A stretch of 64,000 nt of DNA. Origin: Brevibacterium sp. UCMA 11754. GTDB lineage: Bacteria; Actinomycetota; Actinomycetes; Actinomycetales; Brevibacteriaceae. This document shows, piece by piece, positions 1 to 64,000 of the stretch. A model generated the notes under the pieces. The model searched no databases. It saw only the letters and a list, made by a program, of their open reading frames with translations, and was not told the origin of the DNA. Each line of letters starts with the position of its first letter. Position 1 is the stretch's first letter. The DNA is taken from contig NZ_JACBOT010000031.1 of NCBI RefSeq assembly GCF_021532275.1, positions 310,001 through 374,000 on the forward strand. The letters are read 5' to 3'. Made by a program: the position numbers and the translations under genes.

Positions 1-1191
1 ATGAGGACGGCCTCGAAGAACAGGAATGCCCTCATGACTGCCGCCATTCGCAGCATCCTCACTCCCTCCGCCATCGTTCGCCTGATCCTCGGCTGGGGCG
101 CCTTCGCCGCTCTCCTCTTCGCAGGCCCACTGCTGACTCCGCCCGTTGCGGGCCCGCTCCTCGTCAGCGCCCTGATCGTCATCGTCGGCGTCATCCTCAT
201 CTGCGCCTTCGGCGTCGTCCACGAGGCCGAGCATCTGGCCCGCCGCCTCGGCGATCCCTATGGTTCGCTGGTGCTCACGCTCTCGATCGTGCTCATCGAG
301 GTGGTGCTCATCGCTGCCGTCCTCCTGGGCCCCGGAGAGCACGCCACGATCGCTCGCGACTCAGTCATGGCTGTGTCGATGATCATTCTCAATGCCGTCA
401 TCGGCCTGTGTCTGCTCGTCGCGGGGCTGCGCCACGGCAGCCTCGCCCATAACCGCACGGGCGTCTCGACGTATCTGTCACTCATCATCGTCCTCGCCGC
501 TCTCGCCTTCGCCCTGCCGGCGCTCATCGGCGCGAACGGCAGCTACGAGGAATGGCAGGAGATCCCGATCATCGTCCTCACGATCGGCATCTACGCCTTC
601 TTCCTCTACCGTCAGATGGGTGCCCAGGCCGCAGACTTCCACGAGGTCGATCCGCGACTGACCCAGATCCCCGCCGAGGTGGGTGCGAGCGATTCCATGC
701 CACCGAAACTGAGCATCGTCGAGATCATCTCCACCCACCGCATCGAGATCATCGTGCGTCTGGCGCTGCTCATCGCCACGGTCACTCCGATCGTACTGCT
801 CTCCCACGATATGGCGTCGCTGCTCGATGACGGCCTGGGCCGCCTCGGCGCTCCTGTGGCTCTGTCGGGTGTCGTCATCGCACTCATCGTCTTCCTCCCG
901 GAGACGATCACCTCAATCAGGGCCGCATGGCAGGGCGAAATCCAGCGGGTGAGCAACCTGTGCCACGGTGCGCAGGTATCCACGGTGGGGCTGACGATTC
1001 CGACGGTGCTGCTCATCGGGCTGCTCACCGATCAGCCGATCGTGCTGGCGGAGTCCCCGGCGAACCTGCTTCTGCTCGCGGTCACGCTGCTGCTGTCGGT
1101 GACGACGTTTGCGGCGAAGAAGGTCACAGCCATCCACGGTGCGGCCCACCTCGTCGTGTTCGCGATCTTCGGGATCACGCTCTTCTCCTGA
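1..1191 (+). CDS. Ca2+/H+ antiporter, ChaA-like (CaCA superfamily)
   Basis: Integral membrane cation/proton exchanger expected to extrude calcium (or sodium/potassium) from the cytoplasm. The protein is almost entirely hydrophobic, about 11 helices. It has the two CaCA-type repeats: an acidic helix near residues 83-110 with the GDPYGSLVLTLSIVLIEVV stretch typical of ChaA, and a matching FLPETITSIRAAWQGEIQRV segment near residues 299-318. A short charged loop near residues 215-240 separates the halves. The frame is open to the first base of the window, so the start is not secure. An internal ATG at 34, preceded by an AGGA-type ribosome site, is an alternative. It converges with the HxlR gene downstream. 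Confidence 0.88.
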   Translation: MRTASKNRNALMTAAIRSILTPSAIVRLILGWGAFAALLFAGPLLTPPVAGPLLVSALIVIVGVILICAFGVVHEAEHLARRLGDPYGSLVLTLSIVLIEVVLIAAVLLGPGEHATIARDSVMAVSMIILNAVIGLCLLVAGLRHGSLAHNRTGVSTYLSLIIVLAALAFALPALIGANGSYEEWQEIPIIVLTIGIYAFFLYRQMGAQAADFHEVDPRLTQIPAEVGASDSMPPKLSIVEIISTHRIEIIVRLALLIATVTPIVLLSHDMASLLDDGLGRLGAPVALSGVVIALIVFLPETITSIRAAWQGEIQRVSNLCHGAQVSTVGLTIPTVLLIGLLTDQPIVLAESPANLLLLAVTLLLSVTTFAAKKVTAIHGAAHLVVFAIFGITLFS

Positions 1192-1221
1192 GCCGGCCCG
1201 CCGCTGGCAATGCGCTCGACC

Positions 1222-1704
1222 TCAGCTCGCGCGGGTCCGCTCGGCGTCGCTCATGCGGGTCACGGATTCCCGAGGTGAGGAAATGGGATGACCCGCGGCG
1301 CACTCGACGACAGCATTCACTGGTTGGCCGCAGTCGCGATGCAGCACTTCGAGTGGCGGACCGCCCGATCCGACGTCCTGGCCGCCACCGTGCCTATCTC
1401 CCCAGCGCAGCAGCGAGATCATCACCGGGTAGAGGTCGAGGCCCTTGTCCGTCAGCCGGTATTCCTTGCGGGCCCGCTGACCTACTTCGCGATAGGGCTT
1501 CGCCGTCAGGACTCCCGCGGTGACAAGCTTGCGCAGCCGGTCGGAGAGCACCGGGTCCGAGACGCCGACATGGTCACGGATCTGGTCGAACCTGCGCACT
1601 CCATTGAACGCCTCACGGAGGATGAGCACGGTCCACTTCTCCCCGATGACATCCAGGGTCTTCTGGATCGAGCAGTCTGCAGTATCGAAATCCAGCCAGT
1701 CCAT
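1222..1704 (-). CDS. HxlR family winged-helix regulator
   Basis: Transcription factor of the HxlR/MarR-like group, acting as a dimer on DNA. The winged helix covers about residues 11-100 (motif KTLDVIGEKWTVLILREAF followed by FDQIRDHVGVS and LSDRLRKL). Cys11 sits where redox-sensing HxlR members such as YodB carry their sensor cysteine. The C-terminal tail holds an HRDCG...ECAAGHP pair that might bind metal or sense oxidation. The start has a good GAAGGAG ribosome site. It is divergent from two thioesterase genes across 75 bp, so it probably controls them; no specific operator was identified. Confidence 0.88.
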   Translation of the reverse strand: MDWLDFDTADCSIQKTLDVIGEKWTVLILREAFNGVRRFDQIRDHVGVSDPVLSDRLRKLVTAGVLTAKPYREVGQRARKEYRLTDKGLDLYPVMISLLRWGDRHGGGQDVGSGGPPLEVLHRDCGQPVNAVVECAAGHPISSPRESVTRMSDAERTRAS

Positions 1705-1718
1705 ATGCGCTCCTTCGT

Positions 1719-1748
1719 TTGACCGCCTGATCCATTGTAGGCTAACTT
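1719..1748 (+). promoter_or_regulatory. probable promoter of the thioesterase pair
   Basis: A TTGACC -35 box (1719-1724) and a TAACTT -10 box (1743-1748) are separated by 18 bases, and lie about 30 bases before the ATG at 1780. That ATG has a GGGGA ribosome site. The region between the divergent HxlR and thioesterase genes is AT-richer than its surroundings. Read by eye only. Confidence 0.4.
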
Positions 1749-1779
1749 CAAATTATTCAGCCAGCTCGAAGGGGAACTC

Positions 1780-2214
1780 ATGAATCCGCAGTCAGACTCA
1801 CTTCCAGACGTCTCGCTTGAGACAGCCAGTCGCTTCGTCGCCGCCTCGGGACTCATCATCGACGAGGTCACGAATACAACTGTCCGCGGCCATGCCGACC
1901 TGGGCTCCGACCATCACACGCCCTGGGGCGTCGTCCACGGCGGCGTGTACACAACGCTCGTGGAGAGCACGGGAAGCATCGGCGCCAGCCACGCCGTGGG
2001 CGAGCGCGGCGAGTTCGCCGTCGGCATCCACAACGCCACCGACTTCCTGCGCCCGACCACCGGTGCCCGTGTCGCAGTCGAGGGCACTGCCCTGCACCAG
2101 GGCCGGACCCAACAGCTGTGGGAGGTCATCATCACCGACACCTCTTCGGACAAAGTTCTTGCCCGCGGCCAGCTGCGCCTGCAGAACGTCCCCATGCCGA
2201 AGGAAGCCAACTGA
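1780..2214 (+). CDS. PaaI-type hotdog-fold thioesterase
   Basis: Small acyl-CoA thioesterase of the 4-hydroxybenzoyl/phenylacetyl-CoA (PaaI, YbgC-like) group, a cytosolic hotdog-fold enzyme that hydrolyses CoA thioesters. The diagnostic HGG motif is in WGVVHGGVYTTLVES (about residues 47-61), and the central strand region NATDFLRPTTGARV follows. The length of 144 residues is normal for the family. It starts the short operon whose second gene begins two bases after its stop codon. The substrate cannot be read from the sequence. Divergent from the HxlR regulator. Confidence 0.85.
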   Translation: MNPQSDSLPDVSLETASRFVAASGLIIDEVTNTTVRGHADLGSDHHTPWGVVHGGVYTTLVESTGSIGASHAVGERGEFAVGIHNATDFLRPTTGARVAVEGTALHQGRTQQLWEVIITDTSSDKVLARGQLRLQNVPMPKEAN

Positions 2215-2215
2215 G

Positions 2216-2722
2216 ATGAGCAGGCAAACACACACTCGCGAAACAACGGTGACGTGGAGCGACCCCTCGGAGGGACTGGCACTTCTGCCGACGCTGGACG
2301 GCATCGACTACCTGCGCAAGATGGCTGCCGGCGAAATCCCCGGGGCACCCATCGGCTCCCATATGGGCATGGAGATCGCCGAGGTGGGCGAGGGCACGGT
2401 CACATTCCACTGCCGTCCCGATGAGTCCCATTACAACCCGATCGGCATGGTTCACGGAGGATTGGTCTGCACCCTGCTCGACTCGGCACTCGGGTGCGCG
2501 GCGCACACCACCTTGCCGAAGGGCACCGGCTATACCTCGATTGAGATCAAGGTCAACTACCTGCGCCCGGTTACAGCCGACAGCGGGCTGCTTGTCGCCA
2601 CAGGTCGAGTCGTCAAGCCCGGTCGCCGAGTGATCTTCTCCGAAGGCGAAGTCGTCGACAACAAGGGCAAGACTGTCGCCACGGCTTCCGGCAGTCTGCT
2701 CGTCTTCCCGCTGGAAGCCTAG
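2216..2722 (+). CDS. second PaaI-type hotdog-fold thioesterase
   Basis: Paralogue-like acyl-CoA thioesterase (168 residues) with a longer N-terminus than its upstream partner. The motif NPIGMVHGGLVCTLLDSALG (about residues 79-98) is the hotdog active-site helix start. It is followed by SIEIKVNYLRPV, typical of PaaI family strands. The ATG lies two bases after the TGA of the preceding gene, so translation is probably coupled. Having two thioesterases under one HxlR-type regulator suggests handling of two CoA esters or a heteromeric enzyme; this is inference. Confidence 0.87.
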   Translation: MSRQTHTRETTVTWSDPSEGLALLPTLDGIDYLRKMAAGEIPGAPIGSHMGMEIAEVGEGTVTFHCRPDESHYNPIGMVHGGLVCTLLDSALGCAAHTTLPKGTGYTSIEIKVNYLRPVTADSGLLVATGRVVKPGRRVIFSEGEVVDNKGKTVATASGSLLVFPLEA

Positions 2723-2733
2723 TAGCGCGCGGT

Positions 2734-3867
2734 CTATTTCTCTGGTGCGGCGGTCTCTGCTTCATCGGTCGAACCATCCGCGCCGCCGTCAGGTGAGCTC
2801 GCGTCGCCGTCATTCGGGTTTGTGGCGCCATCGCTCGGACTCGCTGAGGATTCTGCTGAGTTTGCTTCCGAGGGCTCGTCCGAAGTCCCTGCGGGGGTCT
2901 CTTCGGTGGCTGATTCGGCACTGACACTCTCGCCCTCGCCCGGTTCCGGCCAGGCTACTTCCCCGTCGAAGGCGGGCTGATCCGCACACGTGTCGAGCAC
3001 GGCCTCCATCGCGTCCTTCTCAGCAGAGGCCACCCACAGTCCGTACTTGTGCTTGATCGCGATCTGTCGGGATACGTATTCGCATCGGAAGTCCTCGTTC
3101 GGCGGCAGCCATGCGGCTGCGTCGCCGCCGCCCTTCTGTCGAATGACATTTGCGCTCACGGTCAGCAGATTGAGCGGGTCGTTTCCGAACTCCCGCAGTT
3201 CGTCGATGGACATGCCTGCGGCACCGGTCTGCCAGGCGTTGGAGCCGGAGACGATGTAATCGACGTCGACATTGGCGGATCCACGCTCGAAGGCGTATGA
3301 CTCACCAAGGTATTTGTCTTCGAGATCACCGGCGATGGCAACACAGCCGTTGGTCTCCGCCTCGATCTTAAGTTCCTTGAGGTCGCGTCTGAGCGCATCG
3401 TTGCGTGTATCGCAGCCGTTGTCATCGACGTCCGAGGTCCAGTCGAAGAGTTCCGGGTCGTAACCGGTCCTGTGGTCTTTGACCTTGACCTCAAGCTCGT
3501 CGAGCATCGACCGTGCCGGGCTCAACCCGGCGGTACCTGCGCTGTCCTGTGGAGAATCGCTGCCGTCTTCACCATCGGCTGCAGGCTTCGACTCGTTCTG
3601 CGCGGCGACATCACGACCTGAATTCGCGGGCACTTCCTGGTCATTGTGCGGTCGAGTTTCCTGGCCGGGTGCCGCCGAGGCTGAAGGTCGGGAGGGAACC
3701 GGGTCGGAATCTGCTGTGCCGCCTCCGCCGGTCGACCAGGCAACTTCGCTTCCGTCGACCTGACTTGAGCCGCTGCCGCCGCACCCGGAGAGCAAGGCAA
3801 GGACAAATATGGCAAAAAGGGACATTGCCCGAATTCGAGTGCTGCGAGTCGCGACTGCGGAGTTCAT
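2734..3867 (-). CDS. secreted DUF1524 lipoprotein, nuclease-like, active-site His replaced
   Basis: Exported lipoprotein of the DUF1524/GmrSD-type HNH nuclease group. The ATG at 3867 gives a signal peptide with lipobox LLSGC (Cys29), then a low-complexity Ser/Asp/Glu linker to about residue 118. The DUF1524 core runs about 120-290 with NGCDTRND, GNDPLNLL and KHKYGLWV, and an acidic Ser-rich tail follows. The family's catalytic D-H-I appears here as D-Y-I: Tyr204 is codon TAC at 3256-3258, where the neighbouring paralogue has His. It may therefore be a non-catalytic binder. A TATAGT box about 40 bases before 3867, within an AT-rich stretch, supports this start over the longer frame from 3969. 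Confidence 0.82.
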   Translation of the reverse strand: MNSAVATRSTRIRAMSLFAIFVLALLSGCGGSGSSQVDGSEVAWSTGGGGTADSDPVPSRPSASAAPGQETRPHNDQEVPANSGRDVAAQNESKPAADGEDGSDSPQDSAGTAGLSPARSMLDELEVKVKDHRTGYDPELFDWTSDVDDNGCDTRNDALRRDLKELKIEAETNGCVAIAGDLEDKYLGESYAFERGSANVDVDYIVSGSNAWQTGAAGMSIDELREFGNDPLNLLTVSANVIRQKGGGDAAAWLPPNEDFRCEYVSRQIAIKHKYGLWVASAEKDAMEAVLDTCADQPAFDGEVAWPEPGEGESVSAESATEETPAGTSDEPSEANSAESSASPSDGATNPNDGDASSPDGGADGSTDEAETAAPEK

Positions 3868-3998
3868 CGAATTGGACACGCTTGAAATGCTAGGGCAGGT
3901 TGTCACTATAGGGAACGACCCTGAGCATTCGGTAACCGATTCGTTATCTGTTGAAATCGAAACTGTCATAAAACTCTCACGCTCGGCCGCTTCGACGA

Positions 3999-5132
3999 CT
4001 ATTCGCAGCCGATTCCATCACCATCACGGTCAAGGTGAGACGCATACCCGGGGTCACCTCGGCGAACAGGTGCGGCACCGGCGTCACGAACCGCGGTGCA
4101 GTTCTTGTAGAAGACCGAGCCCGACGATCCCGAGCCGGATGACGTCGACTTCTCACCCGAATCGCCCTTGGAACCGGAACTCGACTTCGAACCGGACGAT
4201 GCCGGCCTCTTCTTCGTAAGGGTGTCTTCTGAGGTCTTCACATTGTCACCCGCGCCGGGTTCTGGCCAGGCGACGTTCTTCGTGAACGCGGGCTGATCAT
4301 CACACGCGCTGAGGACTCGTTCCATCGCGGACTTCTCGGCTTTGACGACCCACAGCTCGTACTTGTGCTTGATCGCGATCTGGCGGGAGACGTATTCGCA
4401 GCGGTAGCTCTTGGCCGGCGGCAGCCAGGTCGCGGCGTCCCCGTCGCCCTTCTGCCGGTTGAGGCTCGAGTCCACGGCCAGCAGGTTGAGCGGGTCGTTG
4501 CCGAATTCCTTGAGCGTGTCCTCGTCGAACTTCGCGGCACCGGTCTGCCAGGCGTTGGAGCGGGCAACGATGTGGTCGATGTCGATGTTGTTCGGGTCGC
4601 GGTCGAAGGCGTAGGTCTCGCCCTTGTACTTGTCGTTCAGATCGCCGGCGATGACGACGCAGCCCTTCGTTCCAGCCTTGAGGGTGATGTCGCTCAGGTC
4701 CCGGCGCAGCACGTCATTGCGGGTGTCGCAGCCATTGTGGTCGGCATCCGATCGCCACTTGAACAGGTCCGCATCGTAGCCGGTCTTCGGAGCCCGGCCC
4801 TTGACCTCCAGCTCCTGAAGCATCGCGAGAGCTGTACCGGCAGTCGTTCCGCCGGCTCGGCCCTGTTCTGTCTCCTCTGGCGTGTCCTGGCCTTCGCTGT
4901 CCTCGGCGTCCTCGTTCGGTGCTGTGGTCTCGGGCTCGGCTTCCGACTCCGTGGCCTCTTCAGTCGCGGGGCTGGTTTCCGAAGTCCAGGATGCGTCATC
5001 GGCGCTGGTCTCGACGTCGCCGCCGTCGGCGCAGGCGGAGAGGAGGGTGAGGCTGAGGATTGTGATGAAGGCGAAGACTATGCCAGCGCGCAGGCGCGTC
5101 GAGGCATGGCTGAGGAAGGCGGAAAATGGCAT
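3999..5132 (-). CDS. secreted DUF1524 nuclease lipoprotein with excalibur domain
   Basis: Exported HNH-type (DUF1524) nuclease anchored as a lipoprotein. The start at 5132 gives a signal peptide with lipobox LLSAC (Cys34). An acidic/Thr-rich linker follows to about residue 95, then the DUF1524 core with the intact IDHIVARSNAWQTGA site (His187), GNDPLNLLAVDSSLNRQKGDGDAATWLPP and KHKYELWVV. The C-terminus carries an excalibur calcium-binding motif (NCTAVRDAG...DRDGDGIGCE). It lies upstream of, and on the same strand as, a 377-residue paralogue of identical length. The likely role is degradation of extracellular nucleic acid or a surface function. An in-frame extension to 5258 exists but would bury the signal peptide. 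Confidence 0.85.
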   Translation of the reverse strand: MPFSAFLSHASTRLRAGIVFAFITILSLTLLSACADGGDVETSADDASWTSETSPATEEATESEAEPETTAPNEDAEDSEGQDTPEETEQGRAGGTTAGTALAMLQELEVKGRAPKTGYDADLFKWRSDADHNGCDTRNDVLRRDLSDITLKAGTKGCVVIAGDLNDKYKGETYAFDRDPNNIDIDHIVARSNAWQTGAAKFDEDTLKEFGNDPLNLLAVDSSLNRQKGDGDAATWLPPAKSYRCEYVSRQIAIKHKYELWVVKAEKSAMERVLSACDDQPAFTKNVAWPEPGAGDNVKTSEDTLTKKRPASSGSKSSSGSKGDSGEKSTSSGSGSSGSVFYKNCTAVRDAGAAPVRRGDPGYASHLDRDGDGIGCE

Positions 5133-5306
5133 GGGTGTCCAGTCGTGCACAAGGGTGGGAATGTGGTCGTGGACCGTGACCGGCAATGCTGCCGGCCCCC
5201 GATCCACTACAGAAATGATATGACTGAATCGTGGCCGTTGCACGACCGGCGGACACATAGAGACGCATTCGTTATCGACGTCGCGCAGGTCACTCCCCCT
5301 GCCCCT

Positions 5307-6104
5307 TCAGTCGCTGAGGTGGATGCCCAAGTCCAGGCGTCCGGGGTTCACATCGTCGACCAGGGCCCGGGTCCTGCGGTCATAATCTCCTCCCAGCAGC
5401 GTCCGATACGGGCGGACCCGCTCGCGGGGAAGGCCCGCCAGCCGGTCCGTCAGTCGCTGTCGTTCCTCCTCGCGCCCGGCGTCGCCGATACCGTCCACGT
5501 CATAGACCACGTGAAGGTCAAGCACTTCGATCCCCACATACCACAAGGCACCATGCGTCAACGGGAAGAGCAGGGATTCCAAGTCGCCGCTGATACCGCG
5601 CGGGCTCAGCGTGCGCTGGTCATCCCCAGCGGTGACAATGATCAGAGCCTTCCTCCCCATCAACCGACCGTCGCCATACCGGCGCGGCAGCCCCGTGTCC
5701 TCGTCGACGTCCCCCTGTGCGAATCCGGTCTGCAGCACCCGGTCAAGCCACCCCTTCAGCATTGCGGGAGGCCCGTACCACCAGAGCGGAAACTGCAGCA
5801 CCAGCAGCTCGGAGGCAGCCAGGTTCTCCTGTTCCCGCCTGACCTCGGGTTCAACTTCGCCGCGTGCATACGCCTCGCCTGCCAGGTCCGAGATGTTGCC
5901 GGGGACCGTGGACAGGCTTCCCAGATCACGCTCACTCAGTGCCGGGTCGAATCCGTCGGCGTAGAGGTCGGACACAGTCACGTCATAATGTTCGGACAGA
6001 ACAGAGCAACCTGCCCGAAACAACTGCTGGTTGAAGGAATCTGCCCGGGGGTGCGTGTAGACCCAGTGGGCGCGGCCTGGCGTAGGTTCATGAAATGTGT
6101 TCAT
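5307..6104 (-). CDS. NAD(P)H-quinone oxidoreductase, flavodoxin-like fold
   Basis: Cytosolic flavoprotein of the MdaB/KefF/NQO1-type family (flavodoxin_2 fold), reducing quinones or similar acceptors with NAD(P)H. Key stretches are the N-terminal HPRADSFNQQL FMN loop (about residues 18-28), LLVLQFPLWWYGPPAMLKGWLDRV (about 100-123), the family's hallmark, and GRKALIIVTAGD. The length of 265 is normal. It is divergent from an AraC regulator across 80 bp, suggesting that regulator controls it. Confidence 0.9.
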   Translation of the reverse strand: MNTFHEPTPGRAHWVYTHPRADSFNQQLFRAGCSVLSEHYDVTVSDLYADGFDPALSERDLGSLSTVPGNISDLAGEAYARGEVEPEVRREQENLAASELLVLQFPLWWYGPPAMLKGWLDRVLQTGFAQGDVDEDTGLPRRYGDGRLMGRKALIIVTAGDDQRTLSPRGISGDLESLLFPLTHGALWYVGIEVLDLHVVYDVDGIGDAGREEERQRLTDRLAGLPRERVRPYRTLLGGDYDRRTRALVDDVNPGRLDLGIHLSD

Positions 6105-6184
6105 ATGCCAATCTCACCGCACATGAGTGAGACGCAGAATCGCCCACAGTCTCATAAAGATCATTCAGCGTCTAAACTGGGGGT

Positions 6185-7135
6185 GTGGACACACTTTCCG
6201 ATGTACTCACACACATCCGCTCCTCCGGCGCACTGGTAGGCCGGACTCTCGCGAACCCGCCCTGGTGCGCCACCTTCGCAGAGGACGCTTCCCTGTCCCT
6301 GATCACGATGCTGCGCGGGGAAGCATGGATCGTCGACGGCGAAGAATCCCATCAGCTCTCCGCACACGACATCGCCATCGTCGTCGGACCTGCACCCTTC
6401 GACGTGACCAGCGACCCCGCAGCGAACCCCATCCCCATGTACGTTCAGACCCAGACCGGAGTCTGCTTCGCTGATGGCGGCGCGCAGTCCGAGAACATCG
6501 CGCTGGGCGCTCGAACGTGCGGGGTGCAGTTAGATGCAGATGACGCCATGCTGACCGGCTCCTTCACCGTCACGGGGCGCATCGCCGATCGCCTGCTGAA
6601 CACTCTGCCACGGGTCCTCGTCGTGCCGCGGGCCGTGCAGCGCACAGCGGCGTTGCAGCTGATGGAGGCAGAGATCCTGCGTGAGGAACCGGGCCAGCAG
6701 GCCATCCTCGACCGATTGCTCGATCTGGTGCTCGCAGGTGCCCTGCGTGACTGGTTCGCCTTGCCTGAGGCGAGGGCACCGGGCTGGTATCGGGCAAGTT
6801 CAGATCCGATCGTGGGCACCGCGTTGACAGCCATGCACGAGGCCCCAGACCGAGGTTGGACCGTCGAGTCGCTGGCGCGTCAGGCGCTTGTTTCGCGTGC
6901 CACGTTGGCGCGCCGCTTCACCGATCTGCTGGGCGAGCCTCCGATGTCGTATCTGAACGGGTGGCGACTGTGTCTGGCCGCCGACCTCCTCGAGCGCACC
7001 GATGCCACAGTCGAGTCCGTGGCTCACGAGGTCGGCTATTCCAGCGGCTACTCTCTGAGTACCGCCTTCCACCGCGAGTACGGCGTCCGGCCCAGTCAGC
7101 ACCGTAAGGCCACAGGGAAACAGGAAAAGAGCTGA
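6185..7135 (+). CDS. AraC family regulator with N-terminal cupin
   Basis: DNA-binding activator/repressor. The N-terminal cupin_6 sensor domain covers about residues 1-190 and the double helix-turn-helix about residues 215-305 (SRATLARRFTDLLGEPPMSYL and VESVAHEVGYSSGYSLSTAF). The start is GTG at 6185. No Shine-Dalgarno is present, but a TAAACT box at 6173-6178 ends six bases before the GTG, so the mRNA is probably leaderless. It faces the quinone reductase gene. This architecture is common for regulators next to oxidoreductases. Confidence 0.9.
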   Translation: MDTLSDVLTHIRSSGALVGRTLANPPWCATFAEDASLSLITMLRGEAWIVDGEESHQLSAHDIAIVVGPAPFDVTSDPAANPIPMYVQTQTGVCFADGGAQSENIALGARTCGVQLDADDAMLTGSFTVTGRIADRLLNTLPRVLVVPRAVQRTAALQLMEAEILREEPGQQAILDRLLDLVLAGALRDWFALPEARAPGWYRASSDPIVGTALTAMHEAPDRGWTVESLARQALVSRATLARRFTDLLGEPPMSYLNGWRLCLAADLLERTDATVESVAHEVGYSSGYSLSTAFHREYGVRPSQHRKATGKQEKS

Positions 7136-7206
7136 GGCAGGTCACCGGTTCGTGCCATGGTGGAGGAGAACGCATTCGTCCATGACGAAGGAAGAGGGAG
7201 GCGATC

Positions 7207-7908
7207 TTGCGACACGATGCAGAACGACCCGAGACGAATCGCCTGATCACTGACGCCCCGGTTCCCGGCCACTGGATCCAGGTGCTCGCGAGGATGCGAG
7301 CAAACACCTTCACCCGCCTCAGTCTTGCCGAGGTCCGGGCCGAGACGCCCCACATTCTCATCGTCTCCCCCACCGCCGAGGTGGCCCGCACCTGCTTCGC
7401 CGACCTTCTCGGCAGCGCTGGTTCAGACACCGACGCCCGTGCCACGGACGAGTTCGTCACAGTCATAACCGCGAAGGAGGTTGTGCCCGCCGACGTCCCC
7501 GCGGGGACGTGGATCTTCCTTCCCCACTGACAGGACGGGTGGACGGAGCTCGAGACCACCTCGGCGAGGGTGCGTGCGGCACTGGTCGAGGAGAACACCG
7601 TCCGGGAACAGGGAGAGAAGCTCACCTTCATCGAGTACGGCATCAACCTGTGGCTGTGGGCCGAACCGCCCTACGGCGGCGGCGATCCCGTCTGCCACGC
7701 CGGCGAGCTCATCAGCTGGGAAAGCGCATGGGCACTGGGCGGGGCGAGCGACACAGGATCTGCTGGCGCAGGATCCGATGGCAGCGGACCCAGTGGCGCA
7801 GGATCCGGTGGCAGCGGATTCTCCGTCCGTGCGCCGGAAGTCTCCTTGCGGCCGCCCATCTATTTCGGCTTGCCCGCCGTGTTGCGTGAGCGCCGCCGGG
7901 ACGGATAG
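7207..7908 (+). pseudogene. hypothetical protein gene interrupted by an in-frame TGA
   Basis: One reading frame starts at TTG 7207 (ribosome site AGGGAGG) and runs to TAG 7908 with a single TGA at 7528-7530. The first part (107 codons) ends with PAGTWIFLPH. The same frame then continues with QDGWTELETTSARVRAALVEENTVREQG and a second block containing NLWLWAEPPYGGGDP. Codon use after the stop looks like that before it, so this reads as one gene split by a point mutation, a sequencing error (TGG to TGA is the simplest) or recoding. I do not recognise the family. Near the end is a Gly/Ser-rich repeat. A second short protein could start at GTG 7570. Confidence 0.55.
7765..7818 (+). repeat. 30-bp period tandem repeat coding Gly/Ser-rich linker
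   Basis: GGCGCAGGATCC followed by GGCAGCGGA occurs at 7765-7788 and again at 7795-7818 with one difference. It encodes GAGSDGSG/GAGSGGSG inside the interrupted gene. Less regular GGATC copies precede it. Confidence 0.6.
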
Positions 7909-7920
7909 GACGAGGTCCGA

Positions 7921-8775
7921 TCACGACACAGCGACGACGACTCCGGCTGTGATCAGCAGGATGACGTAGCCCCAGGCGTGGATGATCTCCGGGATCTTGG
8001 GCACGCGACGGCGCAGCAGAACTATCAGCGGAATCGCACCGATGAGGAGGGCGAGTGCCGAGCGCAGATCCACAGAGCCGACCATTCCCGGGACCTCGGT
8101 AGAGGCATGAGTGGTGATTGTGACGAGCACAGCGGGGAGCATGATGACCAAGGTCAGCGGGTTGGCCAGCGTGGTGGCCACAGTCATGGTGGCCCCTGAT
8201 CGGCGCATCATCGGCACGGTCATCACACTGCCGCCGACACCAAGGAACGAGGCCAGGCCGCCGATCGGGAAACCGAACAGTGCCGCGATGCCTCGACCGC
8301 CGTCACCGAGGTTCTCATCGTCTCCGACTCCAGCGGTTCCACCATTCCGGCCATCGCCGCCCTTCCCACCTTTCGTGCGCGCCTTCGCACCACCTCGGCG
8401 GAAGAAGCCGGGGCGGGCCAGTAGGTCGATGGCGGTCACTGCGATGTAGATGACGAAGCCCCACTTCAGGAGCGTTTCGGGTGCGAATTTCGCGCAGAAC
8501 GCGCCGAACGCCCCACCTGCCGCAAGGAGGAGGAACAACCACCACTCCCCCTTGAGGTGAGCCAGGGTTTCGCGTTTGGTCGAGATCGTGGAGACGACGG
8601 CGTTGACGAGCATGACCAACGCCGAGGTGGCCGCGGCCACCCGTGCCGTGTCGCTGCCGAGGTCGGAGTCGACGAGAGTGATGATGGGGACGGTGACGAA
8701 GCCGCCACCGAACCCGAACAGCACCGTGGTCAGCCCGACGAGGCACCCGACGAGCACCAATCCCACAAAGTCCAT
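7921..8775 (-). CDS. TauE/SafE family membrane exporter
   Basis: Predicted anion/sulfur-compound exporter in the membrane. There are two hydrophobic halves of about four helices each. The first begins with GLTTVLFGFGGGFVTVPII and the second with GLASFLGVGGSVMTVPMMRRSG, the paired family motifs. A Gly/Lys/Asp-rich cytoplasmic loop lies between them (about residues 135-165) and is longer than usual. I chose the ATG at 8775; the frame extends to a TTG at 8811 that adds only hydrophilic residues. Substrate unknown (sulfite, sulfoacetate and taurine are known for relatives). Confidence 0.87.
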   Translation of the reverse strand: MDFVGLVLVGCLVGLTTVLFGFGGGFVTVPIITLVDSDLGSDTARVAAATSALVMLVNAVVSTISTKRETLAHLKGEWWLFLLLAAGGAFGAFCAKFAPETLLKWGFVIYIAVTAIDLLARPGFFRRGGAKARTKGGKGGDGRNGGTAGVGDDENLGDGGRGIAALFGFPIGGLASFLGVGGSVMTVPMMRRSGATMTVATTLANPLTLVIMLPAVLVTITTHASTEVPGMVGSVDLRSALALLIGAIPLIVLLRRRVPKIPEIIHAWGYVILLITAGVVVAVS

Positions 8776-8847
8776 TCGCTCATCACACCCTACAGTCACC
8801 CCGGCGGGCAACCCCTGGCAGCTTCGTCGCTCAGTCCTTGTAGCCAG

Positions 8848-9564
8848 TCAGTCGTTCTTCCGTGCGAACGCAAGCGCGAACTCTTTCCGGCTGTCGGCCA
8901 GCGCCTCGCGTTCGAAGCTGTTCTTCCACGTCCGGTGCAGGCGCTTCTGCTGGGCGATGACCGCACGATCGGCCTTCATCGTCTCGTGCAGGTACTCCAG
9001 CGCCCGGTCCTCGACCGCACTGTCCTCGACGACCGTGTTGAGGAAGCCGCATCTGTCCATGTCGGCTGCGGTGAAACGGCTGCCGGTGAGGATGAGTTCC
9101 GTGGCCTTCGTCCACCCCATGAGGCGGTGCAGATTAACGGATTCGAGGACCGAGGGGATGCCGATGCGCACCTCGGGCATCGAGTACCAGGAGTTGATGC
9201 CACCAACCCGGAAGTCGGCAGCCGCAGCGATCTCCGCCGCTCCCCCGATGCAGTAGCCGCGGATGGCGACGGCCACGGGCAGATCGCAGTTCTTGATCGC
9301 TTCGCACACCTGCCCAAGCTGGGTGATCGTGTCAAATGCCCGGCTCGGATTCGAGTGGTTGAACTGTGCGGTGTCCATTCCTGCGGAGAAGCCTTTGTCA
9401 CCCGCCGCAGTGAGCAGGATACCGCGCAGCTCGTGATGGTCCGATGCCGCTTCGAAGGCGTAGATGAGAGCGTCGAGCATGCCCGGGCGCAGCGCGTTGG
9501 CACTGGTGGTGTTGTCGATCGTGATCGTGAGGATCCCATTCTCGCTGCGGGTGCGTCGGATCAT
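8848..9564 (-). CDS. enoyl-CoA hydratase/isomerase family protein
   Basis: Crotonase-fold enzyme of 238 residues. Oxyanion-hole segments are GFSAGMDTAQF (about residues 59-69) and RGYCIGGAAEIAAAADFRVG (about 101-120). The usual catalytic Glu positions fall in MPEVRIGIPSVLE. The start ATG at 9564 has an AAAGTGAG ribosome site. No operon partner lies immediately next to it, and the MFS gene upstream is divergent. It could be a hydratase, isomerase or related crotonase; the sequence does not decide. Confidence 0.86.
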   Translation of the reverse strand: MIRRTRSENGILTITIDNTTSANALRPGMLDALIYAFEAASDHHELRGILLTAAGDKGFSAGMDTAQFNHSNPSRAFDTITQLGQVCEAIKNCDLPVAVAIRGYCIGGAAEIAAAADFRVGGINSWYSMPEVRIGIPSVLESVNLHRLMGWTKATELILTGSRFTAADMDRCGFLNTVVEDSAVEDRALEYLHETMKADRAVIAQQKRLHRTWKNSFEREALADSRKEFALAFARKND

Positions 9565-9699
9565 CAAGGGCTCACTTTCGGTGGATGGGGAACGGCTTGG
9601 TGCGGGTGCGAGTCGGCCCCAATATCGTCCCACGGCGAGGTGACGCGAAGGACAACACGATCGCCATGGAGCGGCCCCGCCCTGGGGTGAGATCATCTT

Positions 9700-9723
9700 G
9701 TATCCAAGCTGGATCCAAGATAC
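9700..9723. promoter_or_regulatory. imperfect palindrome, candidate operator
   Basis: GTATC (9700-9704) and GATAC (9719-9723) flank two direct copies of ATCCAAG (9702-9708 and 9713-9719) and a central TGGATCCA. It lies just upstream of a TATATT -10 box (9734-9739) for the MFS gene at 9762, so it covers the -35 region. The downstream GntR-type regulator is the obvious candidate binder; this is inference. Confidence 0.4.
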
Positions 9724-9761
9724 GTTGTGTGAGTATATTCCACAGAACACGGAAGGCGTCG

Positions 9762-11057
9762 ATGAAGACCCGCACTTCGGCACAGGCCAAACTGATCACC
9801 GCGCAGCTGCTCTCCGGAGCCGGAATCGCCTCCGGCTACGCGGTCGGCGGTCTGCTGGCCGAGGAGATCACCGGCAAGACCTCCATGGCGGGCATCGCGC
9901 AGATGAGCGTCATCCTCGGCGCCGGCCTCATCGCCTACCCCCTGGCCGTGTTGGCGGGCAAGGCCGGTCGGCGAACCGCACTGACGCTGGGATTCGGTAT
10001 CGGCGCCCTGGGTGCGACGGTCGTCCTCCTCGGCGTCGCATTCCAGTTCCTGCCCCTGTTCATGCTGGGCATGATGATGTGCGGCTCCGCGACCGCATCT
10101 GGCCTGCAGGCTCGCTATGCGGCCGTCGACCTCGTCGATCCGAAATCCGCTGGGCGGGCCATGTCACTGGTGGTGTGGGCGACGACCGTCGGCTCAGTTC
10201 TCGGGCCCAGCTTCACCGAACCCGGCGCTCACCTCGGCGCGGCCCTGGGCATGAACGAACTGGCCGGCCCCTACCTGATCTCGATGACCGCCTTCGGGCT
10301 GGCGACCCTGGTCGCATCAACGCTGACCAAAAAGATCAAACCGGGAGCCACCGAAGCTACCGCTGAGTCCGATGAGCCCACCGTTGAGACCGCGACGATG
10401 AAGCTTGGTCCGGCGCTGCGCTTCGCCGCTGCCCGCCCGGTGCCGCTGTTTGCCATGGTTACGATCATCGCCGGTCAGATGATGATGACCAACGTCATGG
10501 TCATGACGCCCGTGCACATGGACCACCAGGAATTCTCTCTCGGCGCGATCGGCATCGTCGTCAGCGTGCACATCGCCGGCATGTACGCCCTCTCCCCCGT
10601 ATTCGGGTGGATGGCCGATCGCTTCGGACCAGGAACAGTGATCGCCGGCGGCGTCGCCGTCTTCACCACCGCCATCACCCTCGGCGTCGTCGACGCCGCA
10701 GCCGAGGTCTCGTCCATGATTCTGCTGAGCACCGCGCTCATCTTCCTCGGCATCGGCTGGTCGATGTTCCTCATCGGCGGGTCCGCGCTGCTGACAGCCT
10801 CGGTGCCGCGTCATGCGAAGGTCCCCCTGCAGGGTGCATCGGATGCGGCGATGAACCTCGGCGGCGCTCTCATGGCAGGTCTGGCCGGCACCGTGCTGCA
10901 GGCCGGAGGCTTCCTGTGGATCAAAATGATGGCTACCATCGTGCTGCTCATCGCACTGGCATTCTCAATCCGGGCCGTTCCTCTGATGCGTTGGCCCGGC
11001 CGGACTCAGAGATCCGGCTCGGTGGAGAACGTCGAGGAAGCTTCGCAAGTAAGTTGA
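9762..11057 (+). CDS. MFS transporter
   Basis: Twelve-helix major facilitator permease of 431 residues. The loop between helices 2 and 3 has GKAGRRTALTLGFGIGALG, a variant of MFS motif A, and the second half repeats it at GWMADRFGPGTVIAGGVA. The central cytoplasmic loop is about residues 190-215. The ATG at 9762 has a GGAAGG ribosome site. It is followed 61 bases later by a GntR-family gene on the same strand, so the regulator probably controls this exporter or importer. Substrate unknown. Confidence 0.88.
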   Translation: MKTRTSAQAKLITAQLLSGAGIASGYAVGGLLAEEITGKTSMAGIAQMSVILGAGLIAYPLAVLAGKAGRRTALTLGFGIGALGATVVLLGVAFQFLPLFMLGMMMCGSATASGLQARYAAVDLVDPKSAGRAMSLVVWATTVGSVLGPSFTEPGAHLGAALGMNELAGPYLISMTAFGLATLVASTLTKKIKPGATEATAESDEPTVETATMKLGPALRFAAARPVPLFAMVTIIAGQMMMTNVMVMTPVHMDHQEFSLGAIGIVVSVHIAGMYALSPVFGWMADRFGPGTVIAGGVAVFTTAITLGVVDAAAEVSSMILLSTALIFLGIGWSMFLIGGSALLTASVPRHAKVPLQGASDAAMNLGGALMAGLAGTVLQAGGFLWIKMMATIVLLIALAFSIRAVPLMRWPGRTQRSGSVENVEEASQVS

Positions 11058-11118
11058 GAGAGCAGATTGACACAGACGCAGGAAGGAACCCGATCCGGCA
11101 AATGAGAAGATTGCGGTC

Positions 11119-11811
11119 ATGACCAGCAGCGGCAAGACCCCGAGTGCGGCCGAGCGCGCCTATCAGCTCATCCGCGCTCAAATCCTCAACGGCACCCACC
11201 AGCCTGGGACCATGCTGGGCGAGACCGGACTGGCATCCGACCTCCAGGTCAGCCGCACACCGGTGCGAGTTGCTCTTGCTCGCCTCCAGGACGAGGGGTG
11301 GATCGTCATCTATCCCAAGCGCGGGGCCATCGTCCAAGGAGTCGATGAGCGCACGGTGGCAGAACTCGCCGACGCCAGGTTCGTACTGGAGACGACGGCC
11401 GTCGACCGGGCCCCGGATGCGCTGCGGCAGAAGCTCGCCGATGCCCTCGACGCTTCGATTCAAGCGCAGCGCGAGGCTTTCGACGCCGGTGACATCGCCG
11501 CTTTCATCGACCTGACGCTGCAGTTCCATCGCGGCTTCGTCGAAGCCGGTGACAACCTGGTGATGATCGAACTCTATTCCCAGCTCTCCGACCGACACCG
11601 CTTCATCCTCTTCGCCTCCGGAGACCGCCTCCTTGACCGGTGCGAGGAGATCATCGCCGAGCACGTCTCCCTGGTCGAACACCTGCGCGAGGGCGACTCC
11701 ACCGGGTTCGCGAACATCCTGCGCGGTCACCTCGCGGAGAACGCACCGCCCACAGCAACCTCGGCGAGGTCATTGACAGCCTTCGATTCGACGATGCTTC
11801 GGCGCGAGTGA
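11119..11811 (+). CDS. GntR family regulator (FadR/FCD subgroup)
   Basis: Metabolite-responsive DNA-binding protein of 230 residues. The N-terminal winged helix covers about residues 8-75 (AERAYQLIRAQILNG, then SRTPVRVALARLQDEGWI) and the C-terminal all-helical FCD ligand domain about residues 85-210. The FCD metal site residues appear as FHRGFVEAGDN and the last-helix histidine as HVSLVEHL/RGHL. It lies downstream of the MFS gene in the same direction and probably regulates it through the palindrome at 9700-9723. Confidence 0.9.
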   Translation: MTSSGKTPSAAERAYQLIRAQILNGTHQPGTMLGETGLASDLQVSRTPVRVALARLQDEGWIVIYPKRGAIVQGVDERTVAELADARFVLETTAVDRAPDALRQKLADALDASIQAQREAFDAGDIAAFIDLTLQFHRGFVEAGDNLVMIELYSQLSDRHRFILFASGDRLLDRCEEIIAEHVSLVEHLREGDSTGFANILRGHLAENAPPTATSARSLTAFDSTMLRRE

Positions 11812-11818
11812 CTGCTCC

Positions 11819-12706
11819 TCAGCCGCTCCTCGGCCAAGCGGTGTCATCAACGGTGAGGAACGGTTCGGATTGCACTCCGACAGGCGTCACTCCGCTCACC
11901 GATCGGATCTCTCGAACCAGATGCGGTTGATCCGCGAACCCCGCTTCCGCTGCGACCTGAGCAGAACCCGTTCCGCCCACAAGCCGATGGACAGCGTCGT
12001 CGAAACGCACGATTCTGGCGGCGCGCTTCGGCGACAGTCCGAAATCCGCACGAAACCGTGCCCACAGTCTCTTGCGACTCCACCCCACTTCAGCTGCCAG
12101 ATCGTCGACTCCCACCCGGCCGTGCGAGGCTCTGATCCGCTCCCACGCCCAGCGGACCACCGGATCGGGCGGGTGCACGTCACCGAGGTGATGATCGAGC
12201 CATGAATCGAGAACTGAGAATCGTTCATCCCAGCTCTTCGCATGGTGAATTCGCTCGGTCAGCAATTCGAAACGTCTCACAGCCAGGTCGGCGACGGACA
12301 CCGCCCCGGTCGCCAAGTCATCGGCTGACACATCCACGAGGAACGGGAGCAGACGCGGGGACAGGCGCATCTGGATGCAGTCGAGCCCTGTGCCCTGCGC
12401 ACGGGAGCCCCCGCCGATCCCGTGACCGAAACCTGTGACGATGCTTCCCGATAAGGACTGGTTCTCCGACCGCAGCACGGGCGTGCCGACACCGAAGCTG
12501 AGAAACAAGGTCGCCGCCGGATGCGGAACCATCGTCAATCCACGCAGTTCACCGACCCGGAACCCCGCCATACGAATATCCCGCCGGCCGAACAGCCCCT
12601 CGAGCATCGTCGACCTTGACCGTTCAGAAGGCACAGCAATCTCCCAATCGCTCGGGTCATCCCTGACCCCGGATCGGTCGTTGTCGGTGCCCGGGCTCGA
12701 CAGCAT
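11819..12706 (-). CDS. AraC family regulator
   Basis: Transcription factor with a C-terminal AraC-type double HTH (about residues 195-290; VDDLAAEVGWSRKRLWARFRADFG and a second helix pair SAQVAAEAGFADQPHLVREI). An N-terminal sensor region without a recognised fold precedes it. I place the start at ATG 12706; the frame stays open to 12742. It converges with the GntR gene (7-base gap) and is divergent from an alpha/beta hydrolase and aldo/keto reductase pair, its likely targets. Confidence 0.86.
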   Translation of the reverse strand: MLSSPGTDNDRSGVRDDPSDWEIAVPSERSRSTMLEGLFGRRDIRMAGFRVGELRGLTMVPHPAATLFLSFGVGTPVLRSENQSLSGSIVTGFGHGIGGGSRAQGTGLDCIQMRLSPRLLPFLVDVSADDLATGAVSVADLAVRRFELLTERIHHAKSWDERFSVLDSWLDHHLGDVHPPDPVVRWAWERIRASHGRVGVDDLAAEVGWSRKRLWARFRADFGLSPKRAARIVRFDDAVHRLVGGTGSAQVAAEAGFADQPHLVREIRSVSGVTPVGVQSEPFLTVDDTAWPRSG

Positions 12707-12775
12707 GGGCCAACAGTAGAAGGGACGGGAACATTTGTTCAATACCCCGTCGAACCTCAGCCCTACCGTGAAGAC

Positions 12776-13570
12776 ATGACATCACTTCACACTGAAATCG
12801 ACGGCCCCGCAACCGCTCCTCCTCTGCTCCTCATCCACGGCTCAACATCGTCGAGCCGGTCGTGGGACAGCCTGGTCCCCTTGCTGCAGGGGTCCCACAG
12901 GACGATTCGAATGGATCTCTTGGGGTTCGGCCAATCCGACAAACCCGACGGTGACGTCTACCAAGTCACGGCCCAGGCTGACCGAATCGCTGAGACGCTG
13001 TCCAAGTTCTCCATCGCCGAGGCGGTCGTGGTCGGACACTCGAGCGGCGGCCTGGTCGCCACCGCCCTCGCGGAACGGCATCCTGAGATGGTCACTGCCC
13101 TGGCGTTGATCAACACCGGACCGAATCCTGATGCCTTCATCGCCGGCGGAGGGGATTCGTCCCTCATCAGCCCCGATGCCTGGCCTCCGAGTGATGAGCA
13201 GCTGCGAGATCTCGCCCGTCCTGCATTCAGCAGATCCGGGTTCGACATTCCTCAGGTTCTGCTCGACGACGTTCGGCGGATGACATTCCATTCCCTGAGC
13301 GCATCGATGAAGGCATCGAACGAGTACCTGCGGGCCAGATCGATTCCAGACAGGCTCACGGACGTGAATGCACCGCTCTTCGTCATCTTCGGGCAGGAGG
13401 ATCGGCGGTGGAGCTCATCATCGGCCGAGGACTATCGGCGGATCGCGGGTGCCGCTCTCACGATGTTGCCCGGAATCGGGCATTCCCCCAACCTCGAAGC
13501 TCCGGAGTCGACAGCTGAGCTGCTCAGTGATTTCACGAACCGCACTTCCCAAGCACAGCTGCGCGAGTAG
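12776..13570 (+). CDS. alpha/beta hydrolase
   Basis: Cytosolic alpha/beta-hydrolase of 264 residues. The oxyanion motif is LLIHGSTSSSRSW (about residues 19-31), the nucleophile elbow is VVGHSSGGL (Ser at about residue 85), and the catalytic His sits in LPGIGHSPNLEAP near the C-terminus. The acid is probably the Asp in FGQEDRRW. It is followed ten bases later by an aldo/keto reductase whose ribosome site overlaps this stop region, so the two are co-transcribed. Substrate unknown (ester or C-C bond). Confidence 0.9.
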   Translation: MTSLHTEIDGPATAPPLLLIHGSTSSSRSWDSLVPLLQGSHRTIRMDLLGFGQSDKPDGDVYQVTAQADRIAETLSKFSIAEAVVVGHSSGGLVATALAERHPEMVTALALINTGPNPDAFIAGGGDSSLISPDAWPPSDEQLRDLARPAFSRSGFDIPQVLLDDVRRMTFHSLSASMKASNEYLRARSIPDRLTDVNAPLFVIFGQEDRRWSSSSAEDYRRIAGAALTMLPGIGHSPNLEAPESTAELLSDFTNRTSQAQLRE

Positions 13571-13580
13571 GCTGGGGTTC

Positions 13581-14588
13581 ATGGAGCACAGATATCTTGG
13601 AAACAGCGGCCTGAAGATCTCAGAAATCACCTACGGAAACTGGCTCACCCACGGCTCCCAAGTGGAGAACGACACGGCAACGAAGTGCGTTCATGCAGCC
13701 CTGGACAGCGGCATCTCGACCTTCGACACCGCGGATGTCTATGCGAACACAGTTGCCGAGCAGGTCCTCGGCGATGCCCTCAAGGGCCAGCGTCGCGAAT
13801 CCTTGGAGATCTTCACCAAGGTGTACTTCCCGACCGGACCCAAGGGTCACAACGACACCGGGCTGTCCCGCAAGCACATCATGGAGTCGATCAACGGCTC
13901 CCTGTCTCGCCTGGGCACCGACTACGTCGACCTCTACCAGGCCCACCGCTACGACTATGAGACACCGCTGGAAGAGACCATGCAGGCGTTCGCGGATCTC
14001 GTCCGCGCGGGCAAGGCACTCTACATCGGCGTGAGCGAATGGAACGCCGATCAGCTGCGTGCAGCGCACTATCTGGCCCGTGACTTGGGCATCCAGCTCG
14101 TGTCGAATCAGCCGCAGTACAACATGCTCTGGCGCGTCATCGAGTCTGAGGTCGTCCCGGCCTCGAAGGAACTCGGGATCTCGCAGGTTGTGTGGTCACC
14201 GATCGCTCAGGGTGTGCTCACCGGCAAATATAAGCCGGGCCAGCCTGCCCCTGCCGGGTCACGTGCCACCGACGAGAAGGGCGGCAAGGACATGATCACC
14301 GACCGCTATCTCGACGATGAGACGCTCAATGCTGTGGCCAAGCTGGAGCCGATCGCGGCCGACCTGAACCTGACTATGGCGCAGCTCGCCATCGCCTGGG
14401 TGCTCGCCAACGACAATGTTGCGACCGCTCTCGTCGGCGCATCACGTCCTGAGCAGGTGGAGTCCAATGTTGCCGCAGCCGGGGTGAAGCTCGACGCCGA
14501 GGTGCTCGCGCGCATCGATGATGCCCTCGGTGATCAGCCTGTCACGGATCCGTCGAAGACCAAGTCCCCGCCGACCCGGATCGTGTAA
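13581..14588 (+). CDS. aldo/keto reductase (AKR, Kv-beta-like group)
   Basis: NADPH-dependent TIM-barrel oxidoreductase of 335 residues. The catalytic tetrad is visible as FDTADVYANT (Asp, Tyr), FTKVYF (Lys) and LYQAHRYD (His). Coenzyme contacts include SNQPQYNMLWR, SPIAQGVLTGKY and ALVGASRPEQVESNVAA. The insert GGKDMITDRYLDDETL is as in the potassium-channel beta-subunit-like aldo/keto reductases. It is the second gene of the operon with the alpha/beta hydrolase. Confidence 0.92.
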   Translation: MEHRYLGNSGLKISEITYGNWLTHGSQVENDTATKCVHAALDSGISTFDTADVYANTVAEQVLGDALKGQRRESLEIFTKVYFPTGPKGHNDTGLSRKHIMESINGSLSRLGTDYVDLYQAHRYDYETPLEETMQAFADLVRAGKALYIGVSEWNADQLRAAHYLARDLGIQLVSNQPQYNMLWRVIESEVVPASKELGISQVVWSPIAQGVLTGKYKPGQPAPAGSRATDEKGGKDMITDRYLDDETLNAVAKLEPIAADLNLTMAQLAIAWVLANDNVATALVGASRPEQVESNVAAAGVKLDAEVLARIDDALGDQPVTDPSKTKSPPTRIV

Positions 14589-14637
14589 GCGAATAGGAGC
14601 ATCGGCTGATAGGCATCTCTGAAAGTCTCCTCGGCTA

Positions 14638-15117
14638 CTAGCTGTTGCTGCTGCGCAGCGGAGTCAGCTGTGCATTGTTGCTGCGGGGTTCCACAATGAG
14701 GAATGACGCGGCAGCAGTGAAGACTCCAGCCGTCAAGGCCGGCCCACCGAGTGCTCGCATGACGTCTCCCTGCGACTCGAAGGTATATGTTGACGGGCCG
14801 CCGGTCAGAACGAGGAGCACTGCGAACCCGATCAGCGCCGAAATGACGCCGAGGACGAAGAAGAAGGCGAGAGCAGATTTACGACCCGGCAGCGCACGAA
14901 GACTGAGACGAAGGACTCCGTAGGCCGGCACTCCGATAATCAGTCCCAGAACGGCACCTGGAACCAGGAAGAAGAGTATATAGGCGAGCCCTTCCAGCAG
15001 TTCGAAGAAGCTGGCAGGAGGCGCGTTGAACAGATACAGACCCAGTGCGGCTATAGCGCCGATACCGGAAGTCAGCAGCACGAACCGACCGAGTGTGCCC
15101 CATCTGCTGAAGGTCAT
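14638..15117 (-). CDS. hypothetical four-helix membrane protein
   Basis: A 159-residue protein with four hydrophobic segments (about residues 11-29, 42-66, 83-105, 124-141) and short polar loops. It has no recognised domain and ends in an Asn/Ser-rich tail. It converges with the aldo/keto reductase and is divergent from a DHA2 multidrug-type transporter across 234 bp. I see no functional motif. Confidence 0.7.
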   Translation of the reverse strand: MTFSRWGTLGRFVLLTSGIGAIAALGLYLFNAPPASFFELLEGLAYILFFLVPGAVLGLIIGVPAYGVLRLSLRALPGRKSALAFFFVLGVISALIGFAVLLVLTGGPSTYTFESQGDVMRALGGPALTAGVFTAAASFLIVEPRSNNAQLTPLRSSNS

Positions 15118-15351
15118 TCCCGTCCGCTATGAGCCTTTCTCGCCTGAGGACTGAGGCCGCTGCTCACCTGCGAGACATCTCCTTGACACCTGTGCCTTGA
15201 CCTCTGCCGATACCCTGTCCCTAGAGTCCGATCCGACGGGGAGTAGACTCGCACGGCGCGGTTGAGCACCGACGCGGTGCGGATGGTCGGATCTGTACCG
15301 CTGCCGACTGCGCCGGCGAAGGCAGACGTTGAAGGGAAAGAGGGAATTTCA

Positions 15352-16779
15352 GTGACAAAAGAGGACGACGCGCAGTACACAGCAGCCGATGGCAAGCCGA
15401 TCAATCGGAATGTGGTCCTGGCTGTCCTCGTCTCCGGTGCCTTCGTCATCATCCTCAACCAGACGCTGCTCAACACCGCGCTGCCCGCGTTCATGCAGTC
15501 CTTCGACATCACAGCCAGCGCCGCGCAGTGGGTGACGACGAGCTTCATGCTGGTCAACGGCATCATGATTCCGATCACGGCCTTCCTAATCCAGAAGTTC
15601 ACCACCCGGGGGCTGTTCCTCACCGCGATGCTGCTGTTCATCGTCGGCACGCTCGTCTGTGCGCTGGCACCGACCTATCCCGTCCTTCTTCTTGGACGTG
15701 TGATTCAGGCCTCGAGCGGCGGCATCATCATGCCGCTGATGCAGACCATCCTCTTCGCGATCTTCCCGGTGGAGAAGCGCGGCACAGCGATGGGCACGTT
15801 CGGACTCGTCATCGCCTTCGCCCCGGCAATCGGGCCCAGCCTCTCCGGTTGGATCGTTGATCACCTGCCCTGGGAAGTTCTCTTCTACATGATGCTGCCG
15901 ATCGCGATCATCGACATCATCGTCGCCTATTTCATCCTCAAGAACGTCACCGAACGCACCTACCCCAAGCTCGACGTCGCCTCCATCATCCTCTCGACCT
16001 TCGGCTTCGGCGGGCTGCTCTTCGGCTTCGGCACCGCTGGCGATGCAGGCTGGCTGAGCCTCGAGGTCATCATCCCCCTTGCCATAGGTGTGATCTCCTT
16101 GGCTATCTTCATTCCACGCCAGCTCAAGCTGGACCAGCCGATGCTCGAGTTCCGCGTGCTCCGCTACCGCATGTTCACCCTCAACACCGCACTGGGCATG
16201 TGCGTCTTCATCGTCATGATCGGCGGCATGATGATCCTGCCGCTCTACATGCAGAACATGAACGACTTCACTGCCATGGAATCGGGCCTTGTGCTTCTGC
16301 CCGGTGCAGCAGTCATGGGGCTGATGTCGCCGGTCACAGGTCGAGTCTTCGACGCCATCGGCGCCAAGTGGCTGGCTGTGGCCGGGTTCACCCTGCTCAC
16401 CGTCACCACATTCCTGTTCGCCGACCTCGAAGCCGACACCTCGTTCACCTTCCTCGCCGTGGTCAACACGATCCGCATGTTCGGTGTGGCCATGGTGATG
16501 ATGCCGGTGACCACGGCAGCACTCAACCAGCTGCCGCAGAGTCTCATCCCACACGGCACTGCACTCAACAACACCTTCCGCCAGATTGCCGCCTCGGTGG
16601 GCACCGCCGTCCTGGTCACCATCATGGTCTCCACAACACGCGACCCCGAAGTCTACGGAGTCGAAGGGCTGGTTCACGGTGCGGACGTCGCCTTCTTCGT
16701 TGCCGCGGTCATCGGCATATTCGGTATCGTCGGGTCCTTCTTCATCAAGAACTCCCACGGGCTGAAAGTCGAGGACTGA
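15352..16779 (+). CDS. MFS transporter, DHA2 (EmrB/QacA) family
   Basis: Fourteen-helix drug:proton antiporter family, 475 residues. Helix 1 has the DHA2 signature ILNQTLLNTALPAFMQSF, and the antiporter motif C region is GLVIAFAPAIGPSLSGWIVD. The end shows MPVTTAALNQLPQSLIPHGTALNNTFRQI, the characteristic EmrB/LmrB segment. The GTG at 15352 has an AGAGGGA ribosome site; an in-frame TTG at 15262 would add 30 polar residues and is less likely. Probable exporter; substrate unknown. Confidence 0.9.
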   Translation: MTKEDDAQYTAADGKPINRNVVLAVLVSGAFVIILNQTLLNTALPAFMQSFDITASAAQWVTTSFMLVNGIMIPITAFLIQKFTTRGLFLTAMLLFIVGTLVCALAPTYPVLLLGRVIQASSGGIIMPLMQTILFAIFPVEKRGTAMGTFGLVIAFAPAIGPSLSGWIVDHLPWEVLFYMMLPIAIIDIIVAYFILKNVTERTYPKLDVASIILSTFGFGGLLFGFGTAGDAGWLSLEVIIPLAIGVISLAIFIPRQLKLDQPMLEFRVLRYRMFTLNTALGMCVFIVMIGGMMILPLYMQNMNDFTAMESGLVLLPGAAVMGLMSPVTGRVFDAIGAKWLAVAGFTLLTVTTFLFADLEADTSFTFLAVVNTIRMFGVAMVMMPVTTAALNQLPQSLIPHGTALNNTFRQIAASVGTAVLVTIMVSTTRDPEVYGVEGLVHGADVAFFVAAVIGIFGIVGSFFIKNSHGLKVED

Positions 16780-16862
16780 GGGAGCAGACACGTCTCCTAT
16801 GTCACCGTCGCAGCAACTGAGGCCCTCTCCACCGACTTCGGCACTAGAATAAGCCAAAGCAG

Positions 16863-16894
16863 CAGACTCCCTGCCTCCTTGGTAAGAGAGTCTG
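16863..16894 (+). terminator. hairpin between DHA2 transporter and IclR gene
   Basis: CAGACTC (16863-16869) pairs with GAGTCTG (16888-16894) around an 18-base loop. It lies after the transporter stop and 43 bases before the IclR start. There is no U-run, so it may be a weak terminator or a leader structure. Confidence 0.3.
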
Positions 16895-16936
16895 TTGGCC
16901 AGACGATCTTCAGCTTCCAGGATTCCAGGTAAACAC

Positions 16937-17695
16937 ATGTCGAAACCCTCGCAGCCTCACATCAGGGCTGTCGAACGAGCCGTCACGATTTTGCAGACCC
17001 TGGAACGAGCACAGCGACCTCTGCGCCTCAAAGAGATCGGCGAAGCGGTCGAGCTGCACAGTGCAACGGTGTCGCGGATCCTGTCCACGCTGCAGGCGTC
17101 GAACTACGTCGTCGAAGAGGATCAGCGCTACCGCCTCGGTGCGGCCGTGCTTCGGCTCACGCACGGTTACCTGGTCAACGACCCGCTCAGCCAGTTCGCC
17201 CGTCCTGTCATGCAGAGCCTGACCAGGCAAACCGGACTGACATCGACCTTGCACCTGCTCAGCGGACTGGAGCGACTGCTCTCAGTTCGAGTCGATGGCT
17301 TCGAACCGATGCAGTATCAGCAGCCGATCGGACGCTGGCTGCCTCTCTTCATCGGGTCTGGCAAAACGATCGCCGCCTTCATGCCAATCCAACAGCAGGA
17401 GGAAGTCGCGGCACTCGGCGACGGTCATGAGACTACCTCGCATCATGTACTGACAGCCGCAGAGATCCGCGAGGACTTCAAAGGGATCCGACACGATCGC
17501 CACCTCATCTCCATCGGTGAACGCGATATCAGCATCGCGTCCATCTCAGTGCCACTCTTCACAGACGAGACTGTCGCTGGGTCCCTGTCATTGACAGGAC
17601 CCAGCGACAGTACGACGCAGGAACAGCTCGAAAGGGTTCTGCCTTCCCTGGCTTCAGCGGGACACGAGATCAGCCGAATGAAGAGCTACAGCTGA
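16937..17695 (+). CDS. IclR family regulator of the lyase/CoA-transferase cluster
   Basis: Transcription factor of 252 residues. The winged helix covers about residues 5-70 (IRAVERAVTILQTLERA; SATVSRILSTLQASNYVVEE) and the C-terminal IclR effector domain about residues 75-245. The start ATG at 16937 follows a short TTG-initiated extension (16895) that has no ribosome site. Its last ten bases overlap the 3' end of the convergent CitE-like lyase. Position and family point to control of the TRAP/CoA-transferase/lyase operon and the fused dehydrogenase, by a carboxylic acid effector. Confidence 0.9.
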   Translation: MSKPSQPHIRAVERAVTILQTLERAQRPLRLKEIGEAVELHSATVSRILSTLQASNYVVEEDQRYRLGAAVLRLTHGYLVNDPLSQFARPVMQSLTRQTGLTSTLHLLSGLERLLSVRVDGFEPMQYQQPIGRWLPLFIGSGKTIAAFMPIQQQEEVAALGDGHETTSHHVLTAAEIREDFKGIRHDRHLISIGERDISIASISVPLFTDETVAGSLSLTGPSDSTTQEQLERVLPSLASAGHEISRMKSYS

Positions 17696-18561
17696 CGCCT
17701 ATCAACACCCGCACGACGCAGGATCGTCTCCGCCCGAACCACGAACGGCCGATCGACGAACTGCCCGTCGGACAACATCACCGCTCCGCTCCCCTGCGCT
17801 GAGATTCTGTCGGCAGCCTCGACGACGCTGTGTGCCCAGTCGACCTCCTGACTGTCGGGACGGAATGCATCTCGCACGGTCTCCAGCTGCATCGGATGCA
17901 GGACGGTCCGGCCAAAGAAGCCCATCCCCCGCAGTCTGACCGAATCCGATCGCAGACCCTCGAGATCCTTGATTCGCGGATAGACGGAGCCGGTGGGAGC
18001 CTCTTTCCCTGCGGCGGCCAACGCCATGACCAGGCGGATCCGGATCTGGTCGAGAACCGCTTCACCTTCAACATTGAGCACCGCCCGCAGGTCGTTGTCG
18101 CCCAAGGAGACACTCGACGGTCCGCCTGCCCGGCAAAGGTCCTCGAGCGCCGCCAGACCCAGGGGTGATTCCAACAGGATTTGGATCTTCTTTCTCGCAC
18201 TGACGACGGATTCGATTCGACTAAGATCGGTCAACGATTCGACCTTGGGGACGCGAATCCCTTCAACAGCGGGCAGCTTAGCGATCGCGTTAAGATCATC
18301 GATTCCCCAGGGCGAATCCAAAGCGTTCGCACGCACGAAGATCCGTGAAATTGCTGCGCTGCTGTCCGGCGACTCGCTCGCGGGAAGCACGCTCACCGAC
18401 GAAAGGAACTCGACAAGCTCGGCTCTGGCGCTGGTCTTCCGATCGACGTGGACAGCATCTTCGAGGTCGAAGATGACCGCATCGGCACCACGGTGCAGAG
18501 CCTTGTCCAACTTGCCGCCGCTCGATGCCGGAGTATAGAGCCAGGTGCAAATCTCGCTCAT
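17686..18561 (-). CDS. HpcH/HpaI aldolase family CoA-ester lyase (CitE-like)
   Basis: TIM-barrel lyase of 291 residues related to citrate lyase beta, malyl-CoA lyase and citramalyl-CoA lyase. The diagnostic GADAVIFDLEDAV (about residues 25-37) holds the metal-binding acidic residues. ILLESPLGLAALEDL and SVSLGDNDLRAVLN carry the Glu and Asp metal ligands. FFGRTVLHPMQLETVRDAF is the family's substrate loop. It is the last gene of a minus-strand operon, overlapping the CoA-transferase by four bases (ATGA-type coupling). Likely role: cleavage of a beta-hydroxyacyl-CoA such as citramalyl- or malyl-CoA. Confidence 0.9.
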   Translation of the reverse strand: MSEICTWLYTPASSGGKLDKALHRGADAVIFDLEDAVHVDRKTSARAELVEFLSSVSVLPASESPDSSAAISRIFVRANALDSPWGIDDLNAIAKLPAVEGIRVPKVESLTDLSRIESVVSARKKIQILLESPLGLAALEDLCRAGGPSSVSLGDNDLRAVLNVEGEAVLDQIRIRLVMALAAAGKEAPTGSVYPRIKDLEGLRSDSVRLRGMGFFGRTVLHPMQLETVRDAFRPDSQEVDWAHSVVEAADRISAQGSGAVMLSDGQFVDRPFVVRAETILRRAGVDRRQL

Positions 18562-19799
18562 GAGACCACCCCTCGCGAGCGCAGATCAGCAATCGTCTCC
18601 GCGTCCACGCCGAGTCCGGACAGCACCTCGTCCGTGTCCTGCCCATGGCCTCGTCCTGTCCATTCGACACGGCCGGGCGTGTGCGACATGCGGAACGGAA
18701 CATTGAGCATCTTCATCGGGCCGAGATCCTGGTCGTCGATATCGATGACGGATCCCAACGCATTGTACTGTTCGTCCTCGATGATGTCCTCAGCGTTGTA
18801 GACCAGCGAGGCTGCGGCGTGCGCCTCCCGGAAAGCCGCTAATGCGTCGTGTGACGATTTCGTTCTCACCCAGGTGGCGACGGCAAGGTCGAGTTCATCG
18901 GCGTGTTCGACCCGGCCCTTGGCCGACTTGAACCATTCTTGCTCGACATATTCACCATGCCCGACAAGCTCGATGACCCGTTCGGCGATCGACTGAGATG
19001 ACGTCGATACCGCCAGCCACCGACCGTCGGCCGTTTCGTAGAGATTGCGCGGAGCATTGTTCTCGGATCGATTTCCCAACCGTTTGGGCACCAGGCCCAA
19101 CTGGTCGAAGACGCTCACCTGTGGGCCCAGCGCCGAGAGCATGGGTTCGATGAGTGACATATCGATGTGCTGCCCCTGACCGTCAGACAGGCGCGAATGT
19201 ACCGCCGTCATTGCGGCGAAGGCGCCCATGATTCCGGCAATGGAATCGGCCAGCGCCAAGGGCGGCAAGGTGGGCGGACCATCGGGTTGGCCTGTCATCG
19301 ACGCGAACCCGCTCATCGCCTCGGCGAGGGTACCGAATCCGGGCTCATTCGATTTGGGGCCGAACTGCCCGAACCCGGTGACGCTGACGACGATCAGGCC
19401 CGGATTGATCTCCGAGAGAGCCTCGTACCCCAGTCCCCATTTAGCCATGACACCGGGGCGAAAGTTCTCCACGATGATGTCGACGTCCGCAACGAGGCTG
19501 CGAATGAGGTCTGCTCCGGCTGCATCTTTGAGATTGACTGCGACGGTCTTCTTGTTGCGTCCAAGCGTCTTCCACCACAGTCCGGTTCCGTCCTTCTGAA
19601 ATCCGTGCCCGCGTGCTGCATCCGGCTGCCTCGGATTCTCGACCTTGATGACCTCGGCCCCGTAGTCACCCAGGAGCGTCGCACACATCGGACCGGCGAA
19701 CAGAGTCGACATGTCGAGCACCTTGAGGCCGTCCAGCGCACCCCGCGATGAATCGGCACCCGCTGATGAGCTGGTGGGTTCTTGCGTCAAGTCTGTCAC
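18558..19799 (-). CDS. CaiB/BaiF class III CoA-transferase
   Basis: Family III CoA-transferase of 413 residues forming interlocked dimers in the cytosol. The motif LDMSTLFAGPMCATLLGDYGAEVIKVENP (residues about 28-56), and HIDMSLIEPMLS with the catalytic Asp (about residues 202-213), are clear. GNRSENNAPRNLYETADGRW is also typical. It overlaps the lyase downstream and the small DctQ-like gene upstream by four bases each, so all are co-translated. It would load CoA onto an imported carboxylic acid before lyase cleavage. Confidence 0.92.
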   Translation of the reverse strand: MTDLTQEPTSSSAGADSSRGALDGLKVLDMSTLFAGPMCATLLGDYGAEVIKVENPRQPDAARGHGFQKDGTGLWWKTLGRNKKTVAVNLKDAAGADLIRSLVADVDIIVENFRPGVMAKWGLGYEALSEINPGLIVVSVTGFGQFGPKSNEPGFGTLAEAMSGFASMTGQPDGPPTLPPLALADSIAGIMGAFAAMTAVHSRLSDGQGQHIDMSLIEPMLSALGPQVSVFDQLGLVPKRLGNRSENNAPRNLYETADGRWLAVSTSSQSIAERVIELVGHGEYVEQEWFKSAKGRVEHADELDLAVATWVRTKSSHDALAAFREAHAAASLVYNAEDIIEDEQYNALGSVIDIDDQDLGPMKMLNVPFRMSHTPGRVEWTGRGHGQDTDEVLSGLGVDAETIADLRSRGVVS

Positions 19800-20053
19800 T
19801 CCTCCTCGTCAGCAGATGCTGCTGACTTGTCCGTGTAGGTATAGATGAAAGCGATGATTCCGCTGACCGAGGCCAGTACCACCGCAGGGGCGTTTAGCGT
19901 GCTCGACGCCCAGGTCACCAGGGTCGGATTCGTCATGATCAGACCGATGATCTGAGCGAACACGAGAACGAACCCGGTGATGAGAAACAAGCTGAACACG
20001 ATGACGAACAGCGACCGTATGAGTCGCGAGCTCGCAGTTGTCGACTGAGTCAT
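19796..20053 (-). CDS. short DctQ-like membrane subunit of TRAP-type transporter
   Basis: Eighty-five residues with two hydrophobic helices (about residues 13-37 and 51-70). The stretch VFAQIIGLIMTNPTLVTWASSTLNAPAVV resembles the centre of TRAP small-permease (DctQ) subunits, which usually have four helices and about 160 residues, so this is about half length. It starts ten bases after the large permease stop and overlaps the CoA-transferase by four bases. Function is assigned mainly from context. Confidence 0.6.
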   Translation of the reverse strand: MTQSTTASSRLIRSLFVIVFSLFLITGFVLVFAQIIGLIMTNPTLVTWASSTLNAPAVVLASVSGIIAFIYTYTDKSAASADEEE

Positions 20054-20063
20054 GAGAGTTCTC

Positions 20064-21413
20064 CTATCCCTGCATCGGCACTGGGAGAACCCCGATGCCC
20101 ACCAGAACTGCGATGAGCATTACCGGTAACAGGTAGTAGACGATCAGGGGGACGAATGTCGTTTCGGGTCTTGCCTTGACGATGCCCGAAGCGATGAAGA
20201 TCGGTGCCGAGGCAGGCGGTGAGGATCCCTCCGTCGACGCCGCAATCAGGACCACGGTGATCGCAAGGACCGGATCGATTCCCACAGCGATCATCGACAA
20301 CATCGACACCTGGCCGATGGCGGACACTGTGGCCGTCGACGACAGCGGTCCGGCGATGAGCGCCACTAGAACAACGACGATGGCGACGAGAACCCATTTC
20401 GGCAGGTCCAGACCATTGAGAGTGCTCTCAATGTCTCGTGCCAAGCCGAGTTCGGTGAGCACCGAACTGGCAGCAATGGCGAAGAAGAGCAGAACACCGA
20501 TGGGGGCCAACCGAGGGATCGAACCGGCTATCAGCTCGTAGAGCCCCCGCCTCGTCTTAGGAATCTTCTTCCAACCGATGAGCACCGCAAAGAGAATGAT
20601 GAGAATAGGGATCCACGTGATGATCGAGATATCGCCCATGGCGTCACCGACCTCTGTCGCATTCTCCAAGAACGACGCCAGCGGTCCGATGGTGACAGCG
20701 ATCGGAATCAGCGCGCCAAGGTAGATGAGGATCGGAACACGACCCTGCTTCCAGGCTTGCCCCTTCGAGAGCACATCGATGCCATTACCGGCCTTGATGT
20801 TGTCTCGCCACACGAAGTAGGTGATCAGCAGAAGACGGTAGAAAACCTGGTAGAGACCGCTGACCAGTAGGGCGAGATAGACCGAGCCTGTGGATGCTAG
20901 TCCCCCGGCGAAGCCGAGCATGATGACCATGGACGTGCTCGGAGGCAGGGCGGCACCCATCGCCGAGTTGCCTGCGACGACTGTCGCAGCCCGGGACGGT
21001 TTCCACCCCTCCTTGACCATCCACGGCCCGGTGATAGCGCCGGTTGAGGCGGCATTGCCAGAATTCGATCCGGACAGAGCTCCCATGACGCTGGATGCGA
21101 GGGTGTCGACATAGGCGGGTCCCCCACGGACCTTGCCGAACACCGAGTTCAGCAGGTCGAGGATCTTCTGCATGATTCCGAGTTGGTCGATCAGATACGT
21201 CATGAAGACGAATCCGAGTGCCGCGTAGACGACTTCGTTCTCCGTAGTCGAGGCGATACCGTCCCACGCGACGGTGAGCGCTTGTGGGCCGGCGAACAGG
21301 CAGGTGGCGATAAAGCCGATGATCATGGCTTCACTCATAGAGCGCTTGAAGGCAACGTTCCACACGATCAAAACCGCGATAAACACCAGCAGCGCAATCA
21401 ACGCAATGGGCAT
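20064..21413 (-). CDS. TRAP-type large permease (DctM-like)
   Basis: Integral membrane permease of 449 residues, mostly hydrophobic, with two DctM-type repeats. The region LSGSNSGNAASTGAITGPWMVKEGW followed by GNSAMGAALPPSTSMVIMLGFAGG (about residues 111-170) matches the DctM hallmark SGS...A...P...GY...PPS. A second repeat near residues 355-405 has LIAGPLSSTATVSAIGQ and STEGSSPPASAPIF. It probably imports an organic acid with cation symport. No DctP solute-binding protein gene lies in the cluster. First gene of the minus-strand operon, divergent from the fused dehydrogenase. Confidence 0.82.
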   Translation of the reverse strand: MPIALIALLVFIAVLIVWNVAFKRSMSEAMIIGFIATCLFAGPQALTVAWDGIASTTENEVVYAALGFVFMTYLIDQLGIMQKILDLLNSVFGKVRGGPAYVDTLASSVMGALSGSNSGNAASTGAITGPWMVKEGWKPSRAATVVAGNSAMGAALPPSTSMVIMLGFAGGLASTGSVYLALLVSGLYQVFYRLLLITYFVWRDNIKAGNGIDVLSKGQAWKQGRVPILIYLGALIPIAVTIGPLASFLENATEVGDAMGDISIITWIPILIILFAVLIGWKKIPKTRRGLYELIAGSIPRLAPIGVLLFFAIAASSVLTELGLARDIESTLNGLDLPKWVLVAIVVVLVALIAGPLSSTATVSAIGQVSMLSMIAVGIDPVLAITVVLIAASTEGSSPPASAPIFIASGIVKARPETTFVPLIVYYLLPVMLIAVLVGIGVLPVPMQG

Positions 21414-21459
21414 ATGTCTCCTTCGTCAAGCCCGATGGTTTGCATCTGGTGCAATTCAC

Positions 21460-21476
21460 ATTCGCAGTATGCGATT
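21460..21476. promoter_or_regulatory. palindrome between TRAP operon and fused dehydrogenase
   Basis: ATTCGCA (21460-21466), a GTA spacer, and TGCGATT (21470-21476) form a near-perfect dyad in the 166-bp divergent intergenic region. Related GCA/TGC-containing repeats lie on both sides (TGCATCTGGTGCA to the left, ATTGCAAT to the right). Suitable as an IclR operator for both directions; inference from position and symmetry only. Confidence 0.4.
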
Positions 21477-21579
21477 GCAATGCACTCGATGTACAGTACG
21501 TGGCAACGGTCACAAGCGCAAGAGCGAGTACCGCACAGTAAATCCCCGACAACTTTCGCATCACTTCAATGGAGGAATA

Positions 21580-22935
21580 ATGCGCGTATCTATTCTGGGT
21601 CTCGGAGAAGCAGGCCGAGTCTTCTCATCAGCGTTCGCGACAGCCGGGTGGGGTGTCTCTGCCTTTGATCCGGCGGACACCCCGACCCCGGAAAATGTCG
21701 CCCGATTCGACTCCGTCGGCCCCGCAGTCGCTGATGCCGACCTCATCCTCAGCCTCACAACTGCACGCTTCGCGGCCGGCGCCGCCGCGGATGCAGGTCC
21801 GCACCTGAAGAACGATGCGGTCTTCATTGACCTCAACGCCGCATCGCCTGGGCGTAAGCGCGAGATCGCCACGGCCCTGGGCAACGAGACTCAGCTAGTC
21901 GACGGTGCCGTCCTCGGCTCTGTGATGAAGTTCGGCCCGAACGTCACAGTGCTCCTCGCCGGCTCGCGGGCACAGTCGGGCGCATCCCTCCTGTCTCAAA
22001 TCGGCGCTGAGACGGTTGTGGTCAGTGAGCAGATCGGCTCAGCATCGCAGCGGAAGCTGGTCCGCAGCGTCTTCGTCAAGAGCCTCGCCGCATTGATCGC
22101 AGAGTCAATGGATGCTGCACGGGCCTTCGACGGTGAGCAGTGGATGAAGGAACAGATCGCGGAATGGCTCAACGACGGTGATTCCACCATCAATCGCCTC
22201 GACCACACGACACGGCTGCACGCTGGCAGGCGCAGCCATGAACTCGAGGACAGCCTCGGCGTGCTCGCCGAGCTCGGCGTCACCTCCACCGTCACAGAAG
22301 GCGCCTTGGCTACTCACCTGCGGTACGCGCGGTCGAAGGCAGACGATCTTGCGGCTGCCCTGGCCGAGGTTCCGACTCCCGCATTGGGTGATGCCAATGA
22401 ACGTCGCGGACTAATGCACTCCGCGATCAAACCAGTCTGGGCATCACCGCGAATCGCCGGACGCGCGTTCACAATTGAGACGAGGGCCGGCGACAACAAG
22501 GCGATCCATGACGCGATTGCCGACATCCGCCCGGGCGAAGTCGTCGTCATTGACGGTCGCGCAGAGACGGAGCGGGCTCTGATCGGTGAGCTGATCGCCG
22601 AGCGCCTTCGTGACGCCGGTGCCGCTGGTGTCGTACTCGACGCCGCAGTCCGCGATGCCAGCGGAATTGCCGAGCTCGACTTTCCGACATTCGCTCGGGC
22701 AGTGACACCGGCCGGCCCCTACCGCCATGGCCCCGGACGCCATCAGGTCCCGATCTCCATCGGAGAAGTGGTGTGCCACCCTGGCGATTACATCGTCGCC
22801 GATGAGGATGGAGTCATCGTTCTACCGGGCCTGCAGGCCGAGTCGATCCTCAGAGGAGGTCTGGCCAAACTCGATGCAGAGGCCAAGCAGAGTGCGGCCC
22901 ACCGACGCTCTGTTCGCGCGACAGCCGCCGACTGA
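21580..22935 (+). CDS. fused NAD(P)-dependent dehydrogenase (DUF1932) and RraA-type aldolase
   Basis: Two-domain enzyme of 451 residues. Residues 1 to about 150 form a 6-phosphogluconate/3-hydroxyisobutyrate-dehydrogenase-like Rossmann domain (ILGLGEAGRVFSSAFATAGW). Residues about 155-250 form the helical DUF1932 domain (QRKLVRSVFVKSLAALIAESMDAA). Residues about 263-445 are an RraA/HMG-aldolase domain (DANERRGLMHSAIKPVW, GVVLDAAVRD, FARAVTPAGPYRHGPG, GDYIVADEDGVIVLP). The RraA RD pair (Arg358, Asp359) is present, but the following acidic position is Gly362. The ribosome site is GGAGGA. It faces the TRAP operon and probably oxidises an intermediate and splits off pyruvate or a similar keto acid. 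Confidence 0.85.
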   Translation: MRVSILGLGEAGRVFSSAFATAGWGVSAFDPADTPTPENVARFDSVGPAVADADLILSLTTARFAAGAAADAGPHLKNDAVFIDLNAASPGRKREIATALGNETQLVDGAVLGSVMKFGPNVTVLLAGSRAQSGASLLSQIGAETVVVSEQIGSASQRKLVRSVFVKSLAALIAESMDAARAFDGEQWMKEQIAEWLNDGDSTINRLDHTTRLHAGRRSHELEDSLGVLAELGVTSTVTEGALATHLRYARSKADDLAAALAEVPTPALGDANERRGLMHSAIKPVWASPRIAGRAFTIETRAGDNKAIHDAIADIRPGEVVVIDGRAETERALIGELIAERLRDAGAAGVVLDAAVRDASGIAELDFPTFARAVTPAGPYRHGPGRHQVPISIGEVVCHPGDYIVADEDGVIVLPGLQAESILRGGLAKLDAEAKQSAAHRRSVRATAAD

Positions 22936-23167
22936 AAAACCCGGTCCACAGGACCTCAATACAGGCGTCACATGCTCAGAAATGACCGAAGCAGAATACC
23001 GTTCGAGGATTCGCAGCGCAGGCGATCTTCTTGGCGGCAATCTCGTTGACTCTCATTTGGCACTTTCAGGCGAGACGTGGGGTAAAGCTGACCAGCGCCC
23101 TGCCTCATTCCCCAGAGTCCGCTGGTCGAATCACCTCAAACTGATCACCTGAAGAAGGTCGGACTGA
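22936..23167. other. intergenic region with a doubtful 56-codon frame
   Basis: Lies between the fused dehydrogenase and the convergent SRPBCC gene. A plus-strand frame from ATG 22982 to TGA 23152 begins MTEAEYRSRIRSAGDLLGGN. It has no ribosome site and no recognisable family, and could be a gene fragment. The dyad CTGACCAGCG/CGCTGGTCG around 23090-23130 might terminate one or both genes. Confidence 0.25.
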
Positions 23168-23656
23168 CTACTTGTAGAAGCCCTCGCGCAGGTCGATGCC
23201 GTATTCGACCCAGGCCTTCAAAGCGGCGAGCATGCCGGTCCAGCCCATGCAGTTGCCGAAGGCACCCTCTGCGCCCCCGACGGTCGTCTCCCACGACTTC
23301 TCGGTCACCGTGACAAGAGTCCGAGCTCCGTCATCGACAGGAGAGAACTCGAAGGTCGTCGTCGTGGACTTCGCCGTGGCATGCTCCGTACCTTCCCACG
23401 CGATGACGATCTTCTCATCCTGAACGGACTCGAGGACCTCAACCGGGAACCGACCGGGGAAATCCGCGAAGTCCCAGGTCACCTCGGCGCCGGACTCCAA
23501 ACGTCCGCGTGCACCGCCAGTGGCGAAGTACTTCGAGAGCTGCGCCGGATCGGCCACTGCCTCGAAGGTCTCATGCGGGGTCTTCGAGATGTAACCCATG
23601 ACGGTGAAAGACAGTTCTTCCAGCCGTGCATCTTTGGTGCTCTGCTCATCGTTCAT
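23168..23656 (-). CDS. SRPBCC (AHSA1-like) protein
   Basis: Cytosolic START/Bet v1-fold protein of 162 residues. Typical features are the N-terminal FTVMGYISKTPHETFEAVADPAQLSKYF, GGRARG-like turn (GGARGRLESGAEVTW), and the final helix GWTGMLAALKAWVEYG. Such proteins bind small hydrophobic ligands and very often pair with an ArsR regulator, as here. Its ATG lies inside a palindrome shared with the divergent ArsR gene and it has no Shine-Dalgarno, so it is probably leaderless. Confidence 0.9.
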   Translation of the reverse strand: MNDEQSTKDARLEELSFTVMGYISKTPHETFEAVADPAQLSKYFATGGARGRLESGAEVTWDFADFPGRFPVEVLESVQDEKIVIAWEGTEHATAKSTTTTFEFSPVDDGARTLVTVTEKSWETTVGGAEGAFGNCMGWTGMLAALKAWVEYGIDLREGFYK

Positions 23657-23675
23657 GTGATATTTTTATCACATG
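23654..23675. promoter_or_regulatory. perfect palindrome containing both divergent start codons
   Basis: CATGTGATA (23654-23662), spacer TTTT (23663-23666), and TATCACATG (23667-23675). The outer ATG of each arm is the start codon of one gene (23656 on the minus strand, 23673 on the plus strand). The AT-rich centre can serve as the -10 box in both directions. Very likely the ArsR autoregulatory operator. If ArsR instead starts at ATG 23691 the palindrome would be a conventional promoter site. Confidence 0.65.
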
Positions 23676-24032
23676 TTGTCTGCAAATGGAATGGCCTCTC
23701 CTATTGATGAGGACGAACGCGATGATGCGGTGTTCAAAGCGCTGGCCAATTCCACCCGTCGCCGGATCCTCGACATGCTGCGTGACGAGCCCCGAACCAC
23801 AGGAGAGGTCTGCGCCGCCTTTGCCAGGCTCGATCGCACGACGGTCCTCCAACACATCCGTGTCCTGGAGCGAGCGGAGCTGATCGGAGGGCATCGCGTC
23901 GGCAGGACCCGCCGGCTGGCACTGGCTCCCTTGCCGATCAAGCGCATCCACGATCGCTGGATCGGCGAATACACGCGGGCCGCTGTGGGGCTCCTGGCCG
24001 ACTTGGAGAACCAGTCCACGGACCCAGCATGA
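23673..24032 (+). CDS. ArsR family regulator
   Basis: Winged-helix repressor of 119 residues: VFKALANSTRRRILDMLRDEPRTTGEVCAAF (about residues 20-50) and the recognition helix RTTVLQHIRVLERAELI. Only two cysteines are visible and no ArsR metal-binding pair, so it is more like the SRPBCC-associated, non-metal ArsR group. The start at 23673 is embedded in the operator palindrome; an internal ATG at 23691 is the alternative. Converges with an MFS gene. Confidence 0.9.
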   Translation: MLSANGMASPIDEDERDDAVFKALANSTRRRILDMLRDEPRTTGEVCAAFARLDRTTVLQHIRVLERAELIGGHRVGRTRRLALAPLPIKRIHDRWIGEYTRAAVGLLADLENQSTDPA

Positions 24033-24044
24033 CCGACGCAGATC

Positions 24045-25253
24045 CTAGTGTGAGCGGCGCAGAGCTCGCAGTATCCAGGACACGACACCGGCGAGGAGCA
24101 GCAGCAGGGCGCAAACGAGGAACGTCGCGGAGTCGCCGAGATAGGTGAACCCGAGTCCGCCGAGGACTCCGGCGATGGCCAATCCGATGTCGAAATTCAT
24201 GTTCCAGGCAACGCTGGCCTTCGCCGGAGTGCTGACATTGGAAAACGCCATCACCAGGCTCGCCGACTGCAGTGTGCCCAGCCCCAGGCCGATGATCATC
24301 ATCGCGAGGCAGAGCATTCCGCCGAATGCGACGACGGTGACGACGAGCCCGATGATGGCGAGGGCAAGGCCCAGAAGGTTGAGTGCGAACGGGGAGAAAC
24401 GGTCGGCGATGGCGCCGGCTGCGAACCTGCCGACCACGGCCGATAGCTGCATGGCGCCTATGTACAGTGCGGCCCCGGCGATGTCCTCGCCCGGGCCGAA
24501 TCCGATGATGAGTCCGAAGACCACCATGCCGATGAGGAACGGAGAGAGCATGATGACCAGGTACAGGGCCTCACCGAGGCTGCGGCCAGTCTTGCGCAGA
24601 GCCCCGTGTCCTCTCGGTCCGTTGCGAACTGTGACCCCGGAATCGTCGGTCGAAGCCTTCGCGGTCCTGCGTTCACGGCCAGGCAGGAACTTCACGACAG
24701 TCGGCACCGCCAGGAGCAGCGAAAAGCACACAATCATTCTGAAGGTCCAGACGGGGACCGTGCCGACCAGCCACAGTCCGAATGGAGCTCCGACGGCAGA
24801 AGCCAATGAAGTGATTCCGCCGAAGAAGCCAAGCGCCTTGCCGATGCGGCCAGGAGACGTCGTGGAAGGCACCGCGGCATTGGCCAGAACCACGAAGAGT
24901 CCGAAGCCCACTCCCCCGCACAGTCCGGCCAGCACCAAACCGAGCAGCGGTGCGGGCACGGTCAGACCGAGGATCTGTCCCAGCAGCTGCAGACCCAGCG
25001 CGAAGAACAGTGCGCCCTTGAGACCAAGCACTCTGCCTACCCACGGAGCAAAGGGCTGAGCGACGATGACGCCGATCATCATCGTCGTCAGGACCGAACC
25101 TCCGGTGACTGTCGAGAGTCCGTTGACGGCCGCGATCGAGACCATCGTCGAATAGCTGAAGAAGAAAGCCGAAAATCCGAACATCGCGGTCCACACAAGG
25201 CCCAGCAGTGCTGGGGTGAACGTCGAAGCATCAGACCTGTCGGAACTCATCAT
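24045..25253 (-). CDS. MFS transporter
   Basis: Major facilitator permease of 402 residues with twelve predicted helices and a charged cytoplasmic central loop (about residues 190-225). Helix 1-2 shows FGFSAFFFSYSTMVSIAAVNGLS, and the motif A equivalents are WVGRVLGLKGALFFALG and AGAIADRFSPFALNLLG. Substrate unknown. It lies downstream of and on the same strand as the YihY/BrkB gene, with a 23-base gap. No clear ribosome site is seen; ATG 25250 is an equally possible start. Confidence 0.85.
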   Translation of the reverse strand: MMSSDRSDASTFTPALLGLVWTAMFGFSAFFFSYSTMVSIAAVNGLSTVTGGSVLTTMMIGVIVAQPFAPWVGRVLGLKGALFFALGLQLLGQILGLTVPAPLLGLVLAGLCGGVGFGLFVVLANAAVPSTTSPGRIGKALGFFGGITSLASAVGAPFGLWLVGTVPVWTFRMIVCFSLLLAVPTVVKFLPGRERRTAKASTDDSGVTVRNGPRGHGALRKTGRSLGEALYLVIMLSPFLIGMVVFGLIIGFGPGEDIAGAALYIGAMQLSAVVGRFAAGAIADRFSPFALNLLGLALAIIGLVVTVVAFGGMLCLAMMIIGLGLGTLQSASLVMAFSNVSTPAKASVAWNMNFDIGLAIAGVLGGLGFTYLGDSATFLVCALLLLLAGVVSWILRALRRSH

Positions 25254-25276
25254 TTGACCATACGGTACCTGCAGTC

Positions 25277-26266
25277 TCAGTCCGAAGTCCGGGACCTTTC
25301 GATCTCAGCGTCGAGCTCCGCGCCGAAGATCAAGGCCAAATTCACCATCCACAGCCACGCGAACCCGACGATCACACCGCCGATGGCACCGTAGGCGGCG
25401 TTGTAGTTGTCGAAGTTGTTGATATAGAGGACGAACCCGAGAGAGACGAGGATCAACGAGATCAGCGCGACGAAGGCTCCGATGCTCGTCCAGCGGAACT
25501 TCGACATCTTCACATTCGGAGTCGCATAGTAGAGCAGAGCAATGGCGAGCATGACGAAGAAGATCACGACCGGCCACCTGGCGATGCTCCAGATCATCAC
25601 GGCCACCGGCCCCAAACCGACAAGACGCCCGATCGACTCGGCAATCGGCCCCGAGACCACAAGCAGCAGACCAAGTCCGGCCATGAGCAGCAGAAGCACC
25701 AGGGTGATGAACAGCATCATCGGCTTGAGCTTCCAGAGCGGCCGGGTCTCCTCAACCGCGTAGGCCCTGTTCGAGGCGCGGCCGAAGGCGCCGACGTACT
25801 TCGACGATGACCAGATCGCAAAGGCGACGCTGACGATGAGAGTGAGACCCGCAGCCGGTGTCGACACCAGCTCGGTGACGAGCGGGCGGATCGCCTCGGC
25901 TGCCTCGGTCGACAGATCAGAGGCCAGACCCAGAACCGCCTCGGTGGTGGACTTCGCCTCCCCGACGACGCCGAGCATCGACACGAGCGCCAGGGTGGCC
26001 GGGGCCATCGACAGCAGCGCGTAGAACGCCAAGCCCGCCGCCAGATCAAGTCCCTGATCACTGATCACGTGTCGGATCGTGTTGGTGACGATTCCCTTCT
26101 TGCCTCGTTCCAGCGACTGCGCCCGGTCCCTCATCCGATCTCCCAGTCGGTCTCTCAGTGCTCGATCATGGCCGGATGAGGCAACCGCATCAGACAAAGG
26201 CTCGAGCGCCGGCGTCTCATAACGAGTCGCGAGTGACTCGGCATGAGTGGGGGTCTTTTCTGCCAT
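25277..26266 (-). CDS. YihY/BrkB (UPF0761) family membrane protein
   Basis: Inner-membrane protein of 329 residues with a hydrophilic N-terminus (about residues 1-55) and six hydrophobic helices. Family marks are GLDLAAGLAFYALLSMAPATLALVS near residues 72-96, the conserved WSSSKYVGAFGRASNRAYAVEETRP and the terminal VGFAWLWMVNLALIFGAELDAEIER. Once called ribonuclease BN by mistake; its transport or envelope role is not settled. The ATG at 26266 has an AGGAGAAC ribosome site, preferred over the in-frame extension to 26401. Confidence 0.9.
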   Translation of the reverse strand: MAEKTPTHAESLATRYETPALEPLSDAVASSGHDRALRDRLGDRMRDRAQSLERGKKGIVTNTIRHVISDQGLDLAAGLAFYALLSMAPATLALVSMLGVVGEAKSTTEAVLGLASDLSTEAAEAIRPLVTELVSTPAAGLTLIVSVAFAIWSSSKYVGAFGRASNRAYAVEETRPLWKLKPMMLFITLVLLLLMAGLGLLLVVSGPIAESIGRLVGLGPVAVMIWSIARWPVVIFFVMLAIALLYYATPNVKMSKFRWTSIGAFVALISLILVSLGFVLYINNFDNYNAAYGAIGGVIVGFAWLWMVNLALIFGAELDAEIERSRTSD

Positions 26267-26442
26267 GACGTTCTCCTGACCGCGGGGCCGGCCGACTGGG
26301 GACTCTGCAATACGTTGACATCGTAGTCGTTCACATCGTTCGCTCAGCCCCGCCATGCCGCCCCAGGCTTCTCCCAGTCCAGGTTTCAGCGCCTTGGACA
26401 AGGAGACCTGAGGACCGTGCGCTCAGGCGAGGGTGCGGCGGC

Positions 26443-26475
26443 GGTTCAGTGACGGTTCAGTGACGATTCAATGAC
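26443..26475. repeat. 11-bp tandem repeat, three copies
   Basis: GGTTCAGTGAC twice (26443-26453, 26454-26464), then GATTCAATGAC (26465-26475) and the start of a fourth copy. It lies between the divergent YihY and HhH-protein genes and could also be direct-repeat binding sites for a regulator. Confidence 0.6.
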
Positions 26476-26543
26476 GGTACGGCGCGACTGCGGCGCCGTC
26501 AGTTGTTCATCTTCAAGTCAAGCCACCTCTGTACAATCGCGGA

Positions 26544-27089
26544 ATGAAGTCCTCTACCGAAACCAATTCCAGCGGCGGCATTGACACGGCATTCGTACTG
26601 CGGTTCGAACCTCAGTACACGGTCACGGATGCCGAGGCCGAGATCTTCGGTTCCATTGGACCCAAGGTCGTCAAGCGCGAGTCGTACAAGCGCAAGCATT
26701 TCCTCAAGGTCGCCGAGTGGAAGGCCGTCGCCGCTCAGGCGACATTTGAGAGCCTCGACTCCGATGACATCGAGTATGTGACCGCAGTGGCCCTCGACGA
26801 GGACACACCCAGCCACCTGCGGCTGCCGTTCCTCAAAGTTCTGCCCGGTGTCGGCGGACCGCTCGCGAGCACTCTGCTCACCGTGTATGACCCGAAGAAG
26901 TTCACCATCATGGACTCGCGCGCCACGGGTGTCCTCCACGAATACGGTCTGCTTGAATCGCCCAACCCGAATCAGACTGACTACCGGACCTATCGGAAAC
27001 TGGTGAAGTCACTGGCCAAGGGCGCCAACTGCGCACCGCTCGATGTGTACCGGGCGCTCATCGCTTACTCGCGACAGCCCAACGACTGA
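26544..27089 (+). CDS. helix-hairpin-helix-like hypothetical protein
   Basis: A 181-residue soluble protein. The region LKVLPGVGGPLASTLLTVYDPKKFTIMDSRATGVL (about residues 99-133) contains an HhH motif (LPGVGGPLAS) followed by the IMDSRA segment. This resembles DNA-glycosylase-like HhH folds found in a widespread family of small hypothetical proteins. No catalytic lysine of HhH-GPD enzymes was identified. The neighbours give no clear role; a nucleic-acid-binding function is the best guess. Confidence 0.65.
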   Translation: MKSSTETNSSGGIDTAFVLRFEPQYTVTDAEAEIFGSIGPKVVKRESYKRKHFLKVAEWKAVAAQATFESLDSDDIEYVTAVALDEDTPSHLRLPFLKVLPGVGGPLASTLLTVYDPKKFTIMDSRATGVLHEYGLLESPNPNQTDYRTYRKLVKSLAKGANCAPLDVYRALIAYSRQPND

Positions 27090-27191
27090 GTCCAAGCAAC
27101 GACTGACACAACACGCGCTGCAGGGCGCTTGCACATCTGAACATCCGACATCAGAGTGACCGAAGTCAGCACCCTGATGTCAGTCACCCTG

Positions 27192-27224
27192 TTGTCGGGG
27201 GCCGTGGTGTCAGGGCCCCGACAA
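27192..27224. terminator. bidirectional terminator hairpin
   Basis: TTGTCGGGG (27192-27200) pairs with CCCCGACAA (27216-27224) around a 15-base loop that can extend the stem with GCC/GGG. It is placed between the ends of the convergent HhH-protein gene and the small membrane protein gene. No long U-tract. Confidence 0.6.
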
Positions 27225-27239
27225 TCGGAGACACCATCG

Positions 27240-27464
27240 TCAGCGCGCCTGACCCCAATCGGCCATGTGCCACATGCGCGATACAGCGCGGTAGATCAGG
27301 TACGCCACCAACAGCGGCCATACAGGGACGAAGAATCCCATCCGCGCCGCATCTCTGCGATCGCGCCACGATCGTCCATAATCGGCTTTGGACAACAGCA
27401 GGATGATGATGAACACGGCCACTCCCGCATAGGCGATCATGGCGATGGCGACGGTTTGGATCAT
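27240..27464 (-). CDS. small two-helix membrane protein
   Basis: Seventy-four residues with hydrophobic helices at about residues 2-24 and 45-60, separated by a basic loop (KADYGRSWRDRRDAARMG). The ATG has a GGAGAACTC ribosome site at good spacing, which supports a real gene. No family recognised. Confidence 0.55.
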   Translation of the reverse strand: MIQTVAIAMIAYAGVAVFIIILLLSKADYGRSWRDRRDAARMGFFVPVWPLLVAYLIYRAVSRMWHMADWGQAR

Positions 27465-27902
27465 GAGTTCTCCCGTACGCTGCGCCGCGCCAGGCTCCCG
27501 CTCGCCTTCACCAGTCGTTCTCTTCCATCAGTGCACGCAACTCCATAGCCATCTCCCAAGACGCTCTTCTGACAACCGGCTCGCCCGGTGCTCGAGGATG
27601 GCCGGGCTGCACACCGACATCCTCAGCGAAGGTGGTCCGTCTCCACCCTCGGTCAGTCCCTGCTGAAAGACCGCATCCCCGTCATACGGGTGCGATTCAA
27701 ACTCGGGGTGGCACGTAACATTGTGCCGATTTTCGAAGGTTCGTCAGATCACAATCGATCTTTACTGTACCCGGAAGTTACGCGATTGTAATCCCCCAAT
27801 AACGACTTGCCTCAAAGTCGCCCTCGGGCTGGTTTCCTGGCAGGGTCGCCTGCTAAGATTGAAGTTTTGATTAGCGGATGCCCGCCACGAGCGACAGTCC
27901 AC
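27465..27902. other. 438-bp non-coding or decayed region
   Basis: I see no intact gene. On the minus strand two open stretches in different frames look codon-biased: one around 27745-27620 reading HNVTCHPEFESHPYDGDAVF and one around 27640-27520 ending MAMELRALMEENDW. They may be pieces of one decayed or frameshifted gene. The segment 27700-27880 is AT-richer than the chromosome around it and holds the dyad GCTAA (27853-27857)/TTAGC (27871-27875) just downstream of the transposase-like gene. Confidence 0.35.
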
Positions 27903-29120
27903 TCACCCCGCCAGCTCGGTGATCTCACTGAGTTCGTTCTGCCACCGGCTGATATCTGCAGCGAGCTTCGCGGGGTCGAGGCTGTTGCGGTAGGTGATCA
28001 GCTCGGCTTCCTGCACAGGCGACATGACACCCGCTGCGCTCAAACGGTGCAGCGGCGTCGCAGGATCGTCGTAGATCCGTTTGCGGTGACCGGTCGAGTC
28101 CCTGACCCAGGCGACCGGCTTCCGGATCGGCGTGAAGAAATTCAGTCGATCGTTGACCGCCCTCCACAGATGGTTGAGCGCCCACCTGGCCTCCTCGGTG
28201 TCATAGCGATTGACGAACCCGTACTCGTGGACCAGGTGCTGATGCTTCGAAGCATCCGGCAGCCGGTCTCGCCGATGATCCTTCGGCACAGGACTGTAGT
28301 GGATATCAAGCGCCTGGGCCCACGAGGCGACCGCTTCGTGGACCCTCTCGCATGCGTTGCTCAATTCGACGGCGTTGACCCAGAAGGGAATGCCTTTGAT
28401 CTCGTCGAGCGACCACTGCAGAGTATCGGCGACGAGGTCCGGAGCGTTGTCTGCAAGGCTTCGAGTGAACACCCACCCGGTGTGCAGGCATGTGGCGTTG
28501 AGGGTGAATAGGGAGTCCCCGCTGAGGGCTGGACCCGTGTGGGCAACGGTATCGGCCATGAAGAAGCCAGGTTCGTCCTCATTCTCCCCGCCGGCGAAGT
28601 CGAGAAACTCCGCACTGGGTGCATGAGAGCGCCTCGTTGACACATTGCGAGTCGCAAAGTCACAGGTTCGGGCACACTGCAGGTAGCGGTCAATCGAGGC
28701 AGGGCTGACGGACAGCAGCTCCTGCCGCACTCCCCTGCTGTAACCATCCTCACCGTCTGTCAGGGAACCATGACGCTCCAGAGCATCGAGCAGCACAGGC
28801 ATGGCGGCGGCCAGATACTTTCCACTCTGCCGACCGGACCAATCCCAGACTTGCTCCAATGCAGTCCTGGCCTCGTCGGAATATTTGCCCTCTCTGTGAC
28901 GCGGCCGGTCAGCTTCGTCCAGCAGCGGCTTCTGCCCTCGTGCCAACTGGGCCAAGAGTCTGCGGACATGGTCCCGTGACCACCCAGTCATTACGACGAT
29001 CTCGTCGAGAATCCAGCCTTTGTCCTGCTTCCGTGCTGCTCTGTAGCGATCTAGATAATCGTAGACGATCATCCCGCGTTGTCTCCTCGAACCAGGGTGA
29101 GGAGCTAATTGCGTATGCAT
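27903..29120 (-). CDS. transposase/integrase-derived protein with apparently lost DDE residues
   Basis: Full-length relative of actinobacterial IS481/ISNCY-type integrase transposases. The N-terminal HTH is GWILDEIVVMTGWSRDHVRRLLAQL, followed by the linker GRQSGKYLAAAMPVLLDAL...VSPASIDRYLQ and the core beginning MADTVAHTGPALSGD (first Asp present). Where the family has FDSDNGSEF, this protein has WVNAVELSNA. Where the catalytic Glu is expected (NDQ..VE.KN) it has RDRLPDASKH. The end RYDTEEARWALNHLWRAVNDRLNFFTP fits the family. No terminal inverted repeats were found. Probably exapted. Starts at 29180, 29120 or 29072 are possible; the last two have ribosome sites. Divergent from a WYL regulator. 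Confidence 0.75.
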   Translation of the reverse strand: MHTQLAPHPGSRRQRGMIVYDYLDRYRAARKQDKGWILDEIVVMTGWSRDHVRRLLAQLARGQKPLLDEADRPRHREGKYSDEARTALEQVWDWSGRQSGKYLAAAMPVLLDALERHGSLTDGEDGYSRGVRQELLSVSPASIDRYLQCARTCDFATRNVSTRRSHAPSAEFLDFAGGENEDEPGFFMADTVAHTGPALSGDSLFTLNATCLHTGWVFTRSLADNAPDLVADTLQWSLDEIKGIPFWVNAVELSNACERVHEAVASWAQALDIHYSPVPKDHRRDRLPDASKHQHLVHEYGFVNRYDTEEARWALNHLWRAVNDRLNFFTPIRKPVAWVRDSTGHRKRIYDDPATPLHRLSAAGVMSPVQEAELITYRNSLDPAKLAADISRWQNELSEITELAG

Positions 29121-29201
29121 GAATGCCTCTGTTCCTCCATTTTCGTCACGGCCTCGCTGCCGCATGCAGCTCATTAACATTTCAGAACTCTGATGCTATT
29201 G

Positions 29202-29232
29202 TTTGATTAGGCAGGAGGTCTTCCTAAATCAA
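29202..29232. promoter_or_regulatory. inverted repeat in WYL/transposase-like divergent promoter
   Basis: TTTGATTAGG (29202-29211) and CCTAAATCAA (29223-29232) form a dyad with one bulged base. It sits directly upstream of the AAGGGAGA ribosome site of the WYL gene. The half-site TTTGATTAG recurs at 27866-27874 at the other end of the divergent gene. Candidate autoregulatory operator. Confidence 0.4.
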
Positions 29233-29247
29233 GGGAGACAACAGAAA

Positions 29248-30288
29248 ATGTCACAAACTGCAGCGCGGCTACTCGGATTGCTGTCATTGCTGATGGTTCC
29301 TCGCACTTGGTCCGGCACGGAGCTGGCAGAGCGCCTCAACGTCAGCTCACGCACGGTACGCAACGACATCGGCACATTGCGCGACCTCGGCTACCCTGTC
29401 GAGGGAACCCGCGGCGGAGAGGGCGGATACCGCCTGGGAGCCGGCGGATCGGCTGTGCCGCCACTGCTGCTCAACCCTGACGAAGCCGTCGCCGTTGCTG
29501 TGGGACTCCACTCCGGGCTGAGCTGCATCATCGGCGGAATGGAAGAAACCTCGGCGCAGGCCCTGGCGAAGCTTGAGCAGATCCTGCCCGCAAGCGTGCG
29601 CAACCGTGTGAAGAACCTAGCCCATTTCACAGTCCCGCTGGCCGGCAACCATCCGATGCCGATCGTCGACCCGAATCTGCTGACCCTGATCATCGAGTAC
29701 TGCCACAGCCACGAGAGGTTCAGATTCACCTACACCTCCGAGACTGGTGCCTTTTCGGATCCAGGAGGCACACCGTCGAATAGGGAGCGCGGCGGGGAGT
29801 TCGAGGTGGAGCCCTACCGGCTGGTGAACCATCAGCATCGCTGGTTTCTCCTGACCTTCGACCCTGTGGAAAAGGCTTGGACGATCTTCCGGGTCGAACA
29901 CATCGTGCCCAAACTGCCCGGAGGCCGACGCTTCGAGCCCCGGGCTCTCCCGGCCGAAGACATCGGCGCCTATGTCGAACGCAACGTCTCAGCCAGCAGG
30001 TGGAAACACGCAGCCACAGTCACCGTAGACGCTGCGGCATCCGAGGTCATGAAGATGCTGATGCCGGCCGAAGGCACCGTCGAAGCCCTCGACGAACACC
30101 GCTCGACGGTGAAGATCGGAGCCGAGACTGTCAGCACCATGGCGTTGACGCTGGCCAGGCTCGACGTCGAGTTCGTCGTCGAGGACTCACCGGAGCTCAA
30201 TGCGGAGCTCAGTGCACTCTCGGATCGACTGCTGCGTGCGACGACGCAGGCAGGACCAGCTGCTGCGCACCGTCCCACCTCGATATAA
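29248..30288 (+). CDS. WYL domain transcription regulator (HTH_11)
   Basis: Regulator of 346 residues. The N-terminal DeoR-type winged helix covers about residues 4-58 (TAARLLGLLSLLMVPRTWSGTELAERLNVSSRTVRNDIGTLRDLGYPVE read in segments). A middle region follows, then a WYL domain at about residues 150-240, seen as FEVEPYRLVNHQHRWFLLTFDP and IFRVEHIVPKLP, and a C-terminal WCX-like segment. WYL proteins bind nucleic acid or nucleotide ligands and often control stress or defence genes. The ATG at 29248 (AGGGAGA site) is chosen over TTG 29203. Divergent from the transposase-derived gene. Confidence 0.9.
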   Translation: MSQTAARLLGLLSLLMVPRTWSGTELAERLNVSSRTVRNDIGTLRDLGYPVEGTRGGEGGYRLGAGGSAVPPLLLNPDEAVAVAVGLHSGLSCIIGGMEETSAQALAKLEQILPASVRNRVKNLAHFTVPLAGNHPMPIVDPNLLTLIIEYCHSHERFRFTYTSETGAFSDPGGTPSNRERGGEFEVEPYRLVNHQHRWFLLTFDPVEKAWTIFRVEHIVPKLPGGRRFEPRALPAEDIGAYVERNVSASRWKHAATVTVDAAASEVMKMLMPAEGTVEALDEHRSTVKIGAETVSTMALTLARLDVEFVVEDSPELNAELSALSDRLLRATTQAGPAAAHRPTSI

Positions 30289-30603
30289 CCTGCCGCTCGC
30301 GGCAGAGTCCAACACCGAACGATCCTCACCCGACGTGTCCGCGAAAATCATATTGTCACGCGGCTTTTCGCGGGCATGAGTCGTGAGTCTTGTCCTTTCC
30401 TTGTCTCCTGCGATCGTCGAACTGTAGCTTTCTTAGCAATCGCCTAAGCAGCACCGCGACTATTCCGAGAAATCATTGTGGTCAAATTCCACCACAGTTC
30501 TCTTTTCCCGAGGCAATGATCCATTTCAATGCCTGCGGACGAATTCAATCAGAACCCAATCACATCTGAACAATCACATTCGACATTCGTTTGGAGAATA
30601 CAC
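30289..30603. other. 315-bp intergenic region with two dyads
   Basis: AT-richer than its surroundings and without a convincing gene. The dyad CTTAG (30432-30436)/CTAAG (30444-30448) resembles the TTAG/CTAA arms upstream of the WYL gene. A second dyad, TGTGGT (30477-30482)/ACCACA (30491-30496) followed by a pyrimidine run, may terminate the WYL transcript. The rest probably holds the promoter of the surface-protein gene at 30604. Confidence 0.35.
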
Positions 30604-31263
30604 ATGCGCCCACCGAAATGGCGGATCCCCTTGGCCATCACGGCCGCCGCCTGCATTCTGGGAACCACCCTGCAACCTGGCCCAGCGGCGGCCGACGAAT
30701 ACGCAGACGGAGTGCCGTCGGTCGTCGACGTCAGCCCACGGGCCCTCGCCACCACCGACTTCATCACCGACAACCAAGCGGTGACCATCACGGCCACGGG
30801 CTTCCTTCCAGGTGAGGAGGTGCGGCTCGACATCGCATCCACACCGAGAGGCATCGAGACCATCCACGACAGAAGACGAGCTCGAGCCGATGGAACGGTG
30901 ACGTTTCCAATCGGCGGCCCACCCGGCCGACCGCTCAACACCTACGCCGGCGGCTACCAGGCTGAGATCTCGTCGGAGCAGAGCATGGACGAAGAACACT
31001 TGAGCGAATCGTTCTCGGTCCTGCCCGTCATCCCAGCCAGCGATACAGACACCGGTGCCGATACCGGCGCCGGCACCGGCGGGGCCACGACACAGGTGGG
31101 AAGCATCGGACCTCAGGCAAGGAACGGTATTCAGGTCCCGCCGAGTCCGGGACTCTCGGTCCTCGGCATCGGCCTGAGCATGCTCACCCTCGTCTTCGCC
31201 TCAGCAGCGACCGTCGTCGTGGCACGAAGGTCACCGAAGTCGACGAGCGATGACCGACAGTAA
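30604..31263 (+). CDS. secreted, C-terminally anchored surface protein
   Basis: A 219-residue exported protein. The signal peptide covers residues 1 to about 31 (basic MRPPKWR, hydrophobic core, cleavage after AAA). A beta-rich Ig-like domain follows (about residues 37-135; VTITATGFLPGEEVRLDIAS resembles surface-protein Ig repeats), then a Thr/Gly/Ala linker, a hydrophobic helix (about 182-207) and a basic cytoplasmic tail (ARRSPKSTSDDRQ). No LPXTG motif. It is followed by a membrane protein gene, probably co-expressed. Confidence 0.7.
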   Translation: MRPPKWRIPLAITAAACILGTTLQPGPAAADEYADGVPSVVDVSPRALATTDFITDNQAVTITATGFLPGEEVRLDIASTPRGIETIHDRRRARADGTVTFPIGGPPGRPLNTYAGGYQAEISSEQSMDEEHLSESFSVLPVIPASDTDTGADTGAGTGGATTQVGSIGPQARNGIQVPPSPGLSVLGIGLSMLTLVFASAATVVVARRSPKSTSDDRQ

Positions 31264-31276
31264 GGACAGACAGCAC

Positions 31277-31756
31277 ATGACTCTGCCCGAGCAGATGATC
31301 CGAGCCGAGCTCCTCAACTCACGGATCACGCGAACCAACGCCGTCTACGCCCGCTTCTACGGACCGCTGTGCCTGCTGGTAATCTCGCTGACGTTCTTCC
31401 CCTACTACGAGTCGGAATCAGACAGCTCAATCATCTACGGAAACCTGTGGCAGGAGGTGGTTCGACTCGGACCCGGCTACGACCTGATGGCGCTGCTGGT
31501 CCTCCTCCTGACAGCACTGCTGCTGGCCTTCGCCGCGGTGGGAAAACTGTCGACGAGTGGTCTGATCGCAATCCTGGTGGGATCAACCGTCATCGGTTCC
31601 ACATTGCTGCAGTCCCCCGGGTATGTTGACCCTCCGGCCTACACGGATTTCGGTGTCTTCGATATCGTCCTCAGCTTCCTCACCGCCGGCCTGGTGCTGG
31701 GGCACGCCGTCCACCTGTTCGTCCTCGAACTGGCGTTCCAACGCGGGGGCGTCTGA
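31277..31756 (+). CDS. hypothetical four-helix membrane protein
   Basis: A 159-residue protein with a polar N-terminus and four hydrophobic helices (about residues 30-47, 73-95, 99-116, 131-150). The ATG at 31277 lies ten bases after an AAGGA site overlapping the stop of the surface-protein gene. An upstream ATG at 31250 would overlap that gene by 14 bases. No recognised domain; the likely partner is the preceding surface protein. Confidence 0.65.
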   Translation: MTLPEQMIRAELLNSRITRTNAVYARFYGPLCLLVISLTFFPYYESESDSSIIYGNLWQEVVRLGPGYDLMALLVLLLTALLLAFAAVGKLSTSGLIAILVGSTVIGSTLLQSPGYVDPPAYTDFGVFDIVLSFLTAGLVLGHAVHLFVLELAFQRGGV

Positions 31757-31758
31757 GG

Positions 31759-31800
31759 CTCACCGCGCGAACCTCACCGCGCGAACCTCACCGCGCGAGC
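31759..31800. repeat. 14-bp tandem repeat over the NUDIX stop codon
   Basis: CTCACCGCGCGAAC at 31759-31772 and 31773-31786, then CTCACCGCGCGAGC at 31787-31800. The last copy contains the minus-strand stop codon of the NUDIX gene (31788-31790). The other copies are therefore duplications of that gene's last codons and stop into the gap before the convergent gene. Confidence 0.8.
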
Positions 31801-32231
31801 AGGCCTCGGGCTTCCAACGCGGGAATGACCTGCAGACGAGTCAATGGAGCGAACTGACGCTCATCGGTGTCGACCGGCATCGGGGCGTAGGGAAACCACG
31901 CAGCCTCAGCGATCTCGGCCTGATGGTTGATGCGATCGACGTCGAGTTCAGCAGGCAGACCCTCATAGCAGAACACGTCCCCGATCACTCTGTGGTCGGC
32001 TTCATTGGCCGCATCCGCGGCGAAGGTGCCCAGAGGGGACAGGCGGCCGGCCTCCAGCGCCAGGCCCAGTTCTTCGCTGATCTCCCTGATGATCGTCGCC
32101 TCGGCGCTCTCACCGGATTCGGGTTTGCCGCCGGGAAGCATGAACGACGTCGTGCCCTCCTTGCGAACCATGAGGAGAAGAGGTTCGAATGGGTGCAGCA
32201 GGACGAGTGCGCTGACTCGGATATCGTTCAT
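31788..32231 (-). CDS. NUDIX hydrolase
   Basis: Nucleoside-diphosphate-linked pyrophosphohydrolase of 147 residues. The full Nudix box is present as GGKPESGESAEATIIREISEELGL (about residues 34-57), with the metal-binding REISEE core. LLMVRKEGTTSFMLPGG precedes it. Substrate cannot be assigned. It lies directly downstream of the 3-methyladenine glycosylase gene on the same strand (35 bases), so both may serve DNA or nucleotide maintenance. Confidence 0.92.
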   Translation of the reverse strand: MNDIRVSALVLLHPFEPLLLMVRKEGTTSFMLPGGKPESGESAEATIIREISEELGLALEAGRLSPLGTFAADAANEADHRVIGDVFCYEGLPAELDVDRINHQAEIAEAAWFPYAPMPVDTDERQFAPLTRLQVIPALEARGLLAR

Positions 32232-32266
32232 TCCAGCCTTTCATCAGTCTTTCGTCAGCCTCTCCG

Positions 32267-32893
32267 TCAGTCCTTCCAGACTCCGGAGACACCTCGGCGG
32301 TGGGACCCGAGGACGTGCGTGTCAACCATACCGACCGCCTCCATGAGCGCATACATGGTGGTCGGTCCCACGAACCGGAACCCCTTCTTCTTCAGCGCCT
32401 TCGACAGCGCCAGAGACTCGGGACTCGTGGTGGGAATCTCGCTCAGCGCGCGGGGGTGCGGTGTGGTCTCCGGCTGAAAGCTCCAGATGAAATCGCCGAG
32501 GCCACCTTCCTCGCGCATCGCCAATGTTGCCTTGGCGTTGCCGATGCAGGCTTCGATCTTGCCGCGATGCCGGATGATTCCTGCATCGGCGAGCAGGGAT
32601 TCGATGTCGGTCTCACCGAACTCGGCGACCACCTCGGCGTCGAAGTCCTTGAAGACCTGTCGGAAGCGTTCACGCTTCTTCAGAATCGTCAGCCACGACA
32701 ATCCGGCCTGGAATCCTTCGAGGCTCAATCGTTCGAACATCCCGGATTCGTCCCGAACGGGCAGACCCCATTCGGTGTCGTAGTACGTGCGCAGCAGCGG
32801 GTCACCATAGGCCCACGGAGTTCGGGCGAGCCCGTCCTCGCCTGCCACCGCGCCGTCGGCGGCTGTTCCATCGCCGGCATTCGTCTCTGTCAT
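32267..32893 (-). CDS. tag: DNA-3-methyladenine glycosylase I
   Basis: Base-excision enzyme removing 3-methyladenine. The core matches Tag closely: YYDTEWGLPV, SLEGFQAGLSWLTILKKRERFR with the active-site Glu59, AGIIRHRGKIEACIGNA, IWSFQPE, LSKALKKKGFRFVGPTTMYALMEAVGMVDTHV. Of the four zinc ligands known in E. coli Tag (Cys4, His17, His175, Cys179), only the third is kept (His193). The others align with Thr25, Tyr38 and Ser197, so the zinc site is probably absent. There is a 20-residue acidic N-terminal extension. Ribosome site GGAGAGGG before ATG 32893. Confidence 0.93.
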   Translation of the reverse strand: MTETNAGDGTAADGAVAGEDGLARTPWAYGDPLLRTYYDTEWGLPVRDESGMFERLSLEGFQAGLSWLTILKKRERFRQVFKDFDAEVVAEFGETDIESLLADAGIIRHRGKIEACIGNAKATLAMREEGGLGDFIWSFQPETTPHPRALSEIPTTSPESLALSKALKKKGFRFVGPTTMYALMEAVGMVDTHVLGSHRRGVSGVWKD

Positions 32894-32984
32894 CGGTCCC
32901 TCTCCACTGCCTCGCCCATCCACACCGTTACGGTACCCCGGCGCACTGACATTGCGTGTCCGTGCCGATGTGTACCCTGATCTC

Positions 32985-33869
32985 ATGAGTCCAGAGCGGG
33001 AAGTGGCAACGGTGGCGATGATCGGGTTCGGTGCGATCGGGCGACATGTCGCGCGGCTGCTGCATCCGGAGATTTCGAGTGGGCGGCTGAGGCTGACAGC
33101 GCTGGTCCGGGACCTCGATAAGCACGTCGAGCATCGGGGCCTGGGGGCCGATCTCATTGAGGTCGAGCATCCTGAGGACCCGCGCTGGGCCGAGCTCACG
33201 GCCGATGTCGTGGTCGAATGTGCGGGGGTTCCAGCTGCCAAAGCCTATGGTCCGGCCGTGGTGGCTGCTGGCACTCCGATCATTCTCACCAGCGTCGGTG
33301 CCCTCGCGCATCGGCCGACCAGGCAGGCGCTTCTGGCCGGTCCGGGCGAGCTGCATGTGACGAATGGGGCGATCGGCGGGCTCGACGTCCTTGAGGCCGC
33401 TGCTCAGGCACAGGCCCTAGACGACGTGTCGATCAGGACGGCCAAGGCCCCGACCGGTCTCATCCAACCGTGGATGGACGCCGAGGAGGTTCGCCGGCTC
33501 AATGAGCTGACCCCGGCAGATGGAGCGCAGACCATCTTCACCGGTTCCCCCGCCGAGGCGATCGTGAGATTCCCGGCCAACGTCAACATCACCGTCGCGC
33601 TTGCCTGGGCGACGCGTGGGCTCGGGTTCGACGCAGCCGACGATGACGAGCTGATGGAGGAGGCTCTGCACCGGACGAAGGTGGAGATCCGGGCTGATCC
33701 CAGTCAGGTGGACTCACATCATGAGATCACCGCGAGCGGATCGGGAGGTGACTTCGCATTCTCGATCTCGTCGACGCCGAGCCCGGAGAACCCGGCAACC
33801 AGTGGTCTCACCGCGCTCTCGGTCGCTCGCACCCTGCGGACATGTGTGGAGGGCCTGCGCCGGCGCTGA
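32985..33869 (+). CDS. aspartate dehydrogenase-like protein (DUF108)
   Basis: NAD(P)-dependent amino acid dehydrogenase of 294 residues in the L-aspartate dehydrogenase family. The Rossmann motif is MIGFGAIGRHVARLL, followed by VVVECAGVPAAKAYG and ILTSVGALA. The family segments GAIGGLDVLEAA, FPANVNITVALAWATRGLGFDA and SHHEITASG, with the catalytic His region, are present. It would form iminoaspartate/oxaloacetate from aspartate or the reverse; in some bacteria this feeds NAD synthesis. The start at 32985 is preferred over GTG 32952. Confidence 0.85.
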   Translation: MSPEREVATVAMIGFGAIGRHVARLLHPEISSGRLRLTALVRDLDKHVEHRGLGADLIEVEHPEDPRWAELTADVVVECAGVPAAKAYGPAVVAAGTPIILTSVGALAHRPTRQALLAGPGELHVTNGAIGGLDVLEAAAQAQALDDVSIRTAKAPTGLIQPWMDAEEVRRLNELTPADGAQTIFTGSPAEAIVRFPANVNITVALAWATRGLGFDAADDDELMEEALHRTKVEIRADPSQVDSHHEITASGSGGDFAFSISSTPSPENPATSGLTALSVARTLRTCVEGLRRR

Positions 33870-33871
33870 CC

Positions 33872-33913
33872 GTGGTTGCCCGATCACAGACAGTGGCTGC
33901 CAGATCATAGGCA
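33872..33913. repeat. 21-bp imperfect tandem repeat after the dehydrogenase stop
   Basis: GTGGTTGCCCGATCACAGACA (33872-33892) is followed by a diverged copy beginning GTGGCTGCCAGATCATAGG (33893-33913). The repeat begins three bases after the stop codon, in the gap to the convergent BCCT gene. Confidence 0.6.
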
Positions 33914-33998
33914 ACCGCCCCGAGAAAGACAGCTGTCCCCGGCACGGCCGTCAACCTCGAGGGCAGATGGCTGGACCGGGGACAGGGTGCAGACGATG

Positions 33999-36068
33999 TC
34001 AGTCGTCGGGGTGAGCGATGTTCTCCTGCATCTGCAGGAACTCCACGTGACGACCGTACTTATCGAGGATGTCGTCGATGAGCTGTTCCTTCGAGTAGCC
34101 CATGATGTCGTATCCCTGACCGGTCCCACCGTCGAGGTAGACCTCCATCCGGAAGTAGTCCTCGGTTCCGCGCGGGATGTGTCCGCCGAACGAAGGAACA
34201 CTGACCTTGTGCGGCCAGATCTGATAGCGGAACGGGTATTCGCCCTTGCCGTCGACTTCGAGTTGGATGAGTTCACCGTCTTCGACGAACACGCCTTCTG
34301 TGTCGACTCGACCGCAGTGGGCGTCGACACCGCGCTCGACCATCTCTGCCACGACCTCTTCGAAGGTGGGCAACAGGACGTCGCGTTCGAAGTCGCGTGC
34401 CTTGTTCCCACTGGGGAAGGACAGGACTCGACCGAGCTGACGCTGCCAAGGCTCATGACCGTCGACTGTGCGCGAGCGTCTTGCCAGGGAACCGGGCAGA
34501 CTCTGAGAGACGCTGTCGACTCGGTGTGCCTCGACCCGCAGCGCCTTGTACAGACCGACCATCACGAGGATGACGACGAAGGCGAACGGCAGACCCATCA
34601 CGACGGTTGCGTTCTGCAATGCCCCGACACCGCCGACGATGAGCATGGCAATCGTCAGCGCACCGGTAGACAGAGCCCAGAAGATGCGCAGTCCCGGCCG
34701 GCCGTCGTCCTGCGGGGTCGGCAGGCGCGATGAGAGGTTGGCCATGACGAGTGCAGCGGAGTCGGCCGTGGTGACGTAGAACAGCAGCGCGGTGATCGTC
34801 GCGAGTGCGGCGATGACGAAGAATCCAGGGTAGTTCGAGAGCAGCTCATAGAACCCGCCCTCGGGGTTGACCATCGTCTTCTCACCGAACTCCTTGTCGC
34901 CGTTGCGGATGAGGTCGAGGGCGGAGTTTCCGTAGATCGAGATCCACATGAAGATGTAGATGAACGGGATCGTCAGGGTGCCGAGGACGAACTGACGGAT
35001 CGTGCGGCCGCGCGAGATACGGGCAAGGAACAGACCGACGAATGAGGCGAAGGCGATCCACCAAGCCCAGAAGAACAGCGTCCAGTCGGTCATCCACGTT
35101 CCGGTGTCTTCGAAGGCGAAGGTCTGTCCCGCCATGTTCGGGAACATCCGCACGAAGTCGAAGACGTTGAGGACGAAGGCGTTGAGCAGGAATTTGGTGT
35201 TACCTGCGACCAAGACCCAGAGGCTCAGTGCCACTGCCAGGAAGACATTGAGGATCGAGAGGAACTTGATGCCTTTGTCGACGCCGGAGACGGCCGAGAG
35301 CGTTGCAACAGCGACGCCGACGACGACGATGCCGATCTGAGAGCCCACACCGATGGGGAGGCCGAAGACCGTGTTGAGACCGACGTTGACCATGACCACA
35401 CCGATGCCCAATGAGGTGGCCACACCGAAGACGGTGCCCAGAAGCGCTGCGAAGTCAACGGTGTCGCCCAGTCCGCCGTGGACGCGCTTGCCGAAGAGTG
35501 GGGCGAGTGCGGAGCGGATCGCCAACGGCATGTTCATTCGGTAGGCGAAGTAGGCCAGGGCGATGCCCATGAGGGCGTAGAGTCCCCAACCGCTGATGCC
35601 GTAGTGGAACAGGGTCCAGACGGTGGCCTCACGGGCGGCCTCGACTGTTTCGGGTTCCGTGCTCGGTGGTGCCAGATATTGGGTGACTGGTTCAGCCACG
35701 GCGAAGAACATGAGGTCGGTGCTGATGCCTGCGGCGAAGAGCATCGAGGCCCAGGCCAGCAGCCCGTATTCGGGTTTCGAATGTTCGGGGCCGAGCTTCG
35801 TGTTTCCGTATTTGGACGCGGCGAGGTAGATGACGAAGACGAGGACGGCGGCCACGAGTAGGACATAGAACCAACCGAACCAGTCCGAAGTCCAGCCGAC
35901 GACGGCACCGAGAACAGCCTCGGCGTTGGCCGGAGCGAAGAAAGCCCAGAGTGTGATGGCCAGAGTGCCGAGGGCCGCAGCGATGAAGACCGGCTTGTTC
36001 ACCGGCGGCAGAGCCTTCTTCACACCGTCCTTCGGCGATTTGGCGGGTTTGTCCACTGTGGCTGTCAT
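33999..36068 (-). CDS. BCCT family betaine/carnitine/choline transporter
   Basis: Twelve-helix sodium- or proton-coupled transporter of 689 residues. The BCCT signature is in DWTLFFWAWWIAFASFVGLFLARISRGR. The N-terminal helix group and the substrate region FHYGISGWGLYALMGIALAYF are also clear. A cytoplasmic C-terminal tail of about 170 residues (from about residue 520) is longer than in BetP and may sense osmotic state. It probably imports a trimethylammonium compatible solute or nutrient. Same strand as AtoE-type and semialdehyde dehydrogenase genes upstream. Confidence 0.95.
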   Translation of the reverse strand: MTATVDKPAKSPKDGVKKALPPVNKPVFIAAALGTLAITLWAFFAPANAEAVLGAVVGWTSDWFGWFYVLLVAAVLVFVIYLAASKYGNTKLGPEHSKPEYGLLAWASMLFAAGISTDLMFFAVAEPVTQYLAPPSTEPETVEAAREATVWTLFHYGISGWGLYALMGIALAYFAYRMNMPLAIRSALAPLFGKRVHGGLGDTVDFAALLGTVFGVATSLGIGVVMVNVGLNTVFGLPIGVGSQIGIVVVGVAVATLSAVSGVDKGIKFLSILNVFLAVALSLWVLVAGNTKFLLNAFVLNVFDFVRMFPNMAGQTFAFEDTGTWMTDWTLFFWAWWIAFASFVGLFLARISRGRTIRQFVLGTLTIPFIYIFMWISIYGNSALDLIRNGDKEFGEKTMVNPEGGFYELLSNYPGFFVIAALATITALLFYVTTADSAALVMANLSSRLPTPQDDGRPGLRIFWALSTGALTIAMLIVGGVGALQNATVVMGLPFAFVVILVMVGLYKALRVEAHRVDSVSQSLPGSLARRSRTVDGHEPWQRQLGRVLSFPSGNKARDFERDVLLPTFEEVVAEMVERGVDAHCGRVDTEGVFVEDGELIQLEVDGKGEYPFRYQIWPHKVSVPSFGGHIPRGTEDYFRMEVYLDGGTGQGYDIMGYSKEQLIDDILDKYGRHVEFLQMQENIAHPDD

Positions 36069-36167
36069 CGGCTCACTCCTTCAGCGGACGACTTCGCGTC
36101 CACATCGATTTCCCTGTTTCTGCACACCGGGCTCCCGGTGAAGACCAACCATGCAGGCTACCATATC

Positions 36168-36183
36168 GTAACCGTTGGTAACC
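36168..36183. promoter_or_regulatory. repeat upstream of the BCCT gene, possible operator
   Basis: GTAACC (36168-36173), GTT, then GGTAACC (36177-36183), giving direct GTAACC repeats and an ACC/GGT dyad about 100 bases upstream of the BCCT start within an AT-richer stretch. Function unproven. Confidence 0.3.
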
Positions 36184-36277
36184 GGATAGAGGGCAAACTG
36201 TGACCTCACCAGGCACCTTGTGGCCATCACAGCGCCGGGACGCCTCTTCGCTCATTCCCTTTCGAATCCGCCTCGGC

Positions 36278-37657
36278 TCACAGGGAGACGAGGAACAGAG
36301 CCAGGGCCATGACGACCCCGGATCCGATGAAAGTCACCGAGGTGTAGCCGAGGATGTCACGCATCTTCAGCCCCGCGATGGCCAGCACCGGCAGAGCCCA
36401 GAAAGGCTGCAGCATGTTCGTCCACTGATCACCGTAGGAGACCGCCATGATCGCGATCGACGGATCGACTCCCAACTGGTTGGCGGCGTCGAGCATGATC
36501 GGCCCCTGGACCGCGAACTGTCCACCGCCCGAAGGGACGAAGAAGTTGACCAGTCCTGCCGAGAGCAGCGCGAGGACGCCGAAGGTCGTCGGGTTCGCGA
36601 TCGAGACGAGAGCGTCGGAGAACACGGCGATGAGGCCGGTGCCGGACATGATGCCCAGGATTCCTGCGTAGAGGGGGAACTGGAGCAGGATCTCGCCGAC
36701 GTTCGAGGCGGCTTCCTTCGTCAGGTGGATGAGTTCGAAGGGATTCTTCACGAGCAGGAAGATGAGCGCGAGGAAGGACCAGTTGACGATGTCGAGGGTC
36801 AGTCCTCCGCCCTGGGTGAAGTGGATGATCAGGTAGATCACGAGTGCCAGGCCGACGATGAGAGTGAGGATCCGCGAGGCGTCGATGCGGTCGGCGGGTG
36901 TGACGACCTCTTCGTCGAAAGTGGATCTCGATTCGGAGGTGATCGACTCAGGCAACTCGTAGACGGGTGCATCCTTCTTCGGCGCGATGAGGTAGAAGAG
37001 AGCCCCACAGACGACGATGACGCCGAGGATGGCGAGTAGGTTCCAGGTAGAGAAGATGGTCTCGCTGACGGGGATGACTTCACCGCCCAGCGACTTCGCC
37101 AGGAAGGAATCGGGTGTTGCTGCGGTCAGCGGGCCCGAACCGGAGTAGCCCATGTGCCAGACCACGAAGCCCGAGTACCCGGCGGCGACGAGCAGCGGGA
37201 AGTGGACCCTGTATCCGCGGCTGCGCGCCTGCACGGCGATCTCACGCGCCAGCAGGGCACCGACGACAAGGCCGAGGCCCCACGTGATGAGGCTGGCGAT
37301 CGCAGCCACGAGGAAGACGAAGACATAGGCGAAGGCCGGGTTGCCGGGAACTCGAGCCAGCCATGTCAGCAGCTTCTGCACCGGTCCGGTGTTCGCGAGA
37401 ATGTGGCCCAGCAGCAGGATGAGGCACATCTGAGTCATGAACTCGAGGAGTCCTGCCAGTCCCTCGCCCCAGCCGGTGACAACATCGACCGGACTGGCCC
37501 CGGTGAGGATGAACGCCAGGACGGCGACGATGAGGGTGAGAACGATGGCGAACGTCAGCGCTGACGGAATCCACTGTTCGAGGAAGCGGTTGATCGGACG
37601 CATGAACCCTTGTGAGGCCGCGGCGTTGACCTGGGGCGACGGCTTCGGTGCCGACAT
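36278..37657 (-). CDS. short-chain fatty acid transporter, AtoE-like
   Basis: Membrane permease of 459 residues of the short-chain fatty acid (AtoE/TIGR00366) family. It is a multi-helix protein with FMRPINRFLEQWIPSALTFAIVLT at the N-terminus, VAAGYSGFVVWHMGYSGSGPL in the middle, and the characteristic FVPSGGGQFAVQGPIMLDAANQLGV and SYGDQWTNMLQPFWALPVLAIAGLK near the C-terminus. It would take up acetoacetate, butyrate or similar acids. It lies between a semialdehyde dehydrogenase gene upstream and BCCT downstream, each separated by over 100 bases and a terminator on the upstream side. Confidence 0.93.
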   Translation of the reverse strand: MSAPKPSPQVNAAASQGFMRPINRFLEQWIPSALTFAIVLTLIVAVLAFILTGASPVDVVTGWGEGLAGLLEFMTQMCLILLLGHILANTGPVQKLLTWLARVPGNPAFAYVFVFLVAAIASLITWGLGLVVGALLAREIAVQARSRGYRVHFPLLVAAGYSGFVVWHMGYSGSGPLTAATPDSFLAKSLGGEVIPVSETIFSTWNLLAILGVIVVCGALFYLIAPKKDAPVYELPESITSESRSTFDEEVVTPADRIDASRILTLIVGLALVIYLIIHFTQGGGLTLDIVNWSFLALIFLLVKNPFELIHLTKEAASNVGEILLQFPLYAGILGIMSGTGLIAVFSDALVSIANPTTFGVLALLSAGLVNFFVPSGGGQFAVQGPIMLDAANQLGVDPSIAIMAVSYGDQWTNMLQPFWALPVLAIAGLKMRDILGYTSVTFIGSGVVMALALFLVSL

Positions 37658-37703
37658 GAGATCCTCCTGCTGAGAAAAGAATGTGTGTGTCCTCAGCTTA
37701 CAA

Positions 37704-37739
37704 TCAGAGCGCTGATCGACTCTGCGATCAGCGCTCTGA
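37704..37739. terminator. strong hairpin terminator after the semialdehyde dehydrogenase
   Basis: TCAGAGCGCTGATC (37704-37717) pairs perfectly with GATCAGCGCTCTGA (37726-37739) around an eight-base loop. It lies just past the minus-strand stop at 37785 and before the AtoE-like start region. No U-run. Confidence 0.75.
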
Positions 37740-37784
37740 GAGTGGCAGGCGGCTCAGACGACGTGGTGCGTCAGGAGTTCAGCC

Positions 37785-39164
37785 TCAGCTCTTCTTGAAC
37801 ACCATCTGCTTGTTGACGAACTCATCCATGGCCAACGGTCCCAGCTCGCGTCCGACGCCGGAGCGCTTGACCCCGCCGAAGGGCAGGTACTCGCGCGTGC
37901 CTTCGGGTGTGTTGAGGAAGATCATTCCGGAGTCGATCTGGGAACCGACACGCTCTGCCCGCTCCAGGTCGTTGGAGAACACAGCGGCGCCGAGTCCGAA
38001 CGGGGTGTCATTGGCCATCTCGACGGCCTCTTCCTCGCTGCTGACTCGGTAGACGATGACGGCGGGACCGAAAAGCTCTTCGTAGTAGCCGCGCATACCC
38101 TTCTCCACATCGGCGAGGACGACAGGTTCGACGAAGGCGCCGCCACCGTCGTAGCGCTTGCCGCCGGCGAGCAGAGTGGCGCCGTCCTTGACCGTGTCCT
38201 GAACCTGCTCGATGAAGCGATCGGCAGCCGCAGTCGATGACAGCGGGGACAGGCGGGAACCTTCAGCACCGGGGGTTTCGGGGGTGAACTTCTTGGCCGC
38301 CTCGGTGATCGATGACAGGAACTCGTCGTAGACGTCATCCATGACGATCATGCGCTTGGGAGAATTGCAGGCCTGCCCGGTGTTGCCCATGCGCGTCTTG
38401 AAGAAGGTGTTCGCGCTCTTCTCCACATCGGCGGTGTCGAGGAGGATGTAGGGGTCGGATCCGCCGAGCTCGAGGACGACCTTCTTGAGGTTCTTACCGG
38501 CTTCGGCGGCCACAGCCGAACCTGCGCGCTCGGAACCGGTCAGGGACACTCCGTGGTTGCGTGGGTCGGGCAGGATGATGTCTGCGACCTGCTCATTGCT
38601 CGCATAGATGTTGATGTAGGCACCCTCGGGCAGTCCGGCTTCGATGAAGATCTCTTCCATGATCTGAGCCGAACGGGGGCACTGCGGGGCGTGCTTGAGC
38701 AGGATCGTGTTGCCCAGGGCCAGGTTGGGCGCTGCGAAGCGTGCGACCTGGTAGTAGGGGAAGTTCCAAGGCATGATGCCCAGCAGTGATCCGACCGGCT
38801 TGCGGCGGATCATCGCGGTTCCGTCATCGGGCCCGCGCAGGGGTTCATCGGCCATGAAGGCTTCGGCGTTGTCGGCGAAGTAGCGGTAGATGGCGGAGCT
38901 CAGTCCGACCTCGCCCTTGCCTTCGGGGACTGCCTTGCCCATCTCCATCTGGATGACCTTCGCCAGCTCTTCGGCCCGCTCCGCGTAGATTTCGGAGACG
39001 CGGACGAGGATCGCGGCGCGGTCGGCCACGGAAGTCTGACTCCATTCGGTGAAGGTGGTCGCGGATCGATCGAGTGCGGCCAGGATCTCTGAGTCGGTCG
39101 CTGTGGCGAATTCTTCGGCCACTTCGCCGGTTGCCGGGTTGGTCACGCGATACATGGTGGACAT
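37785..39164 (-). CDS. NAD(P)-dependent succinate-semialdehyde dehydrogenase family
   Basis: Aldehyde dehydrogenase of 459 residues resembling SSADH of the short (no N-terminal extension) type. It has [24 protein letters not shown], the glycine motif [13 protein letters not shown], the general-base Glu in [12 protein letters not shown], the nucleophile Cys in [12 protein letters not shown], and the tail [15 protein letters not shown]. The start ATG at 39164 has a GAGG site; an in-frame start at 39176 is also possible. Oxidises succinate semialdehyde or a related omega-semialdehyde to the acid. A second, longer relative is at 56829. Confidence 0.92.
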
Positions 39165-39341
39165 GTCGAGCCTCATTTCTGCGGGGGTTGTTGACCTCGA
39201 TCCAACGGCGTGGAACCGAATCTCCGGCACCGATCGACGAATGGATTCATCTCCCACGCTATGGCCCAATCACCTCGGCGGCAATTCCCCATCCCACCCT
39301 GTGAGCGCAGGCTCGAGTGTGATCGCTGTTACTGTGTTGCC

Positions 39342-39695
39342 ATGGACAGTGTGACTGAACTCGTGAAGCGCTATTATTCCACCGTCGATGCCGGAGACGC
39401 GGGAGCCACCTCGGCGCTCTTCGCGGCCGAAGGTCACTACGATCGGCCCGGATATCCGACCATGATCGGAACGCAGATCACCGAGTTCTACCACGGTGAG
39501 CGCGTCATCGAATCGGGTGCGCATTCGCTGACCGAGATTCTCATCGACGGCGACCGCGCGTCCAGCCGCGGGGTCTTCACCGGCCGACTCAAGGATGGCA
39601 CGGAAACCTCCGTGGGCTTCGCCGACTTCTTCCTCTTCGACACCGAGGGCCTCATCGCCGAACGCACGACCTACTTCTACCAAGCCGCAGTCTGA
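39342..39695 (+). CDS. SnoaL/NTF2-like domain protein
   Basis: A 117-residue cone-fold protein (SnoaL-like, ketosteroid-isomerase superfamily). LVKRYYSTVDAGDAGATSALFAAEGHYDRPGYPTMIG (in pieces, residues about 7-43) and GFADFFLFDTEGLIAERTTYF near the C-terminus are typical. It may be an isomerase or ligand-binding protein. Divergent from the semialdehyde dehydrogenase gene, convergent with the hydroxyacyl-CoA-type dehydrogenase. Confidence 0.8.
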   Translation: MDSVTELVKRYYSTVDAGDAGATSALFAAEGHYDRPGYPTMIGTQITEFYHGERVIESGAHSLTEILIDGDRASSRGVFTGRLKDGTETSVGFADFFLFDTEGLIAERTTYFYQAAV

Positions 39696-39773
39696 GCAAA
39701 CGGCTTGCCGCTCGGGCGCGTGCGGCATGGCACCAGACACTCGCCTCACGCGTCACTGCGCTTCGGACCCGCG

Positions 39774-40727
39774 TCAGTCGTGCGCAGGCGTCGCCCCCTC
39801 CGAGTGCGCACCACCGTGACCACGCGATTCGAGCACCGCACGCTGAGCACGATCACGCGCCTCGGCGCCGGCCGGACTCGGGGTCTTGCCGTAGGCCTGT
39901 TCCACCTGGGCATAGACATCGGTCATGCCCTCATCGCTGAGGTCGAGTGGAAGCTCGCCGATCTCAGCGAACGAGGTTCCGATGTGGTGCATGAAACCTC
40001 GGATGCCCTTCTCTCCCCCGCCGAGGTGCATCGCTTCGAACTGCCCCACCGCGGACCATCGCAGGCCCAAAGAATTCTTCATCACCGCGTCGAGGTCGGG
40101 GGCTGAGATGACTCCGTTCTCCACCAGCGAGATCGCTTCCTTCATCAGTGCGTTCTGGAGACGATTTCCGACGAAGCCGCGCACTTCGCGATTCAGCGCC
40201 ACGGGTTCGCGCCCGCAGCTGCGGTAGAACTCAAGGGCGCGTTCGACCGTGTTCGGACTCGTCGCCGGGGCCGGCACCACCTCGACGAGCGGCATCAGGT
40301 GAGGTGGGTTGAATGGATGACCGACGATGACGCGGGCTGCGACTTCCGCTGGCAGATGCCGAGCGATCAAAGATGCAGGGATGGTCGACGAGGAGCTCGC
40401 GAAGACCGCGTCGATCGGGGCCGCTGCCGCGATCTGGGCGAACAGCTTCGGCTTGGCCTGGGGATCCTCGGGCCCCGATTCCTGCACGAACGAGGCCCCA
40501 GCCACCGCGGCCTCGACCGATTCGGCGAGGCTGATGGACCCGAGTTCGGAGGCGAGCATTTCGTGGGCGGCAGCATCGGCACTGACGGCGGCCTGCAACT
40601 CGGCGACCACCTCGGCGAGGTCGGGTCTGGGGTCGAAGACCTGGACCGGGTAACCCGATCGGGCGAACAGCCAAGCGAATGAATGGCCGATCGTCCCGGC
40701 CCCTATGACAGCAACGCAGAAGCTCAT
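39774..40727 (-). CDS. 3-hydroxyacyl-CoA dehydrogenase family protein (L-gulonate/carnitine dehydrogenase-like)
   Basis: NAD-dependent dehydrogenase of 317 residues. The Rossmann motif is VAVIGAGTIGHSFAWLFARSGY, followed by FVQESGPEDPQAK, ASSSSTIPASLIARHL and the catalytic His in VIVGHPFNPPHLMPLVEVV. The C-terminal domain has GFVGNRLQNALMKEAISLVENGV. The single-domain length and the HPFNPPHL form favour the L-gulonate 3-dehydrogenase/lambda-crystallin or carnitine-dehydrogenase branch over fatty-acid beta-oxidation. A BCCT transporter is nearby, which makes carnitine or another hydroxylated betaine a reasonable but unproven substrate. Confidence 0.88.
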   Translation of the reverse strand: MSFCVAVIGAGTIGHSFAWLFARSGYPVQVFDPRPDLAEVVAELQAAVSADAAAHEMLASELGSISLAESVEAAVAGASFVQESGPEDPQAKPKLFAQIAAAAPIDAVFASSSSTIPASLIARHLPAEVAARVIVGHPFNPPHLMPLVEVVPAPATSPNTVERALEFYRSCGREPVALNREVRGFVGNRLQNALMKEAISLVENGVISAPDLDAVMKNSLGLRWSAVGQFEAMHLGGGEKGIRGFMHHIGTSFAEIGELPLDLSDEGMTDVYAQVEQAYGKTPSPAGAEARDRAQRAVLESRGHGGAHSEGATPAHD

Positions 40728-40845
40728 ATCTTAAGGCTATACCTGCCGGTTGCTCTTCGACGTCACCCGCCGGCACCAGCACAGATGCTTCAGATATCGA
40801 TGTTCGGGCACGTCAAGCCGGGCTGTTCGGTGGCACAATGTCACC

Positions 40846-41709
40846 ATGACACCGCGCGATGGATTGACCATAGTGGACTCGGAGATCATTGCCCTGGCCG
40901 AGGATGAGTATGCGGCCGCAGCTGACACCGCCCGGATCGAGGTGCGCGAGATCCACACCGCCGCCGAAGCCGCCGAAGCCGCCCTCCTGCTCGACGAGGT
41001 GTGGAGCGTCGACGAGACGGGCACCAATGTGCTCGAGCCCGGACTCATCGTCGCCTTCGCCCATGCAGGAAACTACGTCTCGGCCGCCTACAGCCTCGAC
41101 GAACCCGACGAGATGATCGGGGTGACGATCGGCTTCTTCGGCCAGCCGCTGGGAACGGTCATGCACTCTCACATCGCCGGTGTGCGGCATCAGATCATCG
41201 GCCGCGGCGCCGGGTCTGCGATGAAGCTGCATCAGCGCCTGTGGTGCCTCAACCTCGGCATCACGGAGATGACCTGGACCTTCGATCCGCTGGTGGCACG
41301 CAACGCCTACTTCAACTTCCAGCGACTGGGAGTGGGAATGGTCGAATACCTCGAGGACTTCTACGGGCAGATGCGCGACGGCGTCAATGCCGGTCAGGCC
41401 AGCGACCGCATGGTCGTATCGTGGCCGCTCGACAAGCCGGCCAGAGCCACGCTCGCCGAGGCGGACGATGCCTTCGAATGTCTGCGCAGTGACGACAACG
41501 GTGAACCGCTGGTTGCCGAGGTGCCTAAGGAAGCCAGTCTGGTCTCCCTCGACATTCCCTCCGACATCGAGACGCTGCGCGGCCAGGATGCCGAGCTCGC
41601 CTCACGGTGGCGGAAGGCACTGCGCGATTCGCTGACCGCGCTCGTCGCCGACGGCTGGGTCCTCGACACCTGCCTCAAGGGCGGAACGTACCTGCTCCAC
41701 CACCCGTGA
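40846..41709 (+). CDS. GNAT-like predicted acetyltransferase (COG3375 type)
   Basis: A 287-residue protein of the predicted GNAT family typified by COG3375. AGVRHQIIGRGAGSAMKLHQRLWCLNLGI (acetyl-CoA-binding loop region, about residues 107-135) and MTWTFDPLVARNAYFNFQRLGVGMVEYLEDFYG are characteristic. Substrate unknown. No Shine-Dalgarno precedes the ATG, and a CACAAT box lies about seven bases upstream, so translation may be leaderless. Divergent from the dehydrogenase gene. Confidence 0.83.
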   Translation: MTPRDGLTIVDSEIIALAEDEYAAAADTARIEVREIHTAAEAAEAALLLDEVWSVDETGTNVLEPGLIVAFAHAGNYVSAAYSLDEPDEMIGVTIGFFGQPLGTVMHSHIAGVRHQIIGRGAGSAMKLHQRLWCLNLGITEMTWTFDPLVARNAYFNFQRLGVGMVEYLEDFYGQMRDGVNAGQASDRMVVSWPLDKPARATLAEADDAFECLRSDDNGEPLVAEVPKEASLVSLDIPSDIETLRGQDAELASRWRKALRDSLTALVADGWVLDTCLKGGTYLLHHP

Positions 41710-41710
41710 G

Positions 41711-42159
41711 GGCGCACCCGCCTGCAAGTGGGTGCCCGCCTGCCTCTCCTGAGTGGGCACCCGCCCGCCTGCCTTACCTCTCCTGAGTGGGTGCCCGCCT
41801 GCCTGCCTCCCCTGAGTGGGCACCCGCCCGCCTGCCTCCCCACCCTTGAACCACGCGGGTAGAGTCTCGCGCGGCTTTCATCTATCGCGACAACGGCGGA
41901 GGAATGCCCGTGAACCAGCCGCTGCACAGCAGCTAGCCGAGCCGCGGCACGCACCCCGCAACTCGGGTACAGCGCTGACACGCGCCCGGCTCGCCGAGAA
42001 ACACGTCGGGCGCCAGGCGGCTTCCCCGAAAAACGGGCGTCGACCTGAGACAGCTAAGTGCACAACCGATATTCGGGACAGACACCGTGTTTCGATGCGA
42101 CGTTGCATCAGCTCTCAACTTGCCTGACCCAAATTGGCGGCCTCAGTTCAGCGTAGATC
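41711..42159. repeat. intergenic region with a GC-rich minisatellite
   Basis: From just after the GNAT stop to about 41845, a degenerate repeat of roughly 37 bp recurs three to four times. CCTGAGTGGG is followed alternately by CACCCGCC or TGCCCGCC, and then runs of CGCCTGCCT. The first copy resembles the sequence around the GNAT stop codon itself. The remaining 310 bases to 42159 hold no convincing gene. Confidence 0.65.
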
Positions 42160-43170
42160 TTAGTTGACTCGCTCAGCCAGGGCCTGCCGCTGATGCTTGA
42201 TCATCAGCGCATCGATGCAGTTTTTGATCGCAGTGAAGCTTCCCGGGCGAAATAGGTCACCGAATGTCAGATTGAAGACTTGGTATCCGGCATTGAGAAG
42301 ATTCATGTGGCGCTGATGGTTCTGCTTCGCAGCTTCATCAGGACCATCAGGGTGGAGATAGTATTTCCCCACTCCGTGAACCTCGACTATGACTGGAACC
42401 GTGTCGTGTTGAAAATCATTGCGCCCAATGAGCCCACCTGCGGCGGAGCGAACATCAACCTGAGGCACCATCCCGGTGATCCCGTGTCTGTGGAACTTGA
42501 CTGCACAAAATGACTCGGACGGCGCTTCGTATACCGCGCCCGAGAGTTCCAACGCCACTTGCGCCCGACGCAGGCCACGCCTCCCGTTCCTCAAATACCT
42601 GCGAACTTCATCGGTACTCACCCCGCGATCTCTCATCGCCTGTGAAATCAAGGGAACAGAGACTTCAAGACTGTGATCGAGAGCGATGTCTGCGAGAGTG
42701 CGGCTCAAGGTGGTAATCGGATAGCTGAAACCCTCAGCGACATCAGAGACTTCGAGCTTGCGCGAGTACACGAACATGCCAGGATAGTTCCGAGTGACTG
42801 TGCCCCTGGAGACCTCTACTTTCCTCGTCCCGGTGATCACCGGATCAAGGCCGTGAAGGAGCGCCGCCGAAACATGCGAGAAGACATCGCCGGGCAGCAC
42901 AGTGTCACGTCGGGTCGATATCTGCAGCCGCAACCGCTCGATCTCGTCTCTGATGTCACCATGAAATTTCGGGAACGTGGTCCCTGGCTCAGATGACAAC
43001 GGTGCGAGCACAGCATGATGCTCCTGGTCGCACCGGCCCCTGAGGACGAAATATCCCCGTCGCACCTTGTACAGACAGCACCCGACAGCCTCAGCCACAT
43101 GCTGTCGCGGCATGTCGAGCTCGCACAGTTGCTTGGTTGTCAGCACCCGGAACATTCCATCATTATGCAT
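42160..43170 (-). CDS. AbiEi-like antitoxin-domain protein with C-terminal nuclease-fold region
   Basis: A 336-residue protein. The N-terminal wHTH (FRVLTTKQLCELDMPRQHVAEAVGCCLYKVRRGYFVL, in pieces, about residues 7-43) is of the type IV AbiEi antitoxin-like kind. The middle region AALLHGLD and ITTLSRTLADIAL is usual for the group. The C-terminus has DVRSAAGGLIGRNDF...PVIVEVHGVGKYYLHPDG and LNAGYQVFNLTFGDLF, resembling Vsr/DUF559-like PD-(D/E)XK endonuclease folds (E-V-x-G-x-x-K). No AbiEii toxin gene is adjacent. By eye it is less GC-rich than its neighbours, especially upstream of the start, suggesting transfer. Confidence 0.7.
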   Translation of the reverse strand: MHNDGMFRVLTTKQLCELDMPRQHVAEAVGCCLYKVRRGYFVLRGRCDQEHHAVLAPLSSEPGTTFPKFHGDIRDEIERLRLQISTRRDTVLPGDVFSHVSAALLHGLDPVITGTRKVEVSRGTVTRNYPGMFVYSRKLEVSDVAEGFSYPITTLSRTLADIALDHSLEVSVPLISQAMRDRGVSTDEVRRYLRNGRRGLRRAQVALELSGAVYEAPSESFCAVKFHRHGITGMVPQVDVRSAAGGLIGRNDFQHDTVPVIVEVHGVGKYYLHPDGPDEAAKQNHQRHMNLLNAGYQVFNLTFGDLFRPGSFTAIKNCIDALMIKHQRQALAERVN

Positions 43171-43544
43171 CTATCCAGCATCAAACGCAATCAAATGCTA
43201 TCCAAATTCATCTACTGCGCTTATACGCTAAAGAGAAGAATTCAATTACGAGTGCGAGTGAAAGGCGGGAGCGAGGATCAGACACGACCCCGCAGAACAG
43301 GCAAGAGCTGAGGAAAAGGTGAACGGTGCGGAAAGGGTGAACATGCAGCCTCGGGGAGGCGAAACCCTCCGGACGGCCGGCGAGGTGCTCGGGGGCAGTC
43401 CGGCACCTTTACCCCAGACGCTGATTTGATCGAAAACCGCACGCCGAACCGACGAACGCGGGTGTTCAACCGAGTTTCGATTGAACACCCGCGCTTCGAG
43501 GAAGGAAGCCTGACCTCGCGGTCTCTTTGGCCTGGTTGCTCAGG
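43171..43544. other. intergenic region between AbiEi-like gene and acyl-CoA synthetase
   Basis: The part next to the AbiEi-like start (43171-43255) is notably AT-rich and presumably carries its promoter. Further right the sequence returns to high GC. It ends in the hairpin annotated separately. No plausible gene in either strand. Confidence 0.4.
43457..43493. terminator. hairpin terminator downstream of the acyl-CoA synthetase
   Basis: CGCGGGTGTTCAA (43457-43469) pairs perfectly with TTGAACACCCGCG (43481-43493) around an 11-base loop, about 50 bases past the minus-strand stop at 43545. Confidence 0.75.
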
Positions 43545-45176
<1,632 letters not shown>

Positions 45177-45337
45177 GAGACTCCTTTTGTCATGGTGGTC
45201 GTGCTGGGGTGGAGGTGCCGTGCAGATATCCGGACTATTTTCATCGTCAGACTATCCCGGCAAGTGATACAGCTCACAACTTTCGCCGCAACGTTACCAA
45301 TTAGAAACGTGTGCGCTTCGAGTTCCGAGCCCGTCGG

Positions 45338-46093
45338 CTATTCGCCGCTGAAGTTCGGTCCGCGCTTCTCAATGAATGCAGCGACTCCCTCGGCGAAGTC
45401 CTTACTCGCCCGCAGGTCAGTCTGTCCTTTGAGCTCCCGATCGAATGAATCGTCAAGTTCGGTCAGTGTCGCCGCGTTGATGGCTTCTTTCGAGGCCGCG
45501 AAGGCCAGAGGTGCGCCCTGAGCCCACTGCGCCGCTATCTCCTGCGCCCGGCTCAGGTGCTCACCTGCCGGAGTGACCAGACTGGCCAGGCCCCAATCCG
45601 CAGCCTCCTTCGTCCACACCTTCTGTGCCGTCAGGGCCATCTTCATGGCTCGATGCCGGCCCGCCGAGGCTGCCACGAGTGCTGTTGCTCCGCCGTCGGG
45701 CATGAGCCCGATTTTGGTGAAGGCCAGCATCAGATAGGACTCTTCGCTCATCACGGTGTAATCGCAGGCCAGGGCCAGGGAGCAGCCGATACCCGCGGCC
45801 GGGCCGGAGACCGCGGCGATGGTCGGAATCGGCAGATCGATGAGCGATCGGATGATGGCATTGGCCCGATCAAGCCCTAGCCCTCCCCCTTGCACCGACC
45901 CGTGCAGGTCGGCGCCTGAGCTGAAGGACCGGTCATTGCCGGTGATGATGAGCACGCGGGCTGTGGTGGCCGCCTCGGCGACGGCGTCTCCGAGCGCCTC
46001 CATGGCCTCCTTGGTCAGTGCGTTCAGGCTTTCGGGGCGATTGATCGTGACAGTCACGACCCCATCTCGCAGGTCGGTGAGAACACTCGAGGT
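45338..46093 (-). CDS. enoyl-CoA hydratase/isomerase
   Basis: Crotonase-family enzyme of 251 residues: VTVTINRPESLNALTKEAMEAL, the oxyanion segment FSSGADLHG and the GPAAGIGCSLALACDYTVMSEESYLMLAFTKIGLMPDGGAT stretch with the catalytic Glu/Asp region. I place the start at TTG 46093, which has an AGAGGAG ribosome site at ideal spacing; a TTG at 46141 is the longer alternative. Probably co-regulated with the acyl-CoA synthetase by a repressor binding the TTAACG palindrome upstream. Confidence 0.88.
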   Translation of the reverse strand, partial: TSSVLTDLRDGVVTVTINRPESLNALTKEAMEALGDAVAEAATTARVLIITGNDRSFSSGADLHGSVQGGGLGLDRANAIIRSLIDLPIPTIAAVSGPAAGIGCSLALACDYTVMSEESYLMLAFTKIGLMPDGGATALVAASAGRHRAMKMALTAQKVWTKEAADWGLASLVTPAGEHLSRAQEIAAQWAQGAPLAFAASKEAINAATLTELDDSFDRELKGQTDLRASKDFAEGVAAFIEKRGPNFSGE

Positions 46094-46139
46094 CAAAGCG
46101 ACTCCTCTTAGTTGGCGCTGGATGATTGATCTTTCCTCC

Positions 46140-46160
46140 AACTTTAACGCACGTTAAGTT
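46140..46160. promoter_or_regulatory. TTAACG-CA-CGTTAA palindrome, candidate TetR-type operator
   Basis: AACTTTAACG (from 46140) and CGTTAAGTT (to 46160) form an almost perfect dyad centred on CA, about 50 bases upstream of the enoyl-CoA hydratase start. It resembles operators of TetR-type repressors of fatty-acid or phenylacetate degradation in actinobacteria. No such repressor gene is adjacent. Confidence 0.5.
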
Positions 46161-46218
46161 GACCTGGGTCACAGTCTCAGAAGCGCCTGCGGAAGGTGGT
46201 CCTGCCGGGCCACAGTGG

Positions 46219-47217
46219 TCACGCCTGGTGGCGGCTGTCATGTTGGTCTGCCTCAGACAGCGAGGCCAAATAGGCGTTGTAGTCCCGCAGCGTTGCGTCA
46301 CCGTCCCTAGCAGCTTGGCGATCGAGGCGGCGACTCAGGCGTTCATCCGATCGCTGCCATTTGAACACCAGCACGCCGAGCATGATCAGCGTCGGGATCT
46401 CCGTGAAGGCCCACGCGATGCCTCCTCCGAGGAACTGGTCCTTCAATGGATCGATGCCCCACATCGGCATGTTGTAGAAGCTCGTGAGCAATGTCGTCGA
46501 CATCATCACGACAACGCCGAAGAATGCGTGGAAGGGGATGGTGGCCACTATCTCGAAGACCTGAACCACGGTGGGATCGATGCGCACTTGCCGCTTGCTG
46601 CTCGTTCGCGGCGAGGGGTCGATTCCGAAGATGTTCCAGAAGTAGAGCATCCCAATGGCCACGAAGTGGATGAACATCAGGTTATGGCCCCACATCGTCG
46701 ACATCAGCCAGTCGAAGGCAGGCGTGAAGTACAACCCGTACAAGCTCATCAGGAACAACACGGTCGTCACCACCGGGTTGGTCAGCACGCGCATGACGGG
46801 ACTGTGGACGATTGCGAGGATCACACGGCGCGCATTCCATCGCCCCGACCCGGCCGGAAGGACACGCAGCATCAGCGTGATCGGTGCCCCCAAGACCAAC
46901 AGGATGGGGCTGAGCATCGACAGAATCATGTGCTGGATCATGTGCATGCTGAACATCGCCATGCCATAGCCATTCAAAGCTGTGCCATCGACGAGGATGA
47001 CGGTGGCGATGCCCAGGCTCCACCAGATGAGTCGCGAGACCGGCCACGACACTCCGCGGCGGTGCAGCAGCCACACACAGAAGGCATACAGCACCAGACC
47101 GAAAGCCGCGAGAATGACGATGATGGGGATCGGCTGCGGATGCCAGTCGATGACCCGCTGGAACGTCGGCGGGAGCGTCGGGTGCCACATCAGTCCGCTC
47201 ATCCCGGGCCCATCCAT
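46219..47217 (-). CDS. CtaG-type cytochrome c oxidase assembly protein
   Basis: Polytopic membrane protein of 332 residues with the caa3_CtaG domain. Markers are FSMHMIQHMILSMLSPILLVLGAPITLMLRVLP (about residues 89-121), WGHNLMFIHFVAIGMLYFWNIFGIDP and FHAFFGVVVMMSTTLL. Conserved His and Met pairs in helices are consistent with copper handling. A charged C-terminal tail follows the last helix. Seven or more helices predicted. Functions in copper delivery/assembly of haem-copper oxidases. Confidence 0.9.
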   Translation of the reverse strand: MDGPGMSGLMWHPTLPPTFQRVIDWHPQPIPIIVILAAFGLVLYAFCVWLLHRRGVSWPVSRLIWWSLGIATVILVDGTALNGYGMAMFSMHMIQHMILSMLSPILLVLGAPITLMLRVLPAGSGRWNARRVILAIVHSPVMRVLTNPVVTTVLFLMSLYGLYFTPAFDWLMSTMWGHNLMFIHFVAIGMLYFWNIFGIDPSPRTSSKRQVRIDPTVVQVFEIVATIPFHAFFGVVVMMSTTLLTSFYNMPMWGIDPLKDQFLGGGIAWAFTEIPTLIMLGVLVFKWQRSDERLSRRLDRQAARDGDATLRDYNAYLASLSEADQHDSRHQA

Positions 47218-47343
47218 GATCGCTCCCTCCCGCCTGACTTCTACAGGACGTAGAAGTGCGTTTCGGTCACCACCGTACCCCTGATGCGCCGTCGCGTCAT
47301 CCGCTCAGCCAAGCAGCGCGCCTAGAGCAGTCCAGCGTCGTGC

Positions 47344-47913
47344 TCAGATCAGCGCAGCCGCCAGCTGGGTCCCGGTCAGGGGCCGGTCAGCGTAGACCAG
47401 GCGCATCGCCTGCGGATCGGGATTGCCGGCGTCGGGAGCTCGATGCTGCAGACTCAGACCGACCTTCTCGACCACTTTCCGTGAGGCCGCATTGTGCTCG
47501 AGGAGGTAGGCGATGACAGGCAGTTCAGGCTTGAGCTCCTGGGCCCGAGCAACGGCCAGACGAGAGATCTCACTGGCGTAGCCGCGGCCCTGGACCTCGG
47601 GGCGGAAGCGGTACCCCAAGTTCCAATAGGCCTCGATCCGATCCGGGTTCCACTCATCAGCCAAGGGCATGCGCCTGACGCCGCAGCCGCACATCCCCAA
47701 CACCGGCCCGTCTTCCGACTCACGGACGATCCATGATCCGAGCCCGTCGATCTCCCAATCAGCGATGCGGGTCAGCAGGTACGCCTCGGCCTCCTCCCGC
47801 TTGATCATCCGGCCGCTGGGAAAATGTGCCCACACGCGGGGGTCGCTGTAGATCTCGAACACCTCGTCCAGGTCCTGAAGCCCCGGGCGGTCAAGCACGA
47901 ACGGATCTGCCAT
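47344..47913 (-). CDS. GNAT family N-acetyltransferase (RimJ/RimL-like)
   Basis: Acetyltransferase of 189 residues from ATG 47913. The family pattern is LDEVFEIYSDPRVWAHFPSG, then DGLGSWIVRE, WNLGYRFRPEVQGRGYASEISRLAVARA with the acetyl-CoA loop, and LEHNAASRKVVEKVGL. Its start codon shares one base with the stop of the upstream PLP enzyme (TGATG), so translation is coupled. The modified molecule is unknown; an amino acid or thiol related to the PLP enzyme is possible. Confidence 0.88.
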   Translation of the reverse strand: MADPFVLDRPGLQDLDEVFEIYSDPRVWAHFPSGRMIKREEAEAYLLTRIADWEIDGLGSWIVRESEDGPVLGMCGCGVRRMPLADEWNPDRIEAYWNLGYRFRPEVQGRGYASEISRLAVARAQELKPELPVIAYLLEHNAASRKVVEKVGLSLQHRAPDAGNPDPQAMRLVYADRPLTGTQLAAALI

Positions 47914-49070
47914 CAGGCGCCGTGCGCAGCCCGGAGGGCTGCGTCGAGGTCGTTCCACAGGTCGTCGGCGTGCTCAATGCCCACGCTCAGACGCAGCAGC
48001 CCCTCGGGGACCGACTCCGGTTCCGAGGCATTGCGCCGACGGCGTTCGATGAGGGACTCCACTCCACCCAGGGAAGTGGCCGGCGTCCACACCCGGACCG
48101 CCTCGGCGACGGCGGTGGCCTGCTGCGCGGTCTCCGTGCAGAAGGCGACCACAGCACCGAATCCCGTCATCTGCGCTGCCGCGCGCTCATGCCCGGGGTC
48201 GCCGGGCAGACCCGGGTAACGGGTCTCGACGACGTTGGGATGCGAACTCAGCCGTTCGGCGATCAGTGCCGCATTGGCCTGGGCTCGTTCCATGCGCACC
48301 GACAGCGTCCGCAGGCCCCGCAGCGCCAACCAGACCTCGAATGGTCCGGCGATGGCTCCGCGCAGTGAGCGTTCACTTTGAAGCCGCTTGTGAAGGTCTT
48401 CGTTACTGGTCAGCGCCGCGCCGAGGACGACATCCGAGTGCCCGGCGAGGTATTTGGTGACGGAGTGGATGACGACGTCCGCGCCCAGATCAAGCGGCGT
48501 CTGCAGGAGCGGAGTCGCGAAGGTGTTGTCGACAACGGTCAGGATGCCGCGATCGCGCGCAGCGGAGATGAGCGCGGGTGTGTCAGCGACTTCGAGCATC
48601 GGGTTGGTCGGAGATTCGATCCACAGCACCGCCGAGGCGGCAGCAACGTCATCGAGTGCGCTGACGACGGCGCCGGTGTCGGCGATGTCGACGGTGACGA
48701 AATCGAATCCGCTGCGCTCGGCGACCTCGCCCGCGGACTCCAGTGACCCCTGGTAGCAGTGCTGAGGCATGATCAGAGTGCCGCCGCGTGGGACCAGGCT
48801 GAGCGCAGCGGCGATCGCCGCCAGACCCGATCCGAAGACCAGGCCGGGCAGTTCGGCATGTTCGAGTTCAGCCAGTGCCTCTTCGAACGGGGTCCAGGCC
48901 GGAGTCGAGAATCGCCCGTAGACATGGTCGGAATGGTCGATCTCTCCGCTGCCGACGAAGGTCGAGGACAGTTCGATGGGAGGGTTCACCGACGAACCGT
49001 TCGAGCGTTGCGGACGACCCGCTTCGACGAGGACGGTTTCTGGTGCGTGGGAGAAATCTCTTGAGGTCAT
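47913..49070 (-). CDS. trans-sulfuration PLP enzyme (cystathionine synthase/lyase family)
   Basis: Cys/Met-metabolism PLP enzyme of 385 residues. Markers: YGRFSTPAWTPFEEALAELE, GLVFGSGLAAIAAALS, IESPTNPMLEVAD, VDNTFATPLLQTPLDLGADVVIHSVTKYLAGHSDVVLG with the PLP-binding Lys, and the C-terminal TSLGGVESLIERRRR. It could be cystathionine gamma-synthase, gamma-lyase or a related lyase. The ATG at 49070 lacks a Shine-Dalgarno but follows a TATATT box by seven bases, pointing to a leaderless message. First gene of a two-gene operon with the acetyltransferase. Confidence 0.9.
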   Translation of the reverse strand: MTSRDFSHAPETVLVEAGRPQRSNGSSVNPPIELSSTFVGSGEIDHSDHVYGRFSTPAWTPFEEALAELEHAELPGLVFGSGLAAIAAALSLVPRGGTLIMPQHCYQGSLESAGEVAERSGFDFVTVDIADTGAVVSALDDVAAASAVLWIESPTNPMLEVADTPALISAARDRGILTVVDNTFATPLLQTPLDLGADVVIHSVTKYLAGHSDVVLGAALTSNEDLHKRLQSERSLRGAIAGPFEVWLALRGLRTLSVRMERAQANAALIAERLSSHPNVVETRYPGLPGDPGHERAAAQMTGFGAVVAFCTETAQQATAVAEAVRVWTPATSLGGVESLIERRRRNASEPESVPEGLLRLSVGIEHADDLWNDLDAALRAAHGA

Positions 49071-49104
49071 CGTCCCAATATATGCCGAGTGCCGACCGCT
49101 CCGC

Positions 49105-49164
49105 ACCGATGTCTCAGTCGTGGCAGCGACGCCTCAGTCCTGGAACCGATGTCTCAGTCGTGCA
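49105..49164. repeat. 20-bp tandem repeat over the LysR stop codon
   Basis: Three copies: ACCGATGTCTCAGTCGTGGC (49105-49124), AGCGACGCCTCAGTCCTGGA (49125-49144), ACCGATGTCTCAGTCGTGCA (49145-49164). The third contains the minus-strand stop of the LysR gene (49154-49156). The other two fill the gap toward the PLP enzyme promoter. Confidence 0.8.
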
Positions 49165-50071
49165 CGCGAATCATGTGCTCGAGCAGTGCTCTGGCTCCGA
49201 CTGAGAGGCGTCGCCTGGGTGACCACACCGCGTGCAGCTCGCGTTCGAGGGCGACTTCGGCCTGCACCGGCAGCGGCACTAAGCGTTGAGCCCGGAAGTC
49301 ATCGCGCAGGGCCAGCTCAGAGAGTACGACCGGTGCGATGCCGGTGGCCGCTGCGATCTTCAGAGCCGAGTTCGACCCGTACTCCCCCGCCACATGCGCC
49401 CCACCGAACTGCGCCAACGCGGCGTCGAGAACTTCTCTCGTTCCCGAACCGACCTCCCTGACCAGCAGCGGAACTTCGGCCAGCGCCTCGGCGGCGATCG
49501 GAGCAGTCCAGGCATCGGCGAAGGCGGGTGCGGCGGCAATCATGAGCCGGTCATGGCCGACCACCTCGGCGGGGAAATCCTGGGGCAAGGATACGGACTC
49601 GACGAGGCCGAGGTCGCAGCGCTGCTCACGCACGGCGGCGATGACTGCGGAGGAGTTCTCGACCGCCAGGCCCACATCGATGTCGGGGTGCGTCGAGGTG
49701 AACGTCGTCAAGTACCGGGGCAGCAGGTATTCGGCCACGGTCAGCGAGGCGGACACGCGCACAGTGCCGGCCCGCGCGTCCTGGATGGCTCGAGTGCCAG
49801 CGTTGAGATCGGCATAGGCGTCGATGACCTTCGAGGCCCACTGGGCAACGGCGTGGCCTTCGGCGGTGAGCTGGGTGCCCTGCGGCGAGCGCCTCAGCAG
49901 CGGCACCTTGAGGTTCCGTTCGAGATTGCGCAGACTGCGTGAGGCATTCGGCTGGGCAAGGCCCATCGCCTCGGCGGCCTGACCGATGGACTGGGCGCTC
50001 GCGCTCAGCGTCACCAACAGCCCCAGAGCCGGAAGCTCGGGCCAGTCCTGCATTCTGCTGAGGTCTCGCAT
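49154..50071 (-). CDS. LysR family regulator of the YeiH-type exporter
   Basis: LysR-type regulator of 305 residues. The N-terminal winged helix (GQAAEAMGLAQPNASRSLRNLERNLKVPLLRRS, in pieces, about residues 28-60) is followed by a periplasmic-binding-protein-like effector domain (about 80-300) with VPLLVREVGSGTREVLDAAL and GSNSALKIAAATGIAPVVLS. This resembles the CbbR/YeiE-like branch commonly placed next to YeiH permeases, as here. Starts at 50071 or 50053 are both possible; the frame is open to 50098. Confidence 0.9.
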   Translation of the reverse strand: MRDLSRMQDWPELPALGLLVTLSASAQSIGQAAEAMGLAQPNASRSLRNLERNLKVPLLRRSPQGTQLTAEGHAVAQWASKVIDAYADLNAGTRAIQDARAGTVRVSASLTVAEYLLPRYLTTFTSTHPDIDVGLAVENSSAVIAAVREQRCDLGLVESVSLPQDFPAEVVGHDRLMIAAAPAFADAWTAPIAAEALAEVPLLVREVGSGTREVLDAALAQFGGAHVAGEYGSNSALKIAAATGIAPVVLSELALRDDFRAQRLVPLPVQAEVALERELHAVWSPRRRLSVGARALLEHMIRVHD

Positions 50072-50083
50072 GCCCCAATTCTG

Positions 50084-50102
50084 CCATATCAGCGCCATAT
50101 GG
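50084..50102. promoter_or_regulatory. dyad in LysR/YeiH divergent promoter
   Basis: CCATATCAGCGCCATATGG has outer arms CCATAT/ATATGG and an internal perfect CCATATGG. It lies 12 bases upstream of the LysR start and about 55 bases before the YeiH gene. It contains a T-N11-A-like spacing and is a plausible LysR operator. Confidence 0.45.
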
Positions 50103-50157
50103 GTCGGTCGAACAATGCCGTCTACCGAAAGCCCAGACCGCTTGACAGACTGAACTC

Positions 50158-51285
50158 ATGAATCGCATCGTCCGCCTCCTCCCAGGCTTGGGAGTCGCCG
50201 CAGCAGCAACAGCCATCGCGTGGCCCGTCTCGATGGTGGCTCCCGTCCTCTCCCCGCTGCTCATCGCCATCGTTCTGGGAATCATCGTCGGAAACGTGTT
50301 CCCCGAATTGCCGCAGATCTTCCGTCCCGGTCTCGACTTCGCGGCCAAACCCCTCCTGCGTCTGGGCATTGTGGCCCTTGGCGCGCAGGTCGTGCTCGGC
50401 GATATCCTCGACCTCGGCTGGCTGGTCCTCGTCCTCGCCGCGGTCGTCGTCGCAGTCGGCATCGTCTCCGGTCTGCTGCTGGCGCGTCCGTTCCGCGTCG
50501 ATTCGAATCTCGCGCTGCTCATCGGCTGCGGGTTCGGCATCTGCGGAGCCGCCGCGGTCGCCGGGATCGAATCGACGCTGAAGGCGAAGAAGGAGGACGT
50601 GGCCGCGGCGATCGGTCTCGTGGTCCTCTTCGGCACGCTGATGATCGCCGTGATCCCCTCGCTGAGCGCCGCCTTCGGGCTGGCCCAGGACACCGCCGGC
50701 ATGTGGGGCGGGGCGTCCACGCACGAGGTCGCGCAGGTCGTCGCGATCGGCGGCATCATCGGTCCCGCGGCCCTGCAGGTTGCCGTCCTCGTCAAGCTCT
50801 CCCGTGTCATCATGCTCGCCCCGACCGTCGCCGTGCTCAGCATGGTGATGCGCCGCAAGGAGAGCCGGGAGCGGGCAGCGATGGCTTCCTCCACCGCGAT
50901 GTCACGGGACGAGGCCTCGTCGCATTCCCCCGCCGAGGTGGTCCCTCAGTCTTCGTCGACATCGTCCTCGACCGCCGGATCGTCGTCGACTCGGGTGCAG
51001 TCGGCCGCTGCACCTGCGACGAAGCGTCCGCCCATTGTCCCGCTGTTCGTCCTCGGATTCCTCCTCATGGCGGGCCTGCGCACCTTCGGCCTGTTGCCGG
51101 ACTTCGCGGTCTCCGGTCTGGGCTGGATCCAGACCGTGTGTCTGGCCATGGCGATGTTCGCCCTCGGCCGCGGGGTCCAATGGCGGTCCCTGCGCAACCT
51201 CGGCGCCGGTCCGATCGGCCTGGCAGCGACGACGACTCTCATCGTTGCCGTGATCGGCCTCGGCGGGGCCCTGCTGCTGACCTGA
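50158..51285 (+). CDS. YeiH/PSE family putative anion exporter
   Basis: Membrane protein of 375 residues of the UPF0324 (YeiH, putative sulfate exporter) family. VLGIIVGNVFPELPQIFRPGLDFAAKPLLRLGIVALGAQV near the N-terminus, LLIGCGFGICGAAAVAGIESTLKAKKEDVAAAIGLVVLFGT and MWGGASTHEVAQVVAIG are hallmarks. The loop near residues 240-290 is unusually long and Ser/Ala-rich. About ten helices. Divergent from its probable LysR regulator. Confidence 0.92.
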   Translation: MNRIVRLLPGLGVAAAATAIAWPVSMVAPVLSPLLIAIVLGIIVGNVFPELPQIFRPGLDFAAKPLLRLGIVALGAQVVLGDILDLGWLVLVLAAVVVAVGIVSGLLLARPFRVDSNLALLIGCGFGICGAAAVAGIESTLKAKKEDVAAAIGLVVLFGTLMIAVIPSLSAAFGLAQDTAGMWGGASTHEVAQVVAIGGIIGPAALQVAVLVKLSRVIMLAPTVAVLSMVMRRKESRERAAMASSTAMSRDEASSHSPAEVVPQSSSTSSSTAGSSSTRVQSAAAPATKRPPIVPLFVLGFLLMAGLRTFGLLPDFAVSGLGWIQTVCLAMAMFALGRGVQWRSLRNLGAGPIGLAATTTLIVAVIGLGGALLLT

Positions 51286-51401
51286 GCGCCGTCTTGAACG
51301 CCGGCCTCAGTGCACACATGCTGGAAGCTCCCTGCGCGGACGAACCGCTCTGGTTACGATGATTGCGAAGTCGAACCATGATTCAGGCAAAGGGTGCTGC
51401 A

Positions 51402-52742
51402 ATGAGTGAAAACGCGATAGTCGTCGGCAGCGGCGTGATGGGGGCGTCGATCGCGTTCTCCTTGGCCAAACGCGGATATGCGGTCACCGTCGTCGACAAG
51501 AAATCCGGCCCGGCGCAGGGCTCGACCGGGGCCACCAGTGCGATCGTTCGCTTCACCTATTCTCTGCGGGACTCCATTGCCGTGGCCTGGGAGTCGAAGC
51601 ACCTCTGGGAGAACCTGCGCGAGCATGTTCAGGCACCGGAATCAGAGCCAGTCGCGGACTTCATCCGCACCGGCATGGCCGTCATCGACATACCCGGGCT
51701 GCTCCCGAGCACCATCCGCACAGACTTCGTGGATCTTTCGATCCCCTACGCCGACTGGGACGCGGCCGACCTCGCCCGGGAGCTGCCCGGCGTCGATACC
51801 TCGAACCACTATCCGCCCGTGCGCCCCGATGATCCGGCGTTCCTCGACGACAGCGAAGAGGCGGCGACGGCGCTGTACACACCGGACGGCGGGTACATCT
51901 CCGATCCCGTACTGGCCACGGAGAACTTCGCTCGCGCCGCGAAGCGACACGGTGCCCAGTTCCTCTACAACGCCGAAGTCATCGGCGTGCACCACAGTGC
52001 CTCCGACGTCCGCCCCAAAGAAGGCGTCACCGGTCAGCCAAGTGCGGCTTGGACGCTCAACCTCTCCGACGGTCGGGTTCTCGACGCCGACGTCGTGGTC
52101 AATGCGGCCGGACCCTGGTCATCGCGGTTCAACGAGCTCGCCGGTGTCGGATCCGACCACGGAGTCTCCCTGACTCCTCTGCGCCAAGAAGTCCATACTC
52201 TGCCGGCGGCATCGACCGTCATCCGCAGCGACGGCACTCCTATTCCTGCGCTCCTCGATGCCGGCATCGGCACCTATATGCGCGCCGAGGTGGGCGGTCA
52301 GCTGCTCATCGGAGGCTCGGAACCCGAGTGCGATGAGCTGGAGTGGGTCGAGGACCCCGACACCGTATCGATGAGTGTTCGTCCCGAGCAGTTCGAGACG
52401 CAGGCTCTGCGAGCTGCCAAACGCTTCAACGACATCACGATCCCGAACCGGGCCCGCGGAGTCGTCGGAGTCTACGATGCCTCCACCGATTGGACTCCCA
52501 TCTACGACCGTTCCGAGGCGGACGGCTACTATCAGGCGATCGGGACCAGCGGCAACCAGTTCAAGAACGCTCCGATGGTGGGCGAAGCCATGGCAGAACT
52601 CATCGACGCCGTCGAGCGCGGTCATGACCATGACCGTGACCCCGTCCGGATTGCCCTTCAGCGCACAGGAGGGGAACTGAACCTGGGAACCTTCTCTCGC
52701 CTGAGGTCTCCGGCTGGAACAAGCGGAAACGTCATGGGCTGA
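51402..52742 (+). CDS. FAD-dependent oxidoreductase (DAO family)
   Basis: Flavoprotein of 446 residues. The N-terminal dinucleotide motif is VVGSGVMGASIAFSLAKRGYAVTVVDKK, then GSTGATSAIVRF (typical of sarcosine/glycine-oxidase-like enzymes that bind FAD near this loop), VVNAAGPWSS, and a C-terminal GVYDASTDWTPIYDRSEADGYYQAIGTSGNQFKNAPMVGEA. It likely oxidises an amine or N-methylated amino acid. The start ATG 51402 has an AAAGGG site. The next gene on the same strand is a MatC-type permease, which may import its substrate. Confidence 0.88.
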   Translation: MSENAIVVGSGVMGASIAFSLAKRGYAVTVVDKKSGPAQGSTGATSAIVRFTYSLRDSIAVAWESKHLWENLREHVQAPESEPVADFIRTGMAVIDIPGLLPSTIRTDFVDLSIPYADWDAADLARELPGVDTSNHYPPVRPDDPAFLDDSEEAATALYTPDGGYISDPVLATENFARAAKRHGAQFLYNAEVIGVHHSASDVRPKEGVTGQPSAAWTLNLSDGRVLDADVVVNAAGPWSSRFNELAGVGSDHGVSLTPLRQEVHTLPAASTVIRSDGTPIPALLDAGIGTYMRAEVGGQLLIGGSEPECDELEWVEDPDTVSMSVRPEQFETQALRAAKRFNDITIPNRARGVVGVYDASTDWTPIYDRSEADGYYQAIGTSGNQFKNAPMVGEAMAELIDAVERGHDHDRDPVRIALQRTGGELNLGTFSRLRSPAGTSGNVMG

Positions 52743-52890
52743 TCTCAGCACAGCACTAACACGTTCCGATATTTGGGAAATTGCGGCCTTCCCCCTGGTG
52801 GTAACCGCGACTGTCGCGACTGAGCTGGTAGTGTCGCTCAGCGAGTCATTCAGTTTCATTCAGCGAAATTTCAGCCTAAATGGGGAAATC

Positions 52891-54258
52891 ATGCTCCTTC
52901 AAATCATTGCGTTGGCGATCTTCATCGCTCTGTTCGCAGTCGGCGCGATCCGCGGTGTGCAGATCGGCGTACTCATGCTCGTCGGCGCCGCCGGAACCGG
53001 CCTGTTCCTGGCAGACATGACCGTCGAAAAGATCATCGCCGAGTTCCCGCTCTCCATCATGATCCTGCTGGCCGGGGTCACCTACTTCTTCGCCATTGCG
53101 CAGGAGAACGGGACCGTCGACAAGATCATCGACTGGGCGCTGGAGAAGGTCGGGTCCTCTGCCGTCCTTCTCCCGATCGTCTTCTTCGTCATCACAGCCG
53201 GCATCGCATCCATGGGTGCTCCCCTGGCCGGTCTCGTGATGATGCCGGTGGGTATGCAGGTGGCCCGCAAGTACGGGGTCGACTATGCGCTGATGGGCTT
53301 GGCGATCTGCTTCGCCATCGGCGCCGGCGGATTCGCTCCGACCAGCCTCTATGGCATCGTCACCTACAGCACCGCCCATGATGCGGGAATCGATCTGTCG
53401 CCGTTCCTGCTCTTCGGCATCGCCGTCGTCGTCTACCTCGTGATGCTCGCCGTCGCCTACTTCATGTTCGGTCGTACGCTCTTCGGGCGTAAGTCCGTCA
53501 TGGCCGCAGCCGGCTCCGCTCACTCCGGTTCGACGGTCTCCCGCGGATCCGCCTCGGCGACGAAGGTGGCCTTCGGTGAGGACGAGGACGACGAAGCCCT
53601 CTTCGACTCATCCAGCACCTCGGCGAGTTCCGAATCGGGTCCCTTCTCCTTCGTGCAGATCCTCACCGTGGTCCTCATGGTCGGACTCATCGGTTCGGTC
53701 GTCGTCCTGGCCGCCTTCGGCAAGGAACCCGACATCGGCCTGCTGTGCTTCTTCTTCGGTGCGATCCTCTCGCTCGCCGATCCCAAGACCGGCAAGGCCG
53801 CACTGCCCAAGATCGACTGGTCGACCGTTCTGCTCGTCGGCGGCATCATCACCTTCGTCGGCGTCCTCCAGAACATGGGTGCTGTGGACCTGCTCGGTGA
53901 GGGCGCCGAGGCGATCGGTTCGCCGCTCATCGCAGCCTTCGTCCTGTGCATCGTGGGCGGTCTGGTCTCAGCCTTCGCATCGACGACCGGCATCCTCGCC
54001 GCACTCGTGCCGCTGGCGCTGCCCCTCATCGCCGCCGGCGGAGTCCCCGGCTGGGCGCTCATCGCAGCTCTGGGCGTGTGCTCGGCCGTCGTCGACGTCT
54101 CACCGTTCTCGACGCTGGGTGCCACGGTCGTGGCCACGGCTCCACAGGATCACAAGGCGCGACTCACGCGCATCCTCGTGAAGTTCGGCATGTCGATGGT
54201 CATCATCGGCCCCATCGTCCTCGTCGGCGGTCTCGTCGTCCCGGCAATGTTCTTCTGA
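52891..54258 (+). CDS. MatC-type dicarboxylate/malonate carrier
   Basis: Membrane permease of 455 residues with the MatC N-terminal domain (IALFAVGAIRGVQIGVLMLVGAAGTGLFLADMTVEKIIAEFPLSIMILLAGVTYFF, read in pieces, residues about 10-65) and a second SLC13-like half. GIASMGAPLAGLVMMPVGMQVARKYGVDY and CSAVVDVSPFSTLGATVVATA are typical. An acidic/Ser-rich loop (about residues 205-250) separates the halves. ATG 52891 has a GGGGA site. Likely imports a dicarboxylate or related carboxylic acid, possibly for the preceding FAD enzyme. Confidence 0.88.
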   Translation: MLLQIIALAIFIALFAVGAIRGVQIGVLMLVGAAGTGLFLADMTVEKIIAEFPLSIMILLAGVTYFFAIAQENGTVDKIIDWALEKVGSSAVLLPIVFFVITAGIASMGAPLAGLVMMPVGMQVARKYGVDYALMGLAICFAIGAGGFAPTSLYGIVTYSTAHDAGIDLSPFLLFGIAVVVYLVMLAVAYFMFGRTLFGRKSVMAAAGSAHSGSTVSRGSASATKVAFGEDEDDEALFDSSSTSASSESGPFSFVQILTVVLMVGLIGSVVVLAAFGKEPDIGLLCFFFGAILSLADPKTGKAALPKIDWSTVLLVGGIITFVGVLQNMGAVDLLGEGAEAIGSPLIAAFVLCIVGGLVSAFASTTGILAALVPLALPLIAAGGVPGWALIAALGVCSAVVDVSPFSTLGATVVATAPQDHKARLTRILVKFGMSMVIIGPIVLVGGLVVPAMFF

Positions 54259-54320
54259 GACTGTGGCCCGGGCCGTTGAGGCGCCCGGACCATAGTGACT
54301 GTTCTCCGCACAGTTCCCGA

Positions 54321-54365
54321 GATGCAGATGGTGCCCAGCGAAATTCGCTGGGCACCATCTGCATC
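54321..54365. terminator. long perfect bidirectional terminator hairpin
   Basis: GATGCAGATGGTGCCCAGCG (54321-54340) pairs over all 20 positions with 54346-54365, around an AAATT loop. It is placed midway between the ends of the convergent MatC-type and GNAT genes. Confidence 0.85.
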
Positions 54366-54385
54366 TGTCGCTGCGTTGATGTCTT

Positions 54386-54973
54386 TCAGCTCAGCGGCTT
54401 GACCAGAACGACGAATTCGAGGTCGTCGACGAGCGGCACTCCGAACCGGTCGTCTCCGTAGGGAAAGGGTTCGACCTCTCCGGTTCGTTCGTAGCCGCGG
54501 CGCTCATAGTAGGCGATGAGCTCGGCGCGCTTGTTGATGACGCTCATTCGCAGCGAGTGAGCGCTCCAGCGTTCGACCACCCAAGCCTCGGCGAGGTTCA
54601 TCAGAGCCGATCCCACGCCTTGCCCCTGCCCCAGTGGGGAGACCGCGAGCACGCCGAGGTAGGCGATTCCGTCGACGGGTTCGCGCAGGTAGACGCTGCC
54701 GACAGCCTGCCCCTCGGCGGACCGGACGAGGATCATCGACGCATCGGGCTCGGCGAGCATCTCGCGGGCCATATCGGCATCGAGTCGCTGACCGCTGAGC
54801 AGATCCGCCTCGGTCGTCCACCCCTGCTTCGAGGGCTCACCACGGTAGGCGGAGGCGACGAGTTCAACGTAGTCGTCGATGTCGTCGAGGCTGAGTTCGC
54901 TGACCTCGAAGCCTGTCTCGTGCAGGATCAGCTTGTGAGCATCGACCATCGTGGCGGGTGCGTAAGAGGACAT
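54386..54973 (-). CDS. GNAT family N-acetyltransferase
   Basis: Acetyltransferase of 195 residues. GIAYLGVLAVSPLGQGQGVGSALMNLAEAW (about residues 103-132) is the acetyl-CoA-binding core, and LRMSVINKRAELIAYYERRGYERTGEVEPFP is the C-terminal GNAT signature. It probably acetylates a small molecule; substrate unknown. Ends at a strong shared terminator with the MatC-type gene. Confidence 0.9.
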   Translation of the reverse strand: MSSYAPATMVDAHKLILHETGFEVSELSLDDIDDYVELVASAYRGEPSKQGWTTEADLLSGQRLDADMAREMLAEPDASMILVRSAEGQAVGSVYLREPVDGIAYLGVLAVSPLGQGQGVGSALMNLAEAWVVERWSAHSLRMSVINKRAELIAYYERRGYERTGEVEPFPYGDDRFGVPLVDDLEFVVLVKPLS

Positions 54974-55142
54974 AGGTCGGCTCCTTGAGGATGTCTGACC
55001 GTCGCCATGTACGGCCGAAAGAACGGGTTGCTCAACAGGTTAGTCGCTCGATGGGGAATACAACTATGGTTTCATGTATCAGGACTGACTCATCCACGTG
55101 CTGGCATGGGGATGACCGACACCTTCACCTTAAGGAGCGTTC

Positions 55143-55469
55143 ATGGACCTCGAGATCTCGGACGAGACGTACACCTTTGCCCAGGACATCGCGGCGTCTC
55201 GCTTCACGGTGAGCCACGACGGCAAGGTCATCGGACACGTCGACTACATCGACCGCGCGGCCAGCCCTGATGACACGTCCGAATCCGCAGTGCGCACGTT
55301 CACCCACACCGAGGTGTCCCCCGCTTATGGTGGCCGCGGCATCGCCGCACACCTGGTGCGCTTCGCCCTTGAGACCAGCGCCGAGGCGGACCTGAAATTC
55401 CGTACGACCTGTTCCTATGTCATGGAGTTCTTCCGCAAGAATCCCGAATTCGACGAGCTGCGTGCCTGA
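55143..55469 (+). CDS. NATD1/YjdJ-type small N-acetyltransferase-like protein
   Basis: A 108-residue GCN5-related protein of the YjdJ/NATD1 (PF14542-type) family: FTVSHDGKVIGHVDYIDR, then FTHTEVSPAYGGRGIAAHLVRFALETSAEADLKFRTTCSYVMEFFRKNPEF. Ribosome site GGAG six bases before ATG. The last 55 bases overlap the convergent DUF2306 gene. Function of the family is poorly known. Confidence 0.92.
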   Translation: MDLEISDETYTFAQDIAASRFTVSHDGKVIGHVDYIDRAASPDDTSESAVRTFTHTEVSPAYGGRGIAAHLVRFALETSAEADLKFRTTCSYVMEFFRKNPEFDELRA

Positions 55470-55921
55470 GTCGGCACGAATCTGAGGACGTAGACGACCC
55501 AGACCGTGGCGGCGATGACGATTGCTGCGACGGCACCCCACAGCAGACCTGGATCGACCACCGCCAGCTGAGGTATCTCCCTGCCCGGAATGATCGCGGC
55601 GAAGGTGCCCGCCGTCAGCGCGCCGAGCCATGATCCGATCATCATCCCGATGTGCCTGCGGATGTTTCCTCTCCGGATCGCAATGACTCCGACGGTTGTG
55701 GTGCCGAAGGTGAAGATCGCGAGTGCGTGGAAGATCGTGAAGCTTCCGCTGAGGGTGTAGATGAACATTCCGCTCACGCACACGAGGTACATGAGGATGA
55801 CCCATGATCGCCCGATCCATCTGTGCCGACGGTCCTTGGTCCGCCGGATGATCTGGACCGGGGCCAAGAGCACAACGCCAGAGGCGGCAAGAGCGTGGAT
55901 TGCTATGAACATCGTTGTCAT
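55415..55921 (-). CDS. DUF2306 membrane protein
   Basis: A 168-residue membrane protein with four to five helices. The DUF2306 pattern is FIAIHALAASGVVLLAPVQI, KDRRHRWIGRSWVILMYLVCVSGMFIY and IRRHIGMMIGSWLGALTAG, with conserved His residues (His9, His33, His65, His90 region) that resemble haem- or metal-liganding positions. The 3' end overlaps the convergent acetyltransferase-like gene by 55 bases, unusual but possible in a compact genome. Divergent from a MerR regulator. Confidence 0.85.
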   Translation of the reverse strand: MTTMFIAIHALAASGVVLLAPVQIIRRTKDRRHRWIGRSWVILMYLVCVSGMFIYTLSGSFTIFHALAIFTFGTTTVGVIAIRRGNIRRHIGMMIGSWLGALTAGTFAAIIPGREIPQLAVVDPGLLWGAVAAIVIAATVWVVYVLRFVPTQARSSSNSGFLRKNSMT

Positions 55922-55960
55922 AGACCTAAGATAGTTTCACTAACCAAGGCCGGCAACGTA

Positions 55961-56011
55961 GATAGCAGAACCCGAATTGCTATCCAAGCCAGGTGCCGCC
56001 ACGCTGCTATC
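55961..56011. promoter_or_regulatory. GATAGC/GCTATC repeats, candidate MerR operator
   Basis: GATAGC (55961-55966), GCTATC (55979-55984) and GCTATC (56006-56011) lie between the DUF2306 gene and the MerR gene. The first two form a dyad with a 12-base spacer, and the third is a direct repeat 20 bases before the MerR start. Likely recognition elements of the divergent regulator. Confidence 0.4.
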
Positions 56012-56031
56012 TCAGCTGATTGGGGACCCGC

Positions 56032-56700
56032 ATGAAGCTCAGCGCCTTGGCTCGAGAATCCGGAGTCTCGACCGCCAGCATCAAGTACTACATCCACGTC
56101 GGCATCCTTCGTCCCGGCCTCAAGCGCAACGCGACCACGTCCGACTACTCCCAGGCCCACGTCGACCGTCTCGGGCTCATCACCTGCCTGCGCCGGGAGC
56201 TCAGCTCCCCCATCGAGTCCATCGCCGCACTGACTCGGGCCATCGATGACGAGTCACTGGAGAACATCGAACTGATGGGCATCTGCCAAAGACTTGCGCT
56301 GGAGGCGAGCAACGTCCTGAAGTCCGCAGCCGGCTCATCCTCACCTTCCGAGCCTGAACCTGAACCGGCACCGAAAACTATCGAGAACGATATCCGTGAC
56401 ATTCTGCAAGAACTGGGTTGGCCGGACATCTCACCAACCGCCGTGGCATCGATGGCAGGCGTGCTCGAGGAATTGAGCGACTCAGGTTATCCCGTCGGGC
56501 GCGACACGATCCTCCGCCACATTCAGGCATTGGCCGAGATCGCGGCCAGGAACACCACACCGATCACCGACAGTCTGAGCAGAGATCGGATCTGCGTCGA
56601 GGTGGTTCGCGGGATCACGATGCACAACAGACTCTTGGTGGCGACCAGTGCTCTCGTCCATGCTTCGCTGTCGGCCATGCCTCGAAGCCCGCAGTCCTGA
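56032..56700 (+). CDS. MerR family regulator
   Basis: DNA-binding regulator of 222 residues. The N-terminal MerR helix-turn-helix (MKLSALARESGVSTASIKYYIHVGIL, in pieces, about residues 1-28) and DYSQAHVDRLGLITCLRRELSSPIESIAAL complete the DNA-binding domain. A Pro/Glu-rich linker (about residues 103-118) leads to a helical C-terminal domain of unknown ligand. Start ATG 56032. Divergent from the DUF2306 membrane protein, its probable target along with itself. Confidence 0.85.
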   Translation: MKLSALARESGVSTASIKYYIHVGILRPGLKRNATTSDYSQAHVDRLGLITCLRRELSSPIESIAALTRAIDDESLENIELMGICQRLALEASNVLKSAAGSSSPSEPEPEPAPKTIENDIRDILQELGWPDISPTAVASMAGVLEELSDSGYPVGRDTILRHIQALAEIAARNTTPITDSLSRDRICVEVVRGITMHNRLLVATSALVHASLSAMPRSPQS

Positions 56701-56828
56701 GAGTCCCTGACAACGAATTCCGTATAGCCCACATCGAATATCACCACTACACTGATCACGACTGCTCCCTACTGTGGCTTCCGGCGAGCGGCGGCCATGC
56801 CTCATCGACAACCAAAGGAGGATCTGTC

Positions 56829-58286
56829 GTGGACATCACGCCGATCATCGACAAGCTCAACACCGGACTGTTCATCAATGGCCAGTGGCGCGATGCCGAG
56901 GGCGGAAAGACCATCGACGTTGCGAACCCCGCGACCGGTGACTTCATCACCACGGTCGCAGACGGCTCGGCAGCCGATGCCGAAGAGGCCATCAAGGTCG
57001 CCGGTGACACCCAGGAATCATGGGCCGCCACCCCGCCGCGCGAACGCGCCGAGATCCTACGCCGTGCCTTCGAACTCCTCATCGAACGTGCCGACGACAT
57101 CGCGGCAGTCATGACCGCCGAGATGGGCAAGCCCTTCGCCGAGTCCAAGGGGGAGGTCACCTATGGAGCAGAATTCTTCCGCTGGTTCTCTGAGGAAGCC
57201 GTGCGTGTCGGCGGCCAATACACCCAGTCCACCGATGGCAAGACCCGCGTCATGGTCTCCCGCGAGCCCGTCGGGCCCTGCATCCTCATCACGCCGTGGA
57301 ACTTCCCGCTGGCCATGGGCACCCGCAAGATCGGCCCAGCCATCGCCGCCGGCTGCACCATGGTGTTCAAGCCTGCGAAGCTGACCCCGCTGACCTCCCT
57401 CATGCTCGTCGACGTGCTCATCGAGGCCGGCCTGCCCGCCGGTGTCCTCAACGTCGTCACCTCCGAATCCGCTCGTCGCGTGGTCACCCCGTGGATGGAA
57501 TCCGGAATCGCCCGCAAGGTAACCTTCACCGGCTCCACCGAGGTGGGCGTGGGCCTGCTCAAGCAGGCCGCCGACAATGTCATGAAGACTTCGATGGAGC
57601 TCGGCGGCAACGCTCCGTTCGTCGTCTGCGAGGACGCCGACATCGACAAGGCCGTCACCGGTGCGGTCCAGGCGAAGATGCGCAACGGCGGCGAGGCCTG
57701 CACCTCGGCGAACCGTCTGTTCGTCCACTCCTCCGTCGCTGAGGAGTTCTCGACGAAGCTGACCGAGCGCATCGGCTCGATGAAGGTCGGCAACGGCCTC
57801 GACGAAGGCACCGAGGTGGGCCCGCTGGTCGATCAGGATTCCCTGGACAAGGTCGCCGGCCTCGTCGATGATGCTGTGTCCAAGGGCGCGAAGGTCCTCA
57901 CCGGCGGGTCGAAGATCGAAGGCAAGGGCTTCTTCTACAGCCCGACCGTCATGACCGATGTGCCGCTGGACTCCGAGATCCGCACCACCGAGATCTTCGG
58001 ACCCGTCGCACCCATCGTCACCTTCGACACCGATGAGGAGGGCATCGCTCTGGCCAACGAGACCGAGTTCGGTCTGGCCGGCTACCTGTTCAGTGAGAAC
58101 GTCGAGCGTGCGCTGAACCTGGCCGACAAGATGCAGGTCGGCATGGTCGGTCTCAACACCGGCTTGGTCTCCAACCCTGCAGCGCCCTTCGGCGGGGTGA
58201 AGAAGTCCGGGCTCGGCCGCGAGGGCGGAAACGTAGGCATCGAAGAGTTCCTCGAGGTCAAGTACGTGGCTCTGCCCCGGGCCTGA
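56829..58286 (+). CDS. NAD(P)-dependent succinate-semialdehyde dehydrogenase
   Basis: Aldehyde dehydrogenase of 485 residues of the GabD type. Motifs: LITPWNFPLAMGTRKIGPAIAAGC, the cofactor motif FTGSTEVGVGLLKQA, the general base in MELGGNAPFVV, the nucleophile in GGEACTSANRLF, and PFGGVKKSGLGREGGNVGIEEFLEVKYV. Starts at GTG 56829 with a strong AGGAGG site. It catalyses the last step of 4-aminobutyrate-type degradation, or oxidises a similar semialdehyde. Its paralogue at 37785 is shorter. The MerR gene ends 129 bases upstream on the same strand. Confidence 0.93.
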   Translation: MDITPIIDKLNTGLFINGQWRDAEGGKTIDVANPATGDFITTVADGSAADAEEAIKVAGDTQESWAATPPRERAEILRRAFELLIERADDIAAVMTAEMGKPFAESKGEVTYGAEFFRWFSEEAVRVGGQYTQSTDGKTRVMVSREPVGPCILITPWNFPLAMGTRKIGPAIAAGCTMVFKPAKLTPLTSLMLVDVLIEAGLPAGVLNVVTSESARRVVTPWMESGIARKVTFTGSTEVGVGLLKQAADNVMKTSMELGGNAPFVVCEDADIDKAVTGAVQAKMRNGGEACTSANRLFVHSSVAEEFSTKLTERIGSMKVGNGLDEGTEVGPLVDQDSLDKVAGLVDDAVSKGAKVLTGGSKIEGKGFFYSPTVMTDVPLDSEIRTTEIFGPVAPIVTFDTDEEGIALANETEFGLAGYLFSENVERALNLADKMQVGMVGLNTGLVSNPAAPFGGVKKSGLGREGGNVGIEEFLEVKYVALPRA

Positions 58287-58326
58287 GCGCGCATCATTCG
58301 CGTACTTCCAATGCGCATGTCAGGCA

Positions 58327-59373
58327 TCAGTGCATGGCATGCGCATTGTCTGTGCGCAGACGCATGTCCACCCACTGCTTGACCTCGGGCCTCGGGGTGA
58401 CACCCGGCTGGGGGTTCTCACCCTCCTGCGGCATCTTCCCGGCGAACACCGCAGGCACATCGTCGAGTGCCAGCGCCGGACCCATGATCTTCTCTGTGGG
58501 CATCTCGACGAGCAGGTCCACGGCCTCTGCCATGTCCCGAGGATGTTCGTAGATGAATGAGCCTTTGATGCGCAGCTGCTTCTGCGCGATATTGAAGCTG
58601 GAGGCGCCGAGGTGGTGGTGGTCTTCCCCGACCAGTGTGATCGCCGCGAACGGCGCCAGGTGGTCTACGACTGCACCGAGGGCCTCAGGCACTCCGGCGG
58701 CATCGATGACGACGTCCGGTGCTGGGCACTGTCCCGGCGTGAAGACCCGGGCTCCGAGTTCGACTGCCAGCGCGCGACGTTTGTCGTTGGGCTCACTGAC
58801 CCATGGGCGATACCCCTGCGCGACGAGGGTGAAGATCGAGAGCAGCCCCTGGGCACCGGCACCGAGCACGAGTACGGTCTCCGTCCCGTCAAGTCCCGTT
58901 CGCCGGATCGCCGAGGCAGCAACGGCGAGCGGCTCGGCGCACACCGCTCGTTCGAGCGCCATCTCCGGGGGCAGTCGATGACAGAAATCGATGGGATGGT
59001 CGATCACCTCGGCGAGGAAGCCCGGCTGGGTGAGGACTCCTGCGCTCAGCCGCGAGGTGCAGGCGGAGGTCATACCGAGTCTACAGTATTCGCACCGGCC
59101 GCAGGTGATGTTCGGCTCGAGGGCAACCCGATCCCCGACGGCGAATCCGTGGGTACCGGAACCCACCTCGGCGACTTCACCGATGCCTTCGTGGCCCAGC
59201 CGCCACGGAAGCTCGGGCGGTGTGCGCAGGCCGGTGGCCAGTCTCTGGTCGGTTCCGCAGATTCCGACGGCGAGCATCCGGACTCGGAGATCACTGCCGC
59301 CCAACGGCCCCTGCGGCAGTGGGCCGTCGAGGATCTCGACGCGGCCAGGTGCTGTGATCTCCGCTGTGCGCAT
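58327..59373 (-). CDS. zinc-dependent alcohol dehydrogenase (MDR family)
   Basis: Medium-chain dehydrogenase of 348 residues. The catalytic zinc residues are in GICGTD and GHEGIGEV, and the structural zinc cluster is CGRCEYCRLGMTSAC (about residues 91-105). The NAD motif is VLVLGAGAQGLLSIFTLV. It resembles threonine/sorbitol-dehydrogenase-like enzymes (also NPITCG...-type PNITCGRC). It shares one base with the upstream MHS transporter gene, so the two form an operon: the transporter imports the alcohol or polyol and this enzyme oxidises it. Converges with the semialdehyde dehydrogenase. Confidence 0.92.
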   Translation of the reverse strand: MRTAEITAPGRVEILDGPLPQGPLGGSDLRVRMLAVGICGTDQRLATGLRTPPELPWRLGHEGIGEVAEVGSGTHGFAVGDRVALEPNITCGRCEYCRLGMTSACTSRLSAGVLTQPGFLAEVIDHPIDFCHRLPPEMALERAVCAEPLAVAASAIRRTGLDGTETVLVLGAGAQGLLSIFTLVAQGYRPWVSEPNDKRRALAVELGARVFTPGQCPAPDVVIDAAGVPEALGAVVDHLAPFAAITLVGEDHHHLGASSFNIAQKQLRIKGSFIYEHPRDMAEAVDLLVEMPTEKIMGPALALDDVPAVFAGKMPQEGENPQPGVTPRPEVKQWVDMRLRTDNAHAMH

Positions 59374-60737
59374 CAGAGCTGGAGCGCCTTCGCATCAGTC
59401 TTCGAGGCGCGCTCGACGTTGCGTTCGACGCGCCACTGGTGGACGAGGTACATCGCGATGGCGATCGAGATGAGGCATCCGCCTGCCAGGTACGCGGCGA
59501 CGAGATACCACGAGCCGTTCCCGACGCCGATGAGGAAGGTCGCGATGAACGGGGTGAAGCCACCGGCGATGGCGCTGGCCAGTTGGTAGCCGACGCCGGC
59601 TCCGCTGTAGCGGAATTCCGGACTGAACATTTCGGCGAACAGGGGCTGCTGGACGCTGACGACGGCGTCGTGGGCAACGTTGATCAGCAGCACGGCGAAG
59701 ATGACGATCGCGACGATGTTGCCGCTCTCGAGGGCGAAGAAGAACGGGATCGCGCAGACGAGGCCGACGAAGCCGCCGGTGAGGTAGACACGCAGTCGGC
59801 CGTACTTGTCGGAGAGGTAGGCGAATGCGGGGATCGTGATGATGCCGAGTCCGCCGACCAGCAGGGTGATGTTGAGCATCACGGACCTGTCGAGTCCGAG
59901 CTCATCCGTCGAGTACGACAGGGCGAATGTGGTCACGATGTACATGGTCAGCAGCTCGATGAAACGCAGGCCGACGATCTGGAAGATCTGGGCCGGGTAG
60001 CGTTTGAAGGCCTCGAAGATCGGCAGCTTCGCGACCTTGTCCTCCTTGGCGTTCTTCACTCGCTCGAGGTATTCCTCGGACTCCTGGACGCCGGAGCGGA
60101 TCCAGAGGCCGATGAGGACGAGGGCGGCACTGAAGAAGAAGGGAATGCGCCAGCCCCAGGCGAGGAAGGCTTCCTGAGAGAAGTTGGCACTCAGGAGTGC
60201 GACAAGGCCGGTGGCCATCAGGAGCCCGAAGGAGTATCCGATCTGGACGCCGCTGGAGAAGAAGGCACGCAGCTTCGAGGGAGCGCTTTCGACGGCCATG
60301 AGTGCCGCGCCGCCCCACTCTCCGCCGACCGCGACACCCTGGACGCAGCGCAGCAGAACGAGCAGTGCCGGTGCCAACCAGCCGACGGAGTCGTAGGTGG
60401 GGAGGAATCCGATGAGGGCCGTGGCGATGCCCATGATCGTCATCGTCCAGATGAGCATGGATTTGCGGCCGAGCTTGTCACCGAAGTGGCCGAAGATGAT
60501 GCCGCCGAGAGGACGGAAGATGAAGCCGACGCCGAAGGTCGCGAATGCTGCCAAGGTTCCCGCATGGGCACTGTAGCCGGGGAAGAAGAGTTCGCCGAAG
60601 ACCAGTGCTGCAACGATGCCGTAGAGGAGGAAGTCGTACCACTCGACCACTGCGCCGATGAAGGAGCCGGCGGCTGCGCGTCTGGCGCGCTTGAGTTCCT
60701 CGGTGTTCGCAGCAGTCTGATTCTGTGCTGTGGACAT
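59373..60737 (-). CDS. MFS transporter, metabolite:H+ symporter (MHS) family
   Basis: Twelve-helix proton symporter of 454 residues like ProP/ShiA/KgtP. The N-terminal FIGAVVEWYDFLLYGIVAALVFGELFFP is the MHS hallmark, followed by FRPLGGIIFGHFGDKLGRKSMLI (motif A) and GVAVGGEWGGAALMAVESAP. The second half has YLSDKYGRLRVYLTGGF. Ribosome site AAGGAG. First gene of the operon with the alcohol dehydrogenase; divergent from an IclR regulator across a promoter region rich in palindromes. Confidence 0.93.
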   Translation of the reverse strand: MSTAQNQTAANTEELKRARRAAAGSFIGAVVEWYDFLLYGIVAALVFGELFFPGYSAHAGTLAAFATFGVGFIFRPLGGIIFGHFGDKLGRKSMLIWTMTIMGIATALIGFLPTYDSVGWLAPALLVLLRCVQGVAVGGEWGGAALMAVESAPSKLRAFFSSGVQIGYSFGLLMATGLVALLSANFSQEAFLAWGWRIPFFFSAALVLIGLWIRSGVQESEEYLERVKNAKEDKVAKLPIFEAFKRYPAQIFQIVGLRFIELLTMYIVTTFALSYSTDELGLDRSVMLNITLLVGGLGIITIPAFAYLSDKYGRLRVYLTGGFVGLVCAIPFFFALESGNIVAIVIFAVLLINVAHDAVVSVQQPLFAEMFSPEFRYSGAGVGYQLASAIAGGFTPFIATFLIGVGNGSWYLVAAYLAGGCLISIAIAMYLVHQWRVERNVERASKTDAKALQL

Positions 60738-60836
60738 GGCATTCTCCTTCGAATGGTGGAGCCGTAGGTCGATGGCAGTGCTGTCGGTTCGGGTTGACGC
60801 AAATCACATTATCACGATGTACGCTGTACGTACATA

Positions 60837-60853
60837 TGTGCACTTTGCGCACA
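60837..60853. promoter_or_regulatory. TGTGC/GCACA dyad in the MHS/IclR divergent promoter
   Basis: TGTGC (60837-60841), a seven-base spacer and GCACA (60849-60853), next to GTACGTAC at about 60826-60833. Lies between the two divergent starts and is suited to IclR binding. GATAAT on the minus strand at about 60809-60814 could be the -10 box of the transporter operon. Confidence 0.4.
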
Positions 60854-60939
60854 CTAATGAGATCGTGTGCCCGTGATCTGAGTCGTTGCTTCCGTCATCC
60901 GCGGAGGATGTACGTCGCTGCGACCGATACCCTGGAGAG

Positions 60940-61737
60940 GTGAAGTCAGAGTTGAGTCCCACCGAAGAGCCGTCGCAGCGCCCCCACTACGTCAAGTCCG
61001 CCGAGAAGACCTTGGCCGTACTCCTTGCCTTCAACTCCGATACCCCCTATCGCACCGTCACCGAGGTGGCCGCCGCCACCAATCTGACGCGGGCCGCAGC
61101 CCGGCGCTTCCTCCTCACGCTCGTCGACCTCGGCTATCTGTCGACGGAGGGCTCGCACTTCGCGCTCACCCCTCGAGTCCTCGACATCGGAGCCGGCTTC
61201 CTCGCCGGCTTGGATCTGCCGAAGATCGCTCAACCGCATCTCAATGAGCTGGCCCTCGACCTCGACGAGTCCGCGACATTGAGCATCCTCGATGCCGATG
61301 ACATCGTCTACATCGCTCGGGCTGCGGCCCCGCGACTCCATGCAGTCACCGTCAATTTGGGGAACAGGCTTCCCGCCTGGGCCACATCCATGGGCCGGAT
61401 GCTCATCGCCGAACTGCCCGAGTCGTTCCAGGAGCAGTTCCTCGAACGCGTTGAGATCTCACCGTTCACCGACCACACCGTGTCATCGGCCGCCGAGCTC
61501 GGTGACGAACTCAGCCGGATCCGGAGACAGGGCTGGTGCCTGGTGTCCCAGGAGCTCGATGACGGTCTCCGCGGGCTGGCCGTTCCGATTCGCCGAGGTG
61601 ACAACACTCTCGCCGCGCTCAACGTCTCCCTGCATACGTCTCATCTGCGCGGGCTCTCCGTCGAAGACGACCTCGTACCCCGCCTGCAGCAGGTGGCGGC
61701 ATCGATAGCGACGGACTTCGGTGGACGCTCAGCTTGA
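60940..61737 (+). CDS. IclR family regulator (PcaR/PobR-like)
   Basis: Regulator of 265 residues. The winged helix spans about residues 14-80 (YVKSAEKTLAVLLAFNSDTPYRTVTEVAAATNLTRAAARRFLLTLVDLGYL, in pieces). The IclR effector domain has IARAAAPRLHAVTVNLGNRLPAWATSMGRMLIAEL and GWCLVSQELDDGLRGLAVPIR, which fits the PcaR/PobR branch. The start is uncertain: GTG 60940 or TTG 60952 fit the conserved start of the family better than the longer frame from 60886. Probably controls the divergent MHS/alcohol dehydrogenase operon. Confidence 0.87.
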   Translation: MKSELSPTEEPSQRPHYVKSAEKTLAVLLAFNSDTPYRTVTEVAAATNLTRAAARRFLLTLVDLGYLSTEGSHFALTPRVLDIGAGFLAGLDLPKIAQPHLNELALDLDESATLSILDADDIVYIARAAAPRLHAVTVNLGNRLPAWATSMGRMLIAELPESFQEQFLERVEISPFTDHTVSSAAELGDELSRIRRQGWCLVSQELDDGLRGLAVPIRRGDNTLAALNVSLHTSHLRGLSVEDDLVPRLQQVAASIATDFGGRSA

Positions 61738-61797
61738 GGCGGCCCCGGTGACGGGGACCGGCTCGGCCAGGGCAGACTCCTGGATGACGGAGCAGCC

Positions 61798-62310
61798 ATG
61801 ATTCTGCCCGAGGTCCGCGACCCGACGATGGTGACGATTCGACGCGGCGGCACAATGACCGATGCTGATCATCGACTTCTGGCGCTGTGGGCAGCCGACT
61901 GCGCCGAGCATGTCCTGCACCTCTTCGAGCGCGAAGCTCCGGAGGACACACGAGTCCGTGATGCTGTGACTGCGGCCCGCGCTTGGGCTGACGGCACCGT
62001 GAAGATGATGCGGGCGCGCGCCTCAGGAGGACACGCCATGGGAGCTGCTCGTCCCTTGCGCAGCGCAGCTCGGTTCGCAGCCTATTCGGCAGGGCAGGCC
62101 GCCTGCGTCGGGCACGTCGCTGAACACGATCTTGGTGCTGCCGCCTATGCCATCAAAGCCGTACGCAGTGCGAATCCCGAGGACCCAGGCGCGGGACAGG
62201 CTGAACGCGACTGGCAGAGGGACCAACTGCCCAGGCAGATCCGTCAACTCGTCCTTGCGGATCAGAAGCGACGCAACTCCATCTGCTGGTTCCTCTTCGA
62301 CACCGACTGA
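61798..62310 (+). CDS. Imm-5-like putative immunity protein
   Basis: A 170-residue protein matching the putative immunity protein (Imm-5-like) family. VRDPTMVTIRRGGTMTDADHRLLALWAADCAEHVLHLFE (in pieces) opens it, and GHAMGAARPLRSAARFAAYSAGQAACVGHVAEHDLGAAAYAIKAV is its hallmark Ala/His-rich helical core. Ribosome site GGAG before ATG 61798. No polymorphic toxin gene lies beside it, so a solitary immunity or unrelated function is possible. Convergent with the following gene. Confidence 0.75.
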   Translation: MILPEVRDPTMVTIRRGGTMTDADHRLLALWAADCAEHVLHLFEREAPEDTRVRDAVTAARAWADGTVKMMRARASGGHAMGAARPLRSAARFAAYSAGQAACVGHVAEHDLGAAAYAIKAVRSANPEDPGAGQAERDWQRDQLPRQIRQLVLADQKRRNSICWFLFDTD

Positions 62311-62311
62311 A

Positions 62312-62377
62312 CCTGCGAAGTACGGTGATCTGCGCAGCACAGTTACCTGCGAAGCGCAGGCACAGTTGCCTGCGAGG
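62312..62377. repeat. CCTGCGAAG repeats between convergent genes
   Basis: CCTGCGAAG at 62312-62320 and 62346-62354 and CCTGCGAGG at 62369-62377, with CACAGTT after each of the first two. The stop codons of both convergent genes flank or touch the array. The middle copy also folds as CCTGCG-AAG-CGCAGG (62346-62360) and may act as a weak terminator. Confidence 0.6.
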
Positions 62378-64000
62378 TCAGGCGCGGCGTCGGGCGAGCA
62401 CGTCGTCGACGGCGCCCATCTCGGGAGCCTTGTTCGTCCTGATCGCCTTGCGACCGTGCTCCAGCGGACCGTCGTCACGAGCCGAGTCGCTGAGCTCGGG
62501 ACGGTAGCCGAGTTCGGCGGCGAACTGAGCCGCGATGTCCTCACGGCTGCGGGCCTTGGTCTCATACGAGGAGTAGGACGACGCATCCGCTGCCTTCGCC
62601 TCGGGGACCGGGTGCTCAACCTGTGGGGCATCGACGTAGCTGGGGACCGGCAGCGGCGTCGGTGACCAGGCAGCACGTGCCTGCAGTCGCTGCATGAACG
62701 GATCGCTGACCTCGACGGTGTCGACACTCGACGCGGTCGCGACGACCTCGGATTCCTTAGCGGAGTCGCTCTCGGCAACAGACTCGTTGCGCGGCGCGGA
62801 CTCAGCTTCTGCAGCCGATTCCGCTTCGCGGGTCGAAGCCGCGGCCGGTGCGGAGTCGGCTGCCTTGATCACGGATGCCGACTCGGATGCCGTCGGCTTC
62901 GACAAGGAGTCGGAACCGGCGGAAGCTGGCTCTTCACCCTGCGCTTCTGCGGCCTCGGGCGCTGCTTCTTCGACGATAGGGATCGGTCCGGTGAGCAGCA
63001 CCTGACGGGTGGTGTGGCCTTCTGCGGCTTCGTTGCGAATGCGCACGAGCGGAATCTCGCCGGTGTCGGCCTCTTCTTTGCTCTGCTTTGCGCTCACGTT
63101 GCGCTGCATGACGGCACGCGCCTGAGCAGCCTTCGTCGATCCTGCCGACCGGGCCTCACTTGGCTTGGTGACCGGGGCCTTCGATGCGGCTGAGTTCGGG
63201 GCCTTCGATGCGGTCGAGTTCGGGGCCTTCGATGCGGCTGAGTTCGGGGCAGCAGGTGCCGAGGTGGCAGCTGGTTTCGCAGCCGCGCTCGTCGACTGCG
63301 TGGTGCTCTTCTTCGGCGCGGTGCGCTTGGCCTTCGGGTTCCGGCTTTCGAGTTCCCGGAGACGAGCCTTGATCTCCCGTTTGCGCAGGTTGAGTGTGCG
63401 CACGATGGCCAGGGAGACGATCGCGAGTCCGAGGAACACTCCGGTGAGTGCGACATGGACGACCGAGAACATCGCAAGCACGCCCGTCACCAGAATTCCC
63501 AGGGTGGAGGCGAGGAAGAGCAGTGCGAATCCCCGCGTCATGGTGCCCAGCGATTTCATCGACTCGCGCAGTGTCGTTGCTTTCTCAGTCATCGAATGGT
63601 CCTCATCGGCTCCGAAAGTCGGATTGGGAATCTGTGTACCTCGTCTGCTTGTCTCTGTTGTGTCTGTGGTGACAGCTTCATCTGTGTCTATGGTGACAGC
63701 TTCATCGGATCGGCTCTGCGGCGATCGCGGCTGGGTCCGTCCCGGCCGGATCGGAACCGTCCCGGAACGCTCGCCGAGGTGGCTGGCGCTTCCGGAGCCA
63801 TCGCTCGCCGACGAAGCCTGGCCGTTCGCTCTGTGTGCGTTCGCACTGTGGCCGTTCGATCCCTGCTGCGACTGATTGAACACGGCGTGCACTGCCGGGT
63901 GCAGCATCCGAACGTTGTCGGTCGTCGCCGAGGCGGATGCCTCGTGGCCGCGGTGGCTGTCGAGGTAGGTGGAGCGGGTTTCGCCGACGGCCACAGGAAG
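62378..64000 (-). CDS. low-complexity membrane protein, 5' end beyond window or start at 63592
   Basis: The frame is open from its stop at 62378 to the window edge. From ATG 63592 (GAGGA site, MTEKATTLRESMKSLG) come two adjacent hydrophobic helices (about residues 18-40 and 43-60 of that start). A basic coiled segment LRKREIKARLRELESRN follows, then a long Ala/Lys/Pro/Ser tract with three PNSAASKA-type repeats, an acidic Ser/Ala region and a final conserved-looking end (SREDIAAQFAAELGYRP...GAVDDVLARRRA). Upstream of 63592 the frame also shows GC-rich third positions (AVGETRSTYLDSHRGH), except in the repeat-bearing stretch 63600-63710. No family recognised. Confidence 0.55.
   Translation of the reverse strand, partial: LPVAVGETRSTYLDSHRGHEASASATTDNVRMLHPAVHAVFNQSQQGSNGHSANAHRANGQASSASDGSGSASHLGERSGTVPIRPGRTQPRSPQSRSDEAVTIDTDEAVTTDTTETSRRGTQIPNPTFGADEDHSMTEKATTLRESMKSLGTMTRGFALLFLASTLGILVTGVLAMFSVVHVALTGVFLGLAIVSLAIVRTLNLRKREIKARLRELESRNPKAKRTAPKKSTTQSTSAAAKPAATSAPAAPNSAASKAPNSTASKAPNSAASKAPVTKPSEARSAGSTKAAQARAVMQRNVSAKQSKEEADTGEIPLVRIRNEAAEGHTTRQVLLTGPIPIVEEAAPEAAEAQGEEPASAGSDSLSKPTASESASVIKAADSAPAAASTREAESAAEAESAPRNESVAESDSAKESEVVATASSVDTVEVSDPFMQRLQARAAWSPTPLPVPSYVDAPQVEHPVPEAKAADASSYSSYETKARSREDIAAQFAAELGYRPELSDSARDDGPLEHGRKAIRTNKAPEMGAVDDVLARRRA
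63174..63245 (-). repeat. 24-bp tandem repeat, three copies
   Basis: GGGGCCTTCGATGCGG(C/T)(T/C)GAGTTC at 63174-63197, 63198-63221 and 63222-63245. On the minus strand it encodes three NS(A/T)ASKAP units in the Ala/Lys-rich tract of the membrane protein gene. Confidence 0.85.
63659..63706. repeat. 24-bp tandem repeat, two copies
   Basis: TGTGTCTGTGGTGACAGCTTCATC (63659-63682, one 24-base unit) is followed by a copy with one change (63683-63706). It lies upstream of ATG 63592 of the minus-strand membrane protein. If translated it reads DEAVT(I/T)DT twice. Confidence 0.75.

What the first reader, a model, noticed from the sequence alone, without database searches (positions are those of the whole stretch)
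27903..29180. Intact-length transposase relative that seems to have lost its DDE site
The protein keeps the N-terminal HTH, the linker and the whole integrase core length of an IS481/ISNCY-type transposase. However, the second catalytic Asp region (normally FDSDNGSEF) reads WVNAVELSNA, and the Glu region reads RDRLPDASKH. The frame is uninterrupted over more than 400 codons and no terminal inverted repeats are visible, so selection may maintain it as a DNA-binding protein. It faces a WYL regulator, a family tied to stress and defence islands.
Basis: partly seen in the sequence, partly recalled or inferred. Interest (0 to 1): 0.57.

Follow-up and report, generated by a model that had tools for sequence, protein, structure and literature searches.

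The report
Dead transposase kept with regulator
A jumping-gene enzyme that has lost its cutting site has been kept by natural selection in many Brevibacterium genomes, back-to-back with a regulator gene, which suggests that the cell has turned it into part of a genetic switch.

Summary
The ORF at 27903-29180(-) is a full-length relative (44%) of IS transposases in the same Brevibacterium genome. It keeps the first catalytic Asp but has Ser for the second and Ala for the Glu. Among 20 orthologues from 57 genus genomes all have lost the Glu and 19 the second Asp, while 26 of 29 relatives inspected from a phylum sample keep D-D-E. The gene has no close second copy and no inverted repeats, and is under purifying selection (dN/dS 0.12-0.17); the former Glu region is its best-conserved stretch.

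It belongs to a cassette with a divergent WYL regulator and a small membrane protein. These three occur in the same 20 genomes; no intact orthologue was found in the other 37. Their shared promoter holds a 19-bp block with 18 positions invariant in 20 genomes. Best reading: an exapted, catalytically dead DDE transposase acting as regulatory partner of the WYL protein on its operon; DNA binding is inferred. A second dead paralogue lies beside carotenoid genes in 7 of 12 loci.

The parts
27903..29120 (-). Catalytically dead DDE transposase relative (protein A, 405 aa); likely start ATG at 29120
29121..29247 (.). 127-bp divergent intergenic region shared by A and the WYL gene
   Evidence: 38 of 127 positions invariant in 20 genomes
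29174..29202 (+). Sigma-70-like promoter TTAACA-17-TATTGT with TG before the -10, facing the WYL gene (consensus match only; about one such site is expected by chance in the region scanned)
29209..29227 (.). Conserved 19-bp block AGGCAGGAGGTCTTCCTAA, with an imperfect palindrome; probable operator
   Evidence: 18 of 19 positions invariant in 20 genomes against 6 of 75 fourfold sites of gene A; a 17-mer of it occurs once in the genome at up to 2 mismatches
29248..30288 (+). HTH_11 + WYL transcriptional regulator (346 aa)
   Evidence: orthologue in the same 20 genomes as A
30529..31263 (+). Protein of 244 aa (longest start) with a C-terminal hydrophobic segment, probably secreted and anchored (signal peptide judged by eye); in 8 of the 20 cassettes, with a 29% relative in G043
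31250..31756 (+). Small integral membrane protein (168 aa, at least 3 hydrophobic segments)
   Evidence: near full-length orthologue in the same 20 genomes as A

Best explanation
An insertion-sequence transposase was exapted in the Brevibacterium lineage. It lost D2 and the catalytic Glu, kept the N-terminal HTH and the whole core, and became a fixed member of a chromosomal cassette with a divergently transcribed WYL regulator and a small membrane protein. Shown: catalytic residues lost across the orthologous clade, purifying selection, conserved divergent pairing, joint presence and absence, and a near-invariant 19-bp block in the shared promoter. Inferred: protein A binds DNA in the shared promoter region and, with or against the WYL protein, controls the WYL-membrane protein operon. 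The WYL dimer is the likelier binder of the 19-bp block; A may bind beside it or act as co-regulator. The remodelled former active-site region probably serves as a partner or ligand surface.
For: Residues: D1 kept in 20 of 20, D2 lost in 19 of 20 (Ser 18, Val 1; Asp in G043), Glu to Ala in 20 of 20; 26 of 29 relatives from a phylum sample keep all three. The clade is one side of a branch with support 100/100. dN/dS of A is 0.12-0.17 in the ten pairs computed, like the WYL gene (0.11-0.17). By region: N-terminal tail 0.50-0.63, HTH 0.20-0.22, former D2 region 0.06 and 0.17, former Glu region 0.06-0.08 with the highest mean column identity, 0.91. A, the WYL orthologue and the membrane protein occur in the same 20 of 57 genomes. 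Remains at the canonical site: pieces of A and of the membrane protein in G040, of A and both other proteins in G036, a membrane-protein scrap in G037, no WYL orthologue in any of these. No cassette DNA in 14 further loci, with recognisable canonical flanks in 12 of them. The tree of a flanking gene needs at least 6 gains or losses. In G043 the cassette stands together in another context about 60 kb from the canonical flank. Conserved block. HTH residues W47 S48 R49 D50 H51, R53 and R54 are invariant in all 20.
Against: No binding, expression or phenotype data. The genes are adjacent, so one deletion removes all of them: joint loss alone does not prove that they work together. Low dN/dS alone does not separate host role from transposition: five related IS copies give 0.085; it counts here because the triad is gone. 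The conserved block does not resemble the ends of related IS elements, so no direct sign was found that A still recognises DNA near its gene. A 19-bp imperfect palindrome next to the -10 fits a WYL dimer at least as well (CapW). G043 has Asp at the D2 position.
Confidence: 0.6

Rival explanations
1. A is a trans-dominant inhibitor of related active insertion sequences: it binds their ends or forms dead mixed oligomers with their transposase.
For: A related IS copy with D-D-E lies in the same genome and others elsewhere in the genus, and the A clade keeps the HTH and the full core.
Against: Related IS genes (40-46% identical) and A neither exclude nor require each other: they occur in A-bearing G000, G011, G021, G022, G027 (and a fragment in G033) and in G003, G040, G051, which lack an intact A. 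Constant pairing with the WYL operon is not explained.
Confidence: 0.15
2. A acts by protein-protein contact only, for example binding the WYL protein or the membrane protein, and no longer binds DNA.
For: The former Glu region is more constrained than the HTH (dN/dS 0.06-0.08 against 0.20-0.22); no IS-end-like site was found in the promoter.
Against: The HTH is still under purifying selection with invariant recognition-helix residues.
Confidence: 0.15
3. A is still an active or mobilisable transposase with substitute acidic residues (Glu252, and the acidic residue at 289).
For: Glu252 is invariant and position 289 is Glu or Asp in all 20; Asp190 is kept.
Against: The gap-free alignment does not put these residues at the catalytic positions; no close second copy, no terminal repeats, and the same locus in 19 of 20 genomes (G023 seen on one side only).
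Confidence: 0.03
4. A is a passenger or decaying pseudogene with no role.
For: It is broken in G036 and truncated in G040.
Against: 20 open frames down to about 60% identity (G023 cut by its contig end), with dN/dS 0.12-0.17 in the clade tested; the two decayed copies lie where the WYL orthologue is lost too.
Confidence: 0.04

Closest known systems
TldR (TnpB-like nuclease-dead repressors; passages of PMC13418256; Wiegand 2024 seen only as a reference cited there)
   Same: Transposon protein that lost its catalytic residues and became genetically tied to non-transposon genes.
   Different: TldR is RNA-guided and derives from TnpB/RuvC; A derives from a DDE (rve-type) IS transposase with a protein HTH, and no known RNA family matches nearby.
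D-D-E IS relatives in Brevibacterium (L002, L028, L064)
   Same: About 37-44% identity over nearly full length, same HTH and core layout.
   Different: They have D-D-E, GTGCCTCA-type repeats at their ends, and copies at several places or in several genomes.
WYL regulators that control neighbouring operons (CapW, passages of PMC9122588; SiwR, abstract of PMC10693628)
   Same: WYL-domain regulator beside the genes it controls; CapW binds imperfect palindromes of 19-24 bp at the -10 site of its operon.
   Different: In the passages and abstract read, no dead transposase partner is mentioned; the operon here has no known defence gene by PADLOC.
Eukaryotic domesticated DDE transposases (recalled as a class; listings)
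   Same: Transposase protein kept for a host role.
   Different: Here the host is a bacterium and the source an IS transposase.

Membership tests
Active DDE insertion-sequence transposase (IS481/rve type) | D, D and E catalytic triad | tested here: not met
   D1 kept, D2 Ser, Glu Ala in the window protein; Glu lost in 20 of 20 orthologues
Active DDE insertion-sequence transposase (IS481/rve type) | Terminal inverted repeats around the gene | tested here: not met
   0 inverted repeats of 12 bp or more in 27500-29300
Active DDE insertion-sequence transposase (IS481/rve type) | Profile match above the curated cut-off | tested here: not met
   No rve match in Pfam; IS481 15.2 bits against a cut-off of 224
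Active DDE insertion-sequence transposase (IS481/rve type) | Common descent with IS transposases | tested here: met
   44% identity over about 390 aa with full-length relatives in the same genome; tree
Exapted (domesticated) transposase | Orthologues at a fixed locus under purifying selection, without signs of mobility | tested here: met
   one of 20 (G043) lies elsewhere
Exapted (domesticated) transposase | Demonstrated host function | not testable with these tools
   Needs deletion and transcript or binding data
TldR | TnpB/RuvC descent and guide RNA | tested here: not met
   The protein is related to rve-type transposases; no Rfam match in 27600-32400
WYL-linked defence system | Known defence effector in the operon | tested here: not met
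   PADLOC matched only the WYL protein of 5 scanned

The most novel reading that the evidence does not exclude
Brevibacterium has turned one IS transposase lineage into a small family of DDE-dead regulators, a protein-only counterpart of TldR. One member is paired with a WYL regulator and a membrane protein; another sits at carotenoid operons. The old catalytic region has been rebuilt into a conserved new pocket or partner surface.
Probability: 0.35. Interest if true: 0.8.

Novelty: new variant of a known kind. Interest (0 to 1): 0.62.

Why it matters
Domestication of DDE transposases is well known in eukaryotes (recalled). By titles and starts of abstracts, the searches made here listed no bacterial DDE transposase that lost its triad and was kept as a regulator; the lists were capped in part (one search showed 15 of 2,824) and the library lacks most subscription papers. 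This locus offers a testable case: a short defined site, a fixed partner, natural empty sites and D-D-E relatives as controls. If true, some ORFs that look like broken transposases are genuine regulators.

Tried and rejected
Ancestral binding site: a weight matrix from eight end repeats of D-D-E relatives finds nothing above shuffles in any of the 20 intergenic regions (share of 200 shuffles reaching the score 0.145-0.795), so the TGCCT shared by IS ends and the conserved block is not counted as evidence. By sequence profile the best solved structure is a retroviral integrase at E 0.011, weak. A defence system was not supported. No Rfam family matched. Horizontal transfer to explain G043: its cassette lies on the same contig as the canonical flank, about 60 kb away, so a local move suffices. 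Common origin of groups A and B: support 94/97, with a warning that long branches meet, left open. In one search independent_pairs was given the same vector twice because A and WYL presence are identical; it gives only the number of independent presence differences (6) and is not a separate test. In one search the control (pattern read backwards) matched twice. The block tested was chosen after seeing the alignment. My gene finder is a simple GC3 heuristic; it missed gene A in L048 and L050 (and decayed L061), where tblastn found it. The WYL comparison took in up to 18 codons upstream of ATG 29248.

Rows left out: the broken A of G036 and the fragment of G040 were not in the residue counts or selection tests; fragments from G000 C18 and C27, and fragments in other genomes, were not in the tree. 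Pairwise dN/dS covers 8 of the 20 genomes, ten of 28 pairs; one search covers all 20. The 29 phylum loci are those that the search returned, not all its matches. In one search, G005 and G009 showed no recognisable canonical site, and G056, G026 and G019 have 2 kb or more of other sequence there; I did not resolve these.

Full report
What was checked. The ORF at 27903-29180(-) is open for 425 codons. Orthologues with stops upstream of the ATG at 29120 (L010, L011, L026), and the point where similarity begins in the window's clade, make a 405-aa protein starting at 29120 more likely. I call it A. The four relatives with named records are Brevibacterium antiquum, B. aurantiacum and two Brevibacterium sp. 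strains (84-94% identity), so the window is from Brevibacterium.

The catalytic residues. In its own genome A has two full-length relatives at 44% identity. One (L002) has D-D-E; the other (L003) has Trp for the Glu. Aligned with D-D-E relatives, A keeps the first Asp (GFFMADTVAH) but has Ser at the second (VELSNACER for LDFDNGSEF) and Ala at the Glu (LPDASKH for TIESKNN), without gaps at these sites. Across 20 orthologues the first Asp is kept in 20 of 20, the second is lost in 19 of 20 (Ser 18, Val 1; G043 has Asp), and the Glu is Ala in 20 of 20. Of 29 loci outside this genome returned by a phylum-wide sample, 26 keep all three residues; the exceptions are one frame with four stops, one match that does not reach the Glu column, and one D-D-D. 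The 20 form one side of a branch with full support (100/100), and G043 lies inside, so its Asp is probably a reversal (inference).

Selection. dN/dS of A is 0.12-0.17 in ten pairs from the window's clade of eight, close to the WYL gene (0.11-0.17), within the range of a neighbouring gene at 24045-25253 (0.11-0.25) and of the membrane protein (0.08-0.30), and above a 689-aa neighbour (0.03-0.09). By region, over both clades, the N-terminal 20 residues are relaxed (0.50-0.63), the HTH is 0.20-0.22, the core 0.12-0.13, the C-terminal part 0.16-0.20, the former D2 region 0.06 and 0.17, and the former Glu region 0.06-0.08 with the highest mean column identity (0.91). As a yardstick, five related IS copies give 0.085, so a low value alone does not show a host role; a low value in a protein without its triad does argue for a function other than transposition. 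That the former Glu region is the best-conserved stretch suggests a new role at that site and argues against decay.

The cassette. In all 20 genomes A lies back-to-back with a WYL regulator, 127 bp apart in the window's clade of eight and 183-201 bp between matched stretches in the other twelve. A small membrane protein follows in all 20. A third protein with a C-terminal hydrophobic segment stands between in eight, with a 29% relative in G043. A, the WYL orthologue (63% or more; in seven genomes matched in two pieces of one frame; the next WYL relatives are at 46% or less) and the membrane protein are found in the same 20 of 57 genus genomes; G023's copy of A is cut by its contig end. Six of these genomes also hold a second, more distant relative of the membrane protein elsewhere. 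At the canonical place G040 keeps pieces of A and of the membrane protein, G036 pieces of A and of both other proteins, and G037 a scrap of the membrane protein; none has a WYL orthologue. In 14 further loci around the flanking gene no cassette DNA was found by blastn; in 12 of 14 the canonical flanks were recognisable, though in G056, G026 and G019 other sequence of 2 kb or more lies between them. One of the 12 is the canonical site of G043, whose cassette stands elsewhere on the same contig. On a tree of the flanking gene (33 rows, cassette in 19) at least 6 gains or losses are needed. Because the genes are neighbours, joint loss is also what single deletions would give; I treat it as supporting, not proving, a common function.

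The promoter. Of 127 intergenic positions 38 are invariant in 20 genomes, and 18 of these fall in the 19-bp block 29209-29227, against 6 of 75 fourfold sites in gene A (the block was chosen after seeing the alignment). The exact 20-mer is present in 18 of 20 and with one mismatch in the other two; a 17-mer of it occurs once in the whole genome at up to 2 mismatches, while the backward control pattern matched twice. The block contains the imperfect palindrome AGGAGGTCTTCCT and lies just downstream of the only sigma-70-like promoter match in the region, although about one such match is expected by chance. CapW, a WYL repressor, binds imperfect palindromes of 19-24 bp overlapping the -10 (passages of PMC9122588), so the WYL protein is the likelier binder of this block. 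No similarity to the ends of related IS elements was found.

Most likely working. A is an exapted, catalytically dead transposase. Inferred steps: it uses its HTH to bind DNA in or near the shared promoter, cooperates with or antagonises the WYL protein, and thereby controls the WYL-membrane protein operon; the rebuilt active-site region is a partner or ligand surface. The signal sensed is unknown; one mycobacterial WYL regulator, SiwR, binds single-stranded DNA and responds to genotoxic stress (abstract of PMC10693628).

A second case. A different clade (group B, 12 genomes, 34-38% identical to A) has Glu at the D1 position, Pro, Ser or Ala at D2 and a gap at the Glu column, with dN/dS 0.15-0.23. 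In 7 of 12 loci it lies beside the same four genes (two desaturase-like flavoproteins, a P450 and a polyprenyl synthase), with a phytoene-synthase-like gene recognised in five of the seven; the gene types were confirmed by Pfam at one locus, L069. Whether A and B share one dead ancestor is open (94/97 with long branches).

Prior reports. Searches for dead or domesticated DDE transposases as bacterial regulators, judged by titles and starts of abstracts, listed none; one search showed 15 of 2,824 papers, and the library lacks most subscription papers. The nearest concept is TldR (passages). A paper on the mobile elements of B. aurantiacum (passages only) holds none of the words WYL, IS481 or ISNCY in its main text.

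Noticed in passing
L062, L063, L066-L075 (group B genes; e.g. L069:5841-7007): Second clade of transposase relatives without the D-D-E triad, present in 12 Brevibacterium genomes, beside carotenoid-type genes in 7 of 12 loci.
   Followed up: partly
L003 (own genome, G000:C26:63798-64964): A copy of the IS relative with Trp in place of the catalytic Glu: apparently a recently dead IS copy in the same genome.
   Followed up: no
L096, L097, L098, L099, L100: Relatives of the cassette's small membrane protein (40-49%) at other loci, several beside fdhD-like and molybdenum-cofactor-like genes (names from reading the sequences, not from a family search).
   Followed up: no
L045 (G022), L046 (G042), L047 (G027) and L061 (G036): An extra gene of 444-484 aa (cluster c21) stands near the cassette site in four genomes and was not called in the window.
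   Followed up: no
window 29193-29202: The -10 region facing the WYL gene has the pattern ATG.TA.T.T invariant in 20 genomes.
   Followed up: partly
L058 (G043:C53): The whole cassette stands in a different gene context about 60 kb from the canonical flank, and its A protein has Asp at the second catalytic position.
   Followed up: partly
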